DNA of 64,000 bases, taken from positions 3,302,633 to 3,366,632 of the forward strand of contig NZ_KB907784.1 in the NCBI RefSeq assembly GCF_000382185.1, read 5' to 3'. The notes below the pieces were generated by a model. That model made no database searches and had not been told where the DNA came from. It was given only the letters and a program-made list of their open reading frames with translations. Source of the DNA: Bordetella sp. FB-8 (GTDB taxonomy: Bacteria > Pseudomonadota > Gammaproteobacteria > Burkholderiales > Burkholderiaceae_B). Each line of letters opens with the position of its first letter. Position 1 is the stretch's first letter. Both the position numbers and the translations under genes were made by a program. Positions 1 through 64,000 of the stretch are shown piece by piece.

Positions 1-2208
1 CGCATTGACGCCCAGCAGGAAGGGGCCAATGGCGATATTGCCGCCCGCCGTGGCCTTGAGCAGGTTGTAGGCGATGTTGCCCGAGTCCACGTTGGGACAG
101 ACCAGCAGATTGGCCGTCCCCTTGAGCGTCGTGGACGGAAGGATGCGCGAGCGCAGCGCATCGTCGAGCGCGCAGTCGCCGTGCATTTCCCCGTCGATTT
201 CCAGATCGGGGGCCTGCGCGCGAATCAGCTCGAGGGCCTCGCGCATCTTTGCGCCCGAAGACCAGTTGCCGGTGCCAAAATTCGAGCGCGACAGCAGCGC
301 AATCTTGGGCACGAGATAGAGATTGGCCATCTTGCGCGCCGCGGCGATGGTGTATTCGGCAATCTGCTCGGCCGTGGGGTTGTCGTTGACATGGGTGTCG
401 ACCAGCGCGAGCGTGAGCTCGTTCAGCAGGACGATATTCATGGCCGCATAGGTCTTGGCGCCAGGCTTCATGCCTATCACTTCGTCGACAAAGCGCAAGT
501 GGTCATGGAAAGCACCGACCGCGCCGCACACCATGCCGTCGGCTTCGCCCAGGCGCACCATCACGGCGCCGATCAGCGTATTGCGACGGCGCATTTCGAC
601 GCGCGCCATTTCCTTGCTGATGCCGCGGCGGCACATCAGTTCCCAGTAGGTGGTCCAGTACTGGTGAAAGCGCTCGTCGTATTCGGGGTTGGTGACTTCG
701 ACATCCTCGCCCAGCTTCAGGCGCAGGCCGTATTTTTCGATGCGCGACAACAGCACCTGCGGACGGCCCACCAGGATGGGCCGAGCCAGCTTCTCATCGA
801 CGATCACCTGCACCGCGCGCAGCACGCGCTCGTCCTCGCCCTCGGTGAAGACGATGCGCGATTTGCCACCCTCGCGCGTGCAGCGCTTGGCTTCGCCGAA
901 TACCGGCTTCATGAACGTGCCGGAGTGATAGACGAACTGCTGCAGCTGCTGGACGTAGGCATCCAGATCAGCGATGGGCCGGGTGGCCACGCCGCCGTCC
1001 ATGGCGGCCTTGGCCACGGCCGGCGCAATGCGTGTGATCAGGCGCGGATCGAAAGGCTTGGGAATGAAGTATTCGGGACCGAAGGAAACGCCGTAGGTGC
1101 CGTAGGCTTCGGCCACCATTTCATTCTGCTCTTCCTGGGCCAGGCCGGCGATTGCGTAAACCGCCGCCTTTTCCATTTCGCGCGTGATGGTGATGGCCCC
1201 CACGTCCAGCGCGCCGCGGAAGATATAGGGAAAGCACAGCACATTATTGACCTGGTTCGGGTAGTCCGACCGGCCGGTGGCCATGACCACGTCGTCGCGC
1301 ACGGCGTGCGCGTCCTCGGGCAGGATCTCGGGCGACGGATTGGCCAGGGCCAGGATGAGCGGCTTGGCAGCCATTTTCTGGACCATCTCGGGTTTGAGCA
1401 CGCCGCCGGCCGACAGGCCCAGGAACACATCGGCGCCGTCGATCACTTCCGTGAGCTTGCGCAGCGGCGTCTCCTGCGCAAAGCGCGCCTTGTCTGGGTC
1501 CATCAAGGTAGTGCGGCCCTTGTAGACCACGCCTTCGATGTCGGTGGCCCAGATGTGCTCCATGGGCAGTCCCAGATCGACCAGCAGGTCCAGGCAGGCC
1601 AGCGCGGCCGCGCCGGCGCCGGAGGTGACGACCTTGACGTCCTTGATGCTCTTGCCCACGACCTTCAGGCCGTTGATGAAGGCGGCGCAAACAGTGATGG
1701 CGGTGCCGTGCTGGTCGTCATGAAAGACCGGGATCTTCATGCGCTCGCGCAGCTTGCGCTCGACGGTGAAGCACTCCGGCGCCTTGATGTCTTCGAGATT
1801 GATGCCGCCGAAGGTCGGCTCGAGCCCGGCGATGATGTCCACCAGCTTGTCCGGATCGGACTCGTTGATCTCGATGTCAAAGACATCGATGCCGGCGAAT
1901 TTCTTGAACAGGACCGCCTTGCCTTCCATGACCGGCTTGGAGGCCAGCGGGCCGATATTGCCCAGGCCCAGCACGGCGGTACCGTTGGTGATCACGCCCA
2001 CAAGGTTGCCGCGGGCGGTGTAGCGAAAGGCATCCATCGGGTTGGCCACGATTTCTTCGCAGGCCGCAGCCACGCCGGGCGTGTAGGCCAGGGCCAGGTC
2101 GCGCTGGGTGACGAGCGGCTTGCTGGCGTTGACCGACAGTTTTCCGGGCTTGGGAAACTCGTGGTAATGGAGCGCGGCCTTGCGGTTGTTTGACGTATCG
2201 GTGCTCAT
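1..2208 (-). CDS. maeB: NADP-dependent malic enzyme (malic + phosphotransacetylase-like), 3' end outside window
   Basis: Oxidative decarboxylation of malate to pyruvate with NADP, in the cytoplasm. Reading back from ATG 2208 gives 736 codons before the window edge, so only the C-terminal tip is missing. The N-terminal part has the family blocks [25 protein letters not shown] and [13 protein letters not shown], followed by the Rossmann region. The remainder, to the window edge, fits the phosphotransacetylase-like C-terminal domain of the large MaeB class (about 760 residues), which is regulatory in E. coli. The gene is divergent from a LysR regulator across a 125-bp AT-rich gap, so that regulator may control it (inference). 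The + strand of this gene carries a 670-codon open frame that is only a GC-bias shadow. Confidence 0.93.
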
Positions 2209-2304
2209 GATGGTGACCCAGGCGTGGAAAAGCAGTGGCAAACAGGAATAGGTCAACAATATTACGCTTCAAGACATAATCATGATATTTGGATTTAATA
2301 TGAT

Positions 2305-2328
2305 CCCATAAGCTTTTACTTATATGGG
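2305..2328. promoter_or_regulatory. Imperfect inverted repeat in maeB-lysR intergenic region
   Basis: CCCATAAG (2305-2312) faces CTTATATGGG (2319-2328) across a six-base spacer, only six bases before the LysR start codon. LysR-type proteins usually bind dyads between themselves and a divergent target, so this is a candidate autoregulatory site. The dyad is seen directly; the function is inferred. Confidence 0.35.
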
Positions 2329-2333
2329 CAATT

Positions 2334-3308
2334 ATGGGTTTCGATGCCGTCGACGTTGCTCATAAATTGAGCAACCGCCTCAAAATGCGCCATCTGGCGC
2401 TGCTTCTGCAGATACGCCAGCATGGTTCGCTGACCCGGGCTGCCGAGCGCATGGCCATCAGCCAGCCGGCGCTGACCAATACGCTCAACGACCTGGAGGG
2501 CATGTTCGGCGCGCCCTTGTTCGAGCGCTCGGCGCGCGGCATGGCGCCAACCCCGCTGGGCCGGGTGGTGCTGGATCACGCCCAGGCCATGGTGCAGGAC
2601 CTGGATCACCTGGTGCGCGACATGGACGCCGTGGCCGGCGGCCACACGGCGCATCTGCACGTGGGCGTGACGCCCTTCGTTCCCAGTCGCGTGCTGCCTG
2701 CCGCCTTGCAGCAGGCAGCACGCGACGGCAAACGACTCACCGTCACGGTGCATGGCGGGCCGGGCGAACTGCTGTTGTCGCAGTTGCACGATCACACACT
2801 GGACATCGTGGTGGGCCTTGCGTCGCCCGCGCTGGGCCAGGAAGGTCTGAGCTTTTATGCACTCTATAGCCAGCCGCCGCGCCTGATCGCCAATCGCCGG
2901 CTGGCCGCGCGGCTGACGCGGCTGCGTCTGGACTGGCGACGCCTGGCCGGACTGGACTGGATCATGAGTCCGTCCACCAGCTACCTGCGCGAGCAGGTGG
3001 CGGGACTGTTCGTCGAGGCCGGCCTGCCCGTGCCGCGGCCCGTCATGGAAAGCGACGCGGCGCGCCTGATCGGCGAAATGCTGGCCGCCAACGAACGGGC
3101 CGTGGCCATACTGCCCGCCGATATCGCCGAGGAACTCGTGCGCGGCGCAGGGGTGACCATCATCCCCTATTCTTTTGTCTGGAGCCTGCCGCCTATCGGC
3201 TTTTTCACACGCAACGCCGGCACGCCACGCATGGCGGAACAATGGTTCGCTGAAGCCTTGCGCAAGGCTAGAAGCGCCAAGCCGGTCGGGCAGGCCGCTG
3301 CGCCATAA
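2334..3308 (+). CDS. LysR-family transcriptional regulator
   Basis: A 324-residue DNA-binding regulator with the N-terminal winged helix-turn-helix at about residues 18-77 (RHLALLLQIRQHGSLTRAAE, then ISQPALTNTLNDLE and PLFERSARG). A LysR substrate-binding domain follows from about residue 100. The extended N-terminus before the helix-turn-helix resembles the GbpR/PcaQ subgroup, so the ATG at 2334 is kept; ATG 2385 is the alternative. It is divergent from maeB and may sense a C4-acid or aromatic catabolic signal, but the ligand cannot be read from sequence. Confidence 0.9.
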   Translation: MGFDAVDVAHKLSNRLKMRHLALLLQIRQHGSLTRAAERMAISQPALTNTLNDLEGMFGAPLFERSARGMAPTPLGRVVLDHAQAMVQDLDHLVRDMDAVAGGHTAHLHVGVTPFVPSRVLPAALQQAARDGKRLTVTVHGGPGELLLSQLHDHTLDIVVGLASPALGQEGLSFYALYSQPPRLIANRRLAARLTRLRLDWRRLAGLDWIMSPSTSYLREQVAGLFVEAGLPVPRPVMESDAARLIGEMLAANERAVAILPADIAEELVRGAGVTIIPYSFVWSLPPIGFFTRNAGTPRMAEQWFAEALRKARSAKPVGQAAAP

Positions 3309-3466
3309 AGGCAAGTGCGGTCAGCGGGCCGGTACCGTGCCCATTTCTCGTCCGCGGATCGGTTCCATGGGCAGTCTGGCCGGCACCAGGTCGGCCACCA
3401 CGAAGCCGCGAACGCAGAACAGGCGGCAAGCCCGTGTGCGCTGGCGGCGCGAATGGACGGTGGTTC

Positions 3467-4954
3467 CTACTGGAACGCCGTTTCCATGAACGAGCGCAAT
3501 TTGCGCGAATGCAGCCGTTCCAGTGGCATTTCCCGCAGATGCTCCAGCGCGCGGATGCCTATCTTCAGGTGCTGGTTGACTTGAGTGCGGTAGAAGACGC
3601 TGGCCATGCCCGGCAGCTTGAGTTCGCCATGCAGGGGCTTGTCCGACACGCACAGCAGCGTGCCATAGGGCACCCGCAGCCGAAAGCCGTTGGCCGCGAT
3701 AGTGGCCGACTCCATGTCCAGTGCAACAGCGCGCGACTGGGCAAAACGCTGCACCAGTTCGCTCTGGTCGCGCAGTTCCCAGTTGCGGTCGTCGATGGTG
3801 GCCACCGTGCCGGTGCGCACGATGTGCTTGAGTTCCCAGCCCGACAGGCCCGCCACTTCGGCCACGGCCTGCTCCAGCGCCACCTGCACCTCGGCCAGCG
3901 GCGGCACCGGCACCCAGGTGGGCAGGTCCGCATCGAGCACGTGGTCTTCGCGCACATAGCCGTGCGCCAGCACGTAATCGCCCAGCCTCTGCGTGTCGCG
4001 CAAGCCCGCGCAATGGCCCAGCATCAGCCAGGCATGCGGTCGCAGCACTGCGACATGGTCGGTGATGGTTTTGGCGTTCGAAGGCCCCACGCCAATATTG
4101 ACCAGCGTGATACCCGTATGACCCTTGCGCACCAGATGATAGGCCGGCATCTGCGGCATACGCGCCGCCGCCTCGCCCTGAACCTGTCCGCCCAGGAACG
4201 TGACGCGGTTGCCCGGCTCCACCAACTGCTCGTACTCGCCCTGCCCGTCCGCCATCAGGCCGCGCGCCCAGGCCAGGAATTCGTCGACATAGAACTGGTA
4301 GTTGGTGAACAGTACGAAATTCTGGAAATGCGCCGGGTCAGTCGCCGTGTAGTGCTGCAGGCGCAAGAGCGAATAGTCCACGCGCGGCGCGGTGAAGGGC
4401 GCCAAGGGCAGCGGCCCGCCGTTGGTATTGCGCCAGGTGCCGTTGACGATGGCGTCGTCCGTGACACCGAGGTCGGGCGCGTCGAACAGGTCACGCAGAG
4501 GCCGTTTGAGGCTCTCAATGCGTTCGCCTTCGACATTGGCGCCGTCGAAGAAAGCAAAATGCAGCGGAATGGGCAGATCCGACTCGCCTATTTCCACGAC
4601 GCCACCGTGGTTTTGCAACAGCAAAGAAATTTGCTGCTGCAAATAATGGCGAAACAACCGGGGGCGGGTAACGGTGGTCTGGTAGCGGCCGGGTTCGGCT
4701 ACATGACCATAGGACATCCGGCTGTCAAGAATGTGATGGCTGGGTACGGTGATCCGCACGGCCGGATAACACGCGCGCGTACGTCCCGCCTGCTCCCTGC
4801 CGTCCAAGGCATCCTGAAAAGCGCCGCGCAGGAAAGTCGTGTTCCGCTCATAGATTTCAATCAGCCGGTCTACCGCGGAGGTAGCGTCCTGAAAAGGCTC
4901 GAAGGGACGGAACTCGGGCCGCGCGACGACCCCGGCTACAGCATTCTTGGGCAT
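3467..4954 (-). CDS. amn: AMP nucleosidase
   Basis: Cleaves AMP to adenine and ribose 5-phosphate in purine salvage and adenylate balance. The 495-residue product is close to the E. coli enzyme (484). It has the family's N-terminal domain (FLRGAFQDALDG, then YPAVRITVPSHHILDSRMSY) and a C-terminal nucleoside-phosphorylase-like domain with LMLGHCAGLRD and ALDMESATIAANGFR; the glutamate of DMES is the usual catalytic/ribose contact. I chose ATG 4954 because AGAGAG lies 5-10 bases upstream. An in-frame ATG at 4999 would add 15 residues without a visible ribosome site. The 250-bp gap up to 5204 is AT-rich near 4975-5040 and must hold the promoters of this gene and the divergent NlpC gene. Confidence 0.94.
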   Translation of the reverse strand: MPKNAVAGVVARPEFRPFEPFQDATSAVDRLIEIYERNTTFLRGAFQDALDGREQAGRTRACYPAVRITVPSHHILDSRMSYGHVAEPGRYQTTVTRPRLFRHYLQQQISLLLQNHGGVVEIGESDLPIPLHFAFFDGANVEGERIESLKRPLRDLFDAPDLGVTDDAIVNGTWRNTNGGPLPLAPFTAPRVDYSLLRLQHYTATDPAHFQNFVLFTNYQFYVDEFLAWARGLMADGQGEYEQLVEPGNRVTFLGGQVQGEAAARMPQMPAYHLVRKGHTGITLVNIGVGPSNAKTITDHVAVLRPHAWLMLGHCAGLRDTQRLGDYVLAHGYVREDHVLDADLPTWVPVPPLAEVQVALEQAVAEVAGLSGWELKHIVRTGTVATIDDRNWELRDQSELVQRFAQSRAVALDMESATIAANGFRLRVPYGTLLCVSDKPLHGELKLPGMASVFYRTQVNQHLKIGIRALEHLREMPLERLHSRKLRSFMETAFQ

Positions 4955-5204
4955 GAATTCTCTCTGATTCAATGACTTAATATATATGTTACCAATCAAG
5001 ACAAACTAGTATCATATGTCATATTTCTTCGGTATACTCCGGCCCAGGCGCAGTCGTGAAACCCGGCCTCCGGGGTCGTCGTAAATGCGCTCAGAACCTA
5101 TTGCTCCGGCAGTTCCTTGCTGGCCTGAAGGTTAGCATCCTGCCGTTATTTTTGCCGTTTTACGGTAGTTTCCCTGTCATCAACGCCTTATTTACCGACG
5201 CCAC

Positions 5205-5912
5205 ATGACCTCGCCGCCGACGCAAAAGCTTCATACCTCCCTACTGGCCGCCGCCGCTTTGGCGACCAGCCTGCTCTGCTCCCCCGCTCATGCGGCCGTC
5301 GAAACCGAAGCGCTGCCCACCCTGAAGGGTCTGAGCACTGCAAACGATCCGGCCGGCAACACCAACATCGCCCTCAGCCTGCGCGACCGCGTGGTCGAAA
5401 CGGGCCTCAATGCCATCGGCACGCTGTACCATTGGGGTGGCGACGATCCCCAGGAAGGTTTCGACTGCAGCGGCCTGGTACGTTTCGTGTTCCAGGAAAC
5501 GACGGGCATGACCCTGCCCCGTACGGCACGCGAGCAGCACGCCACCGGCAAGTCCGTGGCACGCCAGCAGCTCCTGCCCGGCGACCTGGTATTTTTCAAG
5601 GGCACCGTCCAGACCCGGCACGTGGTCTGGCACAACCATCACAAAAGCCTGCGCACAATCGTCTCCAACGTTATTTCGCATGTGGGCATCTATATCGGCG
5701 ACAACCAGTTCGTCCACGCCCCGGTGAGTGGCGAGCGCGTGCGCATCGACAACCTTGATGCCTCGTATTGGTCCAAACATTATGCCGGTGCGGTGCGCTA
5801 CCTGACCTCCAAGGTCGTGGCCCAGGCGTCCGAGCCTGTCACGCCGGACCTCCCCGCCGGCGCCGCGAGCGATCCGGCCGATAGTCCGGCCGGCGACGCC
5901 AAAAAACCCTGA
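5205..5912 (+). CDS. Secreted NlpC/P60-family (C40) peptidoglycan hydrolase
   Basis: Probable DL-endopeptidase cutting peptide stems of peptidoglycan in the periplasm. It has 235 residues with a signal peptide (about 1-30, ending PAHA). The C40 domain spans about 62-200 with catalytic Cys88 in DCSGL, His159 in SHVG and His171 in VHAP. Between PGDLVFF (125-131) and SHVG there is an extra segment of about 25 residues rich in His and basic residues that is longer than the usual loop. The tail is Ala/Pro-rich and low complexity. A strong terminator follows directly, so the gene looks monocistronic. Confidence 0.88.
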   Translation: MTSPPTQKLHTSLLAAAALATSLLCSPAHAAVETEALPTLKGLSTANDPAGNTNIALSLRDRVVETGLNAIGTLYHWGGDDPQEGFDCSGLVRFVFQETTGMTLPRTAREQHATGKSVARQQLLPGDLVFFKGTVQTRHVVWHNHHKSLRTIVSNVISHVGIYIGDNQFVHAPVSGERVRIDNLDASYWSKHYAGAVRYLTSKVVAQASEPVTPDLPAGAASDPADSPAGDAKKP

Positions 5913-5948
5913 GCGCGGCCCGAAGGGGGCTACGGGCCTGCTGAACAA

Positions 5949-5975
5949 AAACGGCCATTCGATGAATGGCCGTTT
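5949..5975. terminator. Bidirectional intrinsic terminator after NlpC/P60 gene
   Basis: A perfect 12-bp stem (AAACGGCCATTC with GAATGGCCGTTT) around a 3-base loop. A runs on one side and T runs on the other let it serve both the + strand hydrolase and the convergent minus-strand SDR gene. Confidence 0.85.
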
Positions 5976-5995
5976 CGCTTTGCGCCGCAGAGAAC

Positions 5996-6772
5996 TCAGC
6001 CCCGGCCGACGAAAGGCATGGAGGAGGCCATGATGGTCATGAATTGCACGTTGGTATCCAGCGGCAGCTCGGCCATATTCGCCACCGCACGCGCCACGTG
6101 CCCAACGTCCATGCGCGGCTCAACCCTGGTGCTGCCGTCCGCCTGCAACACGCCGGTTGCCATACGCGCGGTCATGTCGGTGGCGGCGTTGCCGATGTCG
6201 ATCTGGCCGCAGGCGATGTTGTCCTGGCGGCAGTCGAGCGAGATGGCCTTGGTCAAGCCCGTCACGGCGTGTTTGGTGGCGGTATAGGCGATCGACATGG
6301 GCCGCGGCGAATAAGCCGAAATCGAACCGTTGTTGATGATGCGCCCGCCCTTCGGGCTCTGCCGCTTCATGAGCCGTACGGCACCCTGGGCGCAGAGGAA
6401 CATACCCGTGAGGTTGATGTCGACCACGTCGCGCCATACCGAGACCGGCAGTTCATCGATGGGCACCGGCGGCGCGCCCCGGCCCGCATTGTTAAAGAGC
6501 ACGTCGAGGCGGCCATGGGCGTCCTGCAGGCGTTCGAACAGCGCGTCGACCGAATCCTCCCGGGATACATCGGTCGGAACAGCCAGCGCCCGACTGGACG
6601 CAGCGCCGGCGGCGGCTTTGGTTTCTTCCAGCAATTCGCCGCGCCGGCCGGCCAGCACGACCTGGTAGCCGCGCCCCAGCAGCTCCAGCGCCACGGCGCG
6701 GCCTATCCCGGTACCGGCCCCGGTCACCAGAGCGACCTTGCCGCCCGTCGTTTCGGAAGAGATCATGTCCAT
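5996..6772 (-). CDS. SDR-family NAD(P)-dependent oxidoreductase
   Basis: Classical short-chain dehydrogenase of 258 residues. It has the nucleotide-binding motif TGAGTGIG (about 18-25), NNAG, an active-site serine in NGSISAYS and the YTATK catalytic Tyr/Lys pair. The substrate is not predictable. AGGAG lies seven bases before the ATG at 6772, which fixes the start. It is transcribed divergently from gmk and ends at the shared terminator with the NlpC gene. It could be an alcohol, sugar or 3-oxoacyl reductase. Confidence 0.88.
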
Positions 6773-6905
6773 GGTGTCGCTCCTGGTGTCTGTCGCCGCT
6801 ATGAGCGGATGTCGCGCATGCTAGCAGAGCCGCAGGCGTGCAGGGACGCGCGGTCGGGGCCGGCGGCGGGCTATACTTTTGCGCATCCCAGTCTCGTGGC
6901 GCGCC

Positions 6906-7538
6906 ATGCTCAATTCTCCCGGAAACGTCTTCATGGTGATCGCCCCCAGCGGCGCAGGCAAGTCCAGCCTGGTGCGCGCGTTGCTCGATCAAGATTGCTG
7001 CATCGAACTGTCGATCTCGTGCACGACGCGCGCACCGCGTCCGGGCGAGCAGGACGGCCGCGAATACCGGTTCACCCCGCTTGAGGACTTTCTGGCTATG
7101 CGCAATGCCAACGCGCTGCTGGAATGGGCTGAGGTCCACGGCAACTACTATGGCACCCCGCGCGACCGCATCGATGCGGCCACGCGCGCCGGCCGCGACG
7201 TACTGCTGGAAATCGACTGGCAAGGCGCGCGCCAGATCAGGCAGCGCTTTCCCAAGGCCATAGGCATCTTCATCCTGCCCCCGTCCATCCACGAACTGGC
7301 CAAGCGTCTGCGCGCCCGCGGACAGGATTCGGACGACGTGATCTCGCGTCGCCTGCTGGCAGCCGGCAGCGAAATCGCCCATGCGCCGGAATGCGAATAT
7401 GTTATTATTAATCAAGAATTTAGCGTGGCCCTTGCAGAGTTGATACAAATCATCAGCGCTGCTCGGCTGCGTTTTGCGTCGCAGGCCGTACGCCATGCTT
7501 CGCTGTTCGCGCAACTGGGCATCCCGGCAGATCATTGA
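6906..7538 (+). CDS. gmk: Guanylate kinase
   Basis: Phosphorylates GMP to GDP with ATP. The 210-residue protein has the P-loop [10 protein letters not shown] near its N-terminus, the GMP-binding stretch [17 protein letters not shown], and [15 protein letters not shown] 6906 gives the standard family N-terminus MLNSPGNVF; an upstream in-frame start at 6879 would add nine residues. It heads the conserved gmk-rpoZ-spoT block, linking guanine nucleotide supply to (p)ppGpp metabolism. Confidence 0.96.
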
Positions 7539-7619
7539 TCCGCCATTGTTTGCCGCGTTGACTGGCATCCGGTTTGCCGCGCTTCCCGTAATTTTGCATT
7601 TCACCATTCAGGTATTTCC

Positions 7620-7823
7620 ATGGCCCGCATCACCGTCGAAGACTGTCTGAACAAGATCCCCAATCGTTTCAATCTCACGCTGGCCGCCACCTATCGTGCC
7701 CGCGAGCTGGCACAGGGTCATGCCGCACGCATCGACAGCAAAGACAAACCTACCGTCACGGCCCTGCGCGAAATCGCCGCCGGTCAAACCGGCCTGGAAA
7801 TGCTGCGCAAAGTTCCGACCTGA
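7620..7823 (+). CDS. rpoZ: RNA polymerase omega subunit
   Basis: A 67-residue omega subunit that helps assemble beta-prime into RNA polymerase and forms part of the (p)ppGpp binding site in proteobacteria. The sequence starts [10 protein letters not shown] and has the [19 protein letters not shown] helix and the [11 protein letters not shown] segment typical of the family. It lies 81 bases after gmk and 21 bases before spoT, the classic cluster. Confidence 0.97.
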
Positions 7824-7844
7824 TTCATAACCGGGAGGCGCGGC

Positions 7845-10118
7845 ATGGCATTTCCCGGGCTCAAACACGCCTCTTCGGGCTTACTCGCCGCGCTACGCGC
7901 GGGGTCGCGTCTTGGGCTGCGCTCCGGTAGCGGCAAGCCTCATGCGGCAACGCATGCAGGCACTCCTTCGCTTCCTCCTATTGCCTCCCTGGCACCGCTG
8001 ACCGAACTCATCGGCAGCTACCTCTCCCCTTCGGATGTCGAGAAAGTCCGCGAAGCCTATCGCTTTGCTGACTCGGCGCACCTGGGGCAATTGCGCGCCA
8101 GCGGCGAACCTTATATATCCCACCCGATCGCCGTCACCGAAATCTGTGCCGGCTGGAAGCTCGATGCCAACGCACTGGCGGCGGCCCTATTGCATGACGT
8201 CATCGAAGACCAGGACGTCAGCAAGCAAGAGCTGGTCGAGAAGTTTGGCCCCGAAGTGGCCGAGCTGGTCGACGGTCTGACCAAACTTGAACGCTTGGAC
8301 TTCGCCTCCAAGGCGCAACAGCAGGCCGAGAGCTTTCGCAAGATGCTTCTGGCCATGGCGCGCGACGTTCGTGTCATTCTCATCAAGCTGGCTGATCGTC
8401 TGCACAATATGCGCACGCTGGACGTGGTCAGCGCCGAGAAGCGCCGCCGCGTGGCCCGCGAAACCCTCGATATCTATGCCCCCATCGCCCACCGTCTGGG
8501 CCTGAACGTCATATACCGCGAATTTCAGAATCTTTGTTTCGCGGCCATGTACCCCAATCGCTACCAGGTGCTGCATCGCGCCGTGCTGGCGGCTCGGGGC
8601 AACCGGCGCGAGGTCATCGGCAAGATCGAGGATGCCGTGCGCGCAGCCCTGCCGGCTGCCGGCATCGAGGCCGAAGTCAGCGGCCGAGAGAAAACGCTCT
8701 ACGGCATCTACCGCAAGATGCTGGAGCAAAAGAAGTCCTTCTCCGAGGTCCTGGACATCTACGGCTTTCGCGTCATCGTCCACACCCTGCCCGAGTGCTA
8801 CCTGGCCCTGGGTACGCTACACCAGCTTTATCGCCCGGTGCCCGGCAAATTCAAGGACTATATCGCCATCCCCAAGCTCAATGGCTATCAGTCCTTGCAC
8901 ACCACGCTGGTCGGCCCCTATGGCACACCCGTGGAATTCCAGTTCCGCACCCGCGACATGCACCACGTGGCCGAGGAAGGCGTAGCCTCGCACTGGCTGT
9001 ACAAGGAAAGCGACACCACGCTGAACGATCTGCAGAAACGCACGCACCAATGGCTGCAGTCATTGCTCGACATCCAGAGCCAGACAGGCGACTCGGGCGA
9101 ATTCCTCGATCACGTCAAGGTCGACCTGTTCCCCGACGCGGTTTATGTATTTACGCCGCGCGGCAAAATCATCTCTTTGCCGCGCGGCGCCACGCCGGTG
9201 GATCTGGCCTACGCCATCCACACCGACGTGGGCAACCAGGCCGTGGCATCCAAGATCAACGGCGAATTCGCACCGCTGCGCACCGAGTTGAGCAGCGGCG
9301 ATACCATCGAGATCATCACCTCGCCCGCCTCGCGTCCAAGCGCCCAGTGGCTCAATTATGTGCGCACCGGCCGCGCCCGCTCGGAAATCCGGCACTACCT
9401 GCGCACGGTCAAATATGAAGAATCGGTGGGTTTCGGCGAGCGGCTGCTGACGCAGGCGCTGGAAGAACTGCACCTGGCCCTGCCGGCGGCCGACGATCCC
9501 CAATGGGACAAGCTGGCCCGCAGCACGGGCGCCAGCTCGCGCGACGAAATCCTCTCGGACATAGGCCTGGGCAAGCGCTTGGCGGCCGTGGTGGCGCGCC
9601 GCTTCGCCCCGGAGAATGCCCTGATGGCCACCACCGCCGCGGCCATGGACGAGATGACCGCGGCCCGCGCCGCGCCCATCCTGATCCAGGGAAACGAAGG
9701 CCAGGCGGTGCAATTGGCGCCCTGCTGCGGCCCCTTGCCCGGCGATGCGATCGTCGCGGGCGTGAGGCTGGGCCAGGGGCTGGTGGTGCACACCGCGGAC
9801 TGCCCTGTCGCGCAGCGCGCCCAGGCGCGCGAGCCGGAGCGCTGGGTGCCCGTGGCCTGGGACAGCCAGGCCAGTAAGCATTTCTCGACCCGGCTGGACA
9901 TCGTCACGCGCAACGAGCGCGGCGTGCTGGGCCGGATCGCAGCCGAAGTTTCCGCTGCCGATTCCAATATCACCCATGTCACCATGCACGACGATGCCGT
10001 CTCCACGGTGCTCCTGCATCTGACGATTCAGGTCGATAGCCGCAAGCACCTGGCCCAGGTGATCCGCGCGGTGCGCCACGTCCCGCAGGTGCAGAAGATC
10101 GTGCGCGTCAAGGGCTGA
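7845..10118 (+). CDS. spoT: Bifunctional (p)ppGpp synthetase/hydrolase (SpoT/Rel)
   Basis: Makes and degrades the stringent-response alarmone. The 757 residues read in order: an HD hydrolase domain (HPIAV, then HDVIED at 117-122), a synthetase domain ([31 protein letters not shown]), a TGS domain ([21 protein letters not shown]), a zinc-finger/CC region ([10 protein letters not shown]) and a C-terminal ACT domain (about 685-757). The basic KFKD signature in the synthetase is the type found in bifunctional enzymes; RelA has an acidic EXDD there. GGGAGG six bases before ATG 7845 supports the start. The last 11 bases overlap the convergent chemoreceptor gene. Confidence 0.96.
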
Positions 10119-11697
10119 CGTCGGCGCTTATCAACTGCGCGACGGGCGTGTCGATCTTGAACGCCGCAACGGCCCGCCGCAACATCTGCGTCTGCTCATC
10201 GAGCGAACTGGCCGAGGCCGCCACCTGTTCTACCAATGCGGCATTGTGCTGGGTTACGTCGTCCATCTGGCGGATCGCCTGATTGACTTCGCCGATGCCG
10301 GTGCTTTGCAGCGTCGAGGCCTGCGAAATCTCATTCATGATCGATGTGACGCGTCGCACTGCGGCAACGGCCCCGGTCATGGTTTCGTCGGCCTTGTCCG
10401 TGAGGCGCGAACCGGCCCCAATGTGGGCTACCGATTGCTCGATCAACGACTTGATCTCCTTGGCAGCTCCCGCGCAGCGCTGCGCGAGCTGCCGGACTTC
10501 ACCCGCGACCACCGCGAATCCTCGCCCCTGCTCCCCGGCGCGGGCCGCCTCGACCGCGGCGTTCAAGGCCAGGATATTGGTCTGGAACGCGATGCTCTCG
10601 ATCGTGTTGATGATTTCGCCCATTTTATTCGAGCTGTCGGAAATCTCGGCCATCTTCCCAGCCACGTCGTTGACGACCTGCCCGCTGTGCGCAGCGGTGT
10701 TGGACGCATCGGTCGCAAGCTCTGATGCCTTGACGGCATTTTCCGCGTTCTGTGCGACGATCTGCGTCAGCGTGTCCAGGCTGGCGGCAGTCTGCTGCAA
10801 AGCTGCGGCCTGCTCCTCGGTGCGGCTGGACAGGTCGAAGTTGCCGGCCGCGATCTCTTGGGATGCAACCATGATCGTTTCGGTCGACCGCGTGATGTGC
10901 CCGATCGCGATCGCGAGCTGGTCGCGCATTTCACGCAGCGCGCACATCAGGCTGGACTGGTCGCCCGGCAGCAGCCTGATGGAGGTCGTGAGATCGCCCC
11001 GGGCGATCTGCCTGGCCAGCGCCGTTGCGTCCGACGGCTCCCCGCCGATCGAGCGCAGGACATTGCGCCCGACGCGGGCGGCGACCAGCGATGCCAGCCC
11101 ACCCAGCAATACGAGCAGGCCGGCCGAACGTTCAAGCGTTGCATAGAACTGGGCTTGAATATCGTCCATGTAGTCGCCCGCGATGAGATTCCAGTGCCAT
11201 GGCGCAAAGTGTTTGACATAGCTGATCTTTTCGCTCGGCACGGTTGCGCCGGGCTTGGGCCACCAGTAGTGTATGTAGCCCGAACCTCCTGCCGAATTAC
11301 CTGCATCGACGATTTCCTGGTAGAGCGCCCCGCCTTTGGCATCGCGGAATTTGCGCATATTCCTGCCGTTGAACTTCGGACTCAGCGGATTGTCGATCAG
11401 CACCTGGTCATCGCGCACGATCGACACATAGCCGGACGTGCCGTAGCGCTGCGCGTCGATGCGGGCAATGGCCTGCTTTTGCGCCTCTTCGGCCGACAGC
11501 TTGCCCGCCTCGGCCTGCTTCGCATAGTCGCCGACGAGGGACATCGACATATCCACGACATTGGCCAAGGCCGCACGCCGCGCCTGCATCGAGGCGTCGC
11601 GCGCCTCGATGGCATTGACCGCGGTCACGATCAGCAGCGCAAGCCAGCATAAAAGCATGGGCACCCACAGCATTTGCTTCAAAGTCAGCTTTTTCAC
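10108..11697 (-). CDS. Methyl-accepting chemotaxis protein with sCache-type sensor
   Basis: Inner-membrane chemoreceptor of 529 residues. TM1 is at about 8-28. A periplasmic single-Cache-like domain follows (about 35-185; [19 protein letters not shown] and [14 protein letters not shown] are typical), then TM2 (about 190-210), HAMP and the signalling domain with the hairpin tip [19 protein letters not shown]. There is no CheR-binding pentapeptide at the C-terminus. Its start overlaps the end of the 5-oxoprolinase gene by four bases (ATGA), so it is co-transcribed with an uptake and catabolic operon. I infer that it senses the same substrate. Confidence 0.9.
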
Positions 11698-14600
11698 GGC
11701 TGTTCCTCTCCATATCCGCCGCCTCCCGGCGTCTCGATCACGAACACGTCGCCGGGATGAAGCTGCGCGCTGTCCTGCGGCCCCAGTTCCTGAATCGAAC
11801 CATCGGCGCGCTCGATACAGTTGCGTCCCATCATGGCGGCCGAGCCGCCCGCCAGGCCGAAAGGCGCATAAAGGCGATTGTTGGACAGAATGGCCGCCGT
11901 CATGTCTTGCAGGAAGCGGATGCGCCGGATGCCGCCGTCGCCGCCCCGATAGCGGCCCCTTCCACCCGAGTGCTGGCGTATCGCGTACGAATCCAGCCGC
12001 ACCGGAAAGCGCAGTTCCAGCACTTCGGGATCGGTCAAGCGCGAGTTGGTCATGTGCGCCTGGACGACAGAGGTACCGTCGAAACCCTCGTCCCTGGGTC
12101 CTGTCGCATCAATGCGCACCGGACCTGCCCCCGTACCGCCCGAGATCGTCTCGTAGTATTGGTAGCGCTCGTTGCCGAAGGTGAAGTTGTTCATCGTGCC
12201 CTGGCTCGCCGCCAGCACGCCCAGTGCGCCATAGAGCGCATTGACCACGCACATTGAGGTCTCGACGTTGCCGGCCACCACCGAGGCCGGCGCCCGGGGG
12301 CGCAGCATGGAGCCTTCCGGCAGGATGATCTCGATGGGTTTGAGGCAGCCGGCATTCATGGGGATGTCGTCCTCGACCAGCGTGCGAAACACGTACAGCA
12401 CCGCCGCTACCGAGATCGATCCCGGAGCGTTGAAGTTGTTGTCCAACTGCTTCGATGTGCCGGTGAAATCCACTTGCGCGGTACGAGCGGCCGCATCGAC
12501 CCGGACGGCCACTCTGATGACCGCGCCGTTGTCCAGCGGATATTCGTAGCGGCCGTCCTTGAGCACCGAAATCACGCGGCGCACGGCCTCCTCGGCATTG
12601 TCCTGCACGTGCCCCATATAGGCGCGCACGACGTCCAGACCGAAGTGATCGCACATCTTGAGCAATTCGTACACGCCCTTTTCATTGGCGGCGATCTGAG
12701 CCTGCATGTCGCCGATGTTCTGGTCGGGGTTGCGGGCGGGCCACCGGCCCGAGGCCAGCACCTCGCGTACGGCACCTTCGCGGAACTCGCCGTCCCGCAC
12801 CAGCTGGAAATTGGTGAAAAGCACCCCCTCCTCCTGGACCGTGCGCGAATCGGGCGGCATCGAACCCGGCGTGGTGCCGCCGATGTCCGCATGGTGGCCG
12901 CGCGAGCCCACGTAGAACAGGATCTCCTGTCCGTCGCGGTCGAACACGGGGGTGATCACCGTCAGGTCGGGCAGGTGCGTGCCGCCGTTATAGGGATCGT
13001 TGACCACATAGGCATCGCCCGGCCGCATGCGGCCTGCGTTCTCGCGCATGACGGTCTTGATGGATTCGCCCATGGAACCCAGGTGCACCGGCATGTGCGG
13101 CGCATTGGCGATGAGATTGCCCTGCGCGTCGAAAATGGCGCAGGAAAAATCCAGGCGCTCCTTGATGGTGACCGAATAGGCGGTGTTCTGCAGGCGATAG
13201 CCCATCTGCTCGGCGATGGACATGAAGAGATTGTTGAACACCTCCAGCATGATCGGGTCGACATCAGTGCCGATGGCGCGGCGCGGTGCGCGCGCCGCCA
13301 CGCGCCTGAGCACCAGATGATCCAGCTCGGTGACCCGGGCCTCCCAGCCGGGTTCGACCACGGTGGTCTGGTTGGGCTCGGAGATGATGGCAGGCCCGCG
13401 CATCACGTCGCCGGGTGCGGTGTCCTCGCGTACATACAGAGGGGTGTCGTGCCAGGCCCCGCCGCTGAACATGCCCACGGTCCGGCGCGGCGACAAGGCG
13501 CCCGCGCGCACGCGCTTGATGGGCGCTTCGGCCCCGGTCTGGCCGCCGCCGCTCGCTTCGACCGAAAGCGTCTCCACCACCAACTCGCGTCCAGGCATGA
13601 GGAAGGAGTAGCGTTGGCGATAGGCGGCTTCGAATGCGGCGCGCGCTTGATCGGGAGTGCTCCACGGAATTTCCAGCGCTGTGTCGGTGCCTCGGTACTT
13701 CAGGTGCACGCGGCGCTGCACGCGGATGTCCGCGGCTTGCACCTGCTGGCGCAGCAGCTCGCCTTGGGCTTGCGCGGCCAGCTCGTCCAGCCCTGCGGCC
13801 AGCTCGGGAACGAGTTCGGCCGACAGCACTTTCTCAACCGTTCGTTGCCGCATCTCGGTCTGCATGGCCAAACCCATGCCGTAGGCAGACAGTACGCCGG
13901 CCAGCGGGTGCGCATACACCGTGCCCATGCCCAGGGCATCGGCCACCAGACAGGCGTGCTGGCCGCCCGCGCCGCCGAAGACGGTGAGAGCGTAGTCCGT
14001 CACGTCATGCCCGCGCTGCACGGAGATGCGCTTGATGGCCTCGGCCATGCTGCCCACGGCGATTTCCAGAAAGCCCTCGGCCAGTTGCTCCGGCGTCATC
14101 CGGCGGCCCGTGTCGCGGTGCACCTGCTCGGCCATTTCGGCAAAACGCCGGACCACGGCTTCACGATCCAGAGATTGATCGGCGTCGGGGCCGAAGACGC
14201 GTGGAAAGAAGTCGGGCTGGATCTTGCCCAGCAGCACATTGCAGTCGGTCACGGCCAAGGGGCCGCCGCGCCGATAACAGGCCGGTCCGGGATTGGCACC
14301 GGCCGAGTCCGGCCCCACGCGCAGGCGCGAACCGTCGAAATGCAGAATGGACCCACCTCCGGCCGCCACAGTATGGATGCTCATCATGGGGGCACGCATG
14401 CGCACGCCGGCCACGCTGGTTTCGAACTCGCGCTCGAACTCGCCCGCATAGTGCGAGACGTCGGTGGACGTACCGCCCATGTCAAAGCCGATCACGCGGT
14501 CAAAACCGGCCTGTTCGCTGGTGCGCACCATGCCCACGATACCGCCGGCCGGGCCGGACAGGATGGCGTCCTTGCCTCGAAAGCGATGCGCGTCGGTCAA

Positions 14601-15323
14601 GCCGCCCGAGGACTGCATGAACATCAGGCGTATGCCCGGCAGCTCGCCTGCGACCTGATCCACGTAGCGCCGCAGAATAGGCGAAAGATAGGCATCGACC
14701 ACGGTTGTGTCGCCGCGCGATACATATTTGATGAGGGGACTGGCCTCGTGCGAGACGGAAACCTGCGCAAAGCCGAGTTCGCGCGCGAGTTCGGCGGCAC
14801 GCATCTCGTGTGCGGGTTCGATCCAGGCATGCATGAAGACGATGGCCACCGCGCGCAGGCCGCGCTCATGGGCGGCCCGCAGATCGCGGCGCAACGCGGC
14901 TTCGTCCAGCGGGTTCACCACACTGCCCGACGCGTCCAGCCGTTCATCGGCCTCGATCACCGATTCATAGAGCATCTCGGGCAGCATCACGCGGCGATCG
15001 AACAGGCGCGGACGATTCTGATAGGCGATGCGCAGCGCATCGCGAAAGCCGCGCGTAGCCACCAGCAAGGTGCGCTCGCCCTTGCGTTCGAGCAGCGCAT
15101 TGGTGGCAACCGTGGTGCCCATCTTCACGCAATCGACGACCTCGGCCGGCACAGGCTGTCCGGGTGCGATACCCAACAGCTTGCGTATGCCCGCCACTGC
15201 CGCGTCTCGGTACTGCTCGGGGTTCTCGGACAGCATCTTGGCCGTGGCGGTGCTGCCGTCGGGCCTGCGTGCCACGATGTCCGTGAACGTGCCCCCACGA
15301 TCGATCCAGAATTGCCATTTCAT
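11694..15323 (-). CDS. 5-oxoprolinase / hydantoinase A-B fusion
   Basis: ATP-dependent opening of 5-oxoproline (pyroglutamate) to glutamate, or of a hydantoin. At 1209 residues it is a full-length fusion. The HyuA-like half (about 1-680) has [27 protein letters not shown] and [13 protein letters not shown]. The HyuB-like half (about 690-1209) has [33 protein letters not shown] and the Gly-rich end [12 protein letters not shown]. Separate HyuA and HyuB subunits are the common alternative; the fused form is typical of eukaryotic-type 5-oxoprolinase. I prefer ATG 15323 ([11 protein letters not shown]) to the TTG at 15338. It follows LivF by 100 bases with a hairpin in the gap. The substrate call leans on the DUF1445 neighbour. 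Confidence 0.87.
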
Positions 15324-15358
15324 AACGTTATGCGCCAAAAAAAGGTTGCAAGAAGCCT

Positions 15359-15384
15359 GGGGCGACGGCTTGGCCGTCGTCCCC
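15359..15384 (-). terminator. Intercistronic hairpin between LivF and 5-oxoprolinase genes
   Basis: GGGGCGACGGC (15359-15369) pairs with GCCGTCG plus CCCC (15373-15384, one bulged T) across a three-base loop. Read on the minus strand it lies between the transporter and oxoprolinase genes and has no adjacent U run. It is therefore more likely a processing or partial attenuation element than a full terminator. Confidence 0.45.
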
Positions 15385-15423
15385 GGGAAAAATCAGTTGG
15401 AATAGCCCGATGGCGGGCTGCGG

Positions 15424-16143
15424 CTACATGCCTAGATACGCCTTGCGCACCTCATCGGAGGCCGCCAGCTCGGCGGCGTCCCCGGACAGGGCGATCCGCC
15501 CGGTTTGCATGACGTAAGCCCGAGAAGCCACTTCCAGCGCCTGCGCCATGTTCTGCTCCACCAGCAGCACCGTGACCGCGCTCTCGCGGTTCAGCTCGAC
15601 CAGCGCGTCGAACACCTGCTCGACCAGGAGCGGCGACAGACCCAGGCTGGGTTCATCGATCAGCAGAAGCCGGGGGCCGCTCATCAAAGCGCGGCCTATT
15701 GCCAGCATCTGCCGCTCGCCGCCCGACATGGTCCCGGCCAGTTGTTCGCGGCGCTCCTGCAAGCGCGGGAAGAGCCGATACACATGATCGAGCCGCCGCC
15801 GGCTGACCGACTCATCGCGCACCGTATAGGCGCCCAGCCGCAGGTTTTGCTCCACCGTCTGCCGTGCGAATACGCGCGCGCCCTCGGGAATCATGGCGAT
15901 GCCCCGCGCGACCAGCTTTTCCGGCGGTGTGCCGGTGATGTCGCGCCCTTCGAAAACCACGCGTCCGCCCCTGGGCTTGACCGCGCCGATGATGGCCATG
16001 AGCGTGCTGGACTTGCCCGCGCCGTTCGCGCCCAGCAGCGCCGTGATCTCTCCGGCGCGAACTTCCAGCGATACATCCTGCACGGCCTGCACGCCACCGT
16101 AGGAAACATGCAGGCCTTCAACTTTGAGCATGGGCTCAGACAC
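15424..16143 (-). CDS. LivF-like branched-chain-type ABC transporter ATPase
   Basis: Second ATPase of a HAAT/LIV-I-type amino-acid importer, 239 residues. Walker A is GANGAGKSS, the signature MSGGERQMLAIGRALM and Walker B LLLIDEPSLGLSP, with the H-loop replaced by VEQN, as is normal for LivF. It overlaps the LivG gene by eight bases. It works with the permeases and binding protein upstream. The cargo is probably 5-oxoproline or a related amino acid, judging from the co-transcribed enzymes. Confidence 0.94.
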   Translation of the reverse strand: MSEPMLKVEGLHVSYGGVQAVQDVSLEVRAGEITALLGANGAGKSSTLMAIIGAVKPRGGRVVFEGRDITGTPPEKLVARGIAMIPEGARVFARQTVEQNLRLGAYTVRDESVSRRRLDHVYRLFPRLQERREQLAGTMSGGERQMLAIGRALMSGPRLLLIDEPSLGLSPLLVEQVFDALVELNRESAVTVLLVEQNMAQALEVASRAYVMQTGRIALSGDAAELAASDEVRKAYLGM

Positions 16144-16858
16144 GGTGTTTTCTCCCCAGGTAAGCCTCGATCACGGTCGGATTGCGCACGATCTCGGCCG
16201 GCGGACCCTCGGCGATCATCTGGCCGAAATTCAGCACCAGCACGCGCTGTGCCAGGCGCATCACCACTTCGAGCACGTGTTCGACGATGACCAGCGTCAC
16301 ACCCCTGGCGTTGATGCCGCGCAGAATTTCGGCCAAGGCAATGGCCTCGGTGGGATTCAGGCCGCCCGCTACTTCGTCGAGCAAAAGCATGCGCGGTTCA
16401 GTGGCCAGCGCGCGCGCCAGTTCCACCCGCTTCTGCCCTGCCACGTTCAGCTCCGAGGCCCGCACGCCGGCGCGCTCGGCCAGCCCCACCAGATCGAGCA
16501 CGCGGGCAGCCTCGCGGCGCGCGACGTCCAACCGGGCATGGCGCAGCATGGCGCCAACCATGGCGTTCTCCAGCACCGTCATCTGGCCGAAATTGCGCGG
16601 GATTTGGTAAGTGCGCGCCAGGCCCAGGGCGGCGACCTGTTCGGGCTTCTTGCCCGCCAGCGGCGCCCCGTTGAATTGCACCGTGCCCGAGGTGGGTTCG
16701 TGGTGGCCGGCCAAGCCGTTGAACAGCGTGCTCTTGCCCGCTCCATTGGGGCCGATGATGGCGATAATTTCGCCGGCTTCGACCGACAGCGAGATGTCCT
16801 TGTTGGCCACCAGGCCGCCAAAGCGTTTGGTGAGATTCTTAACGTCCAGAAGTGCCAC
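16136..16858 (-). CDS. LivG-like branched-chain-type ABC transporter ATPase
   Basis: First ATPase of the LIV-I-type importer, 240 residues. It has Walker A GPNGAGKST, the LivG-type signature segment VAGQKRVELARALA (no canonical LSGGQ, as in the family), Walker B MLLLDEVAGGLNP and the VIVEH H-loop. Its first 20 bases overlap the end of LivM, indicating translational coupling. Confidence 0.94.
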   Translation of the reverse strand: MALLDVKNLTKRFGGLVANKDISLSVEAGEIIAIIGPNGAGKSTLFNGLAGHHEPTSGTVQFNGAPLAGKKPEQVAALGLARTYQIPRNFGQMTVLENAMVGAMLRHARLDVARREAARVLDLVGLAERAGVRASELNVAGQKRVELARALATEPRMLLLDEVAGGLNPTEAIALAEILRGINARGVTLVIVEHVLEVVMRLAQRVLVLNFGQMIAEGPPAEIVRNPTVIEAYLGRKHRV

Positions 16859-17822
16859 GGCGGCGCCTCCTCAAGGTAACCAGCCCGCCGGGCAGGAACA
16901 GGGTGACCAGCAGAATGGTCAGGCCGAACACCAGCAGGTCCATGCCGGCTCCGGAACTGCCCATCATTACGCGCAGGCCTTCGGACAAAGGCAGCAGCAC
17001 CGCGGCACCCAGCCACGGCCCGACCAGCGTGCCTACGCCGCCCAGGATGGCCACCAGCACGATCTGCACGGATGTGGTCAAGCTGAACAGGGAATCGGGA
17101 TCGATGAAGCCTACATACATGGCGAAGAAGCCGCCCCACATGCCCGTCAGGCCCGCCGAAATCACGAAGGCCAGCATCTTGTATCGCTCGGCCGGAACGC
17201 CCAGGCTGCGCGCGGCGGCCTCGTCGCCGTTGATGGCACGCCAGTAGAAACCGACGCGCGAATGGACCAGGAAGTACGTGGTGCAGAAGGTCACGAAGGC
17301 CAGCAGCACGGCGATGCGGTAGTACGGGACCTTGGTGCGAAACAGCAGCATCCAGCCCGCGTCGCGGATGGGCGCTTCCAGCCCCGTGGCCCCGCCCGCC
17401 CAGCCCCAGTTGGTAAAGAGCAGCAGGCCGATCTGCAGCAGCGCGATGGTAGCCATGGCAAAGTAATGGCCCGACAGGCGCAGCGTGGGTCCGCCCACGC
17501 CCCAGGCCAGTAAGGCGCAAATCGCTCCGCCCAGCGGGATGCCGACGAGTGGCGAGATTTTCGCGTAGTGCAGCAGCAGCAAGGTGGTATAGGCCCCCAT
17601 GCCGATGAACACACCGTGGCCGAAGGATACCCGGCCCAGGAAGCCGCCCACCAGGTTCCAGCTCGCGCCCAGCGCGCCGAACATAATGGCCAGCAGCAGC
17701 ACCTGCAACGTGAAGGAATCCTTGACTGCGAAGGGCAGCAACCCCAAGAGCGTCGCGATGACGGCCGCGTAAAGCACCGGCCAATGCCGGTTCTTGCCGG
17801 ACTCTAAATTTTGCGTCGTCAT
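16839..17822 (-). CDS. LivM-like ABC transporter permease
   Basis: Integral membrane permease of 327 residues with about ten hydrophobic segments. The family landmarks are SWNLVGGFLGRVSFGHGVFIGMGAY near the N-terminus (cut here for length: key part is GRVSFGHGVF), AINGDEAAARSLGV and ILGGVGTLVGPWLGA. It pairs with LivH to form the channel. The start lies one base after the LivH stop. The C-terminus is Arg-rich and cytoplasmic. Confidence 0.93.
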   Translation of the reverse strand: MTTQNLESGKNRHWPVLYAAVIATLLGLLPFAVKDSFTLQVLLLAIMFGALGASWNLVGGFLGRVSFGHGVFIGMGAYTTLLLLHYAKISPLVGIPLGGAICALLAWGVGGPTLRLSGHYFAMATIALLQIGLLLFTNWGWAGGATGLEAPIRDAGWMLLFRTKVPYYRIAVLLAFVTFCTTYFLVHSRVGFYWRAINGDEAAARSLGVPAERYKMLAFVISAGLTGMWGGFFAMYVGFIDPDSLFSLTTSVQIVLVAILGGVGTLVGPWLGAAVLLPLSEGLRVMMGSSGAGMDLLVFGLTILLVTLFLPGGLVTLRRRRRGTSGR

Positions 17823-17823
17823 G

Positions 17824-18675
17824 TCACCACCGCCCGAACAGGCCGCGCGGCCGATACCAGAGAACCAGAATGAACAGGAGATAGATGCTGACCGTTTTTA
17901 CGGCCGGCTCCACGAAATACCCTGTCATGGACTCGATCACGCCGATCAGGATGCCGGCGATGACGGCTCCTGCCAGCGAGCCGAAGCCGCCCATGCACAC
18001 CGCCACGAAGGCCAAGAGGGCAAACACCGTGCCGACCGAAGGAAATACGTAAAAAAAGGTGGTGAGCAAGGCGCCCGCAAGCCCAACCGCGGCGCTGCCC
18101 AGCATCCATACTTGGGCGTTGATGCGGTCCGGCGGAATGCCCACCAGGGCGGCGACCTGGCGATCCTCGGCCACCGCTTGCAGCGCATGGCCCCAGCGCG
18201 TACGGTAGACCAGCACGAACAGCGCGATCACCATCACCAGCGCGATCAGGCCGGTGACCACCGAGGGGCGGCCCATCGCGATGCCGTCCAGCGACACGCT
18301 GCCCGAAAGCCAAGTGTCCGGCAGCGTGCGAAAGTCGGGCGTGAAGGCGATGAAGGCCAACTGGCGCAACACCAGGCTCAGGCCGAACGTGGCTAGGATG
18401 ACGGTCATCGGCGGTCCGTTCTGCAGCCGCTTGATGATGAGGGCGTAGGTCAGGAAACCGACGAAGGCCAGCAACACGGCGACCAGCGGCGCCGACATCG
18501 TGGGGTCCACGTGGCCCAGCGTAAAGAGCCAATAGGCGGCATACATGGCCAGCATCAGGAATTCGCCATGGGCGAAATTGATGACGTCCGTGATGCCCCA
18601 TATCAGCGCCAGCCCCACCGCCACCGCGGCGTAAATCAGGCCGTTGAACAAACCGGCCAGAAGCGCTTCCAACAT
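17824..18675 (-). CDS. LivH-like ABC transporter permease
   Basis: Integral membrane permease of 283 residues. It has the LivH hallmarks NGLIYAAVAVGLALIWG and INFAHGEFLMLAMY at the N-terminus, AVAEDRQVAALVGIPPDRI in the middle (the EAA-like coupling loop) and a C-terminal VLWYRPRGLFGRW. It is separated from the binding-protein gene by a 95-base gap containing a long palindrome. It is tightly joined to LivM downstream. Confidence 0.94.
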   Translation of the reverse strand: MLEALLAGLFNGLIYAAVAVGLALIWGITDVINFAHGEFLMLAMYAAYWLFTLGHVDPTMSAPLVAVLLAFVGFLTYALIIKRLQNGPPMTVILATFGLSLVLRQLAFIAFTPDFRTLPDTWLSGSVSLDGIAMGRPSVVTGLIALVMVIALFVLVYRTRWGHALQAVAEDRQVAALVGIPPDRINAQVWMLGSAAVGLAGALLTTFFYVFPSVGTVFALLAFVAVCMGGFGSLAGAVIAGILIGVIESMTGYFVEPAVKTVSIYLLFILVLWYRPRGLFGRW

Positions 18676-18738
18676 TTTTAATTTTCCCCTTGGAGCGGCT
18701 CACGCTGCGGGCGTGGCCAGTTCGCTCTCATTTAGGCT

Positions 18739-18764
18739 GCGGCGCGCGTTGCAACGCGCGCCGC
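18739..18764 (-). terminator. Perfect 26-bp palindrome between binding-protein and LivH genes
   Basis: The half GCGGCGCGCGTTG is followed at once by its exact reverse complement. The palindrome lies seven bases after the binding-protein stop and 63 bases before the LivH start. Such GC-rich stem-loops protect the upstream binding-protein message and reduce read-through, so that binding protein exceeds permease. That role is an inference from known transport operons. Confidence 0.6.
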
Positions 18765-18770
18765 GCGGAC

Positions 18771-20027
18771 TTACTTCCAGGCAAAAGGCAGCTTGGGCAG
18801 ATTCGCATCGGTGCGATACGACGCGGGCCAGACGGTTTTGTAGCCGGGGCCGTCCATCTGCAGAATCAGGCCGGAGCCCTCGGTATTCTGCCCATTGGCG
18901 TCGAACTTCACGCCAGCCCAAGGCATGACGATCTGATTCGCGCTCAGGTTGGTGGCGATCAGCGCCTTGCGGATTGCCTGCGGATCCGTCGAGCCGGCGC
19001 GGTTGATGGCATCGGCCAGAACCAGGATGCCTTCCAGCGAACGGGCGTTGTTGCCGTTGAGGTCCTTGCCATACTTGGCCTTGAACAGGTCATTGATGGC
19101 CTTGAGCGCGGGCTTGGCGCCGGTCACATCGGTAGCCCATACATCGCGCGTGAGCACGCCCTGCACTTGCGGACCCATTTCCTGGATGAAGCGCGTGTCG
19201 ATGAAGCCTGCGTCATTGGCCAGCAGCAGGGGCGGCGCATACTTCATCTCGCGCATCGTGCGCACGAACAGCATGGCGTCGGATACATAGCTGGCGAAGA
19301 TGGCCACATCGGGCTTGGCGGCGGCCAGCTTCTGCACTTCTGCGGTCACCGACGGCGAATTGGCGCTGTAGGCAATATTGGCCACGATCTGGCGGTGGTA
19401 CTTCTCGGCGAACTTCTTGACGGCCTTGTAGGTGTTCACGCCGAAATCGGTGTTCTCATACACCACGGCGATCTTCTTGGTAGGCTGGGACTTGATCGTG
19501 TCGAGAAACTGCATCATGTTCTCGATGAAGGTCTCATCGTTGGGCGTCGTGCGGAAGAACCACTGGTAGCCGCGCCCGGTCAGGTCGGGGCTGCTCGATT
19601 CGGCGTTCAGATAGGGAATGCCATGCTGCTCAGCGACGCGGCTGGCCGTCTTGGTGACGTCGGACTGGTAGGCGCCGGTCAGCGCCACGACGTGTTCCTG
19701 GTCGATCAGGCGCTGGGCATCGGACAGACCGATCTCGGGCTTGCCTTGCGAGTCCTCATACACGATCTGGATCTTGGCGCCGCCCAGGTTGGGCAGGCCC
19801 TTGCCCTGAGCAATTGGGATGCCGGCCAGACCGGGAACATTGTGAGGATTGTTGATCAGATCGACGGCCAGGTCGATGGCTTCCTTCAGTTCCTGGCCGG
19901 TCGAGGCCAGCGAGCCGGTAAGCGGATAGATCGCGCCGATGCGCACAACCTTGTCCGCAGCGTGGGCGGGTAGTGCTGCCGCCATGGCCAGGCTGGCCAA
20001 TACGCCAGCGAGGATGTTCTTTTTCAT
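18771..20027 (-). CDS. Periplasmic binding protein of LIV-type (HAAT) ABC importer
   Basis: Type I periplasmic binding protein, 418 residues. The start ATG 20027 is preceded by AGGAG at eight bases; it opens with a signal peptide MKKNILAGVLASLAMAAALP ending AHA. The mature part begins KVVRIGAIYPLTGSLASTGQ, the standard LivK/AmiC fold opening, and has ALTGAYQSDVTKTASRVAEQ. It starts 42 bases after the DUF1445 stop, so both are in one operon. The ligand is unknown from sequence; the flanking enzymes suggest pyroglutamate or a glutamate derivative. Confidence 0.93.
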   Translation of the reverse strand: MKKNILAGVLASLAMAAALPAHAADKVVRIGAIYPLTGSLASTGQELKEAIDLAVDLINNPHNVPGLAGIPIAQGKGLPNLGGAKIQIVYEDSQGKPEIGLSDAQRLIDQEHVVALTGAYQSDVTKTASRVAEQHGIPYLNAESSSPDLTGRGYQWFFRTTPNDETFIENMMQFLDTIKSQPTKKIAVVYENTDFGVNTYKAVKKFAEKYHRQIVANIAYSANSPSVTAEVQKLAAAKPDVAIFASYVSDAMLFVRTMREMKYAPPLLLANDAGFIDTRFIQEMGPQVQGVLTRDVWATDVTGAKPALKAINDLFKAKYGKDLNGNNARSLEGILVLADAINRAGSTDPQAIRKALIATNLSANQIVMPWAGVKFDANGQNTEGSGLILQMDGPGYKTVWPASYRTDANLPKLPFAWK

Positions 20028-20068
20028 GCGTCGACTCCTGGAAAAAAGCGATTGTGGAAAAACAGACA

Positions 20069-20863
20069 TCAAAGAACTGCCATCCTGCTGTTGAGCAGGT
20101 CGGTAACCAGCATATAGCCCGGTGCATGCGTAATGCAGTATTCGGGTTTTACCGAGGCCACCACGGACTGAGGCGTAACGCCGCAGGCCCAGAACACCGG
20201 AATTTCACCCGCGCGGATCTCGACCGGATCGCCATAGTCGGGCTTATCGATATCGGCAATGCCGATTTCGGCCGGATTGCCCAAATGCACGGGTGCGCCG
20301 TGTACCGAGGGAAAACGTGAGGTGACCTGAATGGCGCGGATGGCATCGGCGGCTTTCAACGGACGCATTGTCACCACGAGCGGACCGCTGAACACCCCGG
20401 CCGGATTGGTGGGGATGCGGGTACGGTACATAGGAACATTGCAGCCCTGCTCGATATGCCGTACCGGCAGGCCATTTTCAAGCATGGCCTCTTCAAAGGA
20501 AAAGGAGCAGCCGAGAAGAAAGGACACCAGGTCGTCGCGCCAGAATTCGCGAACGTCGTGCGGCTCGGCCACGAGTTCGCCGCTGCGCCAGACCCGATAG
20601 CGCGGAATGTCGCTGCGGATGTCGATGTCGCGGCCCAGTTCGGGCAGGGCCGGATTGCCCGGCTCCGACATGGCCAAGAGCGGACAGGGCTTGGGATTGC
20701 GCTGGCAGAAATGCAGGAAATCGGCAGCCAGCGCGCGCGGCAAGACCGCCAGGTTGGCCTGCACGCAGCCCGGGGCGAGATTGGCCGTGGGCGCGTCGAG
20801 CTTGCCACTGCGCGCGTCCAGGCGAACCTGGTAGGCCAGATCGGCAAGTGTGTTCGATGTCAT
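20069..20863 (-). CDS. DUF1445 family protein (YcsI / D-glutamate cyclase-like hydro-lyase)
   Basis: A 264-residue member of the family annotated as putative hydro-lyase. Its vertebrate relative DGLUCY carries a domain that reversibly interconverts D-glutamate and 5-oxo-D-proline with loss of water. Landmarks visible here are [14 protein letters not shown] near 30, [21 protein letters not shown] and [11 protein letters not shown]. It is the first gene of the operon that also carries the importer and the 5-oxoprolinase, which makes a D-glutamate/5-oxoproline role attractive. The catalytic activity of bacterial members is not certain, so this is inference. Confidence 0.85.
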
Positions 20864-20962
20864 GATGGCATTTCCTTTGAATCAACTCCGATGCCCTGAT
20901 CGGCTGGGGACTATTCCATCGAAATCGACACGCGGCGTCCAATCATATGTTGCGATAGGCTC

Positions 20963-21904
20963 CTATAAGAAATTCTTATCAGGGTTTTGCCTGATGTGTA
21001 TGGCCTGGTATTTCACGTCTTCTTCGCGCGCGATGCGCTGCGCCACCTCGGCCACCGTGCGCGCAACGTGACTGTCGGGCCGCTGCATCCAGCAGGCGGC
21101 GTAACGCAGCGGCGGCAAAGGCGGGGCCTTGACATCGAGCAGACGCAACTCGCCGCGCTCGATCTCCTTGGCAAGAAATACGGTGGCCAGCACGCCGGGG
21201 CCGACGCCGTCCTGCGCCATGCGCACGATGACGCTTACGGCCGAACTGCCGTACATGCGCGGGCGCTCGATGCCGGCCTTGAGCATCAACTCTCGTACCA
21301 TGCGGTAGGGATCGGTCGTCGACGAATAGGTGATGACGGGCCACTGCGACAGCCGCTGCAGCGTCACCGGTTGGCGTCCCACCTTGAGCGCCGGACCCGC
21401 AATCCAGTGCAGCGGATACTGGCACAGATGCAGGCTTTCGATACGCGAGTCGTCCATGGTCTCAAGCAGAAAAGCCAGGTCTATCTGATGCGCGACGAGC
21501 TGGGCCTTGAGCGAGGTCGTGGTGTCGACCTGGATCTCTACCATCAGCGCCGGATAGGCATCGGAAAGCCGCTCCATCAGGCGTGGCAGCCAAGTATGCA
21601 CAATGGTTTCGGAAACCCCCAGGCGCAGGGTGCCCCCCATGATCTTGCGCGCCCGCGCCGCGACCTGCATGTCCTGGCGCATCTGCAGCATGCGTTCGGC
21701 ATGCGAAAGCAATTCGCTGCCCTTGGGCGTGAGCGTGATGCCGCGGGTATTGCGCTCGAACAGACGCACCCCCAGATCCGATTCAAGCAAGGCGATACGC
21801 TGCGAAATGGCGGGCTGCGTAGCATTGAGCTTTTCCGCCGCCGCGCGAAAGCCGCCCAGCGTGGCCACCCAGAAAAAAGTCTCTATATTGCGCAGGTCGA
21901 TCAT
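20963..21904 (-). CDS. LysR-family transcriptional regulator
   Basis: A 313-residue regulator. The helix-turn-helix is at about 1-60 (MIDLRNIETFFWVATLGGF, AAAEKLNATQPAISQRI, LFERNTRGITLTPKG) and the effector domain follows. ATG 21904 is chosen as the standard family start; the frame is open further upstream without a good ribosome site. It lies 99 bases upstream of the DUF1445 gene on the same strand, so it is the likely regulator of the 5-oxoproline operon. LysR genes are more often divergent from their targets. Confidence 0.9.
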   Translation of the reverse strand: MIDLRNIETFFWVATLGGFRAAAEKLNATQPAISQRIALLESDLGVRLFERNTRGITLTPKGSELLSHAERMLQMRQDMQVAARARKIMGGTLRLGVSETIVHTWLPRLMERLSDAYPALMVEIQVDTTTSLKAQLVAHQIDLAFLLETMDDSRIESLHLCQYPLHWIAGPALKVGRQPVTLQRLSQWPVITYSSTTDPYRMVRELMLKAGIERPRMYGSSAVSVIVRMAQDGVGPGVLATVFLAKEIERGELRLLDVKAPPLPPLRYAACWMQRPDSHVARTVAEVAQRIAREEDVKYQAIHIRQNPDKNFL

Positions 21905-21933
21905 GGCGAAGTCATGCGAAAGGGTCCTCGTGG

Positions 21934-22620
21934 TCAGGCTCGAGCCGCCGTCGCGGCGATTTTGCCTGCGTGCAGGACGATTTGTTGCTCGCAACGCGCC
22001 GCCAGTTGCGTATCGTGCGTCACAAGCACCAGGGTCGTGCCCTGCTCCTTGTGCATGGAAAACATCAGGTCGATGATTTTCTCTGCGCTGGCGGCATCCA
22101 GGCTGCCTGTGGGTTCGTCCGCAAAAAGCAGGCTGGGCTGCACGACGAAGGCGCGGGCCAGCGAGACGCGCTGTTGTTCACCGCCGGAGAGCGTGCGCGG
22201 ATAGTGATGCAAGCGCGCCCCCAGGCCCACGCGCTCGAGCATGGCCCGCGCGGCCTCGGTGGCGGGCTTGCCGGCCAGTTCCAGCGGCAGCATCACGTTC
22301 TCCTGCGCGGTCAAGTTGGGCAGCAACTGAAAAGACTGGAACACGAAGCCCACGCGCGCGGCCCGCAAGCGTGCCCGGGCGTCCTCATCCAGCGAGAAAA
22401 GATTCTGGCCGGCCAGCATCACACTGCCTTGGCTCGGCACGTCCAGACCGGCAAGCAGGCCCAACAGTGTCGACTTGCCCGAGCCGGAGTTGCCTGTGAT
22501 GGCGAGCGCGCTACCAGACTGCACCGTGAATTCGATACCATCGAGTATGGTCAGTTCGCCGCCGGCATCGGCCACGCGCTTGCCCAGTCCCTTAACCTCG
22601 ATCGAATTGCTGCTATCCAT
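21934..22620 (-). CDS. ABC transporter ATPase (YbbA/LolD-like)
   Basis: MacB/LolD-type ATPase of 228 residues. Walker A is GNSGSGKST, the Q-loop is in FQSFQLLPNLTAQENV, the signature is LSGGEQQRVSLARA and Walker B is LLFADEPTGSLD. In E. coli the homologue ybbA is divergent from tesA and followed by the permease ybbP. Here tesA is divergent but the next gene is a LysR regulator, so the permease partner is absent from this locus. The ATG at 22620 is the only sensible start and overlaps the tesA start codon. Confidence 0.9.
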   Translation of the reverse strand: MDSSNSIEVKGLGKRVADAGGELTILDGIEFTVQSGSALAITGNSGSGKSTLLGLLAGLDVPSQGSVMLAGQNLFSLDEDARARLRAARVGFVFQSFQLLPNLTAQENVMLPLELAGKPATEAARAMLERVGLGARLHHYPRTLSGGEQQRVSLARAFVVQPSLLFADEPTGSLDAASAEKIIDLMFSMHKEQGTTLVLVTHDTQLAARCEQQIVLHAGKIAATAARA

Positions 22621-23302
22621 GCGTCCGCCGATTCCTACGCTATCTCGCCTTGCAAGACTCGCCCTTTGCGCCCTGCCTCTTCTGGCTGCCTTGTGGCTGC
22701 CGATCCCGGCCTGGGCAGCCGATCCAGCCACGGCCACGGCTGCGGCTGCAAAGACCGTGCTCGTGGTGGGCGACAGCCTGTCCGCCGAATACGGCATCGC
22801 GCGCGGGACGGGCTGGGTGCCGCTGCTGGGTGCCAGATTGACCCAACGATACCCCAATTACCACCTTGTCAACGCCAGCATCAGCGGCGACACCACCCGC
22901 GGCGGGCTTGCGCGCCTGCCCGCCCTCCTGGTTCGGGACAAGCCGGCCGTCGTCGTTCTGGAATTGGGCGCCAACGACGCCTTGCGCGGACTGTCGCTGG
23001 ACGCCACCGAACAGAACCTGCGCGCCATGACGCGGCGCTGCAGGCAGGCAGGCGCCCGCGTGCTGATCGTCGGCATGCAGATTCCGCCCAATTATGGCCG
23101 CGACTACGCGCAGCGTTTTATGCACGTGTTCCCCGATGTGGCAAGCAGCGAGCATGCCGCGCTGGTGCCCTTCCTGCTGGAGGGCATCGCGGCCGACCGC
23201 GACCTGTTCCAGGCCGACGGACTGCACCCCGTAGCGAGCGCACAGCCGCGCTTGATGAAGAACGTGTGGAAGGCGCTCGAACCCTTGCTCCAGGCGCCCT
23301 GA
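22619..23302 (+). CDS. tesA: Periplasmic multifunctional esterase / lysophospholipase L1 (TesA)
   Basis: SGNH-family hydrolase of 227 residues acting on thioesters, aryl esters and lysophospholipids. A signal peptide occupies about 1-33 (hydrophobic ALCALPLLAALWLPIPAWA). Block I is VVGDSLSAEYGI with the nucleophile Ser, the block II glycine is in SGDTTRGG, block III is ELGANDALRG, and block V is DGLHP with the catalytic Asp/His. ATG 22619 shares two bases with the start codon of the opposite-strand ATPase gene. A GC-rich terminator stem follows the stop. Confidence 0.94.
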   Translation: MRPPIPTLSRLARLALCALPLLAALWLPIPAWAADPATATAAAAKTVLVVGDSLSAEYGIARGTGWVPLLGARLTQRYPNYHLVNASISGDTTRGGLARLPALLVRDKPAVVVLELGANDALRGLSLDATEQNLRAMTRRCRQAGARVLIVGMQIPPNYGRDYAQRFMHVFPDVASSEHAALVPFLLEGIAADRDLFQADGLHPVASAQPRLMKNVWKALEPLLQAP

Positions 23303-23304
23303 CA

Positions 23305-23337
23305 CGCAGCCTGCGGATCCGGACCCCGCAGGCTGCG
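23305..23337. terminator. Stem-loop between tesA and convergent SBP gene
   Basis: A perfect 12-bp stem, CGCAGCCTGCGG (23305-23316) with CCGCAGGCTGCG (23326-23337), begins two bases after the tesA stop. There is no clear T run, so it may terminate weakly in both directions. Confidence 0.6.
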
Positions 23338-23353
23338 CGCCCTTGCGCGCAGA

Positions 23354-24409
23354 TCAGCGTTCGATCTCGCGGTTCCAGCGCTTGTCCCAACCGGCGCGAT
23401 CGGCATTGATCGCATCCCAATCCAGCACAACGGCCTTGTTAAGCACCGCTTTCATCCGATTCTGCTGCTCGGCCGCGGCTCCCGTGAGCTGGGTATCCGG
23501 ATTGACCGGATTGAACGAGCCGTTGTCCATTGCCAAGGCCTGCGCCTGCGGGCTGACCAGATAGGCCGCCAGCTTTTGCGCCAGGGCATCGTCGGGATTG
23601 CCGGCCAGCACGCACTGCGCGGTCATCAAGACCACGGCGCCTTCCTTGGGCGCGACAAAGCCGATGGGAATGCCTTTGGACTTCATCAATTCGGTCTGGG
23701 TGAAGGTATAGGGAAAGATCGCGGCGTCTCCTTCCTGCATCATCTCGATGACCTTGGACGAATTGGGGATGTACTCGGTCACATTCGGGCCTACGGTGGT
23801 CGGCCAGGACTTGAAGCCGGGTTCGACATTCTTCTCCGAGCCGCCCTTGATGCGGTTGAACATCAGGAACGCATCAAGTCCGAAGGAGGAACTGGGCATG
23901 GACTCCACCACCACCTTGCCTTTGTACTTGGGATTGGCCAGATCAGCCCAGGACGTGGGCGGCGCCCAGCCCTTGTCGGCGAAGATCTTGGTGCTATAGG
24001 ACAGGCCCGTCAGCCCCATCGACAGGCCGACCGCATAGTCGTCCTTCATGTGAGCGATCGCGGGCACCTGCGAAAGCGAGCTCGAGGGCTGGAGCTTTTC
24101 GCACAGCCCCATCTTGATCGCGCGATACATGACGCCGTCATCCAGCGTCATGATATGCATCTGAGCATGCCCCTTGGTCGCCTGAGCTTTGGCCAGGATG
24201 TCGGTGGAGGTGCCCGGCACCACGACCACCTTGACATTATTTGCCTTCTCGAATGGAGGGAACACGAACTGCGTGTAGACGCGTTCCATATTGCCGCCGT
24301 TCATACCGATGTAAAGCGTTTTGGTTTGGGCGTGTGCGCAACTCGCCCCGAGCAGCAAGGCGCCTACCGTCAAAGCCGTGAGTGAGAACTTCGCGTGATG
24401 CTTGGACAT
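23354..24409 (-). CDS. Extracellular solute-binding protein (PotD/polyamine-opine type)
   Basis: Type II periplasmic binding protein of 351 residues with signal peptide (about 1-27, LLLGASCAHA). The mature part has the PotD/F-like pattern: TKTLYIGMNGGNMERVY, the hinge stretch YAVGLSMGLTGLSYS, and WADLANPKYKGKVVVES. It is the last gene of the minus-strand operon with a PotABC-like transporter and a three-subunit oxidoreductase, so it delivers the substrate that the enzyme oxidises. The likely cargo is an amine, opine or amino-acid derivative (inference). Confidence 0.9.
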   Translation of the reverse strand: MSKHHAKFSLTALTVGALLLGASCAHAQTKTLYIGMNGGNMERVYTQFVFPPFEKANNVKVVVVPGTSTDILAKAQATKGHAQMHIMTLDDGVMYRAIKMGLCEKLQPSSSLSQVPAIAHMKDDYAVGLSMGLTGLSYSTKIFADKGWAPPTSWADLANPKYKGKVVVESMPSSSFGLDAFLMFNRIKGGSEKNVEPGFKSWPTTVGPNVTEYIPNSSKVIEMMQEGDAAIFPYTFTQTELMKSKGIPIGFVAPKEGAVVLMTAQCVLAGNPDDALAQKLAAYLVSPQAQALAMDNGSFNPVNPDTQLTGAAAEQQNRMKAVLNKAVVLDWDAINADRAGWDKRWNREIER

Positions 24410-24427
24410 CGTGATCTCCTTTGTGGG

Positions 24428-25561
24428 TCAAACCTGGGCTTGTAAAAAACGCTGGATGGAAAATGCTTCTATAGGCGTGCTGGTACGGCCTTCGGCAATC
24501 AGTTCGGCCATGACATCGCCCACGCCGGGACCCAGCTGGAATCCGGCGCCGGAAAAACCGAAAGCATGGAACAGGCCCGGGCGTTTCGCGCTCGCGCCCA
24601 GCACGGGGTTGTCGTCAGGCATCTCGGCCTCGGTGCCGCTCCAGGTGCGGATGACATGCGCCGTCCTCAGTTGCGGCAGCAGCTCTGCCAGCTGGGGCAA
24701 CTGATCCAGGATGCCCGAGCGGGGCGAGCGCGCGCGCTCGCCGTCCTGCAGGTAGCCGCGCCCGCCGCCAAATACCACGTTGCCGCGCCGCACCTGGCGG
24801 CAATAAATGCCGCCACCTTCCACGCCCAGGCTCCAGGGCAGGAAGAACGGCAAGGGTTCGGTCACGCCCATGGCGGGCGGCACGACGCGCAGGGGCACGG
24901 ACTCGCCCCACAGCGCGGCAAACGGACCAGCCCAGGCGCCGGCGCAATTGAGCAGCATGCAAGCCTTGATTTTCAACTCCCGGTCGGGCTGGCGCGCCTG
25001 CACGACAAATCGGGCGCCGTCGTGTTCCACCGCCAGAACCGGCGCGCGTTCGCGCACGTCGGCGCCCGCGGCCTGCGCAGCCCGGGCGAAGGCAGGCGAA
25101 AGCAGGCGCGGATTGGCCTGGCCGTCCTCGGGGCAAAGCGAGCCGCCTACGAGGCGTTCGCCTCCCATCGGGAAATATTTGCGCAACGCCTCCCGGCCTT
25201 CGATCAGCTGCAGTTGCAGGCCATATTCACCGGCTATTTCGGCATAGCGGACCAGTGATTGCATGTCGTCCGCGCTGCGCGCAATCTTGAAGTGGCCGCT
25301 GCGTTCATATTCAGCCTCGGTGCCGATCAGCTCGGCCAGCCTGCCCCATAGTTGATGCGAGCGCTGTGCCAGGGGCAGTTGCGCCAGCCCGCGTCCCTGC
25401 CGACGTACGCCGCCGAAATTGATGCCGCTCGACCGCGAACCGCACAGATCGCGTTCGAGCAGCGTCACCGTCAACCCGCGCTTGCGCAGGAATAGCGCCG
25501 CGGCGCTGCCCATGATGCCGCCGCCGATGATGGCCACGTCGCTGGCCAGTTGCTCAGCCAT
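24428..25561 (-). CDS. FAD-dependent amine oxidoreductase, catalytic subunit (DadA/HcnC/OoxB-like)
   Basis: A DAO-family flavoprotein of 377 residues. It has the dinucleotide-binding motif AIIGGGIMGSAAALFLRKRG at the N-terminus, LLNCAGAWAG, and the C-terminal FAD motif HAFGFSGAGFQLGPGVG. It oxidises a C-N bond of an amino acid, opine or amine and passes electrons to the B and A subunits encoded just upstream. Its start overlaps the B-subunit gene by eight bases. Homologous trimers are hydrogen cyanide synthase, opine oxidase and D-hydroxyproline dehydrogenase; the substrate cannot be decided here. Confidence 0.88.
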   Translation of the reverse strand: MAEQLASDVAIIGGGIMGSAAALFLRKRGLTVTLLERDLCGSRSSGINFGGVRRQGRGLAQLPLAQRSHQLWGRLAELIGTEAEYERSGHFKIARSADDMQSLVRYAEIAGEYGLQLQLIEGREALRKYFPMGGERLVGGSLCPEDGQANPRLLSPAFARAAQAAGADVRERAPVLAVEHDGARFVVQARQPDRELKIKACMLLNCAGAWAGPFAALWGESVPLRVVPPAMGVTEPLPFFLPWSLGVEGGGIYCRQVRRGNVVFGGGRGYLQDGERARSPRSGILDQLPQLAELLPQLRTAHVIRTWSGTEAEMPDDNPVLGASAKRPGLFHAFGFSGAGFQLGPGVGDVMAELIAEGRTSTPIEAFSIQRFLQAQV

Positions 25562-26978
25562 GAGCCGCCTCCCGCACCGCGAGGTCCAGCGGCAGCGGCT
25601 TGACAGGCGCTTGACCGCGCAGCCGCCCCACCTGCGATACCGGCACGGACTGGGCCTGCGCCAAGATCTCCGCCGCCGCCGAGCCGCACATGCGGCCCTG
25701 GCAGCGGCCCATGCCCACCCGGCACAAAGCCTTCAGGCGATTGAGCTCGCGAGCGCCGCAATCGGCCGCGGCGCGGCGCAGTGTGCCGGCCGTGACGTTC
25801 TCGCAGCGACATATCACTAGATCATCTGGGGCGTGCGCGGCCCAGTCCTCGGGAAACGGAAAGGCGACTTCCAGCGCATGCCGGAATCGCTCAATTTTGC
25901 GCAAGCGCCGGCGCAGCAGAGATGCGCGAGCAGGGTCGATGCCGATGCGCCGGTCCTGCAGCAACGCCAGCGCCGCCAGTTCGCCCGACACTTCGGCCGC
26001 ATCGGCGCCCATGATGCCGGCGCCGTCCCCGGCCAGGTACACGCCGGGCGCCGAGGCGCGCCGCATATCGTCGATGCGGGGGACATGGCAGCGGTGCAAA
26101 GGCGAAAACTCGAACTCGCAATCCAGCAGGTCAGCCAGTTGCGTCTCGGGCCGAAGGGCATGGCCCAGGCCCAGGGCCGTGCACGCGGTGCGCCGCTCTC
26201 GGCCCGCGCGGTCCTGCCATACCACTTGCGCCAGCGCGCCCTGGCCTTCGGCGCGCAGCAAACGCACACCGTGGTGCATGGGTATGCCGCGCAGCGTGAG
26301 CGAGGCGACCAGCGCCATGCCCTTGGCCGCGACCGCGGGCTGGCCCGACATGGCCAGGATAGCCTTGTAGCGCTGCGACGCGGGCGCGGTATCCAACACG
26401 GCGACCACCTTCGCGCCGGCCTTGGCATATTGGCAGGCCACCAGATATAGCAGGGGTCCGGTGCCGGCGAAGACGACTGCATCGCCGATGGCGCAGCCCT
26501 GGTATTTGAGCGCTACCTGGGACCCGCCCAAGGTGTAGACACCCGGCAGCGTCCAGCCTGGAATGGGCAGCACGCGGTCGGTGGCGCCGGTGGCCACGAT
26601 CACATCGCGCCAGGCCAGGGTGCTCGCCTCGCGCGTGGGCACGCCCAGCAAGTCCAGACAATCGGGTTGGGCGTTCCAGACCAGTGTCTGAGGGCGGTAG
26701 TCCAGGCACGGGCGCAGGCGGTCGAACGTGGCGTGCAGGTCACGCGCACGGCCGGCCTCGGTGCCATACAGGGCTTTGGCGTCGCGCGCGAAGCCGTCGG
26801 GCTGGCGACGGTATACCTGGCCGCCGGACCGCGGCGCCTCGTCCACGACGATGGGCGCCAGACCGTGTGCCAGCAAGGTCGCGGCGGCACGCACGCCGGC
26901 AGGTCCGGCGCCCACGATGACGGGCGGCAGATCGTCCCGGGTCTGGCGCTGCAGCGTGAAATCGGACGGCGCCATCAT
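25554..26978 (-). CDS. FAD/NAD(P)-binding oxidoreductase subunit with BFD-like [2Fe-2S] domain (HcnB/OoxA-like)
   Basis: A 474-residue electron-transfer subunit. Pyridine-nucleotide-disulphide-type FAD motif VIVGAGPAGVRAAATLLAHG near residue 20, ATGATDRVLPIPGWTLPGVY, and the second FAD motif GVYLAGDGAGIMGADAA. The C-terminal Cys cluster (CRCENVT, then LKALCRVGMGRCQGRMC) is a BFD-like iron-sulphur site. The start ATG 26978 overlaps the stop of the small ferredoxin-like gene (ATGA). This matches HcnB, OoxA and the LhpBEF equivalents. Confidence 0.88.
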   Translation of the reverse strand: MMAPSDFTLQRQTRDDLPPVIVGAGPAGVRAAATLLAHGLAPIVVDEAPRSGGQVYRRQPDGFARDAKALYGTEAGRARDLHATFDRLRPCLDYRPQTLVWNAQPDCLDLLGVPTREASTLAWRDVIVATGATDRVLPIPGWTLPGVYTLGGSQVALKYQGCAIGDAVVFAGTGPLLYLVACQYAKAGAKVVAVLDTAPASQRYKAILAMSGQPAVAAKGMALVASLTLRGIPMHHGVRLLRAEGQGALAQVVWQDRAGRERRTACTALGLGHALRPETQLADLLDCEFEFSPLHRCHVPRIDDMRRASAPGVYLAGDGAGIMGADAAEVSGELAALALLQDRRIGIDPARASLLRRRLRKIERFRHALEVAFPFPEDWAAHAPDDLVICRCENVTAGTLRRAAADCGARELNRLKALCRVGMGRCQGRMCGSAAAEILAQAQSVPVSQVGRLRGQAPVKPLPLDLAVREAAHG

Positions 26979-27280
26979 GTCTGCCCTTGCAGAGTGCGGA
27001 TCCGCATGCCCGGCTCGATCATGGTCTGACAGGCGCGCAGCGAGCGGCCGTCGGCCAATCGCACCCAGCAATCCTGACAGGCGCCCATCATGCAGAAGCC
27101 GGCGCGCGGCTGTCCGCTGAATTCGTTGACGCGCAACTGGCGCGACTGCGTGAGCACGGCGGTCAGCACCGTATCGCCCGCCAGAGCGCTGGCGGGCCGG
27201 CCGTCGAGTTCGAAAGCCACGGCGAGACGATCGCGTTCCTTAAGGCGAACCAGCTGGGCGCGGGGAAGTTCCATAGTCAT
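26975..27280 (-). CDS. Small [2Fe-2S] ferredoxin-like subunit (HcnA/LhpF-like)
   Basis: A 101-residue plant-type ferredoxin fold. Its cysteine pattern is C-x4-C-x2-C (CMMGACQDC) with a fourth Cys in RACQT. HcnA and its homologues are about 100 residues and come first in the gene trio, exactly as here. ATG 27280 has AGGA about eight bases upstream; ATG 27274 is the alternative. It shares an ATGA junction with the next subunit, so the three subunits are translationally coupled. Confidence 0.88.
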   Translation of the reverse strand: MTMELPRAQLVRLKERDRLAVAFELDGRPASALAGDTVLTAVLTQSRQLRVNEFSGQPRAGFCMMGACQDCWVRLADGRSLRACQTMIEPGMRIRTLQGQT

Positions 27281-27293
27281 CGCAGATATCCTG

Positions 27294-28088
27294 TCAATGC
27301 TTGCCGACCAAGACCCGATCCAGGCCGTACACCTTGTCCAGCAGCAGCATCAATCCCAGCGTGAGAAAGACGATCAGCGCGGAAACGGCGGCCATCATCG
27401 GATCCAGCGACTCGGTCGCGTACATATACATGCGTACAGGCAGCGTCACCGTCGCGGGCGACACCACGAAGATCGACATGGTCAGTTCATCGAAACTGTT
27501 GATGAAGGCCAGCAGCCAGCCTCCGGTGATGCCCGCCAGGATCATCGGCAGCGTCATGCGCAGGAACACCGTAGCGCTGCTCGCACCCAGCGAATAGGCC
27601 GCCTGCTCCGCCGTGCGGTCATAGCCGACCAGCGCCGCCATGATCAGCCGCAGGGTATAGGGCGTAACCACGAGCGTGTGGGCCAAGACCAGCCAGGTGA
27701 AACTGCCCTGCTCGCCTATCACGGCCAACATATGCAGCAGCGCCACGCCCAGCACCAGCTGCGGAATGATCAAGGGCGACAGGAACACGCCTTGCAGGAA
27801 ATTGCGCCCCGGTATCTCGCAGCGGACGATGGCCATGGCCGCGGGCACAGCCAGCGCGGTCGAAATGGTGGCCGACGCGACGCCCAACCACAGGCTGGTC
27901 CAGAACGACTGCACGAATTGCTGCGAGTTCAGCAGTTGCTCGAACCAGCGCAGCGAAAAATGGTGCGTGGGAATCTGCAAGGTTTCGGCCGGCGTAAAGG
28001 CAACCAGGCAAACGACCACCAGCGGCGCCAGCATGAAAATGATGACCAGGGCGTTGAAGGCCAAGGCGATCGGTCCGTTTCTTTGCAT
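27294..28088 (-). CDS. ABC transporter permease (PotC-like)
   Basis: Six-helix binding-protein-dependent permease of 264 residues. The N-terminus is MQRNGPIALAFNALVIIFML. The coupling EAA-type loop is YDRTAEQAAYSLGASSATVF. It follows PotB-like permease by 11 bases and precedes the ferredoxin-like gene by 13. ATG 28088 is the start, although the frame is open for longer upstream as a shadow of the other permease gene. Confidence 0.92.
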   Translation of the reverse strand: MQRNGPIALAFNALVIIFMLAPLVVVCLVAFTPAETLQIPTHHFSLRWFEQLLNSQQFVQSFWTSLWLGVASATISTALAVPAAMAIVRCEIPGRNFLQGVFLSPLIIPQLVLGVALLHMLAVIGEQGSFTWLVLAHTLVVTPYTLRLIMAALVGYDRTAEQAAYSLGASSATVFLRMTLPMILAGITGGWLLAFINSFDELTMSIFVVSPATVTLPVRMYMYATESLDPMMAAVSALIVFLTLGLMLLLDKVYGLDRVLVGKH

Positions 28089-28099
28089 GACCGCGCTCC

Positions 28100-28957
28100 T
28101 TATCCCAGGATCTTCTTGTAGCGGCTTTCGATCATTCGGCTCCAGCCCAGCATGATGATCAGATTGGCGGCCAGCAGAATGAAGGCGATCGCCGCACCCA
28201 GCGGCCAATTCAACTCTGTCAGGTACTGGTCGTAGACCAGCGTGGCGACCATCTTGACTCGGCGCCCGCCCAGCAGCCCCGGAATGACGAAAGAGCTTGC
28301 GGACAGGCCGAACACGATCAGGCTGCCGGAAAGAATGCCCGGCATGATCTGCGGCAGCACGACGCGACGCAGGGTGGTGAAGTGCGAAGCCGACAGCGAC
28401 AGCGATGCGTTCTCCACCCAGGGATCGAGCTTTTGCAGCGACGTCCAGACCGGGATCACCATGAAGGGCATCATCACATGCACCAGCGCGATCACGATGG
28501 CTGTCTCGTTGTAAAGCAGTTTGACCCTGCCCACGCCAAGGAACCTCAGCGCGTTGTTGATCAGGCCGTCGGGGCTGAGCAGCATGCTCCAGCCGAAAGC
28601 GCGCACGACCACCGAAACGAGCAGCGGAGCCAATATGACCAGCAGAAATATGGACCGCCAGGGCTTGCGCATGCGGCTCAGGATGTAGGCCTCGGGTGCG
28701 CCGACCAGGATGCAGATGAGGGTCACGATGACCGACAGGCGTATCGTGCGCCAGAAGATGCCGTAGTAGTACGGGTCCTGGATGACGTGCAGGTAATGGA
28801 CCAGCGTGAAAGTGCCCGGAATCGTTCCCTTGTCCGGATCGAAGGCATTGAAGGACAGCGCCACCGTCATCGCCAGCGGCACCAGCATCAGTACGGTGAA
28901 CAAGAGCAGCGCCGGGGCGACCATGCCCCAGGGCGTCCAGACCGAGCGCGGCGTCAT
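28100..28957 (-). CDS. ABC transporter permease (PotB-like)
   Basis: Binding-protein-dependent permease of 285 residues. TM1 follows MTPRSVWTPWGMVAPALLLF. The coupling loop is LDPWVENASLSLSASHFTTL, then VVLPQIMPGILSG. Its start overlaps the ATPase stop (ATGA). It forms the membrane channel with the PotC-like protein. Confidence 0.92.
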   Translation of the reverse strand: MTPRSVWTPWGMVAPALLLFTVLMLVPLAMTVALSFNAFDPDKGTIPGTFTLVHYLHVIQDPYYYGIFWRTIRLSVIVTLICILVGAPEAYILSRMRKPWRSIFLLVILAPLLVSVVVRAFGWSMLLSPDGLINNALRFLGVGRVKLLYNETAIVIALVHVMMPFMVIPVWTSLQKLDPWVENASLSLSASHFTTLRRVVLPQIMPGILSGSLIVFGLSASSFVIPGLLGGRRVKMVATLVYDQYLTELNWPLGAAIAFILLAANLIIMLGWSRMIESRYKKILG

Positions 28958-30033
28958 GCCTGTGCCCCTTGTGGCGCAATTTGCTGCGCTCCGATTACGC
29001 GCACATTGCGATCCTGCCAGTCCAGCCCCACGACCTGTCCGACGTCGTGGGCCGGCGCGCCGTCGTTCACGACCGACACCAGCAGTTCGCCCAGCGGACT
29101 GCGCACGGTGTACATCCACAGATTGCCCAGGAAAAAGCGCTCGGCCACCTGTCCCTCGCAGCGTCCGGCACCAGGCGCGGTGCAGGTGATTTTCTCGGGG
29201 CGCAGGGCCAGGACGACCGGCCCGCCGGCGGGCGCGCCCGCCGGCAAGGCCATGCGTACCGGACCGACCCTGGCGCAGGTGGCGCCGTCCGAACCCGGCT
29301 GCACCAACGCCTGCAGCAGATTGGTCTTGCCGACGAAAGTCGAGATGAAGGCATTGCGCGGATATTCATACACCGACAGCGGCGTATCCACCTGAGTGAT
29401 GCGCCCGGCCTGCATCACGACCACGCGGTCGCTGATGGACATGGCCTCGGCCTGATCGTGCGTGACCATGATGGTGGTCGTGCCCACCTTGCGCTGAATT
29501 TCACGCAGCTCGAACTGCATTTCCTCGCGTAGCTTGGCGTCCAGATTGGACATCGGCTCGTCCAGCAGCAACACAGGCGGTTCGATCACCAGCGCGCGCG
29601 CCAGCGCCACACGTTGGCGCTGGCCGCCCGAGAGCTCGCGCGGATATCGGTCCGCGTACTTGTCCAGGTGCACCAGTGCCAGCGCCTGCTCGGATCGCTC
29701 GCGGCGCCGAGCAGCGGGAATCTTGCGCATCTCCAGGCCGAATTCGACGTTCTGACGCGCCGTCATGTGGGGAAACAACGCATAGGTCTGGAACACGATG
29801 CCCAGGCCGCGGGCATTGGCCTTGGCACGGGTGATGTCCACGCCTTCGAGCTCGATCGAACCCTCGGTCACGTCAGCGAACCCGGCGATCATCTGCAATG
29901 TCGTGGTCTTGCCGCAGCCCGAGGGCCCGAGCAGCGACACGAACTCGCCCTTGTGCACTTGCAGGCTGAAGTCCCGCACGACATGCAGGCTGCCGTACTG
30001 CTTGGAAACATGGTTCAGACGCAAAAAACTCAT
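28954..30033 (-). CDS. ABC transporter ATPase (PotA/FbpC-like)
   Basis: A 359-residue ATPase. Walker A GPSGCGKTT, Q-loop FQTYALFPHMTARQNVEFG, signature [15 protein letters not shown], Walker B VLLLDEPMSNLD, and a C-terminal TOBE domain (about 280-350; VLALRPEKI). It is the first gene of a seven-gene minus-strand operon: ATPase, two permeases, three oxidoreductase subunits and the binding protein. The operon is divergent from an IclR regulator. Confidence 0.93.
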   Translation of the reverse strand: MSFLRLNHVSKQYGSLHVVRDFSLQVHKGEFVSLLGPSGCGKTTTLQMIAGFADVTEGSIELEGVDITRAKANARGLGIVFQTYALFPHMTARQNVEFGLEMRKIPAARRRERSEQALALVHLDKYADRYPRELSGGQRQRVALARALVIEPPVLLLDEPMSNLDAKLREEMQFELREIQRKVGTTTIMVTHDQAEAMSISDRVVVMQAGRITQVDTPLSVYEYPRNAFISTFVGKTNLLQALVQPGSDGATCARVGPVRMALPAGAPAGGPVVLALRPEKITCTAPGAGRCEGQVAERFFLGNLWMYTVRSPLGELLVSVVNDGAPAHDVGQVVGLDWQDRNVRVIGAQQIAPQGAQA

Positions 30034-30161
30034 CGATCATTCTCCGGGGCCGGACGGATCTCACATTGCGGAAGAAATACATCTACTTATTTCAATTATC
30101 AAAGATGCATGGCCGTAACCACCTCTATGTAAACCCTAATAATGGAACTTTTATTTAAAAA

Positions 30162-30178
30162 ATTCTATTTAATGGAAT
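30162..30178. promoter_or_regulatory. Candidate IclR-type operator
   Basis: A 17-bp near-palindrome, ATTCTATT-T-AATGGAAT, with one mismatch. A second AATGGAA half-site stands at 30141, 30 bp from the one at 30171, and AATTCCGTT at 30202. Known IclR-family sites are TGGAA/TTCCA dyads, and the AT-rich gap (30034-30218) separates the regulator from the operon. The binding is inferred. Confidence 0.45.
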
Positions 30179-30218
30179 AAAATATCGAAAAAGCTCATTG
30201 CAATTCCGTTAAATCGAT

Positions 30219-31055
30219 ATGTCTGAACTCACCGACGATGCTCATCAACGCAGCGCCATGCATCGCACCTTCCAGATCCTGCGCGCACTGGGCGAGCAGC
30301 AGCGCGAAGGCGCACGCGTTACCTATCTGGCAAAAAAGCTGGGATTGACCCAGGCCACCACCCATCGGCTGCTCCAGGGCCTGATGCAGGAAGGCATGGT
30401 TGAACAGGACAAGAGCAAGATCTATCGCCTGAGCCTGGACTTGTTCTGCCTGGCGGCGCAGGCCGGTGCCGTGAACGACCTGCGCTCGCTGGCCCGACCT
30501 GCTCTATTGCGCCTGAACGCCAGCCTGAGCGACACGGTGCTGCTGCTGGTGCGCTCGGGCTTCGATGCGGTCTGCCTGGACCGCGTTGAAGGCCAGTATC
30601 CGGTGCGCACTTTTACAGGCGACGTCGGAGGACGCGTTGCCTTGGGCGTGGGACAAGGCGCGCTGGTCATCCTGGCCTATCTGCCTCAGGCCGAGCAGGA
30701 GGAAGTGCTGCACTACAACCTACCGCGCATCCGGCATTACAACGTCTATGACGAGGTCTACCTGCGCACCGAAATTAAAAAGACGCTGGCGCTGGGCTAC
30801 AACGCCAAGAACAGCGGCCTGCTGCAAGGCATGGCCGGCATCGCCGTGCCGGTGTTCGACCGTAATCACAATGTCGTGGCGGCGCTTTCGATCGGCACGC
30901 ATGACAGCCGCCTGAGCGAGGAGCGCCTGCCCATCGTACGGGACATGCTGACGCGCGAGGCCCAGCAGTTGTCCTGCCTGGTCAATCCCTTCGATCCCAC
31001 CCTGCGCTTTCCCATGCATTCCATCACGGCCGGCACAGTACAGCCCATAGCCTAA
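30219..31055 (+). CDS. IclR-family transcriptional regulator
   Basis: A 278-residue regulator. The N-terminal winged helix-turn-helix spans about 10-75 (MHRTFQILRALGEQQ, LGLTQATTHRLLQGLMQEGM). The C-terminal IclR effector domain (about 90-255) has CLDRVEGQYPVRTF and GIAVPVFDRNHNVVAALSIG. It is divergent from the transporter/dehydrogenase operon and probably represses it until substrate appears. Confidence 0.93.
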   Translation: MSELTDDAHQRSAMHRTFQILRALGEQQREGARVTYLAKKLGLTQATTHRLLQGLMQEGMVEQDKSKIYRLSLDLFCLAAQAGAVNDLRSLARPALLRLNASLSDTVLLLVRSGFDAVCLDRVEGQYPVRTFTGDVGGRVALGVGQGALVILAYLPQAEQEEVLHYNLPRIRHYNVYDEVYLRTEIKKTLALGYNAKNSGLLQGMAGIAVPVFDRNHNVVAALSIGTHDSRLSEERLPIVRDMLTREAQQLSCLVNPFDPTLRFPMHSITAGTVQPIA

Positions 31056-31142
31056 AAGCCGCCCGCCCAGGGCCGTTCACAGCGATTTGGCGATCTGCTG
31101 CGCGCGACATCAACGGGCCTTCAGAACGCTTGCGGCGAAATG

Positions 31143-31169
31143 AAAAATGGCCGCTATGCGGCCATTTTT
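31143..31169. terminator. Bidirectional intrinsic terminator between iclR-type gene and ppiD
   Basis: A perfect 12-bp stem AAAAATGGCCGC / GCGGCCATTTTT with a 3-base loop TAT. The A and T tracts serve both convergent genes; it lies 26 bases beyond the ppiD stop. Confidence 0.88.
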
Positions 31170-31194
31170 CCTGGATCGGACGATGCCCGCGCGT

Positions 31195-33159
31195 CTACGA
31201 ACCGTCCGTCGGGTTGTCACCCTTGATGGCCTTCTGCGCATCCGGCAGGATCTTGACGCCGTACTGTTGGCGCAGCAGCTGCAGCACGGCCCGATCTTGC
31301 GCCTGCCCCCACGCCGAGGACAGTTGCGCGGTCAGACCTGCGCGATCGGCATCGCTCACCTTGCCCGCCTGTACGCTGTCCAGGCGCACCAAGGTGTAAT
31401 CTGAACCCACCGACACGCCGGCATAGACCGGCTTGCCGTTCTGTTCCGGGGCCATACGCATCACGGCCTCCAGCACGGGTCGCGGCAGGCCTTGGCTTGC
31501 CTGGCGCGACACCGTCAGCGCATTGCCAAAACCCGTGCTTGCACCGGCATCGGGCGCGGGGGCCTGCAAAGCCTTGAGCGCGGCTTGGCCGGCCTGCCGC
31601 GCCGCGGCGGCGGCGCGTTCGGTGATAAGGCGGTCACGGATGACATCCTGCACGTCGGCCAGCGCAGGAATATGGGCCGGGGTCATCTTCAGCACGCGCA
31701 CGGCCAGCATGGTGTCGGCAGAAAGCTCGATCACGCCGGAATTGTTCTTGTCGCGCAGGACTTCAGGCGAGAACAAGGCCTGGCGCACGCGCGGATTGTC
31801 CAGCAGCACGGCGTCGGGGCTGGCCGCCGCGGCGTCTGCGCCCGCCTGCGTGGCGGGCAGCAGGCCCGAGCGGGTGATGCCGGCGGCCGTGCGCAGCCTG
31901 ATGCCCAGGGCGTCGGCCGCGGGTTGCAGGCTGTCGCGCTGATCATAGACCAGCTTGGTAAGCTGGGTGGCCATGTCGGAAAAGCGCGTGGCGGCCATCT
32001 GCTTGCTGATCTCGCCGACGATCTGCTCACGCACCGCGGCCAGAGGCTTGACGAGGCCGGGCTGAAAATCCGTGACCTTGATGATGTGAAAGCCCGCTGG
32101 GCTTTCCACAACGCCCGATACTTGTCCCTTGGAGAGCGTGGAAACCGCCTTTTCCAGGCCCGGCGGCACGTTCCAGCCCAGGTCGCCGCCCTGCTGCGCG
32201 GAACCGGCGTCCTGCGAGAACTTCTTGGCCAGGTCGGCAAAACCGTCGGGGTTGGCCTGTGCCTGGGCAGCCAGTTCCTCGGCGCGCGCCCGGGCTGCCT
32301 TGCGCTGATCTTCGGTGGCATTGGCCGGCACCGAGATCAGGATGTGGCTGATGCGGCGGCGCTCCGGTTGGCTGAAGCGGGCGATATTCTGCTTGTAGTA
32401 GCTCTGGATATCACTGTCTTTGACCTGCACACCCTGCGTAGCGGCGGCCTCGTCGAGCACCAGGTACTGGGCGCTGACCTGTTCGGACACTTCGAGCTGC
32501 TGCTTATTGGCGTCATACCAATTCTGGATGTCTTGCTGCGACACCTGGACCTTGGCGCGATAGTCGGCAGACTTGAAATCACGCAATGCCACCACGCGTT
32601 GCTGCGTCAGCATGGCGGCGATCGAATCGGCCACAGAAGACGGCACCTGCGCGCTGGATGAGACGGGATCGAGCACCAGGCCCACCGACAATTGGCCGCG
32701 CAGATTGGCCTCGAAACCAGCAGGCGTCAAACCCTGTGCGGCCAGTACCTGGCGATAGCGCTCGGGCGAAAAGCGGCCGTTGTCCTGCACCTGGGGGATG
32801 GCGGCGATGGTGTCGCGCAACATGCCATCCGACACCCCGAGACGCGCCTTGGTGGCAACCAGGGCCAGCAGATGGCGATCGATCAGGTCTTCCAGCAGTT
32901 GGCGGCGCGATGCCGGCGTGTCGACCATGGCGGGATCGAACTGCGAACCCATGCTGGCCTGCAGCTGCTCGATCTGATTGCGGTGCGCCGTGTCGAATTC
33001 AGAGCGCAGGATGGCCTGGCCGCCCACCTCGGCCAGCTTGGGCTCGCGGTGCATGAAGCTTTCATAGCCCTGGATGCCGACCAGCGCAAAAGACGGCACG
33101 ATCAAGATCATCAGGATGAACTGCATCCAGCGATTGTGGGTACGGAAGAACTCGAACAT
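31195..33159 (-). CDS. ppiD: Periplasmic folding chaperone / peptidyl-prolyl isomerase PpiD
   Basis: An inner-membrane-anchored periplasmic chaperone of 654 residues that helps newly exported proteins at the Sec translocon. One TM anchor lies near the N-terminus (FILMILIVPSFALVG), then a SurA-N-like domain (ASRRQLLEDLIDRHLLALVA). A parvulin domain follows (about 265-365; RRRISHILISVP, GDLGWNVPPGLEKAV, GFHIIKVTDF) and a second C-terminal domain. ATG 33159 gives the family start MFEFFRTHNRWMQF. The longer open frame up to 33267 is non-coding. Confidence 0.93.
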   Translation of the reverse strand: MFEFFRTHNRWMQFILMILIVPSFALVGIQGYESFMHREPKLAEVGGQAILRSEFDTAHRNQIEQLQASMGSQFDPAMVDTPASRRQLLEDLIDRHLLALVATKARLGVSDGMLRDTIAAIPQVQDNGRFSPERYRQVLAAQGLTPAGFEANLRGQLSVGLVLDPVSSSAQVPSSVADSIAAMLTQQRVVALRDFKSADYRAKVQVSQQDIQNWYDANKQQLEVSEQVSAQYLVLDEAAATQGVQVKDSDIQSYYKQNIARFSQPERRRISHILISVPANATEDQRKAARARAEELAAQAQANPDGFADLAKKFSQDAGSAQQGGDLGWNVPPGLEKAVSTLSKGQVSGVVESPAGFHIIKVTDFQPGLVKPLAAVREQIVGEISKQMAATRFSDMATQLTKLVYDQRDSLQPAADALGIRLRTAAGITRSGLLPATQAGADAAAASPDAVLLDNPRVRQALFSPEVLRDKNNSGVIELSADTMLAVRVLKMTPAHIPALADVQDVIRDRLITERAAAAARQAGQAALKALQAPAPDAGASTGFGNALTVSRQASQGLPRPVLEAVMRMAPEQNGKPVYAGVSVGSDYTLVRLDSVQAGKVSDADRAGLTAQLSSAWGQAQDRAVLQLLRQQYGVKILPDAQKAIKGDNPTDGS

Positions 33160-33265
33160 GGAATCCCGATCAAAAAAAGGCGAAAATTCGCCTTGGAACC
33201 TGCTTAACCCAACGAGTTTACCGCGTTTCCCGCGCGTTATTCTCACCCCATACCTACCGGAAACC

Positions 33266-34015
33266 ATGACTTCGCCCCTCGCTTCCTGGCCCTATCCCGC
33301 TCACATCGCCCATCGCGGCGGCGGCAAGCTGGCTCCCGAAAACACTCTGGCCGCCATGCGCGCCGGCAAGCAGCACGGCTACCGCATGTTTGAGTTCGAC
33401 GTGAAGCTCAGTCGCGACGGCGTGGCGGTGCTGCTACACGACGACGACCTTGACCGCACCACGGATGGCCACGGCCCCGCCGGAGACAAAACCTATGCCG
33501 AACTGGCGCAGCTCGATGCCGGCAGCTGGCACAGCCCGGACTACGCCGGCGAGCCGGTGCCCACCTTTGCCGCCGCGGCGCGCTATGCAATTGCCAACGG
33601 CATCGCCTGCAATGTCGAGATCAAGCCCTGCCCCGGCCGCGACGCGCAAACCGGCGAAGCGGTAGCCAGGCTCACGCAGGCATTATGGGCCGGCATGCAC
33701 AGGCAACCCCTGCTGTCCTCGTTTTCCGAGGAGGCCCTGGCGGCCGCGCAGGCCACTGCGCCCGAACTGCCCCGCGCCCTGCTGGTCGAGGCCGTTTCCG
33801 ACGACTGGCTGGCGCGCCTGCGCAAGTACGACTGCGTCGGCCTGAACATCAACCAGCGGGACGCTTCGCCCGAACTCATCGGCGCGGTGCATGAAGCCGG
33901 CTACCGCATCGCCGCGTGGACGGTGAACGATCCCGATCGCGCGCGCCTGCTGTTTTCCTGGGGTATGGATGCGCTCTTCACCGACCAACTCGCTCTGATC
34001 GCACCGACCGCCTGA
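33266..34015 (+). CDS. ugpQ: Glycerophosphodiester phosphodiesterase
   Basis: Hydrolyses glycerophosphodiesters to glycerol 3-phosphate plus alcohol. The 249-residue TIM-barrel protein has HRGGGKLAPENTLAAM (catalytic His and Glu), EFDVKLSRDGVAVLLHDDDL (second catalytic His, metal ligands) and NVEIKP. There is no signal peptide, so it is the cytoplasmic UgpQ type. The start at 33266 has only a weak ribosome site (CGGAAACC). Its stop overlaps the rlmJ start by one base (TGATG). Confidence 0.93.
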   Translation: MTSPLASWPYPAHIAHRGGGKLAPENTLAAMRAGKQHGYRMFEFDVKLSRDGVAVLLHDDDLDRTTDGHGPAGDKTYAELAQLDAGSWHSPDYAGEPVPTFAAAARYAIANGIACNVEIKPCPGRDAQTGEAVARLTQALWAGMHRQPLLSSFSEEALAAAQATAPELPRALLVEAVSDDWLARLRKYDCVGLNINQRDASPELIGAVHEAGYRIAAWTVNDPDRARLLFSWGMDALFTDQLALIAPTA

Positions 34016-34875
34016 TGTTCAGCTACCGCCACGCCTTCCACGCCGGCAACCACGCCGACGTACTCAAGCACGCCATCCTCATCCATACACTGGATTACCT
34101 GAACCGCAAGGACGCACCGTATTGGGTGATCGATACGCACGCCGGCGCGGGACTCTACCAACTCGACGGCGACTGGTCGGCCAAGAACGCCGAACACGAC
34201 GGCGGTATCGCCCGCCTCTGGGACAAGGCCGACCTGCCCGAATTGCTGGCCGATTATGTCGCCCGTATCAAGCAATACAACACCGGCGGCCCGTTGCGCT
34301 ACTACCCCGGCTCGCCCTGGCTAACCCTGGACGCCCTGCGAGACAAGGACCGTCTGCGCCTTTTTGAACTGCATCCCAGCGAATCGGACGTGCTGGTACG
34401 CAATTTGGAGAAACGCGGCCGCGGCGCGCTGCGCCAGACCACGGTATATGCCGCCGACGGCTTCGAGGGCGTCAAATCCCTGCTGCCTCCGCCCGCGCGG
34501 CGCGGGCTGGTGCTGATCGATCCGTCCTACGAGGACAAGCGAGACTATCGTCGCGCATTTATTGCCGTCAAGGAAGGCGTCAAGCGCTTTGCCACCGGCA
34601 CCTATGCCGTGTGGTACCCCTTGGTGCAGCGGGTCGAGGCCGGCGAGCTGGCGCGCCAGTTACCCAATCTTGCGGTCAAGAGCTGGCTGCACGCCACGCT
34701 TACCGTGCAGAAACCCGCCCCCGACGGCTTCGGCCTACATGGCAGCGGAATATTCCTGGTCAACCCGCCCTGGACGCTGCACGAGGCACTCAAGACCGCC
34801 ATGCCCTATCTGGCGCGGGAACTGGCCCTGGATGACCGGGCCGGCTATACGCTGGAATACCGCGAGAACAGCTGA
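34015..34875 (+). CDS. rlmJ: 23S rRNA (adenine2030-N6)-methyltransferase RlmJ
   Basis: Methylates A2030 of 23S rRNA. It has 286 residues (E. coli 280). The family N-terminus is MFSYRHAFHAGNHADVLKH; the AdoMet site includes IDTHAGAGLY, the catalytic motif is LIDPSYEDK (DPSY), and there is TYAVWYPLV. It is translationally coupled to ugpQ. A small stem-loop at 34889-34912 separates it from the convergent greB. Confidence 0.95.
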   Translation: MFSYRHAFHAGNHADVLKHAILIHTLDYLNRKDAPYWVIDTHAGAGLYQLDGDWSAKNAEHDGGIARLWDKADLPELLADYVARIKQYNTGGPLRYYPGSPWLTLDALRDKDRLRLFELHPSESDVLVRNLEKRGRGALRQTTVYAADGFEGVKSLLPPPARRGLVLIDPSYEDKRDYRRAFIAVKEGVKRFATGTYAVWYPLVQRVEAGELARQLPNLAVKSWLHATLTVQKPAPDGFGLHGSGIFLVNPPWTLHEALKTAMPYLARELALDDRAGYTLEYRENS

Positions 34876-34888
34876 GGCATCGGCCGGG

Positions 34889-34912
34889 GCGGCCGGGGGC
34901 TACTCCGGCCGC
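34889..34912. terminator. GC-rich stem-loop between rlmJ and greB
   Basis: GCGGCCGG (34889-34896) pairs with CCGGCCGC (34905-34912) over an eight-base loop. The stem lies between convergent genes and overlaps the last greB codons; it has no T run. Confidence 0.4.
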
Positions 34913-35463
34913 GGTTCGGGATACCGGACCTCGAGTATGTCCAGTTCGTCCATGCCTGCCGGGGTGCGCAGCGTCACGGTGTCGCCTTCGCGGGCCTTCA
35001 GTAATGCACGCGCCACCGGCGAGATCCAGCTGATGCGGCCGGCCAGCGGCTCGGCTTCGTCAACCCCCACGATGGTCACCATGCGTTCCTGGCCGGCGCG
35101 ATCCATGTACAGCACCGTCGCACCGAAGAAAACCTGATCGCGGTTGGGCTGCAGGCCCGGGTCGACCACTTCGGCGATATCCAGGCGCTTGGTCAGAAAA
35201 CGCATACGCCGATCGATTTCGCGCAGGCGCTTCTTGCCGTATAGATAGTCGCCGTTCTCGGATCGGTCGCCATTGGATGCGGCCCAGGAGACGATCTGCA
35301 CCACCGAGGGCCGCTCCACATTCATCAGGTGCGCCAACTCTTCGCGCAACTGGGCATAGCCTTGCGGCGTGATGTAATTGCGCGAGCCCGATGGCAGCGC
35401 CTGGGCTTCGGGTACCTGGTCCTCGTCATCGCGATCGGACTCTTTGACAAATGCTTTGTTCAT
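34900..35463 (-). CDS. greB: Transcription elongation factor GreB
   Basis: Rescues backtracked RNA polymerase by stimulating transcript cleavage. The 187 residues include an N-terminal tail of about 28 residues rich in acidic side chains, longer than in E. coli GreB (158). The coiled-coil domain (YITPQGYAQLREELAHLMN, SENGDYLYGKKRLREIDRRM) keeps the acidic tip residues needed for cleavage. The C-terminal FKBP-like domain has VDEAEPLAGRISWISPVARA. It lies 22 bases after the PHP phosphoesterase gene. Confidence 0.94.
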   Translation of the reverse strand: MNKAFVKESDRDDEDQVPEAQALPSGSRNYITPQGYAQLREELAHLMNVERPSVVQIVSWAASNGDRSENGDYLYGKKRLREIDRRMRFLTKRLDIAEVVDPGLQPNRDQVFFGATVLYMDRAGQERMVTIVGVDEAEPLAGRISWISPVARALLKAREGDTVTLRTPAGMDELDILEVRYPEPRPE

Positions 35464-35485
35464 TTCTTACGTAAATCCGAGTACA

Positions 35486-36331
35486 TCAGAGCCAGTCGTG
35501 CCAGACCGGCCTCAGGTCCGGCGGCAGCATGGGCAACATGCCCAGGTCGACCCGGCTGTCGCGCTCGCTGTGGAAATCGGAGCCGCGCGAAGCCAGCAGC
35601 CCATAGCGGCGCGCCTCGCCGGCGTATTTGCGGGCATCCTCGGGACTGTGGCTGCCGGTGACCACTTCGACCCCCTCCCCGCCCAGCTGGATAAATTCGT
35701 CGAACAGCGCGTAGAACTGCGTCGGGGTGTATTTGTAGCGGCCCGGATGCGCCACGACGGCGCGTCCACCCGCACCGCGTATCCATGACACCGCCTGCTC
35801 CAGCGTGGCCCATTGCATGGGTTCGTGGCCCGGCCCGCCGTCGTGCAGGTATTTGTCAAACACGGTCTGCACATTGGAACAGTACCCCGCCGCGACCAAG
35901 TAGCGCGCAAAATGCGTGCGGCTGATGAGTTCGGGGTTGCCGACGAAGGTCAGCGCACCCTCGTAGGCGCCCGGTATGCCCAGCGCCGCCAGGCGTTCGC
36001 CCATGCGGCGTGCGCGCTCGCCGCGCCCGGCGCGGGTCGCGCGCAGTCCGTCGTTCAAGACCGCGTCGGCCGGATCGAAATTCAGGCCGACGATATGCAC
36101 CGTCTGACCGGCCCAAGTGACCGAGATCTCGACGCCGGTGATAAAGCGCATGCCCACCTCCCGCGCCGTCCGCCCAGCCTCGGCCTGGCCCCCGACTTCG
36201 TCATGATCGGTCAATGCCCACACATCCACACCGTTGTCGTGGGCGCGGCGAGCCACATCGGCCGGCAGCAGCTGGCCGTCGGACACAGTGGAATGACAAT
36301 GCAGGTCGATATTCAGTAGTGCGGTATCCAT
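35486..36331 (-). CDS. PHP-domain phosphoesterase (YciV/RNase AM-like)
   Basis: A 281-residue metal-dependent phosphoesterase of the polymerase-and-histidinol-phosphatase family. Metal ligands are visible in DLHCHSTVSDG (about 9-19), WALTDHDEVGG, GVEISVTW, AHPGRYK and the final SDFHSE. E. coli YciV degrades short 5'-phosphorylated RNAs and pAp-type nucleotides; the close match of motif order suggests the same role. It is co-oriented with greB and the alpha/beta hydrolase. Confidence 0.9.
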   Translation of the reverse strand: MDTALLNIDLHCHSTVSDGQLLPADVARRAHDNGVDVWALTDHDEVGGQAEAGRTAREVGMRFITGVEISVTWAGQTVHIVGLNFDPADAVLNDGLRATRAGRGERARRMGERLAALGIPGAYEGALTFVGNPELISRTHFARYLVAAGYCSNVQTVFDKYLHDGGPGHEPMQWATLEQAVSWIRGAGGRAVVAHPGRYKYTPTQFYALFDEFIQLGGEGVEVVTGSHSPEDARKYAGEARRYGLLASRGSDFHSERDSRVDLGMLPMLPPDLRPVWHDWL

Positions 36332-36343
36332 GATCGGCCTATT

Positions 36344-37285
36344 TTAAGAAGATCCGCGCAGAAAGGCCGCTATCGGTTCAATCTGCTCGGGCGTCATCAA
36401 GGTCGGAGCATGCCCCACGCCCGCGAATTCGATCGATGTCGACCGCGTATTGCGTGCTCGCATCTGGGCCAGCGTCGCGGCCGAGAGCAGGTCGGACTCG
36501 GCGCCGCGCACGATGAGCACCGGACAGTCCAGCGCGTCGTAGGCCTGCCAAAGTAGATTTTCGCCCGTAGCGTAGGCCTCGGCATTCTGTCCAGCCAGCG
36601 GCGCGGCCAGGCCCTGGTCGTAATGCTTGACCCACCATCCCTCGCGTTGGCGAAAGACTCTGCGCGTGAAGGTTTCCCACTGCTCGTCGGTATGCGGGCC
36701 GAACGTCGCGGCTGTCTGGCGCGTGGCCTGCACCGCTTCGGCCAGGGTGGAAAACGCCACAGGCTGTCCCACATAGGCCCCGATGCGCATCAAGGCCGAC
36801 ACTTCCAGCCGCGGACCGATGTCGTTGAGCACCATGCGATTAAACCGCAAGCCATGGCGGGGCAGATCCTGCGACCATGCCCCGGGGCGCGGATCGGCGG
36901 CACGCATCGCCGCCGTCATAGCGACGGTGCCGGCCAGACCCAGGCCGATCAAGCCGCCCATGGATGTGCCCACCCAGTCGAGGATTGCGGGACGCAGCCG
37001 CGCCAACAAGGTCGTCATGTCGGCGACATATTGCGGCACGGTATAGAAAGACGGGTTGAGCAGCCAGTCGGATGCGCCGCGGCCCACCACGTCGGGACAG
37101 ACCACACGAAAATCGCTGGACAGGTGCTGGGCCAGCTCGTCGAAATCGCGCCCGGCCCGCGTCAGGCCGTGCACACACAGCAGAACCCGGTCATTACCCG
37201 GGTCACCCCATTCCCAATAGGCCATGCGGTGCAGGCCCGCGGGGCTGGCGCAGGTGACGTAGTCCAGACGGGGTTGCGAGGGCAT
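36344..37285 (-). CDS. Alpha/beta-fold hydrolase
   Basis: A 313-residue cytoplasmic hydrolase. The oxyanion stretch is LCVHGLTRAGRDF, the nucleophile elbow VGTSMGGLIG, and the catalytic His is in FAGVGHAPTLM. The substrate is unknown. ATG 37285 has CGGAG about eight bases upstream. It is divergent from the TPR gene, and its promoter region contains the inverted copy of the repeat-junction sequence (37297-37318). Confidence 0.88.
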   Translation of the reverse strand: MPSQPRLDYVTCASPAGLHRMAYWEWGDPGNDRVLLCVHGLTRAGRDFDELAQHLSSDFRVVCPDVVGRGASDWLLNPSFYTVPQYVADMTTLLARLRPAILDWVGTSMGGLIGLGLAGTVAMTAAMRAADPRPGAWSQDLPRHGLRFNRMVLNDIGPRLEVSALMRIGAYVGQPVAFSTLAEAVQATRQTAATFGPHTDEQWETFTRRVFRQREGWWVKHYDQGLAAPLAGQNAEAYATGENLLWQAYDALDCPVLIVRGAESDLLSAATLAQMRARNTRSTSIEFAGVGHAPTLMTPEQIEPIAAFLRGSS

Positions 37286-37296
37286 GGAGCAGCTCC

Positions 37297-37318
37297 GGAT
37301 CGAATGCAGTGCGAGGCT
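37297..37318 (-). repeat. Inverted sequence matching the 341-bp repeat junction
   Basis: GGATCGAATGCA (37297-37308) is the exact reverse complement of the repeat-start sequence TGCATTCGATCC (37339-37350). GCGAGGCT (37311-37318) is the exact reverse complement of AGCCTCGC at the repeat end (38350-38357). Together they resemble a complementary splint across the tandem junction, with two bases in the middle where the junction has four. Confidence 0.75.
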
Positions 37319-37334
37319 TTCCATCTTACCCCCA

Positions 37335-37675
37335 GCAATGCATTCGATCCCGGTAGAATCGATCCGCATGAGCCTTCAGACCGCACTCGCACACCATCAG
37401 GCCGGCCGTCTGGCCGAGGCCATGGCCATCTACCAACAGATACTGGATACCACGCCCGACGATATCGAAGCCCTGCGTTGGCTGGGCAGCGCAGCCGGCC
37501 AACTGGGCAATACGCGTTTGGCCATCACGATCCTGTCCAGGGGTCATGCGCTGGCGCCGGACCATGTCGAGATCCTGCTGTCGCTGGCCACCATGCAGCG
37601 GGCGGCACAGGCCTACGAGCAGGCGCTCGCCTGCTATGAAAAGGCATTGGCGCTGCAGCCGAGGTCGAGCCTCGC
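37335..37675 (+). repeat. 341-bp tandem repeat, copy 1
   Basis: First of three perfect head-to-tail copies. It contains 33 bp of upstream region and the first 308 bp of the TPR gene. The period of 341 is not a multiple of three, so copies 1 and 2 cannot read through in frame. A two-base GC microhomology marks the break. Confidence 0.97.
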
Positions 37676-37697
37676 GCAATGCATTCGATCCCGGTAG
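37368..37697 (+). pseudogene. Truncated 5' duplicate of the TPR-ATP-grasp gene (first)
   Basis: An open frame of 109 codons from MSLQTALAHHQAG that is identical to the full protein for about 102 residues (three TPR-like units). It then runs across the repeat junction into QCIRSR and stops. It keeps the native start and the 33 bases before it, so a short TPR-only peptide could be made. It lacks the catalytic part. Confidence 0.85.
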
Positions 37698-38016
37698 AAT
37701 CGATCCGCATGAGCCTTCAGACCGCACTCGCACACCATCAGGCCGGCCGTCTGGCCGAGGCCATGGCCATCTACCAACAGATACTGGATACCACGCCCGA
37801 CGATATCGAAGCCCTGCGTTGGCTGGGCAGCGCAGCCGGCCAACTGGGCAATACGCGTTTGGCCATCACGATCCTGTCCAGGGGTCATGCGCTGGCGCCG
37901 GACCATGTCGAGATCCTGCTGTCGCTGGCCACCATGCAGCGGGCGGCACAGGCCTACGAGCAGGCGCTCGCCTGCTATGAAAAGGCATTGGCGCTGCAGC
38001 CGAGGTCGAGCCTCGC
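37676..38016 (+). repeat. 341-bp tandem repeat, copy 2
   Basis: Identical to copy 1 by base-by-base reading. The junction reads AGCCTCGC then GCAATGCATTCGATCC. Confidence 0.97.
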
Positions 38017-38038
38017 GCAATGCATTCGATCCCGGTAG
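37709..38038 (+). pseudogene. Truncated 5' duplicate of the TPR-ATP-grasp gene (second)
   Basis: Same 109-codon product as the first partial copy, produced by the second repeat unit. Its stop (TAG) lies 11 bases before the start codon of the full gene, so if translated it could affect initiation of the real product. Confidence 0.85.
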
Positions 38039-38357
38039 AATCGATCCGCATGAGCCTTCAGACCGCACTCGCACACCATCAGGCCGGCCGTCTGGCCGAG
38101 GCCATGGCCATCTACCAACAGATACTGGATACCACGCCCGACGATATCGAAGCCCTGCGTTGGCTGGGCAGCGCAGCCGGCCAACTGGGCAATACGCGTT
38201 TGGCCATCACGATCCTGTCCAGGGGTCATGCGCTGGCGCCGGACCATGTCGAGATCCTGCTGTCGCTGGCCACCATGCAGCGGGCGGCACAGGCCTACGA
38301 GCAGGCGCTCGCCTGCTATGAAAAGGCATTGGCGCTGCAGCCGAGGTCGAGCCTCGC
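38017..38357 (+). repeat. 341-bp tandem repeat, copy 3 (continuous with the full gene)
   Basis: The last copy continues without break into the rest of the TPR-ATP-grasp gene, so it is the functional 5' end. Confidence 0.97.
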
Positions 38358-39801
38358 GCTCTACGGCAAAGGCGCGACCTTGCAGCGCATGGGGCGCCCG
38401 CGGGAAGCCATGGCGGCCCTGCGCATGGCCGTGGCGCTGGCGCCCACCCACGCGCAGGCGCATTTGAACTTGGCCGACCTGCTGCGCGAAAGCGGCGATG
38501 CCGACCAAGTAGCCGAAGCGCACTACCGCCAGGCCATCGCAGCGGCTCCGGCGCTTGCGGCCGCCCACTATGGGCTGGGCATCGTGCTCTACCAGCAGGA
38601 TCGCTTGCAAGAAGCGGGCGACAGCTTTGCGCAGGCCGTGAACTGCCGTGAGGATTTCGTTCAGGCGCTCTACAACTTGGCACTGGTAAGCCGGCGCTTG
38701 CATCGCCCGACGGAAGCGATGGCCCATTACCGCCGCGTGCTGGAAATCGACCCCGAACACGTCCATGCACGCATCAACCTGTCCGCGCTGCTGCAGGAAG
38801 AAGGTTTCGAAGCCGAGGCACGCGAACAATGCGACCAGGCCTATCGGCGCCAGAACGTTTTCGTGAAAATCACGCCGGGCGCGGCCAAGACCGTGCTGAT
38901 CCTGTTCGACGTGGGCACCGGCAACATGAATCTGACGCACCTGTTCGACACGCGCACCACCAATTTGATCGACTGGATGATCGAATACGCGACGCCCGGG
39001 CAGCAAGCCCAGCTGCCGCCCTACGACCTGGTCTTCAACGCCATGGGCGACCCCGACCTGACCCGAAGCGGCGTGACGGCGCCGCTGGCCCTTTTCGTCG
39101 AACATTGCGCCCGGCCCGTACTGAACCCCCCCGACAAGGTCGCGCGCACGGCCCGGCATCGACTGCCGCAGTTGCTGGGCGATATTTCCAATCTGGCAAT
39201 CGCTCCGGTGCGGCGCTATGCCAGCGCGCAGGATTGGGACCCCGACCTTCAGGCCCAGCTACCGCTGCTGCTGCGCCCGATCCACACGCAAGGCGGCGTG
39301 GGAATGCAACGCATGACCACGCCGGCAGACCTGGCGCTGCAACGCGAACGGCAGCAGAGCCCGGTCTACGTCTTTCCCTTCGTCGACAGCCGTTGCGCCG
39401 ACGGCTGCTGGCGCAAGTACCGGGTCATTTTCATCGATAGACAACCCTATCCCTATCATCTGGGCATCTCGCCCAACTGGATGGTGCATTACTACACCGC
39501 GGACATGGGCGGCCATGCCTGGAAACTGGAAGAAGAAAAGCGATTTCTGCAGGATCCGCAAGCCGTGCTCGGGGCCGCGGCCATGCAGACGCTGCGCGAG
39601 ATCGGCGCACGCTTGGACCTCGATTACGCAGGCGTCGATTTTTCGCTGCTGCCGGACGGCCGTGTGCTGGTGTTCGAGGCCAACTCCACCATGCTGGTCC
39701 ATCCCGAGAATGCGGATGGGCCCTATGCGCACAAGAATGCCTATGTGCGGCGCATACTCGATTGCTTCGAGGCCATGCTGACCAAGCGAATTGCTTCCTA
39801 A
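38050..39801 (+). CDS. TPR-repeat protein with C-terminal ATP-grasp-like domain
   Basis: A 583-residue two-part protein. Residues 1 to about 270 form a TPR solenoid of roughly seven units (AEAMAIYQQILDTTPDDIEA, EQALACYEKALALQPRSSLA, AMAHYRRVLEIDPEHVHA). Residues about 290-583 look like a RimK/glutathione-synthetase ATP-grasp: LLLRPIHTQGGVG for the ATP loop, KYRVIFIDRQPYPYHL, and the metal site YAGVDFSLLPDGRVLVFEAN. The substrate is unknown; ATP-grasp enzymes usually join a carboxylate to an amine. There is no signal peptide. A TAGAAT box lies eight bases upstream of the start, with little ribosome site. The 3' end overlaps convergent comEC by four bases. Confidence 0.85.
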   Translation: MSLQTALAHHQAGRLAEAMAIYQQILDTTPDDIEALRWLGSAAGQLGNTRLAITILSRGHALAPDHVEILLSLATMQRAAQAYEQALACYEKALALQPRSSLALYGKGATLQRMGRPREAMAALRMAVALAPTHAQAHLNLADLLRESGDADQVAEAHYRQAIAAAPALAAAHYGLGIVLYQQDRLQEAGDSFAQAVNCREDFVQALYNLALVSRRLHRPTEAMAHYRRVLEIDPEHVHARINLSALLQEEGFEAEAREQCDQAYRRQNVFVKITPGAAKTVLILFDVGTGNMNLTHLFDTRTTNLIDWMIEYATPGQQAQLPPYDLVFNAMGDPDLTRSGVTAPLALFVEHCARPVLNPPDKVARTARHRLPQLLGDISNLAIAPVRRYASAQDWDPDLQAQLPLLLRPIHTQGGVGMQRMTTPADLALQRERQQSPVYVFPFVDSRCADGCWRKYRVIFIDRQPYPYHLGISPNWMVHYYTADMGGHAWKLEEEKRFLQDPQAVLGAAAMQTLREIGARLDLDYAGVDFSLLPDGRVLVFEANSTMLVHPENADGPYAHKNAYVRRILDCFEAMLTKRIAS

Positions 39802-42182
39802 TTCGCCGAAGCTGCCGTGTCGGAGCCGCGGTTCCAGGGTAGTACCGCATGCCAGTAGCGCCTAGCCGTCTCCCGTTGCGCATTCACCAAGAGTCCTTGT
39901 CCGCTTGATTCGATGGTCACGGCGCCCTGCAGGTCCGTGCGCCATACCGAGGCTCCCCAAGCCTGCCAACGTGAGACGACTTGCCCCGAGGGATGGCGAA
40001 AGCGGTTCAGGTAGCCAGCCTGAACAATGACCTGAGCCGGCCCGACAGCGCGGACCAATGCCGTCCCCGACGACGTGGACGAACCGTGATGCGGCGCCGC
40101 CACGACATCGATGGGCGGCAAGACCGCCGCATAGCGGGTCTCCTGGGCCACGCCCGCGTCGCCAGGCAGCAAAATGGTGTGATGCCGGCCCTGCACCACG
40201 AGCACGCAGCTGCGGGCATTGGTGTCGATCCTGCCGATTTTGTCTTGCGGGTGCGCTGCGGCCTGCTTCTGCGGATGCACGAAACGCAAGAGCACGCCGT
40301 CGCTCTCCCACGCCATGCCGGCTTCGCATTCGCGCCGGCTCCCAGGCAAACGCACCGCGTCCAGTTCGGGTTCGGACGATCGGGCTGCTTGGCGCCTCAA
40401 ATGCGCGGCCAGATCGAACGAGGCATAAGAAACGTCTACCGGAAATGCCTGCAATATGCTGCGCAACCCACCCGCATGATCCTGATCCGCATGCGATACG
40501 ACCAGGGTATCAATGCGGCGCGCGCCGCGCGCATGCAAATAAGGTGCCAGCACCCTTTCGCCGGCATCGCCGCCGCCGTAATAGCGCGGACCGGCGTCAT
40601 AGAGCAATGTGCGAGTGGCCGTCTCAATAATAAGCGCACTGCCCTGCCCAACATCCAGCGCGATCATGCGCCAGTCGCCGGGTTGCGGCCTGTCGGGCCG
40701 CCACAGCAGCAGCGGCAGCATGCCCAGCCAGCCCATAAAACGCCAGCGGCCGCCACGGCCTTGTAAGGCAATGGCCACGCCCAGGAACGCAGGCAGCAGC
40801 CATGGCCAGGCTGCGGCAGCCACGTAGGCCGCGGCCCATTCGCTGCGACCTATCCACCCCACGGGCTGCATGACCGCGGCGAACAGGCCATGGCCGAGCC
40901 AACCCGCGGCCCACGCCAGACTCCGTCCACCCGGCATCACCGACAGGACGCCACAAAGCAAGGCCAGCGGGGTCACCAGCGCACCCACGATCGGAACGGC
41001 AACGGCATTGGCCAGCGGCGATCCCAGCGATACCTGGTGCACAAGAAAGGCCAGCAAGGGCGCAAGCCCCAGCGTGATCGCGCCCTGCGTCCTGCAGAAA
41101 CCAGCAAGCACGCGGCGCGCGCGTTCGCGCCAGGTCAAGGCGGGCTCAGCGTGCGAGACGGCCAGGCGCATCAATATCGCCACCGCGCCGAAAGACAGCC
41201 AGAACCCCGCCGACAGCATGGCCCAGGGATCGAGCGCCAAAACGCAGGCACCTGCAAGCAACAACAGGCGCGATGCGCTCAGTGGCAAGCGCGCAAGCCC
41301 GGCGGCCGCCAGGCAAGCCAGCATGAAGAAGGTGCGACGCGCGGGCACGCCCCAGCCGGCCAGAAGGCAGTACCCCAAGGCCACGCACAAAGCGGCCGAA
41401 CAGGCCGCCAGCTGCGCAGGCAAATATTCCGCCAGCCCTACGCCACGCCAGCGCCAGCGCCGCCATAGAAAGGACGCGAGCAAGCCGCCCATGGCCGCCA
41501 CCAGCGTAATATGAGCCCCGCTGATCGCGACTAAGTGCGAGATGCCGCTGCGATTGAAGACCTGCCAATCCTCCCTTGCTATGCCAGCCTGGTCGCCAAT
41601 GGTCAGGGCGATCAGCACCGGCCCGTAGCGCATGCCTTCCAGGGCGGCGCGCATGCCCGCGCGGATACGGTAGCGCAGCGTTTCGATGCCCACGGCCGCC
41701 GTCGCCCAGGGCTCGTCGGCGATCTTCTGCGGATTGCCGCGCACCGTACCCTCTGCCCGTATCCCTGCGGCGAAGCTGCGCAATTCCATGTCGGCCGCAT
41801 AAGGGTTGGACGGGCCGTAGGGGCGGCGCAGAACCAAGGCCATGCGCCAGTCGCTGCCGGGTATGACCTCGGGCAACGCGGCGGCGGCGCCGGGACGCGC
41901 GTGCCAGGTGACGCGGATGATGCGGGGTATGCCCGGCGGCCGGGACTTGCCCACTTCGGCCATGAAGCGGCGGCCGCCGTCATCGTCTTGCGGCATCGTC
42001 AGCACACGCACCTGCAGGCGTACTATCTGGTCGTGATACGCATCGGCCAGTGCATCGGCAAGACGCAGACGACCTTGCAGGCATGTATCGAGCGAACCGG
42101 CCAGCAGACCCGCCAGCAGTAGACAGACCAACCGTATCGATTGCGCGCGCGATGTGCGCTGCAGGGCGGCCAGTGCCGCCAC
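39798..42182 (-). CDS. comEC: DNA internalization channel protein ComEC/Rec2
   Basis: A polytopic membrane protein of the competence family that carries single-stranded DNA across the inner membrane. The GTG start at 42182 gives 794 residues: an N-terminal OB-like periplasmic domain, the competence membrane core (SGISHLVAISGAHITLVAAM, GWGVPARRTFFMLA, DPWAMLSAGFWLSFGAVAIL) and a C-terminal metallo-beta-lactamase domain (ALDVGQGSALII, VSHADQDHAGGL, LLPGDAG, APHHGSSTSSG). The frame is open and coding-like up to about 42300, and the best ribosome site (GGAGG, 42293-42297) precedes an in-frame ATC at 42287. The true N-terminus is therefore probably 35 residues longer. Confidence 0.9.
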   Translation of the reverse strand: MAALAALQRTSRAQSIRLVCLLLAGLLAGSLDTCLQGRLRLADALADAYHDQIVRLQVRVLTMPQDDDGGRRFMAEVGKSRPPGIPRIIRVTWHARPGAAAALPEVIPGSDWRMALVLRRPYGPSNPYAADMELRSFAAGIRAEGTVRGNPQKIADEPWATAAVGIETLRYRIRAGMRAALEGMRYGPVLIALTIGDQAGIAREDWQVFNRSGISHLVAISGAHITLVAAMGGLLASFLWRRWRWRGVGLAEYLPAQLAACSAALCVALGYCLLAGWGVPARRTFFMLACLAAAGLARLPLSASRLLLLAGACVLALDPWAMLSAGFWLSFGAVAILMRLAVSHAEPALTWRERARRVLAGFCRTQGAITLGLAPLLAFLVHQVSLGSPLANAVAVPIVGALVTPLALLCGVLSVMPGGRSLAWAAGWLGHGLFAAVMQPVGWIGRSEWAAAYVAAAAWPWLLPAFLGVAIALQGRGGRWRFMGWLGMLPLLLWRPDRPQPGDWRMIALDVGQGSALIIETATRTLLYDAGPRYYGGGDAGERVLAPYLHARGARRIDTLVVSHADQDHAGGLRSILQAFPVDVSYASFDLAAHLRRQAARSSEPELDAVRLPGSRRECEAGMAWESDGVLLRFVHPQKQAAAHPQDKIGRIDTNARSCVLVVQGRHHTILLPGDAGVAQETRYAAVLPPIDVVAAPHHGSSTSSGTALVRAVGPAQVIVQAGYLNRFRHPSGQVVSRWQAWGASVWRTDLQGAVTIESSGQGLLVNAQRETARRYWHAVLPWNRGSDTAASAN

Positions 42183-42424
42183 CGCGCACGCCAGCGCGGC
42201 AAGACCCGGCGTTCCGGGCAGAGCGGCCAGCGTGTGAGGCAGTCCGATGCCGGCGATGAACGAAAGAAGGAAGATGCGGCCAGAGATGGGAACCTCCGCA
42301 AAGGCTCCAGCCTAGCCGTCGAGCAAGCCGTCCGCCAGACCGGAACGACGCGCTTTTGTCACGTAGCCCATGCAGGACATACCTGCGCGCCCCGGGTAAA
42401 AGACGAGGCGATGCGAGAGGCGAT

Positions 42425-43237
42425 TTACGCCAGGCCCAGGCTCTGCAGTCGGGGCAGCACGCGGCACGCCGCCCCGGTCGTGGCGCGGGCGATTTCCTCG
42501 CGTCGCAGGCCACGCAATTGGGCCAGGACATCGGCGATCCGCGCCAGTTCATGCGGAGCGTTGCGGCGCGCCGGTTCGTGCAGCCAGGCCGGCGGAATGT
42601 CCGGCGCATCGGTTTCCAGCACCAGTGCCGACAGGCCGACGTCCACGGCATGGCGCCGTATCTGCAGCGCTCGCGCATAAGTCATGGCGCCTCCCAGGCC
42701 CAGGGCAAAACCGCGCGCGACGAAAGCCTGCGCCTGCTGCGCGCTGCCGTTGAAAGCATGGGCGATGCCGCCCGGCACGCCGGGTTTGCGGCGCAGGTAC
42801 TTGAGCAGCACGTCCTGCGAACGCCGCACGTGCAGCAATACCGGCAGGCCGAATTCGGCGGCGATATCCAGCTGCGCGGCATAGAAGCGTTCCTGCCGCT
42901 CACGCTCCTGACCCTGCGAGATTTCGGGCACGAAAAAATCCAGGCCAATCTCGCCTATGGCCACAAAACGCGGATCGCACAGAGACTCGCGCACCAGGGC
43001 GCGCAGCAGGTCCAGGTCGCTTGCATCGGCCCGACGCACGTACATGGGGTGGATGCCCAGCGCATAGGCGCCGCCGGGAAAGGAATGCGCCAGATCCCGC
43101 ACAACGGAAAAATTTCCCCGTTCCACGGCAGGAATGACGATCGCTTGCACGCCCGCATCGCGAGCGGATTGGATGATCGTCTCGCGATCCGCGTCGAACT
43201 CGGTCGCGTCCAGGTGGCAGTGCGTATCGATCAGCAT
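42425..43237 (-). CDS. TatD-family metal-dependent hydrolase
   Basis: A 270-residue TIM-barrel hydrolase related to TatD 3'-5' exonucleases. Metal-ligand motifs are DTHCHLDA (N-terminus), AIGEIGLDFF, VLLHVRRSQD, HAFNGS and LETDAPD. ATG 43237 gives the standard MLIDTHCHLD opening; the TTG at 43282 would add 15 residues and overlap lolD. It is downstream of lolD in the same direction. The 242-bp gap to comEC contains the probable missing comEC N-terminus. Confidence 0.9.
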   Translation of the reverse strand: MLIDTHCHLDATEFDADRETIIQSARDAGVQAIVIPAVERGNFSVVRDLAHSFPGGAYALGIHPMYVRRADASDLDLLRALVRESLCDPRFVAIGEIGLDFFVPEISQGQERERQERFYAAQLDIAAEFGLPVLLHVRRSQDVLLKYLRRKPGVPGGIAHAFNGSAQQAQAFVARGFALGLGGAMTYARALQIRRHAVDVGLSALVLETDAPDIPPAWLHEPARRNAPHELARIADVLAQLRGLRREEIARATTGAACRVLPRLQSLGLA

Positions 43238-43271
43238 GGCGTCGGACTGCGCCTGAGCTTTAGCCACGGGC

Positions 43272-43970
43272 TCAGTCGGCAACGAGCCGGCCGCGCTCCA
43301 TGTGTAGCACGCGATCGGCGCGGGCCGCCAGCTCCTGATCGTGCGTAACGATGACGAAAGCCGTACCCGACTCTCGGTTCACGCGCGATAGCAGTTCGTA
43401 GATATCGTGCGCGGTGTGCCTGTCCAGGTTGCCTGTGGGTTCGTCGGCCAGCACACACGCCGGCCGCGTGACCAAGGCGCGCGCCAGCGCAACGCGCTGG
43501 CGTTCGCCGCCGGAAAGCTGGCCGGGAAAGTGTTCCGCGCGCGCTTCCAGCCCAACCTGCTCCAGCACGGCCTGTGCCGCGGCGCGCGCATCCTCGCGGC
43601 CCTGCCGCCGCACGATCAGGGGCATGGCCACATTGTCCAGCGCGGAGAACTCCGCCAGCAGATGATGGAACTGGTAGACGAAACCCAGGCTGCGGTTGCG
43701 CAAGGCGCTCTTGGCCGACTCGCTCAGTCCGGAAGCGCAGGTGCCGTCGATGGTTACGCTGCCGTGGTCGGGCACGTCCAGAAGACCCAGGATGTGCAGC
43801 AGGGTGCTCTTGCCCGAGCCCGAGGCGCCGATGATGGAGACCATCTCCCCGCGCTCCACCGTCAAAGACACGTCGGACAGAACGTCGATACGCTCCGGCC
43901 CCTCGTCGTAGAACTTGCTCAGATGCTCAGCCCGCAAGGCCGGCGTCGTGCCACGGGAGACTTCAGTCAT
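43272..43970 (-). CDS. lolD: Lipoprotein-releasing system ATPase LolD
   Basis: ATPase of LolCDE, which extracts outer-membrane lipoproteins from the inner membrane for LolA. The 232 residues have Walker [10 protein letters not shown], the Q-loop in [20 protein letters not shown] (a LolD hallmark), signature [15 protein letters not shown] and Walker [12 protein letters not shown]. The start overlaps the end of the LolC/E gene by eight bases. Confidence 0.96.
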
Positions 43971-45249
43971 GGCGCAGCACCTGGGCCGGTTGCAGGCGCG
44001 AAGCGCGCCAACTGGGATACAGGGTAGCCAGGAGCGAGAGCACCAACGAGGTCACACCTATGGTGACGATGTCCGAAACCTGCGGATCAGATGGCAACTC
44101 GCTGATGAAATACACCTGGGGCGCCAGAAAATGCACGCCGAAAAGATGTTCGATGAAAGGCACAATGGTTTCGATATTGTATGCAATGAGCATGCCAAAC
44201 AGCACGCCCCCCAGTGTGCCCGCCACGCCGATCAGGCTGCCCTGCACGAGGAATATCCGCGCGATTTCACGCGGGCCGGCGCCCAGCGTGCGCAAGATGG
44301 CGATGTCGGACTGTTTATCCTTGACGGCCATCACCAGGGAAGAAAGCAGATTGAAAGCGGCGACCGCCACGATCAGCGCCAGGATCAGGAACATCATGCG
44401 CTTTTCGGTCTGCACCGCCGCGAACCAGGTGCGATTGTTGCGCGTCCAGTCGCTGGCGATGACGTAAGGCGGCAGCACCTTCGACAATTCGGCGGCGACC
44501 TGGGGCGCGCGCTGCATGTCGGCCACCCGCAGGCGCACCCCCGCCGTGCCGCTGTCCCGGAACATTTTTGCCGCGTCTTCGGTATCGATGAACGCGAGCG
44601 AGGAATCGTACTCGTAATTGCCCGACGAGAAGACACCGACGACGGTGAACTGGCGCATGCGCGGCGCGAAACCCGCCGGGCTGATACTGCCCTGCGGCGC
44701 CAGCATCAGCACCGTGTCGCCGATCCTCACGCCCAACGCGGCGGCCAGGTCGCTGCCCAGCACCACGCTGAAACTGCCCGGCTTGAGATCGCCGAGCTTG
44801 CCTGCGACCATTTCCTTGGGGACCTGAGACACATTGCCTTCCAGTGCCGGATCGATGCCCTGCACCTGCACCCCGCGCAGGGTCTGACCTCGAACCACCA
44901 TGGCCTGGGCCGAAACGAAAGGCGCGGCGCCGCGCACTGCTGGGTTTTTCTTGGCCATGTCGGCATATCGCTGCCACTGCGGCAGCGCTTCTTCCGGCGA
45001 GGCGCCCGCGATGTAGAGCTGGATGTTCGGCAGCACCGACAGCATGCGGTCGCGCACGTCCTTCTGGAAGCCGTTCATGACCGACAGCACGATGATCAGC
45101 GCAGCCACCCCCAGGGCGATTCCGGCCATGCTCGTGGCCGCGATGAACGAGACGAAGCGGTCGCGCCGCCCCTTGCCCGCGCGCCGCCACCAGCGGCCCA
45201 TGCCCGCATAGCGGGCGCCTATCCAAAATTCGTAAGGTATTTTCAGCAC
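43963..45249 (-). CDS. Lipoprotein-releasing system permease LolC/LolE
   Basis: Inner-membrane FtsX-like permease of LolCDE, 428 residues. It opens with the family block IPYEFWIGARYAGMGR and FVSFIAATSMAGIALGVAAL (TM1), followed by a large periplasmic MacB-like domain (SVMNGFQKDVRDRMLSVLPN). Three C-terminal TM segments follow, with AVKDKQSDIAILRTLGAGP between. Only one LolC/E gene is present, as in organisms using a single permease type (LolF-like). The start is best placed at GTG 45249 (VLKIPYEF), without a clear ribosome site. The open frame continues upstream into rpfE-type gene territory. Confidence 0.93.
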   Translation of the reverse strand: MLKIPYEFWIGARYAGMGRWWRRAGKGRRDRFVSFIAATSMAGIALGVAALIIVLSVMNGFQKDVRDRMLSVLPNIQLYIAGASPEEALPQWQRYADMAKKNPAVRGAAPFVSAQAMVVRGQTLRGVQVQGIDPALEGNVSQVPKEMVAGKLGDLKPGSFSVVLGSDLAAALGVRIGDTVLMLAPQGSISPAGFAPRMRQFTVVGVFSSGNYEYDSSLAFIDTEDAAKMFRDSGTAGVRLRVADMQRAPQVAAELSKVLPPYVIASDWTRNNRTWFAAVQTEKRMMFLILALIVAVAAFNLLSSLVMAVKDKQSDIAILRTLGAGPREIARIFLVQGSLIGVAGTLGGVLFGMLIAYNIETIVPFIEHLFGVHFLAPQVYFISELPSDPQVSDIVTIGVTSLVLSLLATLYPSWRASRLQPAQVLRHD

Positions 45250-45328
45250 CCGAGCATTATCACGCAAATTTCGGCACGCCTTCGAGAACGATCGAATCGC
45301 CCTGCACGGGGAGACTACAATCCTTTTC

Positions 45329-46282
45329 ATGCTCATCGTGCTCGCGGGCGCTCTGCCCGACGCCCCCATCGCCAGCGAACTGGCCCGACATCTGCCCCAG
45401 CGGGCACCGACCCTGCACGCCTGGCTGGCGATGGGCCAGGCCAATCTGCAGGACCACGACCCGCACGCCCGCGGCTGCACCCCCTTCGAAGCCTGGCAGC
45501 TCGAGCACGCCGGCTACGCAGTTCAACCCGGACTGCCCTGGGGCGCCGGACTGGGACCGTTGCTGGCCGGCAAGCAAGCCTGCCGGGATGGCCGGGCCGT
45601 GTGGCTGGGTGAACTGGTCCATCTGGCCTTGGGCACCGACCGCGCCGCGCTGCTGCCTGCCGGGCAGATGGATTTGAGCGTCGAGGAGAGCCAGGCCCTG
45701 CTCGAAGCCGCCCGACCGCTCTTTCAGGACACGGGATTTTCCGCCGAACCGTTGGACGCGCAGCGCTGGCGCCTCTTTCTGCCCGAAGGCCTGAACCCGG
45801 AAACCGCCAGTCCCCAGGCCGTCGCCGGCCAGCCGCTGGACGCTTGGTGGCAGCATGATGCCTCGACACGCCCGTGGCGCCGGCTGCTGAACGAAATCCA
45901 GATGGCATGGCACGAGCATCCCGTCAACGAATCGCGCGCCGCCCGCGGCATGGCGCCCGTCAACGCGCTCTGGCTCTACGGCGGTGCCCACCCTTGGCCT
46001 GCGCCCGAGCGGCCTGACCAGGCTCGGATCTTGGACAGCCTGCTCGAACCGCAGCGCCTAGGCGACTGGGCCACCTGGCTCAACGCTTTGGAAGATCTGG
46101 ACCGCAATCACCTGGCACCGCTGGCGCGAGGCAAATACCTCCTGCCGGCGTCCGATACCGAAATCCTGCTGCTGGGCGACAGGCGCCAGGCACGCCTGCG
46201 CTTCAAACCGCGCGCCGGCCTGCTGCGTTGGCTGCCGCCCACCAAAACCAACTGGAATACCTGGTGGTCTCGCCCCGTCTGA
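45329..46282 (+). CDS. Conserved protein, RpfE-type (phosphoglycerate-mutase-like), unknown role
   Basis: A 317-residue cytoplasmic protein. I recognise it as the type annotated as RpfE-like regulatory protein in xanthomonads and beta-proteobacteria, with a C-terminal stretch like cofactor-independent phosphoglycerate mutase (PVNALWLYGGAHPWP). No catalytic serine or metal pattern can be assigned with confidence. It overlaps the recJ start and is divergent from the lol operon. Whether it regulates anything here is unknown. Confidence 0.75.
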   Translation: MLIVLAGALPDAPIASELARHLPQRAPTLHAWLAMGQANLQDHDPHARGCTPFEAWQLEHAGYAVQPGLPWGAGLGPLLAGKQACRDGRAVWLGELVHLALGTDRAALLPAGQMDLSVEESQALLEAARPLFQDTGFSAEPLDAQRWRLFLPEGLNPETASPQAVAGQPLDAWWQHDASTRPWRRLLNEIQMAWHEHPVNESRAARGMAPVNALWLYGGAHPWPAPERPDQARILDSLLEPQRLGDWATWLNALEDLDRNHLAPLARGKYLLPASDTEILLLGDRRQARLRFKPRAGLLRWLPPTKTNWNTWWSRPV

Positions 46283-47967
46283 CCTCGCGTCCCACGGACG
46301 CCAACGCGCGCCGCGCGCTCGAAGCCGCCGGCATCCATCCGCTGCTATCGCGCCTGTGGGCCTCCCGCGGCGTCACCCACCCCGACCAGACGCGCCTGGC
46401 ATGGCCGGCCATGTTGCCGCCGAACCAGCTCACACAAGCGGGCCATGCTGCCGCCTTGCTGGCCGATGCCATTCAGCAAGGCAAGCGGATGCTCATCGTG
46501 GCGGACTACGATTGCGATGGCGCCACGGCCTGCGCCGTAGGGCTGCGCGCCCTCGGCGCCATGGGCGCCGAGGTCGACTTTCTCGTGCCCAATCGGTTCG
46601 AAACCGGCTACGGCCTGTCGCCTGCCGTGGTCGATCTGGCCTTGCGCCATGCCAATGGCAAACCTGATCTCATCATCACCGTGGACAACGGCATCGCCAG
46701 CGTCGATGGCGTAGCCGCGGCCAACGCCGCTGGCATCGGCGTAGTCGTCACCGACCACCACCTGCCCGGCGACCAGTTGCCCGCGGCGCTGGCCATCGTC
46801 AACCCGAATCAGCCCGGCTGCGGCTTTGCCTCCAAGAACCTGGCCGGCGTGGGTGTGATCTTCTATCTGATGCTGGCCCTGCGCGCCGAACTACGATCGC
46901 GCGGCATCTACCCGCCCGACGGCGGCCCGCGCCTGGACGCCCTGGCCGATCTGGTGGCCCTGGGAACGGTGGCCGACGTGGTCAGGCTCGATCCCAACAA
47001 CCGCCTGCTCGTCACCCAAGGCCTGGCGCGCATGCGCAGCGGCCGTATGCAGCCCGGCCTGCGCGCACTCTTTGCCGTGGCTGCGCGCGAACCGCGCGAA
47101 GCCAGCAGCTTCGACCTGGGCTTTGCCTTGGGCCCACGCATCAACGCGGCCGGCCGCCTGGCCGACATGAGTCTGGGCATCGCCTGCCTGACCACCGACG
47201 ACGAGGCTCAGGCCCTGGACATGGCCCGCCAGCTCGACCAGATCAACCGCGAACGCCGCGGCATCGAGGCCGAAATGCGCGATCAGGCCATGGCGGCCAT
47301 GGCGGCCGAACCCGACGCGGCATCGGGCGCCTCGGTCTGCGTCTACGATGAGTCCTGGCACCAAGGCGTGGTGGGCCTGGTTGCTTCGCGACTGAAAGAA
47401 AAATTCTGGCGCCCTACCTTGGCCTTCGCGCCAGCAGGGGACGATGAAATGCGCGGTTCCGGCCGTTCGATTCCCGATGTGCATCTGCGCGATGCGCTGG
47501 ATCTGGTTTCCAAGCGCCATCCCGGACTCATACGCAAATTCGGCGGTCACGCCATGGCCGCCGGCCTGACCCTGGGCCGCACCGACTTTGCGGACTTTTC
47601 ACGCGCCTTCGATGCCGCCGTGCGCGAGCTCACCGGCCGAGAAGCCTTCGAACCGCTTATCGAAACCGACGGCCCGCTCGAATCCGGCTACGCCAACGCC
47701 GAAGTCGCCGGCCTGCTGCAGCAGCAGGTATGGGGAGCAGGCTTCGCCGCGCCGCTTTTCCTGGATGAATTCAGCGTGCAAGGGCAGCGTCTGGTCGGTG
47801 GCAAGCATATGAAGCTATCCCTGCAGCGCGACCGCCAGCGCTTCGATGCCATCTGGTTCAACCACGACCAGCCCTTGCCCGAGCGCATTCAGGCCGCCTA
47901 TCGACTGGAACAGAACATCTGGAACGGCATAATCAACGTTCAATTGGTAATCGAGCACGCGCAGTAA
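46264..47967 (+). CDS. recJ: Single-stranded-DNA-specific exonuclease RecJ
   Basis: 5'-3' ssDNA exonuclease of recombination and mismatch repair. With the GTG start at 46264 it has 567 residues (E. coli 577). DHH-superfamily motifs: ADYDCDGATA, TVDNGIAS, VVVTDHHLPGD and LVALGTVADVV. The DHHA1 segment is FGGHAMAAGLTL, and a C-terminal OB-like domain follows. A TTG at 46228 is an alternative start. It overlaps the RpfE-type gene by 19 bases. Confidence 0.95.
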   Translation: MVSPRLTSRPTDANARRALEAAGIHPLLSRLWASRGVTHPDQTRLAWPAMLPPNQLTQAGHAAALLADAIQQGKRMLIVADYDCDGATACAVGLRALGAMGAEVDFLVPNRFETGYGLSPAVVDLALRHANGKPDLIITVDNGIASVDGVAAANAAGIGVVVTDHHLPGDQLPAALAIVNPNQPGCGFASKNLAGVGVIFYLMLALRAELRSRGIYPPDGGPRLDALADLVALGTVADVVRLDPNNRLLVTQGLARMRSGRMQPGLRALFAVAAREPREASSFDLGFALGPRINAAGRLADMSLGIACLTTDDEAQALDMARQLDQINRERRGIEAEMRDQAMAAMAAEPDAASGASVCVYDESWHQGVVGLVASRLKEKFWRPTLAFAPAGDDEMRGSGRSIPDVHLRDALDLVSKRHPGLIRKFGGHAMAAGLTLGRTDFADFSRAFDAAVRELTGREAFEPLIETDGPLESGYANAEVAGLLQQQVWGAGFAAPLFLDEFSVQGQRLVGGKHMKLSLQRDRQRFDAIWFNHDQPLPERIQAAYRLEQNIWNGIINVQLVIEHAQ

Positions 47968-47974
47968 GGCGCGC

Positions 47975-49012
47975 TCAACAAGGATAGGCGACCGCCGGGC
48001 CGCAGACCGACACCCACATGCGCGCGCCGGGCACGAGCGCCGACTGCCCGCTCACGCGCGCGGCGATGCGTTCGCCGCTGGCCGGCAGCGTCAATTGCAC
48101 ATTGGCATGCGCACCCATGAATACGATGCGCTCCACTTGCGCGGGCACAGCGTCGGGCATCGGCTCGGGCAGCAGGAGTATCTGCTCGGGCCGCAACATC
48201 ACCTGGGCAGGTCCCGGCGCGGTGGGCGCGGACAGCGGCAGCGAGCCCAGCGAGCAGAGGGCGCGATGCTCAGCAACGACGCTTTCGAGCAACACGGCTT
48301 CGCCGACGAAACGTGCCAGCTCGCGCGTAGCGGGCGCCCGGTACAGTTCCTGCGGCGTGGCGACCTGCGCCAGCCGGCCCTGCCACAGGACCGCGACGTG
48401 ATCGCCCATGGAAAGCGCTTCCGCCTGGTCGTGGGTCACTAGAACGGCGGTGGCCCCAGTGGCCTGCAATGCATGGACGACGGCGTTGCGGGTGTCGTTA
48501 CGCAGCGCCGCATCTAATGCGGAGAAGGGTTCGTCCAGCAGCACAACCGAGGGTGATGCCGCCAGGGCGCGTGCCAAAGCGACGCGCTGCTGCTCGCCGC
48601 CAGACAGATGCTGCGGAGGCCGCGCGGCGTAGGCTTGAGGCAGTCCGACCAGCTCCAGCAGCTCGGCAACCCGGTGATGCGCCCGGCGTTGCGCGCGCGA
48701 CAGGCCGAACACGATGTTGTCGGCCACGGAAAGATGCGGGAACAACGCGCCTTCCTGCGCCACGTAGCCGATGCGGCGCTGCTCGGGCTGCACATGCACG
48801 CCCGGGCCGGACACGATGCGCTCGCCTATGCGTATTGTCCCGGCCTGAGCGCGCTCGAAACCGCAAAGCAGGCGCAGCAGCGTGGTCTTGCCGCTGCCGG
48901 ACGGGCCAAGGATGGCCATCAGGCTGCCGCTGCTAATGTGCAGGCTGAAATCGGCAATGACCGGGCGCCCGCCGAATGCCTTGCTCAATTGCGTGATATC
49001 CAGTTTGGCCAT
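47975..49012 (-). CDS. fbpC: Ferric iron ABC transporter ATPase (FbpC-like)
   Basis: A 345-residue ATPase. Walker A GPSGSGKTT, signature [16 protein letters not shown], Walker B VVLLDEPFSALD, and a TOBE-type C-terminal domain. It is the third gene of an FbpA-B-C set, four bases after the permease. It supplies energy for Fe(III) import from the periplasm. A related thiamine or sulphate ATPase is the alternative, but the FbpA neighbour decides. Confidence 0.9.
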   Translation of the reverse strand: MAKLDITQLSKAFGGRPVIADFSLHISSGSLMAILGPSGSGKTTLLRLLCGFERAQAGTIRIGERIVSGPGVHVQPEQRRIGYVAQEGALFPHLSVADNIVFGLSRAQRRAHHRVAELLELVGLPQAYAARPPQHLSGGEQQRVALARALAASPSVVLLDEPFSALDAALRNDTRNAVVHALQATGATAVLVTHDQAEALSMGDHVAVLWQGRLAQVATPQELYRAPATRELARFVGEAVLLESVVAEHRALCSLGSLPLSAPTAPGPAQVMLRPEQILLLPEPMPDAVPAQVERIVFMGAHANVQLTLPASGERIAARVSGQSALVPGARMWVSVCGPAVAYPC

Positions 49013-49016
49013 GAAT

Positions 49017-50621
49017 TCAGGTTTTCGATGCGGCGGAACGGCCGAACAGGGACGTCAGTATCCATGAACCGCCCAGAGAAATCACCACCAGCAGCGCCGC
49101 GTACGGGGCAGCTGCGGCGAATGCCAGCGTGGTCGTGTCATTCCATATCTGAGTGGCCAGCGTTTCGGTACCTATGGGCGCCAGCAGCAAGGTCGCGGTC
49201 AATTCCGTGACGACGCAGATGAACACCAGCGCTGCCGCCGCCGCGAAGCCGGGGCCTGTCAACGGCAGCAGGACGCGCCAGATGACCTCGTACCAGCGCA
49301 GACCGAGCGAACGGGCGGCGTCCTCCAGCTTCGATTGAACCTGGACCAGCGCGGCCCGCACGCTCACCAGTGCCAGCGGCAGGAACATGATGGCATAGGC
49401 GACGACCAGCAGCAGTGTGCTCTGGTAAAGCGGCAGCAGCACGCGCACTGCCAGCGTCACGATAGCCAGCGCCAGCACGATGCCGGGCAAGCCCTGTGAA
49501 AGGTAAACCGTCCGTTCTAGAAAGAGCGCGTAGCGGCCCGGGTAGCGCACCAGCAGAAAACCCACGGGCAGCGCCAGAACGGTGGTTAGCGCCGCGCCGG
49601 CCACGCCCAGACGCACCGAAGCCCAGGCCGTATCTAGCAGATCGAGCAAGCCGGAACCGGTCATGGACACGGCGGCGGAATCGTGCTGCGTCAGCCAATA
49701 GGCCGTCATGCCCAGAGGCATGCCCAATGCCAGCAGCGCGATGGCGAAACACAGCGCCACAGCCGGCCAGCGCGCGCGCCCGAGTTCGTAAAGCGAGGCA
49801 AAGCGTTTCACGCCGCGGTCGACACGATCGTAGCGCGCCGTGCCCAGTATCTTCCATTCGGCAGCCAGGCAGCCCAGACACAGCACCAGCAGTGCGCAGG
49901 CCAGCAGCGCCGCGCCCGCGCCATTAAAACCGGTGCGGTATTGTGCGTAGATCTGGGTGGTGAACGTGCGAAAACGCAGTAGCGAGAAAGCGCCGAACTC
50001 GGCCAGCACGCCCAGCGCGACCATTAGCATTCCACCCAGCAAGGATGGGCGCAATTGCGGCAGCACGACGCGCAAGAAGCAGCGCCAGGGGCCACAGCCC
50101 AGAGACCGCGCCGTTTCTTCCAGCGCAGGATCCAGGCCGCGCAGCGATGCGGCGACCGGGAGCAGGACCAGCGGATAATAGGAACTGGTCACCACCAGCA
50201 AGGCGCCGACAAATCCCTGAAACTGCGGACTCAAGGATATCCACGCATAGCTGGTGATGAACGCCGGCACGGCCAGCGGGCCGGCCAGCAATACCGACCA
50301 TATGCGACGGCCAGGCAGATCGGTGCGCTCCACGAACCATGCCGCCATGGTGCCCAGCACCGCACAAAGACAGGTCGTCGCACCGACGATCAGCAAGGTG
50401 TTCAACAGCAACTCACCCACCAGCGGCCGCCACAGCAGCGTGACTGCCCGGCCCAGGCCTGCCTGCAGGGCCTGGGCCACAATGACGAGCAAGGGAACCA
50501 GCACGAGCGCCGCGCTCGCGCTGGCCGCGGCAAGCAGGCCGCGCGGCGCGCGTCTGCGCGCCCGCGTGGCGCAACCGGTAGGGACACCCGACTCGAATCC
50601 CCCGCCCGATGCCATGCTCAT
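49017..50621 (-). CDS. fbpB: Ferric iron ABC transporter permease (FbpB-like, fused two-domain)
   Basis: A 534-residue polytopic permease made of two tandem MetI-like halves, as in FbpB/SfuB. Coupling loops are visible in both: LDPALEETARSLGCGPWRCF in the first half and QSKLEDAARSLGLRWYEV in the second. Its start codon shares one base with the fbpA stop (TAATG), indicating coupling. Confidence 0.92.
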   Translation of the reverse strand: MSMASGGGFESGVPTGCATRARRRAPRGLLAAASASAALVLVPLLVIVAQALQAGLGRAVTLLWRPLVGELLLNTLLIVGATTCLCAVLGTMAAWFVERTDLPGRRIWSVLLAGPLAVPAFITSYAWISLSPQFQGFVGALLVVTSSYYPLVLLPVAASLRGLDPALEETARSLGCGPWRCFLRVVLPQLRPSLLGGMLMVALGVLAEFGAFSLLRFRTFTTQIYAQYRTGFNGAGAALLACALLVLCLGCLAAEWKILGTARYDRVDRGVKRFASLYELGRARWPAVALCFAIALLALGMPLGMTAYWLTQHDSAAVSMTGSGLLDLLDTAWASVRLGVAGAALTTVLALPVGFLLVRYPGRYALFLERTVYLSQGLPGIVLALAIVTLAVRVLLPLYQSTLLLVVAYAIMFLPLALVSVRAALVQVQSKLEDAARSLGLRWYEVIWRVLLPLTGPGFAAAAALVFICVVTELTATLLLAPIGTETLATQIWNDTTTLAFAAAAPYAALLVVISLGGSWILTSLFGRSAASKT

Positions 50622-51670
50622 TACAGCAGCCCTGCTTCGCGCAGCAAATCGCCGGCCTGGCTATCGTCGCCCAGCTGCTGCATGGTCAGCGCGGGAGGCT
50701 GCAGCTGCTTGAAAGGTTTGAGCAGCGGATCAGGCGCGACACCGGCATGCAGCGGGTATTCGAAATCGATCTTGCTCTTGGCCATCAGCTCCTGGGCGCG
50801 CTTGCTGACCAGATAGGCGACGAACTTCTGCGCCAGGGCCCGATCGTGGGCCGTCTTGAGCACCGCTGCGCCCGAAACGTTGACCAGCGCACCGACATCG
50901 CCGTTGCCAAAGTGATAGATGGCGCTGTGCGTGCCCTTGTCTCCCATTTCTGCGTGCAGGCGGGCCCAGTAGTAGTTGTTGACGACGCCGGTAGCCACCG
51001 CGCCGCTGTTCACCGCCGCGACAACGCCTTCATCGTCGTCATAGATCTTGGCATTGGCCTTGAGGCCCTTGAGCCAGTTCAGCGTCTGATCGTGCCCCTT
51101 GATCGCGACGAGCGCGCTGACCAGGGGCAGGAAATCGCCGTCGGCCGGCGCGATGGCCACCCTGTCTTTCCACTCGGGCTTGGCCAGATCCATCAGCGAA
51201 GCCGGCAGTTGCGACGCCTGCATCATCGAGGGGTTGTAGGCCAGCACATTTTCACGCGCGACAACGCCGACCCATTCGCCCTGGGGCGAGCTATAGCGGG
51301 CGGGCACCTGCTTCAGGGTAGACGCATCGAGCCTGGCGAGCAGCCCCTTCTCTTCGAGCAGCGTCAGTTCGGGCGAGTTCTCGGTGAAGTAGACATCAGC
51401 AGGCGAATGCACGCCTTCGGCAAGCAATTGCGCGGCAACTTCCGGGCCTTCGCCGCTATGCACTTGCACTTTGGCGTCCGTCATCTTCTGGAAATCGGCC
51501 ACCAGTAGTTTCACCAATTGGCCGTGCTGGGCGCTGTAAAGCGTCAGGGGTGCCGAAGCCGCCCAGGCCGCACCGGGCGAGGCAAACGTCGCGCCCGCCA
51601 CCAATGCGCCGAACGTGGCGGCGCGCAGCGTGCGCGCCATCCAGCGGCCTACCATGAAATGCTGGGTCAT
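50621..51670 (-). CDS. fbpA: Periplasmic ferric-iron-binding protein (FbpA-like)
   Basis: Type II periplasmic binding protein of 349 residues with a signal peptide (about 1-37). The ligand pattern of ferric-binding proteins is present: His49 in YSAQHGQ and the tyrosine pair Tyr233-Tyr234 in VVNNYYWARL, plus DVYFTENSPELTLLEEKG. GGAG nine bases before ATG 51670 supports the start. It is the first gene of fbpABC, with a Fur-like box about 100 bases upstream, so it is probably repressed by iron. Confidence 0.92.
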   Translation of the reverse strand: MTQHFMVGRWMARTLRAATFGALVAGATFASPGAAWAASAPLTLYSAQHGQLVKLLVADFQKMTDAKVQVHSGEGPEVAAQLLAEGVHSPADVYFTENSPELTLLEEKGLLARLDASTLKQVPARYSSPQGEWVGVVARENVLAYNPSMMQASQLPASLMDLAKPEWKDRVAIAPADGDFLPLVSALVAIKGHDQTLNWLKGLKANAKIYDDDEGVVAAVNSGAVATGVVNNYYWARLHAEMGDKGTHSAIYHFGNGDVGALVNVSGAAVLKTAHDRALAQKFVAYLVSKRAQELMAKSKIDFEYPLHAGVAPDPLLKPFKQLQPPALTMQQLGDDSQAGDLLREAGLL

Positions 51671-51769
51671 GAATAAAATCTCCAGATGAATAAGTAAAAA
51701 GCCAAGCGCCCATCCGCCGTGCGCAGAGGCGGCTGCCCGAGAAGTTAACAGTCCTATCTAATAAAAATT

Positions 51770-51788
51770 AGAAATGATATTGATTCTT
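51770..51788. promoter_or_regulatory. Candidate Fur box
   Basis: AGAAATGATATTGATTCTT matches the 19-bp Fur consensus at about 12 of 19 positions by eye, including the core AATGATA and GATT. It lies about 100 bases before fbpA in the 276-bp gap shared with the porin operon. A weaker dyad of AAATAA and TTATTT (51903-51923) precedes the porin start. Confidence 0.55.
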
Positions 51789-51839
51789 AAAACGTTAACA
51801 GCCTACCCGCAAAATCCTTACACAAGGATTAAGGAGTTC

Positions 51840-51908
51840 ATGCTGACGTGTGTAAGACTTTTATTTAGCTTCACGTCAGAAATCTCGTTTAAGCTTATAT
51901 ACAAATAA
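51840..51908 (+). CDS. Possible 22-codon leader peptide upstream of porin operon
   Basis: ATG 51840 is preceded by a strong AAGGAG at three bases spacing and opens a 22-codon frame (MLTCVRLLFSFTSEISFKLI then YK) ending TAA at 51906-51908, 38 bases before the porin start. A dyad, CTGACGTG (51843-51850) with CACGTCAG (51872-51879), lies inside it. The ribosome site is better than that of many real genes here. No homologue is known to me; it may be a regulatory uORF or chance. Confidence 0.3.
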   Translation: MLTCVRLLFSFTSEISFKLIYK

Positions 51909-51946
51909 AACGCATTCTTATTTACTTTTTATCTGAGGACTCCATC

Positions 51947-53353
51947 TTGCGTAAACGTATCATTGGGGGCGCCGGAGCCGCCTGGGCCATCACGCTGGCC
52001 GCCGCCGCCCCAGTCTGGGCCGCAACCGCAGCGCAGGATCCCGACCTGAACGCCCAGACCCAGCCTAAAAATCAATGGACGGACATATGGACCCGCTCCA
52101 CCCTGCTCGGCGACATGGGGGGGCTGCGCACATGGATGGGCAATCACGGCCTGTCGCTGGGGCTGACGGAAACCAGCGAATACCTCCACAACACCAGCGG
52201 CGGCATCAAGACCGGCGGCGCGTACGACGGCCTGACCACCATGACGCTGGGCCTGGACACGCAGAAAGCCTTCGGCTGGCAAGGCGGTGCGTTCAACGCC
52301 AGCTTCATGAACCTGCACGGTAGCGACCTGAGCCAAACCAATCTCGGCTCGCTCAATACCGCAAGCGGCATCGAACAGCCCCGGAATTGGACACGCCTGT
52401 GGGAACTCTGGTACGACCAGAAACTTCCGGGCAACCACTTCGATGTGAAGATCGGCCAGCAGAGTCTGGACCAGGAGTTCATGACGAGCCAGAACGCCGG
52501 GCTCTTCGTCAACACCATGATGGGTTGGCCCGGCGTGCCGTCCTACGACATGCCCAACGGGGGGCCGGCTTACCCGCTTTCGGCCCTGGGCGTACGTTTG
52601 CGCGCCCAGATCACACCCTCGCTTACCGCACTGGTGGGGGTGTTCGACGGCAACCCGCTGGGCAACGATCCGAGCAATATGCACGGCACGAACTTCAACG
52701 TGCAGAACGGCGCCCTATTCATCGGTGAACTGCAGTACTCGGTCAACGGCGGCAGCGCCGGCGATGGCGACAGGGCGGCCCCCGGCAGCGGCGGCCTGCC
52801 CGGCCTGTACAAGATTGGCGTCTGGTACAACACCGGCGCTTTCGCCGACCAGCGCTACGACAACACCGGCCTGTCGCTGGCCGCCCCCAACTCGACCGGC
52901 GTCGCGCGGCAGCATCGCGGCAACTACAGCATCTACGCTGTGGCCGACCAGACGATATGGCAGCCGGACTCCGAAGATTCCCGTGCCCTGAACGTCTTTG
53001 CCCGCGTCATGGGTTCGCCGGGCGATCGCAATCTGGTCAGTTGGTCCGCCAACACAGGCCTGGTGTTGAAAAAACCCTTTCCCGGCCGCGATAACGACAG
53101 TCTGGGCATCGGCCTGAGCTACATCCGCGTCGGCAGCCATGCCGCGGGCTACGACCAGGACGGCGGCAATGCCGTACGCAGTAGCGAAACCGCCGTGGAA
53201 CTGACCTATCAGTACCAGGTCACGCCATGGTGGCAGATACAGCCCGACTTCCAGTACACGATCCATCCTGGCGCGGGCCAGAACCCGAACAATCCGCTGC
53301 TATCCCTGCGCAACACATTCGTCGTCGGCGTGCGCACCAACATCACGTTCTGA
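51947..53353 (+). CDS. OprB-family carbohydrate-selective-type porin
   Basis: Outer-membrane beta-barrel of 468 residues with a signal peptide (about 1-25, ending PVWA). It starts at TTG 51947, fixed by GAGGA eight bases upstream. OprB-type marks include MGGLRTWMGNHGLSLGLTET, the FDVKIGQQSLDQEFMTSQN segment and a C-terminal phenylalanine (TNITF) for barrel assembly. Known OprB proteins pass sugars, but this one is divergent from an iron importer and co-transcribed with a peroxidase, so a different cargo is possible. Confidence 0.88.
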   Translation: MRKRIIGGAGAAWAITLAAAAPVWAATAAQDPDLNAQTQPKNQWTDIWTRSTLLGDMGGLRTWMGNHGLSLGLTETSEYLHNTSGGIKTGGAYDGLTTMTLGLDTQKAFGWQGGAFNASFMNLHGSDLSQTNLGSLNTASGIEQPRNWTRLWELWYDQKLPGNHFDVKIGQQSLDQEFMTSQNAGLFVNTMMGWPGVPSYDMPNGGPAYPLSALGVRLRAQITPSLTALVGVFDGNPLGNDPSNMHGTNFNVQNGALFIGELQYSVNGGSAGDGDRAAPGSGGLPGLYKIGVWYNTGAFADQRYDNTGLSLAAPNSTGVARQHRGNYSIYAVADQTIWQPDSEDSRALNVFARVMGSPGDRNLVSWSANTGLVLKKPFPGRDNDSLGIGLSYIRVGSHAAGYDQDGGNAVRSSETAVELTYQYQVTPWWQIQPDFQYTIHPGAGQNPNNPLLSLRNTFVVGVRTNITF

Positions 53354-53368
53354 ACCGAGTCTCCCTTC

Positions 53369-54526
53369 ATGAAACCCCTTTTTTCTTTCTCAACCCCGCA
53401 TCGGGCACAGGGTTGCAGGCAGGCTGCAGCCGCCCTGCTCCTGAGCCTGGCCACCGCAGCGGGCACGGCCCACGCCGCGCCGCAAAGCTTTCTTGAAACC
53501 TTGCGCCGCAACACCACGCTGATCAACACGGTTCCCGACAACGGCGATCAGAATCCCTACGCGATCGTCGTGGCGCCGGTCTCGGCGGGCACCATCAGCA
53601 AGGACGACGTGCTGGTGGACAATTTCAACAACTCGGCCAACCTGCAAGGCACGGGCAGCACCATCGTCGACTACCACCCCGGCACAAAGAAGATGACACT
53701 CTTTGCCGCCATCCCCCGCGAACTCAAGGGTTGCCCAGGCGGCATCGGCCTGTCCACCGCCATGGTGATGCTCAAGTCAGGCTGGGTGATCGTCGGCAGC
53801 ACGCCCAGTAACGACGGCACCCCGGACACCAAGGGCGCGGGCTGCCTGGTTGTGCTCGACGCCAGCGGCAAGGTGAACTCGGTCATCAGCAACCCGGACA
53901 TCAATGACCCCTGGGGTAATATGGCCGTGGTCGACAACGGTACGCGCGCGACGCTCTTCTTGAGCAACGCGGGCTTTGGCGTGGGCTCCGCCCAAGGCCG
54001 ACCACCCGTGGTCAAACAGGCCACTGTGCTGCGCATGGACCTGGACATTCCCGCTGGCCAGCCGCCCGTCGTCAAGCGCCAGACCGTCATCGGCAGCGGC
54101 TTCGGCGCGCAGGCCGACAAAGGTGTGTTTCTGATTGGCCCAACCGGCCTGGCGCTCTCGCCCGACCGCAAGAAACTCTATGTCTCGGACGCGATCAGCG
54201 ACAGCGTCACCGTCATTGAGGACCCGCTCACCCGTACCAATAGCGCAGGCATGGGCCGCACGCTGACCAAGGAGGGTTTGCTGCATCGGCCCTTGGCCAT
54301 GGCCATGCCGCCAAACGGGCACCTGCTGGTCACCAACGCGCTCAACGGCCAGGTGGTCGAGATCGACCCGGCGACCGGCAAACAACTCTCCGCGCGCTGG
54401 ATCGATGTCGATAAAGCCCAGACCCCTCCGGGCAGCGGCGACTTGTTCGGCATCGCCATGACGCCCGCAGGCGACGGCTTCTACTACGTCCAGGACGACG
54501 TGAATACCCTGGTGCTGGCCAAATGA
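53369..54526 (+). CDS. Secreted NHL/beta-propeller-like protein of unknown function
   Basis: A 385-residue exported protein: signal peptide about 1-36 (ending TAHA), then repeated blocks of the NHL/SMP-30-like kind (GPTGLALSPDRKKLYVSDAI, HRPLAMAMPPNGHLLVTNAL, DPATGKQLSARW). Such folds bind ligands or act as lactonases. No catalytic residues can be assigned. It starts 15 bases after the porin stop and its stop overlaps the peroxidase start (ATGA), so the three proteins are probably made together for the cell envelope. Confidence 0.8.
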   Translation: MKPLFSFSTPHRAQGCRQAAAALLLSLATAAGTAHAAPQSFLETLRRNTTLINTVPDNGDQNPYAIVVAPVSAGTISKDDVLVDNFNNSANLQGTGSTIVDYHPGTKKMTLFAAIPRELKGCPGGIGLSTAMVMLKSGWVIVGSTPSNDGTPDTKGAGCLVVLDASGKVNSVISNPDINDPWGNMAVVDNGTRATLFLSNAGFGVGSAQGRPPVVKQATVLRMDLDIPAGQPPVVKRQTVIGSGFGAQADKGVFLIGPTGLALSPDRKKLYVSDAISDSVTVIEDPLTRTNSAGMGRTLTKEGLLHRPLAMAMPPNGHLLVTNALNGQVVEIDPATGKQLSARWIDVDKAQTPPGSGDLFGIAMTPAGDGFYYVQDDVNTLVLAK

Positions 54527-55812
54527 GTTCAGGACACGACGAAACGCCCCCGCGCCCTACCCGCCGCAGCTTTCTGAAAGCGGGCGGCGCGGCGGCTGTC
54601 TCGGCAGGCGCTCTGGGCGCGCGCGCCGTCCAAGCGCGAGAAACGACCGCGGCCGCTCGCATGAGCCAGAGCGTGGAGCCTTTTTATGGCGAACATCAAG
54701 GTGGCATCATCACGCCGCAGCAAAGCCACGCCTACGTCGCGGCGCTGGACCTGAGGACAGAAAAGCGCGAAGACATCATCGCCCTGCTCAAGACCTGGAC
54801 CGACATGGCGGCCCGCCTGACACGCGGCGAACCCGCCGCGGCCCTGAAAGAGCCCGGAGACAAACCTGCCGCGGACTCGGGCGAAGCCCTCGGTCTGGGT
54901 GCGTCCAACCTCACGCTGACCTTAGGTTTCGGGCCTGGGATATTCACCGGAAACAACGGCAAGGACCGCTATGGCCTGGCCAGGCACCGGCCGCCCCAGC
55001 TCGTGGACCTGCCGCATTTCAACGGCGACCAGCTACTGCCCGCCAAAACAGGCGGCGACCTGTTCATCCAGGGCTGCGCCAACGATGCCCAGGTGGCCTT
55101 TCATGCCGTGCGCCAGTTGGTCCGCGCCGCCTATGGCTGTGCACAGATGCGCTGGGGGCAGGCGGGCTTTCTCTGCGCCCCCCAAGGCGAGACGCCGCGC
55201 AATCTCATGGGTTTCAAGGACGGCACCGGTAATCCCCGGGCGCAGGATGCGGCCCAGATGAAAAAATTCGTCTGGGCCACCGAGGAAAGCCCGGTATGGA
55301 TGCGCGGGGGCACCTATACCGTCGTGCGCCGCATTCGCATCACGCTGGAGCACTGGGACCAAATGGAGCGCGGATTCCAGGAATCGGTCATCGGCCGCCA
55401 CAAATACAGTGGCGCGCCGCTCGGCGGTAAACATGAGATGGACCCGATCGATCTGGACGCCGTGGACAAGGACGGCAATTCGATCATTCCGGACAATTGC
55501 CACGTCAGGTTGTCGAACCAGGCGCTGAACAACGGCGCGCAGATCCTGCGCCGCGCCTATTCCTACAATGAAGGCACCGACTTCTACATCGAGCGCTGGC
55601 CGCCCTGGCGGCAGGACACGGAATACGACGCCGGCTTGATATTCATCGCGCACCAGAGCGATCCGCGCACCGGCTTCATTCCAATCAACGACAGGCTGTC
55701 CAAATTCGACATGATGAACCAGTTCACCACCCACGTGGGCAGCGCCCTATTCGCCTGCCCGCCTGGCGTGAAACCCGGGTCGTATATCGGGGCGCAGCTG
55801 TTCGAAGCTTGA
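54523..55812 (+). CDS. Tat-exported Dyp-type haem peroxidase (EfeB-like)
   Basis: A 429-residue dye-decolourising peroxidase. The twin-arginine signal is TRRSFLKAG (Arg14-Arg15), followed by a hydrophobic stretch. The family GXXDG motif appears as GFKDGTGNPR (about 227-236) with the catalytic Asp. The haem-ligand His is in CHVRLSN (about 327) and the Arg in ILRRAYSY (about 343). The end FIPINDRLSKFDMMNQFTTH is EfeB-like. EfeB acts with EfeU/EfeO in iron uptake and has been proposed to free iron from haem. Here EfeU and EfeO are absent and FbpABC is next door. Confidence 0.92.
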   Translation: MSSGHDETPPRPTRRSFLKAGGAAAVSAGALGARAVQARETTAAARMSQSVEPFYGEHQGGIITPQQSHAYVAALDLRTEKREDIIALLKTWTDMAARLTRGEPAAALKEPGDKPAADSGEALGLGASNLTLTLGFGPGIFTGNNGKDRYGLARHRPPQLVDLPHFNGDQLLPAKTGGDLFIQGCANDAQVAFHAVRQLVRAAYGCAQMRWGQAGFLCAPQGETPRNLMGFKDGTGNPRAQDAAQMKKFVWATEESPVWMRGGTYTVVRRIRITLEHWDQMERGFQESVIGRHKYSGAPLGGKHEMDPIDLDAVDKDGNSIIPDNCHVRLSNQALNNGAQILRRAYSYNEGTDFYIERWPPWRQDTEYDAGLIFIAHQSDPRTGFIPINDRLSKFDMMNQFTTHVGSALFACPPGVKPGSYIGAQLFEA

Positions 55813-55863
55813 AAACGCCTACCTGCCGGACCGGCCCCTTAGAATCGGGCCAAGGCAGTGTAA

Positions 55864-55902
55864 AAAAAGCGGCGCATCCGAGAAAAGGATGCGCCGCTTT
55901 TT
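55864..55902. terminator. Strong bidirectional intrinsic terminator
   Basis: A perfect 16-bp stem AAAAAGCGGCGCATCC with GGATGCGCCGCTTTTT around a 7-base loop, ending in T/A tracts. It lies between the peroxidase gene and the convergent MFS gene. Confidence 0.93.
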
Positions 55903-55918
55903 CTGTGACTGACACAGA

Positions 55919-57208
55919 TTACTTATTCACAAGCCTGGCCGGTTGCGACAGGGCCAACAGCGCGCCGACCACCAGGCTTGCCGCCAGAAGGTACATGCCC
56001 GAAGTGGTCGAGCCCGTGGTGCTTTGCAGCCACCCCACCAAGGAGGGGCTGAAGAAGCCCGCCAGGTTGCCCACCGAGTTGATCAGCGCGATGCCGGCCG
56101 CTGCAGCCGCACCGCTCAATATGGCCGTGGGCTGACTCCAGAACAGCGGCAGCACCGTGATGATGCCGACGTTGGCAATGGTCAAGGCAACCATCGAGGT
56201 CACGATTCCGCCGGCCGACGTCGACCAGATCAGTCCCAGCGCGGCGATTACGGCCGGGATGGCTAGGTGCCAGCGGCGTTCGCGCATGCGATCCGAGCTG
56301 CGCGCGACCAGGATCATGCCGATAATCGCAAAAAGGTTCGGTATCGCGCTCAGCATGCCTATCTCGAACGTGCTGGAGACGCCGGCGCTCTTGATAATGC
56401 TAGGCAGCCAGAACCCGACGCCATACAACCCCATGACAAAACCGAAGTAAGTGAAGGCCATGATCCATACTCGCGGCATGCTCATGACCGCCAGGATGGA
56501 CGGTTCTTCCTTGGTCTGCGCTTCAGCCTTGACGTTGCGGATCAGGATCGCCTTCTCGCTGTCGGTCAGCCAGCGGGCATTCTCGATGCGATCGTCCAGG
56601 TAAAACAGCACGATTATGCCGACGAAGATCGCGGGAATGCCTTCCAGCAAATAGAGCCATTGCCATCCGGCCAGGCCATGGCTGCTGAACGAAGACATGA
56701 TCCAGCCCGAGACCGGGCCGCCGATCAGGCCAGACAAAGGTATGGCCAACATGAACATGGTCGTCATGCGGCCGCGGCGGGCGTTGGGGTACCAGTAGGT
56801 CAGATAGAGCACGATACCGGGGAAAAAGCCGGCCTCTGCCGCGCCCAGCAGGAAGCGCAGCACATAGAAAGTCGCCTCCGAGTTGGTGAACATCATGGCC
56901 GCCGAGACAATGCCCCAGGTGATCATGATGCGGGCGATCCAGACCCTGGCACCCACCCGGTGCAGGATCAAGTTGCTGGGTACCTCGAAGATGAAATAGC
57001 CGATGAAGAAAATGCCCGCGCCCAGGCCGAAAACCGCATCGCTCAGATTCAGGTCCTTGAGCATCTGCAGCTTGGCGAAGCCCACGTTCACGCGGTCCAG
57101 ATAAGAAACCACATAGCACAACACCAGGAAGGGAATAATGCGCCAGCCTACCTTGGCATAGATGCGGTCTTCTTCGCCGCTCGAAGCACCCTGTAAGGGT
57201 TGATTCAT
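55919..57208 (-). CDS. MFS transporter, anion:cation symporter (ACS/TtuB-like) family
   Basis: A 429-residue, 12-helix secondary transporter. The signature YLDRVNVGFAKLQMLKDLNL follows TM1, then YFIFEVPSNLILHRVGARVW and FLLGAAEAGFFPGIVLYLTY, typical of phthalate, tartrate, galactarate or hydroxyphenylacetate carriers. A cytoplasmic loop after TM6 and six more helices follow. ATG 57208 is chosen over 57220 because GGAG lies seven bases before it. The substrate is a carboxylate, not further defined, since no catabolic gene is adjacent. Confidence 0.9.
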   Translation of the reverse strand: MNQPLQGASSGEEDRIYAKVGWRIIPFLVLCYVVSYLDRVNVGFAKLQMLKDLNLSDAVFGLGAGIFFIGYFIFEVPSNLILHRVGARVWIARIMITWGIVSAAMMFTNSEATFYVLRFLLGAAEAGFFPGIVLYLTYWYPNARRGRMTTMFMLAIPLSGLIGGPVSGWIMSSFSSHGLAGWQWLYLLEGIPAIFVGIIVLFYLDDRIENARWLTDSEKAILIRNVKAEAQTKEEPSILAVMSMPRVWIMAFTYFGFVMGLYGVGFWLPSIIKSAGVSSTFEIGMLSAIPNLFAIIGMILVARSSDRMRERRWHLAIPAVIAALGLIWSTSAGGIVTSMVALTIANVGIITVLPLFWSQPTAILSGAAAAAGIALINSVGNLAGFFSPSLVGWLQSTTGSTTSGMYLLAASLVVGALLALSQPARLVNK

Positions 57209-57342
57209 TTCTGTCTCCATAATTATGAAAATGCCCCGCGCGCCCGGAAGGCTCGCGAGCCGAAGCCCGGAACTTCGGTAGCCTTTTAGCTAACGCGCTA
57301 AAATAGCAGGTTTAGCATCGCAAAAAAGACCAGGAAAACCCC

Positions 57343-58447
57343 ATGGAAGCAGAACGCCAGAACCAAATCGCCGGCCGGCTGGCCGACTATGCGCAGCGCG
57401 AGCTGGCGCTACGGGGGTATCTTTGACTACGACGCCAAAGCCGAGCGCCTGCAGGTAGTCAACGCCGAACTGGAAGATCCCAAGGTATGGGACGACCCCA
57501 AGCACGCCCAGGAACTGGGCCGTGAAAAGAAATCCCTCGAAGACATTGTCGACACGCTGAGCAGATTGAGCACGGGCATTACGGATGCGCGCGAACTTTT
57601 CGAGCTGGCCGCCTCCGATGCCGACGACGACACGATGCTGGCCGTCGACGAGGATGCCAACGGCTTTCAAATCCTTCTCGAAGGCCTGGAATTTCGACGG
57701 ATGTTCTCCAATCCGGCCGATCCGCTGAACTGCTTCGTGGACATCCAAGCCGGCGCGGGGGGCACCGAGGCGCAGGACTGGGCCTCCATGCTGCTGCGCC
57801 AGTATCTCAAGTACGCCGAGCGCAAGGGCTTCAAAGCCGAGCTCATGGAGGAGTCCGAAGGCGAAATCGCCGGCATCAAGTCGGCCACCATCAAGATCGG
57901 GGGCGAATACGCCTTCGGCTACCTGCGCACCGAAACCGGCGTGCACCGGCTGGTGCGCAAGAGTCCGTTCGACTCTTCGGGCGGACGCCATACTTCGTTC
58001 GCCAGCGTCTTCGTCTACCCCGAGATCGACGACTCCTTCGAGATCGAGATCAACCCGGCTGACCTGCGCATCGACACCTACCGCGCCAGCGGCGCGGGCG
58101 GCCAGCACATCAACAAGACCGACTCGGCCGTGCGCATCACGCACATGCCCAGCGGCATCGTTGTCCAGTGCCAGAACGACCGCTCGCAGCACCGCAACCG
58201 CGCCGAAGCCATGCAGATGCTCAAGTCGCGCCTGTATGAGTTGGAAATGCGCAAACGCATGGCCGAGCAGCAGAAGCTGGAAGACTCCAAGACCGACGTG
58301 GGCTGGGGCCACCAGATCCGCTCCTACGTGCTCGACCAGAGCCGTATCAAAGATCTGCGCACCAACGTCGAAATTTCCAACACGCAGAAAGTGCTCGACG
58401 GCGACCTGGATCCCTTCATCCAGGAAAGCCTCAAGCAAGGCATCTGA
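57343..58447 (+). CDS. prfB: Peptide chain release factor 2 (programmed +1 frameshift)
   Basis: Recognises UGA and UAA stop codons. It is encoded in two frames: ATG 57343 to CTT 57421-57423, then in-frame TGA at 57424-57426, and after a +1 shift GAC at 57425 to the stop at 58447 (367 residues in total, E. coli 365). The slip site has the classic layout GGGGGTATCTTTGAC with an SD-like purine run. The shifted frame has the SPF motif ([14 protein letters not shown]) and the GGQ motif ([11 protein letters not shown]). RF2 regulates its own level through the UGA. Confidence 0.97.
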
Positions 58448-58466
58448 CCATCACCAGGGAATGAAC

Positions 58467-59222
58467 ATGAGCGACACGATTGCAGTCATTACCGGCGCCT
58501 CGCGCGGCATCGGCGCGGCACTGGCGCGCGGCCTTCTGGATCCCGGCGTCAAGCTGATCACCCTGGCCCGGCGCGACGATGCCGAGCTGGCTGCCGCGGC
58601 CAAGGCCGCAGGCGCCGAACTGGAGCAGATCAAGGTTGACCTGTCCGACCTGGCCGGCGCCGACACCGCGGCCAGGCACGTGGCCGCCCTGCTCGCGCCT
58701 GGCGCCAAGCGCTACCTGCTGGTCAACAATGCCGGCACTGTCCACCCCGTGGCAGCCGCGGCCGCCCTGACCGACGGGCCCGCGATCGCCCAGGCCTTCA
58801 ACCTGAACGTCACCGCCGTCATGCTGCTGACTGCGCATTTCGTGCAAGCCGTGGCCGGTTTCGATGCCGTGCGCCGCGTGATGAACATTTCCTCGGGTGC
58901 GGGCCGCAACCCCACCGCCGGCTGGGGCACCTACTGCGCCACCAAGGCAGCGCTGGACATGTACACCCGCGTGCTCAACCAAGAGCAAGGTGCGGGCGGC
59001 GTGCGCGCCGTGTCTATGGCGCCCGGCATCGTCGACACCGACATGCAAGGCACCATCCGCGCGAGCGATCCCGGCCATTTTCCGGCCCTGTCCAAGTTTC
59101 AAGACTTCAAGGCCAGCGGCGCACTGGCCCAGCCCGCCGATGTGGCCGGGCGTCTGATCGCATACCTGGGCCGGGACGATTTCGGCGCCACTGAAATCGA
59201 CGACATCCGTAATTACAAGTAA
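58467..59222 (+). CDS. SDR-family oxidoreductase (YbbO/sepiapterin-reductase-like)
   Basis: A short-chain dehydrogenase of 251 residues. TGASRGIGAA (about 8-17), LVNNAG, ISSGAG with the active Ser, and the YCATK Tyr/Lys pair are present. ATG 58467 is preferred because AGGGA ends six bases before it; ATG 58461 is adjacent to that same site and too close. It sits 19 bases after prfB and nine before lysS, all on one strand. Confidence 0.9.
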   Translation: MSDTIAVITGASRGIGAALARGLLDPGVKLITLARRDDAELAAAAKAAGAELEQIKVDLSDLAGADTAARHVAALLAPGAKRYLLVNNAGTVHPVAAAAALTDGPAIAQAFNLNVTAVMLLTAHFVQAVAGFDAVRRVMNISSGAGRNPTAGWGTYCATKAALDMYTRVLNQEQGAGGVRAVSMAPGIVDTDMQGTIRASDPGHFPALSKFQDFKASGALAQPADVAGRLIAYLGRDDFGATEIDDIRNYK

Positions 59223-59231
59223 AAGCCCGCC

Positions 59232-60770
59232 ATGACCGAACAAACGACCGCCCCGCAAGACGCTCTGCAAGACGAAAACCGCCTGATTGCCGAGCGCCGT
59301 GCCAAACTGGCCAAGCTGCGCGAGGCGGGTGTCGCCTTCCCTAACGATTTCGTGCCCGATGCCCACGCCGCCGATCTGCACGAAAAATACGACGGCCAGG
59401 AACAACAGAACCTGCAGGCCGCCGATATCAAGGTGAAAGTGGCCGGCCGCATGATGCTCAAGCGCGTCATGGGCAAGGCCAGCTTCGCCACCTTGCAGGA
59501 TGGAAGCGGCCGTATTCAGATCTATCTGGAAAAAGGTACGCTGGGTGATGAAGCCTATGCCGCGTTCAAACAGTGGGACATGGGCGACCTGATCGCGATC
59601 GAAGGTTCGGTCTTCAAGACCAACAAGGGCGAACTGTCGGTGCATGCCCGCACGGTGCGCCTGCTGGCCAAGTCGCTGCGCCCCCTGCCCGATAAATTCC
59701 ACGGCGTGGCCGACCAGGAGCTGCGCTACCGCCAGCGCTACGTCGACCTCATCATGACGCAAGAGACGCGCCGCACTTTCGTGGCGCGCAGCAAGGCCGT
59801 GGGCGCCATCCGCCAGTTCATGCTGGATGCGGGCTTTCTGGAAGTCGAAACGCCCATGCTGCACCCCATTCCCGGCGGCGCGGCAGCCAAGCCCTTCGTC
59901 ACACACCACAATGCGCTGGACATGCAGATGTTCCTGCGCATTGCGCCCGAACTCTATTTGAAGCGCCTGATCGTGGGCGGCTTTGATCGCGTGTTCGAGA
60001 TCAACCGCAATTTCCGCAACGAAGGCGTGAGTCCGAGGCACAATCCCGAATTCACCATGATGGAGTTCTACGCGGCTTATGCGGACTATCGCTGGCAAAT
60101 GAACTTCACCGAGTCGCTCATCCGCCATGCGGCCATCGCCGCCACCGCAAGCGCCGTGCTGCAGTACCAGGGTCGCGAACTGGATCTGTCCAAGCCCTTT
60201 CATCGCCTGACCATCTGCGAGGCCATTCTCAAGCACGCTCCGGAAAAAGGCTACCAGTACACGCCGCAACAAGTGGATGATGCCGACTTCGTGCGGGCTG
60301 AACTGAAGAGGCTGGGCGCCGACGTGAACGGCCCGGTGCTTTCGCGCGCCGGCCTGGGTGCCCTGCAACTGGCGCTGTTCGAGGAAACCGCGGAATCGCA
60401 GCTGTGGGAACCTACCTACATTGTCGACTACCCGTTGGAGGTCTCGCCGCTGGCCCGCGCCTCCGACACACGTCCCAACATCACGGAACGTTTCGAGCTC
60501 TTCATCACCGGCCGAGAGATCGCCAATGGCTTCTCAGAGCTGAACGATCCCGAGGAGCAGGCCGCTCGCTTTCGCGCCCAGGTCGAAGCCAAGGACGCCG
60601 GCGACGAGGAAGCGATGTACTACGACGCGGACTATATCCGTGCGCTGGAATACGGTATGCCGCCCACCGGTGGCTGTGGCGTGGGCATCGATCGCCTGAT
60701 CATGCTGATCACCGACAGCCCCAGCATCCGCGACGTCATTCTTTTCCCGCATTTGCGGCGAGAAGACTGA
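59232..60770 (+). CDS. lysS: Lysyl-tRNA synthetase, class II
   Basis: Charges tRNA-Lys. The 512 residues have an N-terminal OB-fold anticodon-binding domain ([20 protein letters not shown]), then the class II core: motif 1 near [16 protein letters not shown], motif 2 [20 protein letters not shown] and motif 3 [15 protein letters not shown]. Length and motifs are standard. It is in the usual prfB-lysS neighbourhood, with an SDR gene between. Confidence 0.97.
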
Positions 60771-60808
60771 CCCGGCGCGGTCGGCGCGCGCAAGGTCGGT
60801 TTTCGGCC

Positions 60809-61696
60809 CTACGCCGAAATGCCGCGCCTGCCCACCGCCTGGGCCCAGCGCTGCGCCACCTCCGGCGACGTTGCGCACATGGCATAGTCGGTCTTGACGC
60901 GCACGGCGCGCTCGAGTAGCTGGATATCCGCCTCATGCTGGCGCGCGACATGGGGATCTTCGAAGAAGATCACCCGCCTGCAGCGGCGCTCCAGCACCAA
61001 TTCGGCAATCTGCGCATCGCCGCCCAGCGGTCCGCTCAGATAGCGCTGCACCCAGGGTACCTCCTGGGGCCAGCCCTTGGACCAGGCAAGCTCATTGAGC
61101 AGTCCGCCCGTGGTCCCGGTGGCCACGCGCTGCGCAAAACGCGAAAGCAGATCGAAATGCCGGTCTGCGAAAGCGATCATCTCCCGCTTGAGCGCATCGT
61201 GGGCAATTAGGGCCAGCGTCTGCTCGCCGAAATCGAACAGGGAATCGACCTGCGGGTCCGGCGTCAGCCCCGCCCTCATGCGTTCGATCTCCATCCACTC
61301 GATGGCACCAGCCAGCGTCGAAATGAAAGGCAGCCCGTGCGCAATGCACTGGCGCTTGAGCGCCAGCAACTCGGGAAAAATCGAGGAAGGATCGACCGGA
61401 TCGATGAAATAGATGGCGCCATCCAGCGACTCCTGCCCGTCGCGTGGCGGCGTCACCCGGGCCACCACCTTCATCAGGCCGCCGTCGCGGCCATAGGGGT
61501 AGCGCACCAGTCCACCATAGCCTTGCAGCATGCCTTCGCGCAGGATGGAATCGTAGGCCCGGCCCACGGTGTGCAGCTCGATGCCCAGCTCGCGTATCGT
61601 GGCCGAGCAACTACGCAGCCAGGTGAACAAGGCCGCGTCGGGGGTCGCGTGGTGCAGGCGGTTGGCCGTCAGGCCGAAGCGAAGCGGAGCAAACAT
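60809..61696 (-). CDS. Two-domain methylglyoxal-synthase-like protein
   Basis: A 295-residue protein made of two related halves. The C-terminal half (about 155-295) has the full methylglyoxal synthase set: AHD (165-167), GTTG (194-197), SGPLGGD (221-227), FFEDP (244-248) and His254. It would convert dihydroxyacetone phosphate to methylglyoxal. The N-terminal half (about 5-150) keeps the fold pattern (YGRDGGLM, AIYFIDPVDPSSIF, FISTLAGAIEWM) but lacks AHD and GTTG, so it looks like a catalytically dead duplicate. Ordinary MgsA is about 150 residues. It is downstream of the isc operon with a 63-base gap. Confidence 0.85.
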   Translation of the reverse strand: MFAPLRFGLTANRLHHATPDAALFTWLRSCSATIRELGIELHTVGRAYDSILREGMLQGYGGLVRYPYGRDGGLMKVVARVTPPRDGQESLDGAIYFIDPVDPSSIFPELLALKRQCIAHGLPFISTLAGAIEWMEIERMRAGLTPDPQVDSLFDFGEQTLALIAHDALKREMIAFADRHFDLLSRFAQRVATGTTGGLLNELAWSKGWPQEVPWVQRYLSGPLGGDAQIAELVLERRCRRVIFFEDPHVARQHEADIQLLERAVRVKTDYAMCATSPEVAQRWAQAVGRRGISA

Positions 61697-61759
61697 GGCC
61701 GGGGACTCTGCTCGATGAAGACGAAATCGGATTATCCCGGCTTTCTCATTTCAATGCAC

Positions 61760-61954
61760 TCACTGCATCTCGTCGATCCAGGCCATCTGGATAGCTTCGA
61801 GCACTTTTTCCCCGCAATGCGCCGGATCGTCGTCAAAGCCAGGCAAGACCAATACCCAACCGCGTAGCTCGGTAAATCGCACCGCTTCGGGATCGACGTC
61901 GGGGTGGGCGTCGGCCAAGGCTTCAGCGATCGCATAGACATCGGTCCATTTCAT
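61760..61954 (-). CDS. iscX: Fe-S cluster assembly protein IscX
   Basis: A 64-residue acidic protein that binds IscS and iron in the isc system. It opens MKWTDVYAIAEALADAHPDV and has the LPGFDDDPAHCGEKVLEAIQ segment typical of the family. AGGAGG lies eight bases before the ATG at 61954, whose first base is the last base of the fdx stop (TGATG). It is the last gene of the hscA-fdx-iscX series. Confidence 0.96.
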   Translation of the reverse strand: MKWTDVYAIAEALADAHPDVDPEAVRFTELRGWVLVLPGFDDDPAHCGEKVLEAIQMAWIDEMQ

Positions 61955-62295
61955 CAATGATCCTCCTTGGCATGATTGATCGTGTACTTGGGAATCTCGA
62001 CGGTGAGATCCTGTGTACCGATTCGGGCCTGGCAAGACAGGCGCGAGGACGAAGACAGGCCCCAGGCCTTGTCCAGCATATCCTCTTCCGCGTCGCTGGC
62101 CTCGTCCAGCGATGCATAGCCCTGGCGCACGATCACGTGACAGGTGGTGCAGGCGCAGGACAGCTCGCAGGCATGCTCGATCTCGATATGGTTGTCCAGC
62201 AGCACGCGACAGATCGACACGCCCTGCGGTACGTCCACAATCAGCGCGCCTTCAGGACAGAGTTCGGGGTGAGGCAATACGGTCAGGCTGGGCAT
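61954..62295 (-). CDS. fdx: ISC-type [2Fe-2S] ferredoxin
   Basis: An adrenodoxin-type ferredoxin of 113 residues supplying electrons to iron-sulphur cluster assembly. Ligands follow C-x5-C-x2-C (CELSCACTTC) with a fourth Cys in LSCQARI; DEEDML-type acidic residues (AEEDMLDKA) lie between. It lies 41 bases after hscA and overlaps iscX by one base. Confidence 0.96.
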   Translation of the reverse strand: MPSLTVLPHPELCPEGALIVDVPQGVSICRVLLDNHIEIEHACELSCACTTCHVIVRQGYASLDEASDAEEDMLDKAWGLSSSSRLSCQARIGTQDLTVEIPKYTINHAKEDH

Positions 62296-62336
62296 GGCTG
62301 CGATGTATTTGAATGGATTGTGTTCGTAGCGCCTGA

Positions 62337-64000
62337 TCAGGCGAGTTCGTCGAGCCTGCGGCCGGCAAGCGCCTTGCGGATGCTGCGATCCATGCGCCGC
62401 GCGGCGAAGTCTTCGGTGGCCGCAGACAAGGCCTGCACCGCGGCCCGTACCGCATCCACATCGTCGCTTCCCACCACCGCGTCGGCGCCTCGCAATGCCG
62501 CGTCAACGCCGACGCGCTCCCGGTCCGACAGCAAGTCGCTATCGCCAACCAGGGCTGCGCGCACCGATTCGGCCAGTTGCTTGGCCTCGACCTGCTGCTC
62601 GCGCAGCATGCGAGCCTTGGCGTCGCTGTCGGCCTCGCGCACACTGTCGGACAACATGCGGGCGATTTCGTCGTCGGACAAACCATAGGAGGGCTTGACG
62701 GTCACGGCGGCCTCGACACCCGTACTCTGCTCGCGCGCGGTCACGCTCAAGAGGCCGTCGGCATCCACCTGGAAAGTCACTCGGATGCGCGCCGCGCCAG
62801 CGACCATGGGCGGTATGCCGCGCAGCTCGAAGCGCGCCAGAGACCGGCAGTCGGACACCAGTTCGCGCTCGCCCTGCACCACGAGCACGCTCATCGCAGT
62901 CTGGCCGTCCTTGAAGGTGGTGAATTCCTGGGCCCGGGCCACCGGGATGGTGCTGTTGCGCGGAATCACGCGCTCGACCAAGCCACCCATGGTTTCCAGG
63001 CCCAGCGACAGAGGAATCACATCCAGTAGCAGCCAGTCTTCTCCCGGCGTGCGGTTGCCGGCCAGCAGATTGGCCTGCAGCGCGGCGCCCAGCGCCACAA
63101 CCTCGTCGGGGTTCAGGTCCACCAGCGGCTCGGTGCCGAACAATGCGCCCACGGCGCGGCGGACCAGCGGCATACGGGTCGAACCGCCTACCATGACCAC
63201 GCCTTGCACCTGCGATGGCGCCAACTTGGCATCGCGCAGCGCATTGCGCGCACTGTCCAGCGTGCGATCGACCAGCGGCTGCGCCCAGGCCTCGAACTCG
63301 GAGCGGGCAATCTCGCGCGCAATCTCGCGGCCATCGGCCAGCACCAGCGCATAGTGCGCGGTTTCCTTGTCGCTCAGCGCCTCGCGCACCGCGCGAGCGG
63401 TCACCCTCAACGCCCGCCGGTCTCCCGGCGTGAGATCGTGCCCGTCCGGCAATTGCGCCAACAAGCGCTCGACGATCACGGCGTCGAAATCATCGCCGCC
63501 CAGCGCAGTATCACCGCCCGTGGCGATCACTTCGAACACGCCGCGCGACAAGCGCAGAATGGAAATGTCGAAGGTGCCCCCACCCAGGTCGTATACCGCA
63601 TAGACGCCCTCGGACGCGTTGTCCAGGCCGTAGGCGATTGCCGCTGCGGTCGGTTCGTTCAACAGGCGCAGCACGTTCAGACCCGCCAGGCGGGCCGCAT
63701 CGCGGGTGGCCTGACGCTGCGCGTCGTCGAAATAGGCCGGCACGGTGATCACCGCGCCCACCAGGTCATCGCCCAGCACATCCTCTGCGCGCTGGCGCAA
63801 CACGGCCAATATCTGCGCCGAGACCTGCACCGGACTCAGGTCGCCCTGCACCGTGCGCAACCGCACCATGCCGGGCGCGTCGATGAATTCGTAAGGCGCG
63901 CCACTGGCCTGCGCCTCGGTCAGCGTGCGACCCATGAAACGCTTTACCGATACGATGGTATTGCGCGAATCGGTGGTCTGCTGGGCCTGGGCTTCGTAGC
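62337..64000 (-). CDS. hscA: Fe-S assembly Hsp70 chaperone HscA, 5' end outside window
   Basis: DnaK-type chaperone specialised for IscU. The frame is open to the right edge, so only the N-terminal start is missing. It includes [14 protein letters not shown], then [34 protein letters not shown] and [13 protein letters not shown] in the ATPase domain, [17 protein letters not shown], and the substrate-binding domain that follows. A start at 63935 would cut the ATPase domain. The upstream isc genes (iscR-S-U-A-hscB) are expected beyond the window. Confidence 0.95.

Follow-up and report, generated by a model that had tools for sequence, protein, structure and literature searches.

Some tandem duplications of the pneumococcal capsule genes (the type 3 locus, cap8E and tts) lie within a gene and interrupt it. 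The pneumococcal patAB duplication is a large genomic duplication in which only 2 bp (TA) are precisely conserved between the ends (PMC4432121). In Mycobacterium tuberculosis, the promoter repeats of dop, lpdA and cysG consist of units of 54-58 bp, two of them at leaderless promoters, and their copy number varies across strains and within populations at 1e-2 to 1e-3 per chromosome; the dop repeat is present in three copies in Erdman, and the four-copy lpdA repeat is reported with a 12.5-fold increase in expression over one copy (PMC12817950). Related accounts are PMC3161906 and PMC8406281. For the array described here, or for a similar 5′-end triplication, no report was found in the open-access papers searched, among the matches listed.

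The array lies in Bordetella sp. FB-8, within the stretch of 64,000 nucleotides that was analysed (hereafter the window, whose first letter is position 1). TRF returned period-341 identity from 37335 to 38359 with 3.0 copies, 100% matches and 0% indels, and direct comparison of the three 341-bp units counted from 37335 revealed zero mismatches. The exact period-341 run amounts to 1025 bp (3 × 341 + 2), in which the 2 extra bases, GC, are common to both ends of the array. A reading of this DNA made from the sequence alone had described three identical copies spaced exactly 341 bp, each with 33 bp before the start and 308 bp of coding sequence; the first statement is correct to the base by both methods, and the coordinates and arithmetic of the second were confirmed, the ATG being counted in the coding part. 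The array is a real feature of the deposited sequence, with the following elements:

37335 to 37675, plus strand: unit 1 (341 bp; 33 bp upstream DNA and 308 coding bases from the ATG at 37368), by TRF and direct comparison
37676 to 38016, plus strand: unit 2 (341 bp, identical; ATG at 37709), by TRF and direct comparison
38017 to 38357, plus strand: unit 3 (341 bp, identical; ATG at 38050; period-341 identity continues 2 bp further), by TRF and direct comparison
37354 to 37359, plus strand: TAGAAT, a -10-like box 8 nt before the ATG, found again at 37695-37700 and 38036-38041
37368 to 37697, plus strand: unit 1 ORF, 109 aa, three TPR motifs and a short out-of-frame tail, with its stop TAG inside the TAGAAT of unit 2
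37709 to 38038, plus strand: unit 2 ORF, 109 aa, identical to the unit 1 ORF, by ORF reading
38050 to 39801, plus strand: intact gene, 583 aa, with TPR helices within residues 3-267 and a RimK-like ATP-grasp domain at about 280-583, by ORF reading and structure prediction
36344 to 37285, minus strand: divergent alpha/beta hydrolase gene, for which an earlier start (ATG at 37324) is possible, by ORF reading and comparison with a relative

Identical copies in head-to-tail order, as found here, are what a tandem duplication leaves behind, and the novel joint also carries a short shared sequence, the 2-bp GC, which is weak evidence alone and could be chance. In-frame expansion of the TPR region, which calls for units of one or more whole 34-residue (102-bp) TPRs without a shift of frame, was rejected on length and frame, since 341 bp is not divisible by 3 and the unit includes 33 non-coding bp.

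Reading the frames to their stops (TAG at 37695-37697 for copy 1, TAG at 38036-38038 for copy 2 and TAA at 39799-39801 for copy 3) bore out the earlier statement that copies 1 and 2 encode 109 residues each and copy 3 continues into the full gene. Because the full ORF is intact in copy 3, a change of copy number would give no frame-based on/off switch, though it may alter expression. An existing protein call of 119 aa (P0001) fits a longer ORF (37679-38038) that contains the unit 2 ORF. Structure prediction of the intact gene product gave a TPR superhelix of 16 helices fused to a RimK-like ATP-grasp domain, in agreement with the earlier naming of the gene. In the fold search with the whole protein, the 50 matches listed per program were every one TPR, so that the C-terminal part was barely probed; an ATP-grasp match appeared once this part was folded alone, and the predicted C-terminal domain shares the RimK-like ATP-grasp fold throughout. 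The PDB sequence search with alignment matched 397 sequences, the best 60 of which align best in the TPR part (query residues ≤269), and the 24 NCBIfam families matched for the gene all scored under their curated cut-offs. The likeness to RimK-type ATP-grasp ligases, which concerns the gene and not the array, is at 15% identity, and the protein here differs by the TPR superhelix fused on.

The unit breaks at codon 103, past the predicted TPR helices of residues 3-96 and at the start of helix 101-113, so that the 109-aa fragment keeps three whole TPRs, with Pfam support as well. This boundary would suit a reading in which the products of units 1 and 2 matter in themselves, as a three-TPR mini-protein competing with the TPR domain of the full enzyme. 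However, the product is putative and known from sequence alone, its tail is frame-shifted, the fragment was found from this genome only (19 scored candidates), and the fortunate boundary may be chance; we regard such a role as exceedingly improbable.

The closest relative with readable DNA is represented by an uncultured Bordetella contig (L034, contig 543 of genome G013) with 80-84% identity to the window. Gene order is alike in the two, running from a presumed PHP-domain gene through the alpha/beta hydrolase and TPR-ATP-grasp genes to what we take to be a ComEC-like gene, the labels of these outer neighbours being assigned from sequence. As far as 37675, the end of unit 1, the DNA upstream of the divergent hydrolase is native. 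By blastn, window 35015-37677 matched L034 2-2666 (83.6%) and window 38032-42363 matched L034 2339-6705 (81.2%), with units 1 and 3 aligned within these two long flanking matches. The middle copy (window 37691-38018) fell again on L034 2339-2666 (80.0%), a segment already matched by the flanking alignments, indicating one unit in L034 against three in the window. A look at the same locus in sister genomes, which the sequence-only reading had called for, thus gave a single copy in the one draft relative examined. The G013 draft, in about 550 contigs, is 77% complete, and short reads, if used, could have collapsed an array, but a collapsed array hidden in this draft is unlikely.

Wider searches were consistent with this picture. 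TRF detected no period above 27 in 18 related loci (L005 and L034-L050), and an ortholog at E ≤ 1e-120 was present in 2 of 268 family genomes, one of them the genome studied here. The search with the full protein scored the 7,999 candidates with the most words in common and yielded 1,074 homologs, of which the best 120 were listed. With the 109-aa query, 3 proteins matched among 19 scored candidates, the sole near-identical one being the genome's own 119-aa call and the other two being weaker matches named as partial proteins; within the limits of that search, no array was shown in a relative. The searches made for relatives found no second strain of this species.

The comparison with L034 also constrains the age of the array. 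At four-fold sites of the gene, the window and L034 differ at 71 of 261 positions (Jukes-Cantor 0.338), and if two extra copies had existed without constraint since the split, they would be expected to carry about 115 changes. None was observed between the copies, which places the array, or its last homogenisation, at younger than about 2.6% of the split time. This bound holds if the copies evolve neutrally and undergo no gene conversion; had they been homogenised, a greater age would be masked. Of the three possibilities put forward by the sequence-only reading, a very recent event has the best support.

The left end of the array coincides with one arm of an inverted repeat, as read directly from the DNA:

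37297 to 37312, no strand: left arm of the inverted repeat, present once, outside the array on its left side
37335 to 37350, no strand: right arm, 15/16 complementary; the array starts at its first base, and units 2 and 3 each contain it again

The 16-bp arms pair at 15 of 16 positions around a loop of 22, and as single-stranded DNA the hairpin 37297-37350 gave z = -5.2 on both strands, against z = -0.83 for the counterpart in the relative. At 68 of 63,997 window positions a 3-bp zone touches the end of an arm of equal grade, and at 204 of 63,997 when the grade is relaxed to 14 of 16; both figures overstate the case since the hairpin was picked as a feature after being seen. The arm core TGCATTCGATCC, a 12-mer, has 4 occurrences in the readable genome, all at this locus, and when the unit was searched against the whole genome, with scores computed for 40 of 86 first-look candidates, the matches at E ≤ 0.001 numbered 3, namely the three copies themselves. 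A dispersed repeat or mobile element is unsupported, both searches matching only this locus in the readable genome. A splint model, in which the right end of the array was set by complementarity to the left flank, was rejected, with 215 of 2,964 alternative right ends as good; further counts as good were 34 of 422 with GC at the join and 704 of 8,322 window-wide. The inverted repeat joins the possible first codons of the hydrolase to the upstream region of the TPR gene, and besides seeding the array it could, judging from this position, serve both divergent genes as an operator.

The array lies inside a single contig of 4,078,617 bp in a 4.08-Mb genome that is 99.09% complete. No other exact tandem array was found in the window (period 30-3000, exact run at least 0.9 of the period), nor elsewhere on the chromosome in 39 stretches of 20 kb (780,000 called bases; period 30-3000), so that a chance origin of the repeat is no concern. 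Ten stretches of genome G008 contained one exact array and ten of genome G015 contained none. Exact arrays are uncommon yet known, and they do not abound in the portion of this assembly that was sampled. Other repeats were seen in passing. In the same genome, at about 3.89 Mb (L072), a 521-bp exact stretch at 8568-9088 and 10787-11307, 2,219 bp apart, is common to the ATP-grasp part of two neighbouring paralogs of the TPR-ATP-grasp gene, which suggests recent gene conversion or duplication. A second locus of this genome (L078, 16384-16736) has exact runs of 56 and 77 bp, both spaced 216 bp, forming an imperfect tandem repeat. The exact array of genome G008 (L095, 5783-7880) consists of two identical head-to-tail copies of an element of 1,049 bp, presumably IS481-like, whose ORF resembles a transposase.

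The genome setting bears on the possibility, raised by the sequence-only reading, that the array is an assembly artefact, a single-copy region falsely expanded, perhaps at the hairpin. The perfect identity of the copies, the single copy in L034 and the strong hairpin at the left end are all compatible with such an error, and PMC6868369 names tandem repeats among the causes of assembly error, but PMC12817950 argues that such repeats would be expected to collapse through errors rather than to expand. Moreover, the single contig is of a kind usual with long reads, which were probably used here, arrays of 1 kb are well within long-read span, and the 780 kb sampled gave no other exact array. An artefact is therefore disfavoured, and we judge it unlikely.

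The TAGAAT box shares 5 of 6 bases with the sigma-70 -10 consensus and lies inside a 13-bp block that is identical in L034. Its distance to the ATG would put the transcription start at or next to the ATG, giving putative near-leaderless translation. A protein 89% identical to the gene product (P0005) starts with MHSTPVES, which at the protein level would fit a comparable sequence upstream. The array has its left end 19 bp ahead of TAGAAT, at the expected -35 position, and because it cuts there, units 2 and 3 carry other sequence at this place and are without the native -35 region. The conserved TAGAAT may belong to a working promoter; the scan for complete sigma-70-like sites found 0 (mean 0.3 in shuffles).

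From these signals one could argue for a selected array of variable copy number, in which every unit would bring an extra TAGAAT and a near-leaderless start, and unequal exchange would tune expression of the ATP-grasp enzyme. The conservation of the -10-like box in L034, the placement of the start for leaderless reading and the expression effect reported for the copy-number-variable M. tuberculosis promoter repeats (PMC12817950) fit this proposal, whereas the scan result, the missing -35 region of units 2 and 3, the single copy in L034 and the length of the unit, 341 bp and mostly coding, argue against it. A contingency locus would be expected to keep its repeat in related species; the single relative examined at the locus has one copy, and the fragment came from this genome only (19 scored candidates). 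The contingency-like selected array of the sequence-only reading thus gained no positive evidence, and such an array appears improbable to us.

We consider, with a probability of roughly three in four, that the promoter-proximal 5′ end of the TPR-ATP-grasp gene was duplicated in tandem recently, apparently in this lineage alone, and now stands in three identical copies. The effect of the array on expression is probably none or modest, and the array is probably near-neutral. Given the strong hairpin at the left end and the arm core confined to the locus, a reasonable first step would be replication slippage or template switching at a stalled fork, aided by the hairpin 37297-37350. Exact repeat homology permits RecA-type unequal exchange, and the 341 bp of identity would then have allowed it to generate the third copy, with loss equally easy. 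Since each unit brings its own ATG and -10-like box, the gene is left unbroken by the array. The array adds two short ORFs whose TAG stop is the first half of the following TAGAAT, and as this stop lies 11 nt before the next ATG, readthrough and re-initiation could still feed the full-length protein. Neither this overlap of stop and box, nor the conserved TAGAAT placed for near-leaderless translation, nor the inverted-repeat arm at the left end had been mentioned in the sequence-only reading. Several points count against this best explanation: the link to the hairpin was noticed after the fact, the splint model for the right end failed, the single-copy state comes from the DNA of one close relative, a fragmented draft, homogenisation could conceal a greater age, and confirmed spontaneous duplication junctions in Salmonella are reported with microhomology of >10 bp (PMC3411829), against 2 bp here.

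A more elaborate scheme, which we hold to be very unlikely, would have the inverted repeat keep making and removing 341-bp units, so that copy number governs how much ATP-grasp enzyme and how much competing TPR fragment are made while the gene is never broken. Each unit would then contribute a -10 box and a near-leaderless start together with a three-TPR mini-protein able to fold, a combination to which we give the same very low weight.

If real, the recent duplication favoured here offers a clean snapshot of the early amplification of a gene 5′ end: gene order is undisturbed on either side, one relative has a single copy, and the hairpin that may have started the process occurs in the window but not in that relative. 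With such a case one could ask whether arrays of this kind linger as neutral debris or affect expression. If the array is an artefact, it warns against calling short TPR "genes", the fragment being already listed as a protein in the collection.

Among the known systems, the capsule-gene duplications differ from the array, whose third copy retains a start of its own and leaves the gene whole. The M. tuberculosis promoter repeats resemble the array in architecture, with tandem copies just upstream of a start, whereas the unit here contains 308 coding bases and is known from one assembled sequence. The array is like the spontaneous short-junction bacterial duplications, of which patAB is an example, in its head-to-tail direct copies and very short shared join, and it differs from patAB (PMC4432121) in being 341 bp in unit length, inside the 5′ end of one gene and already in three copies.
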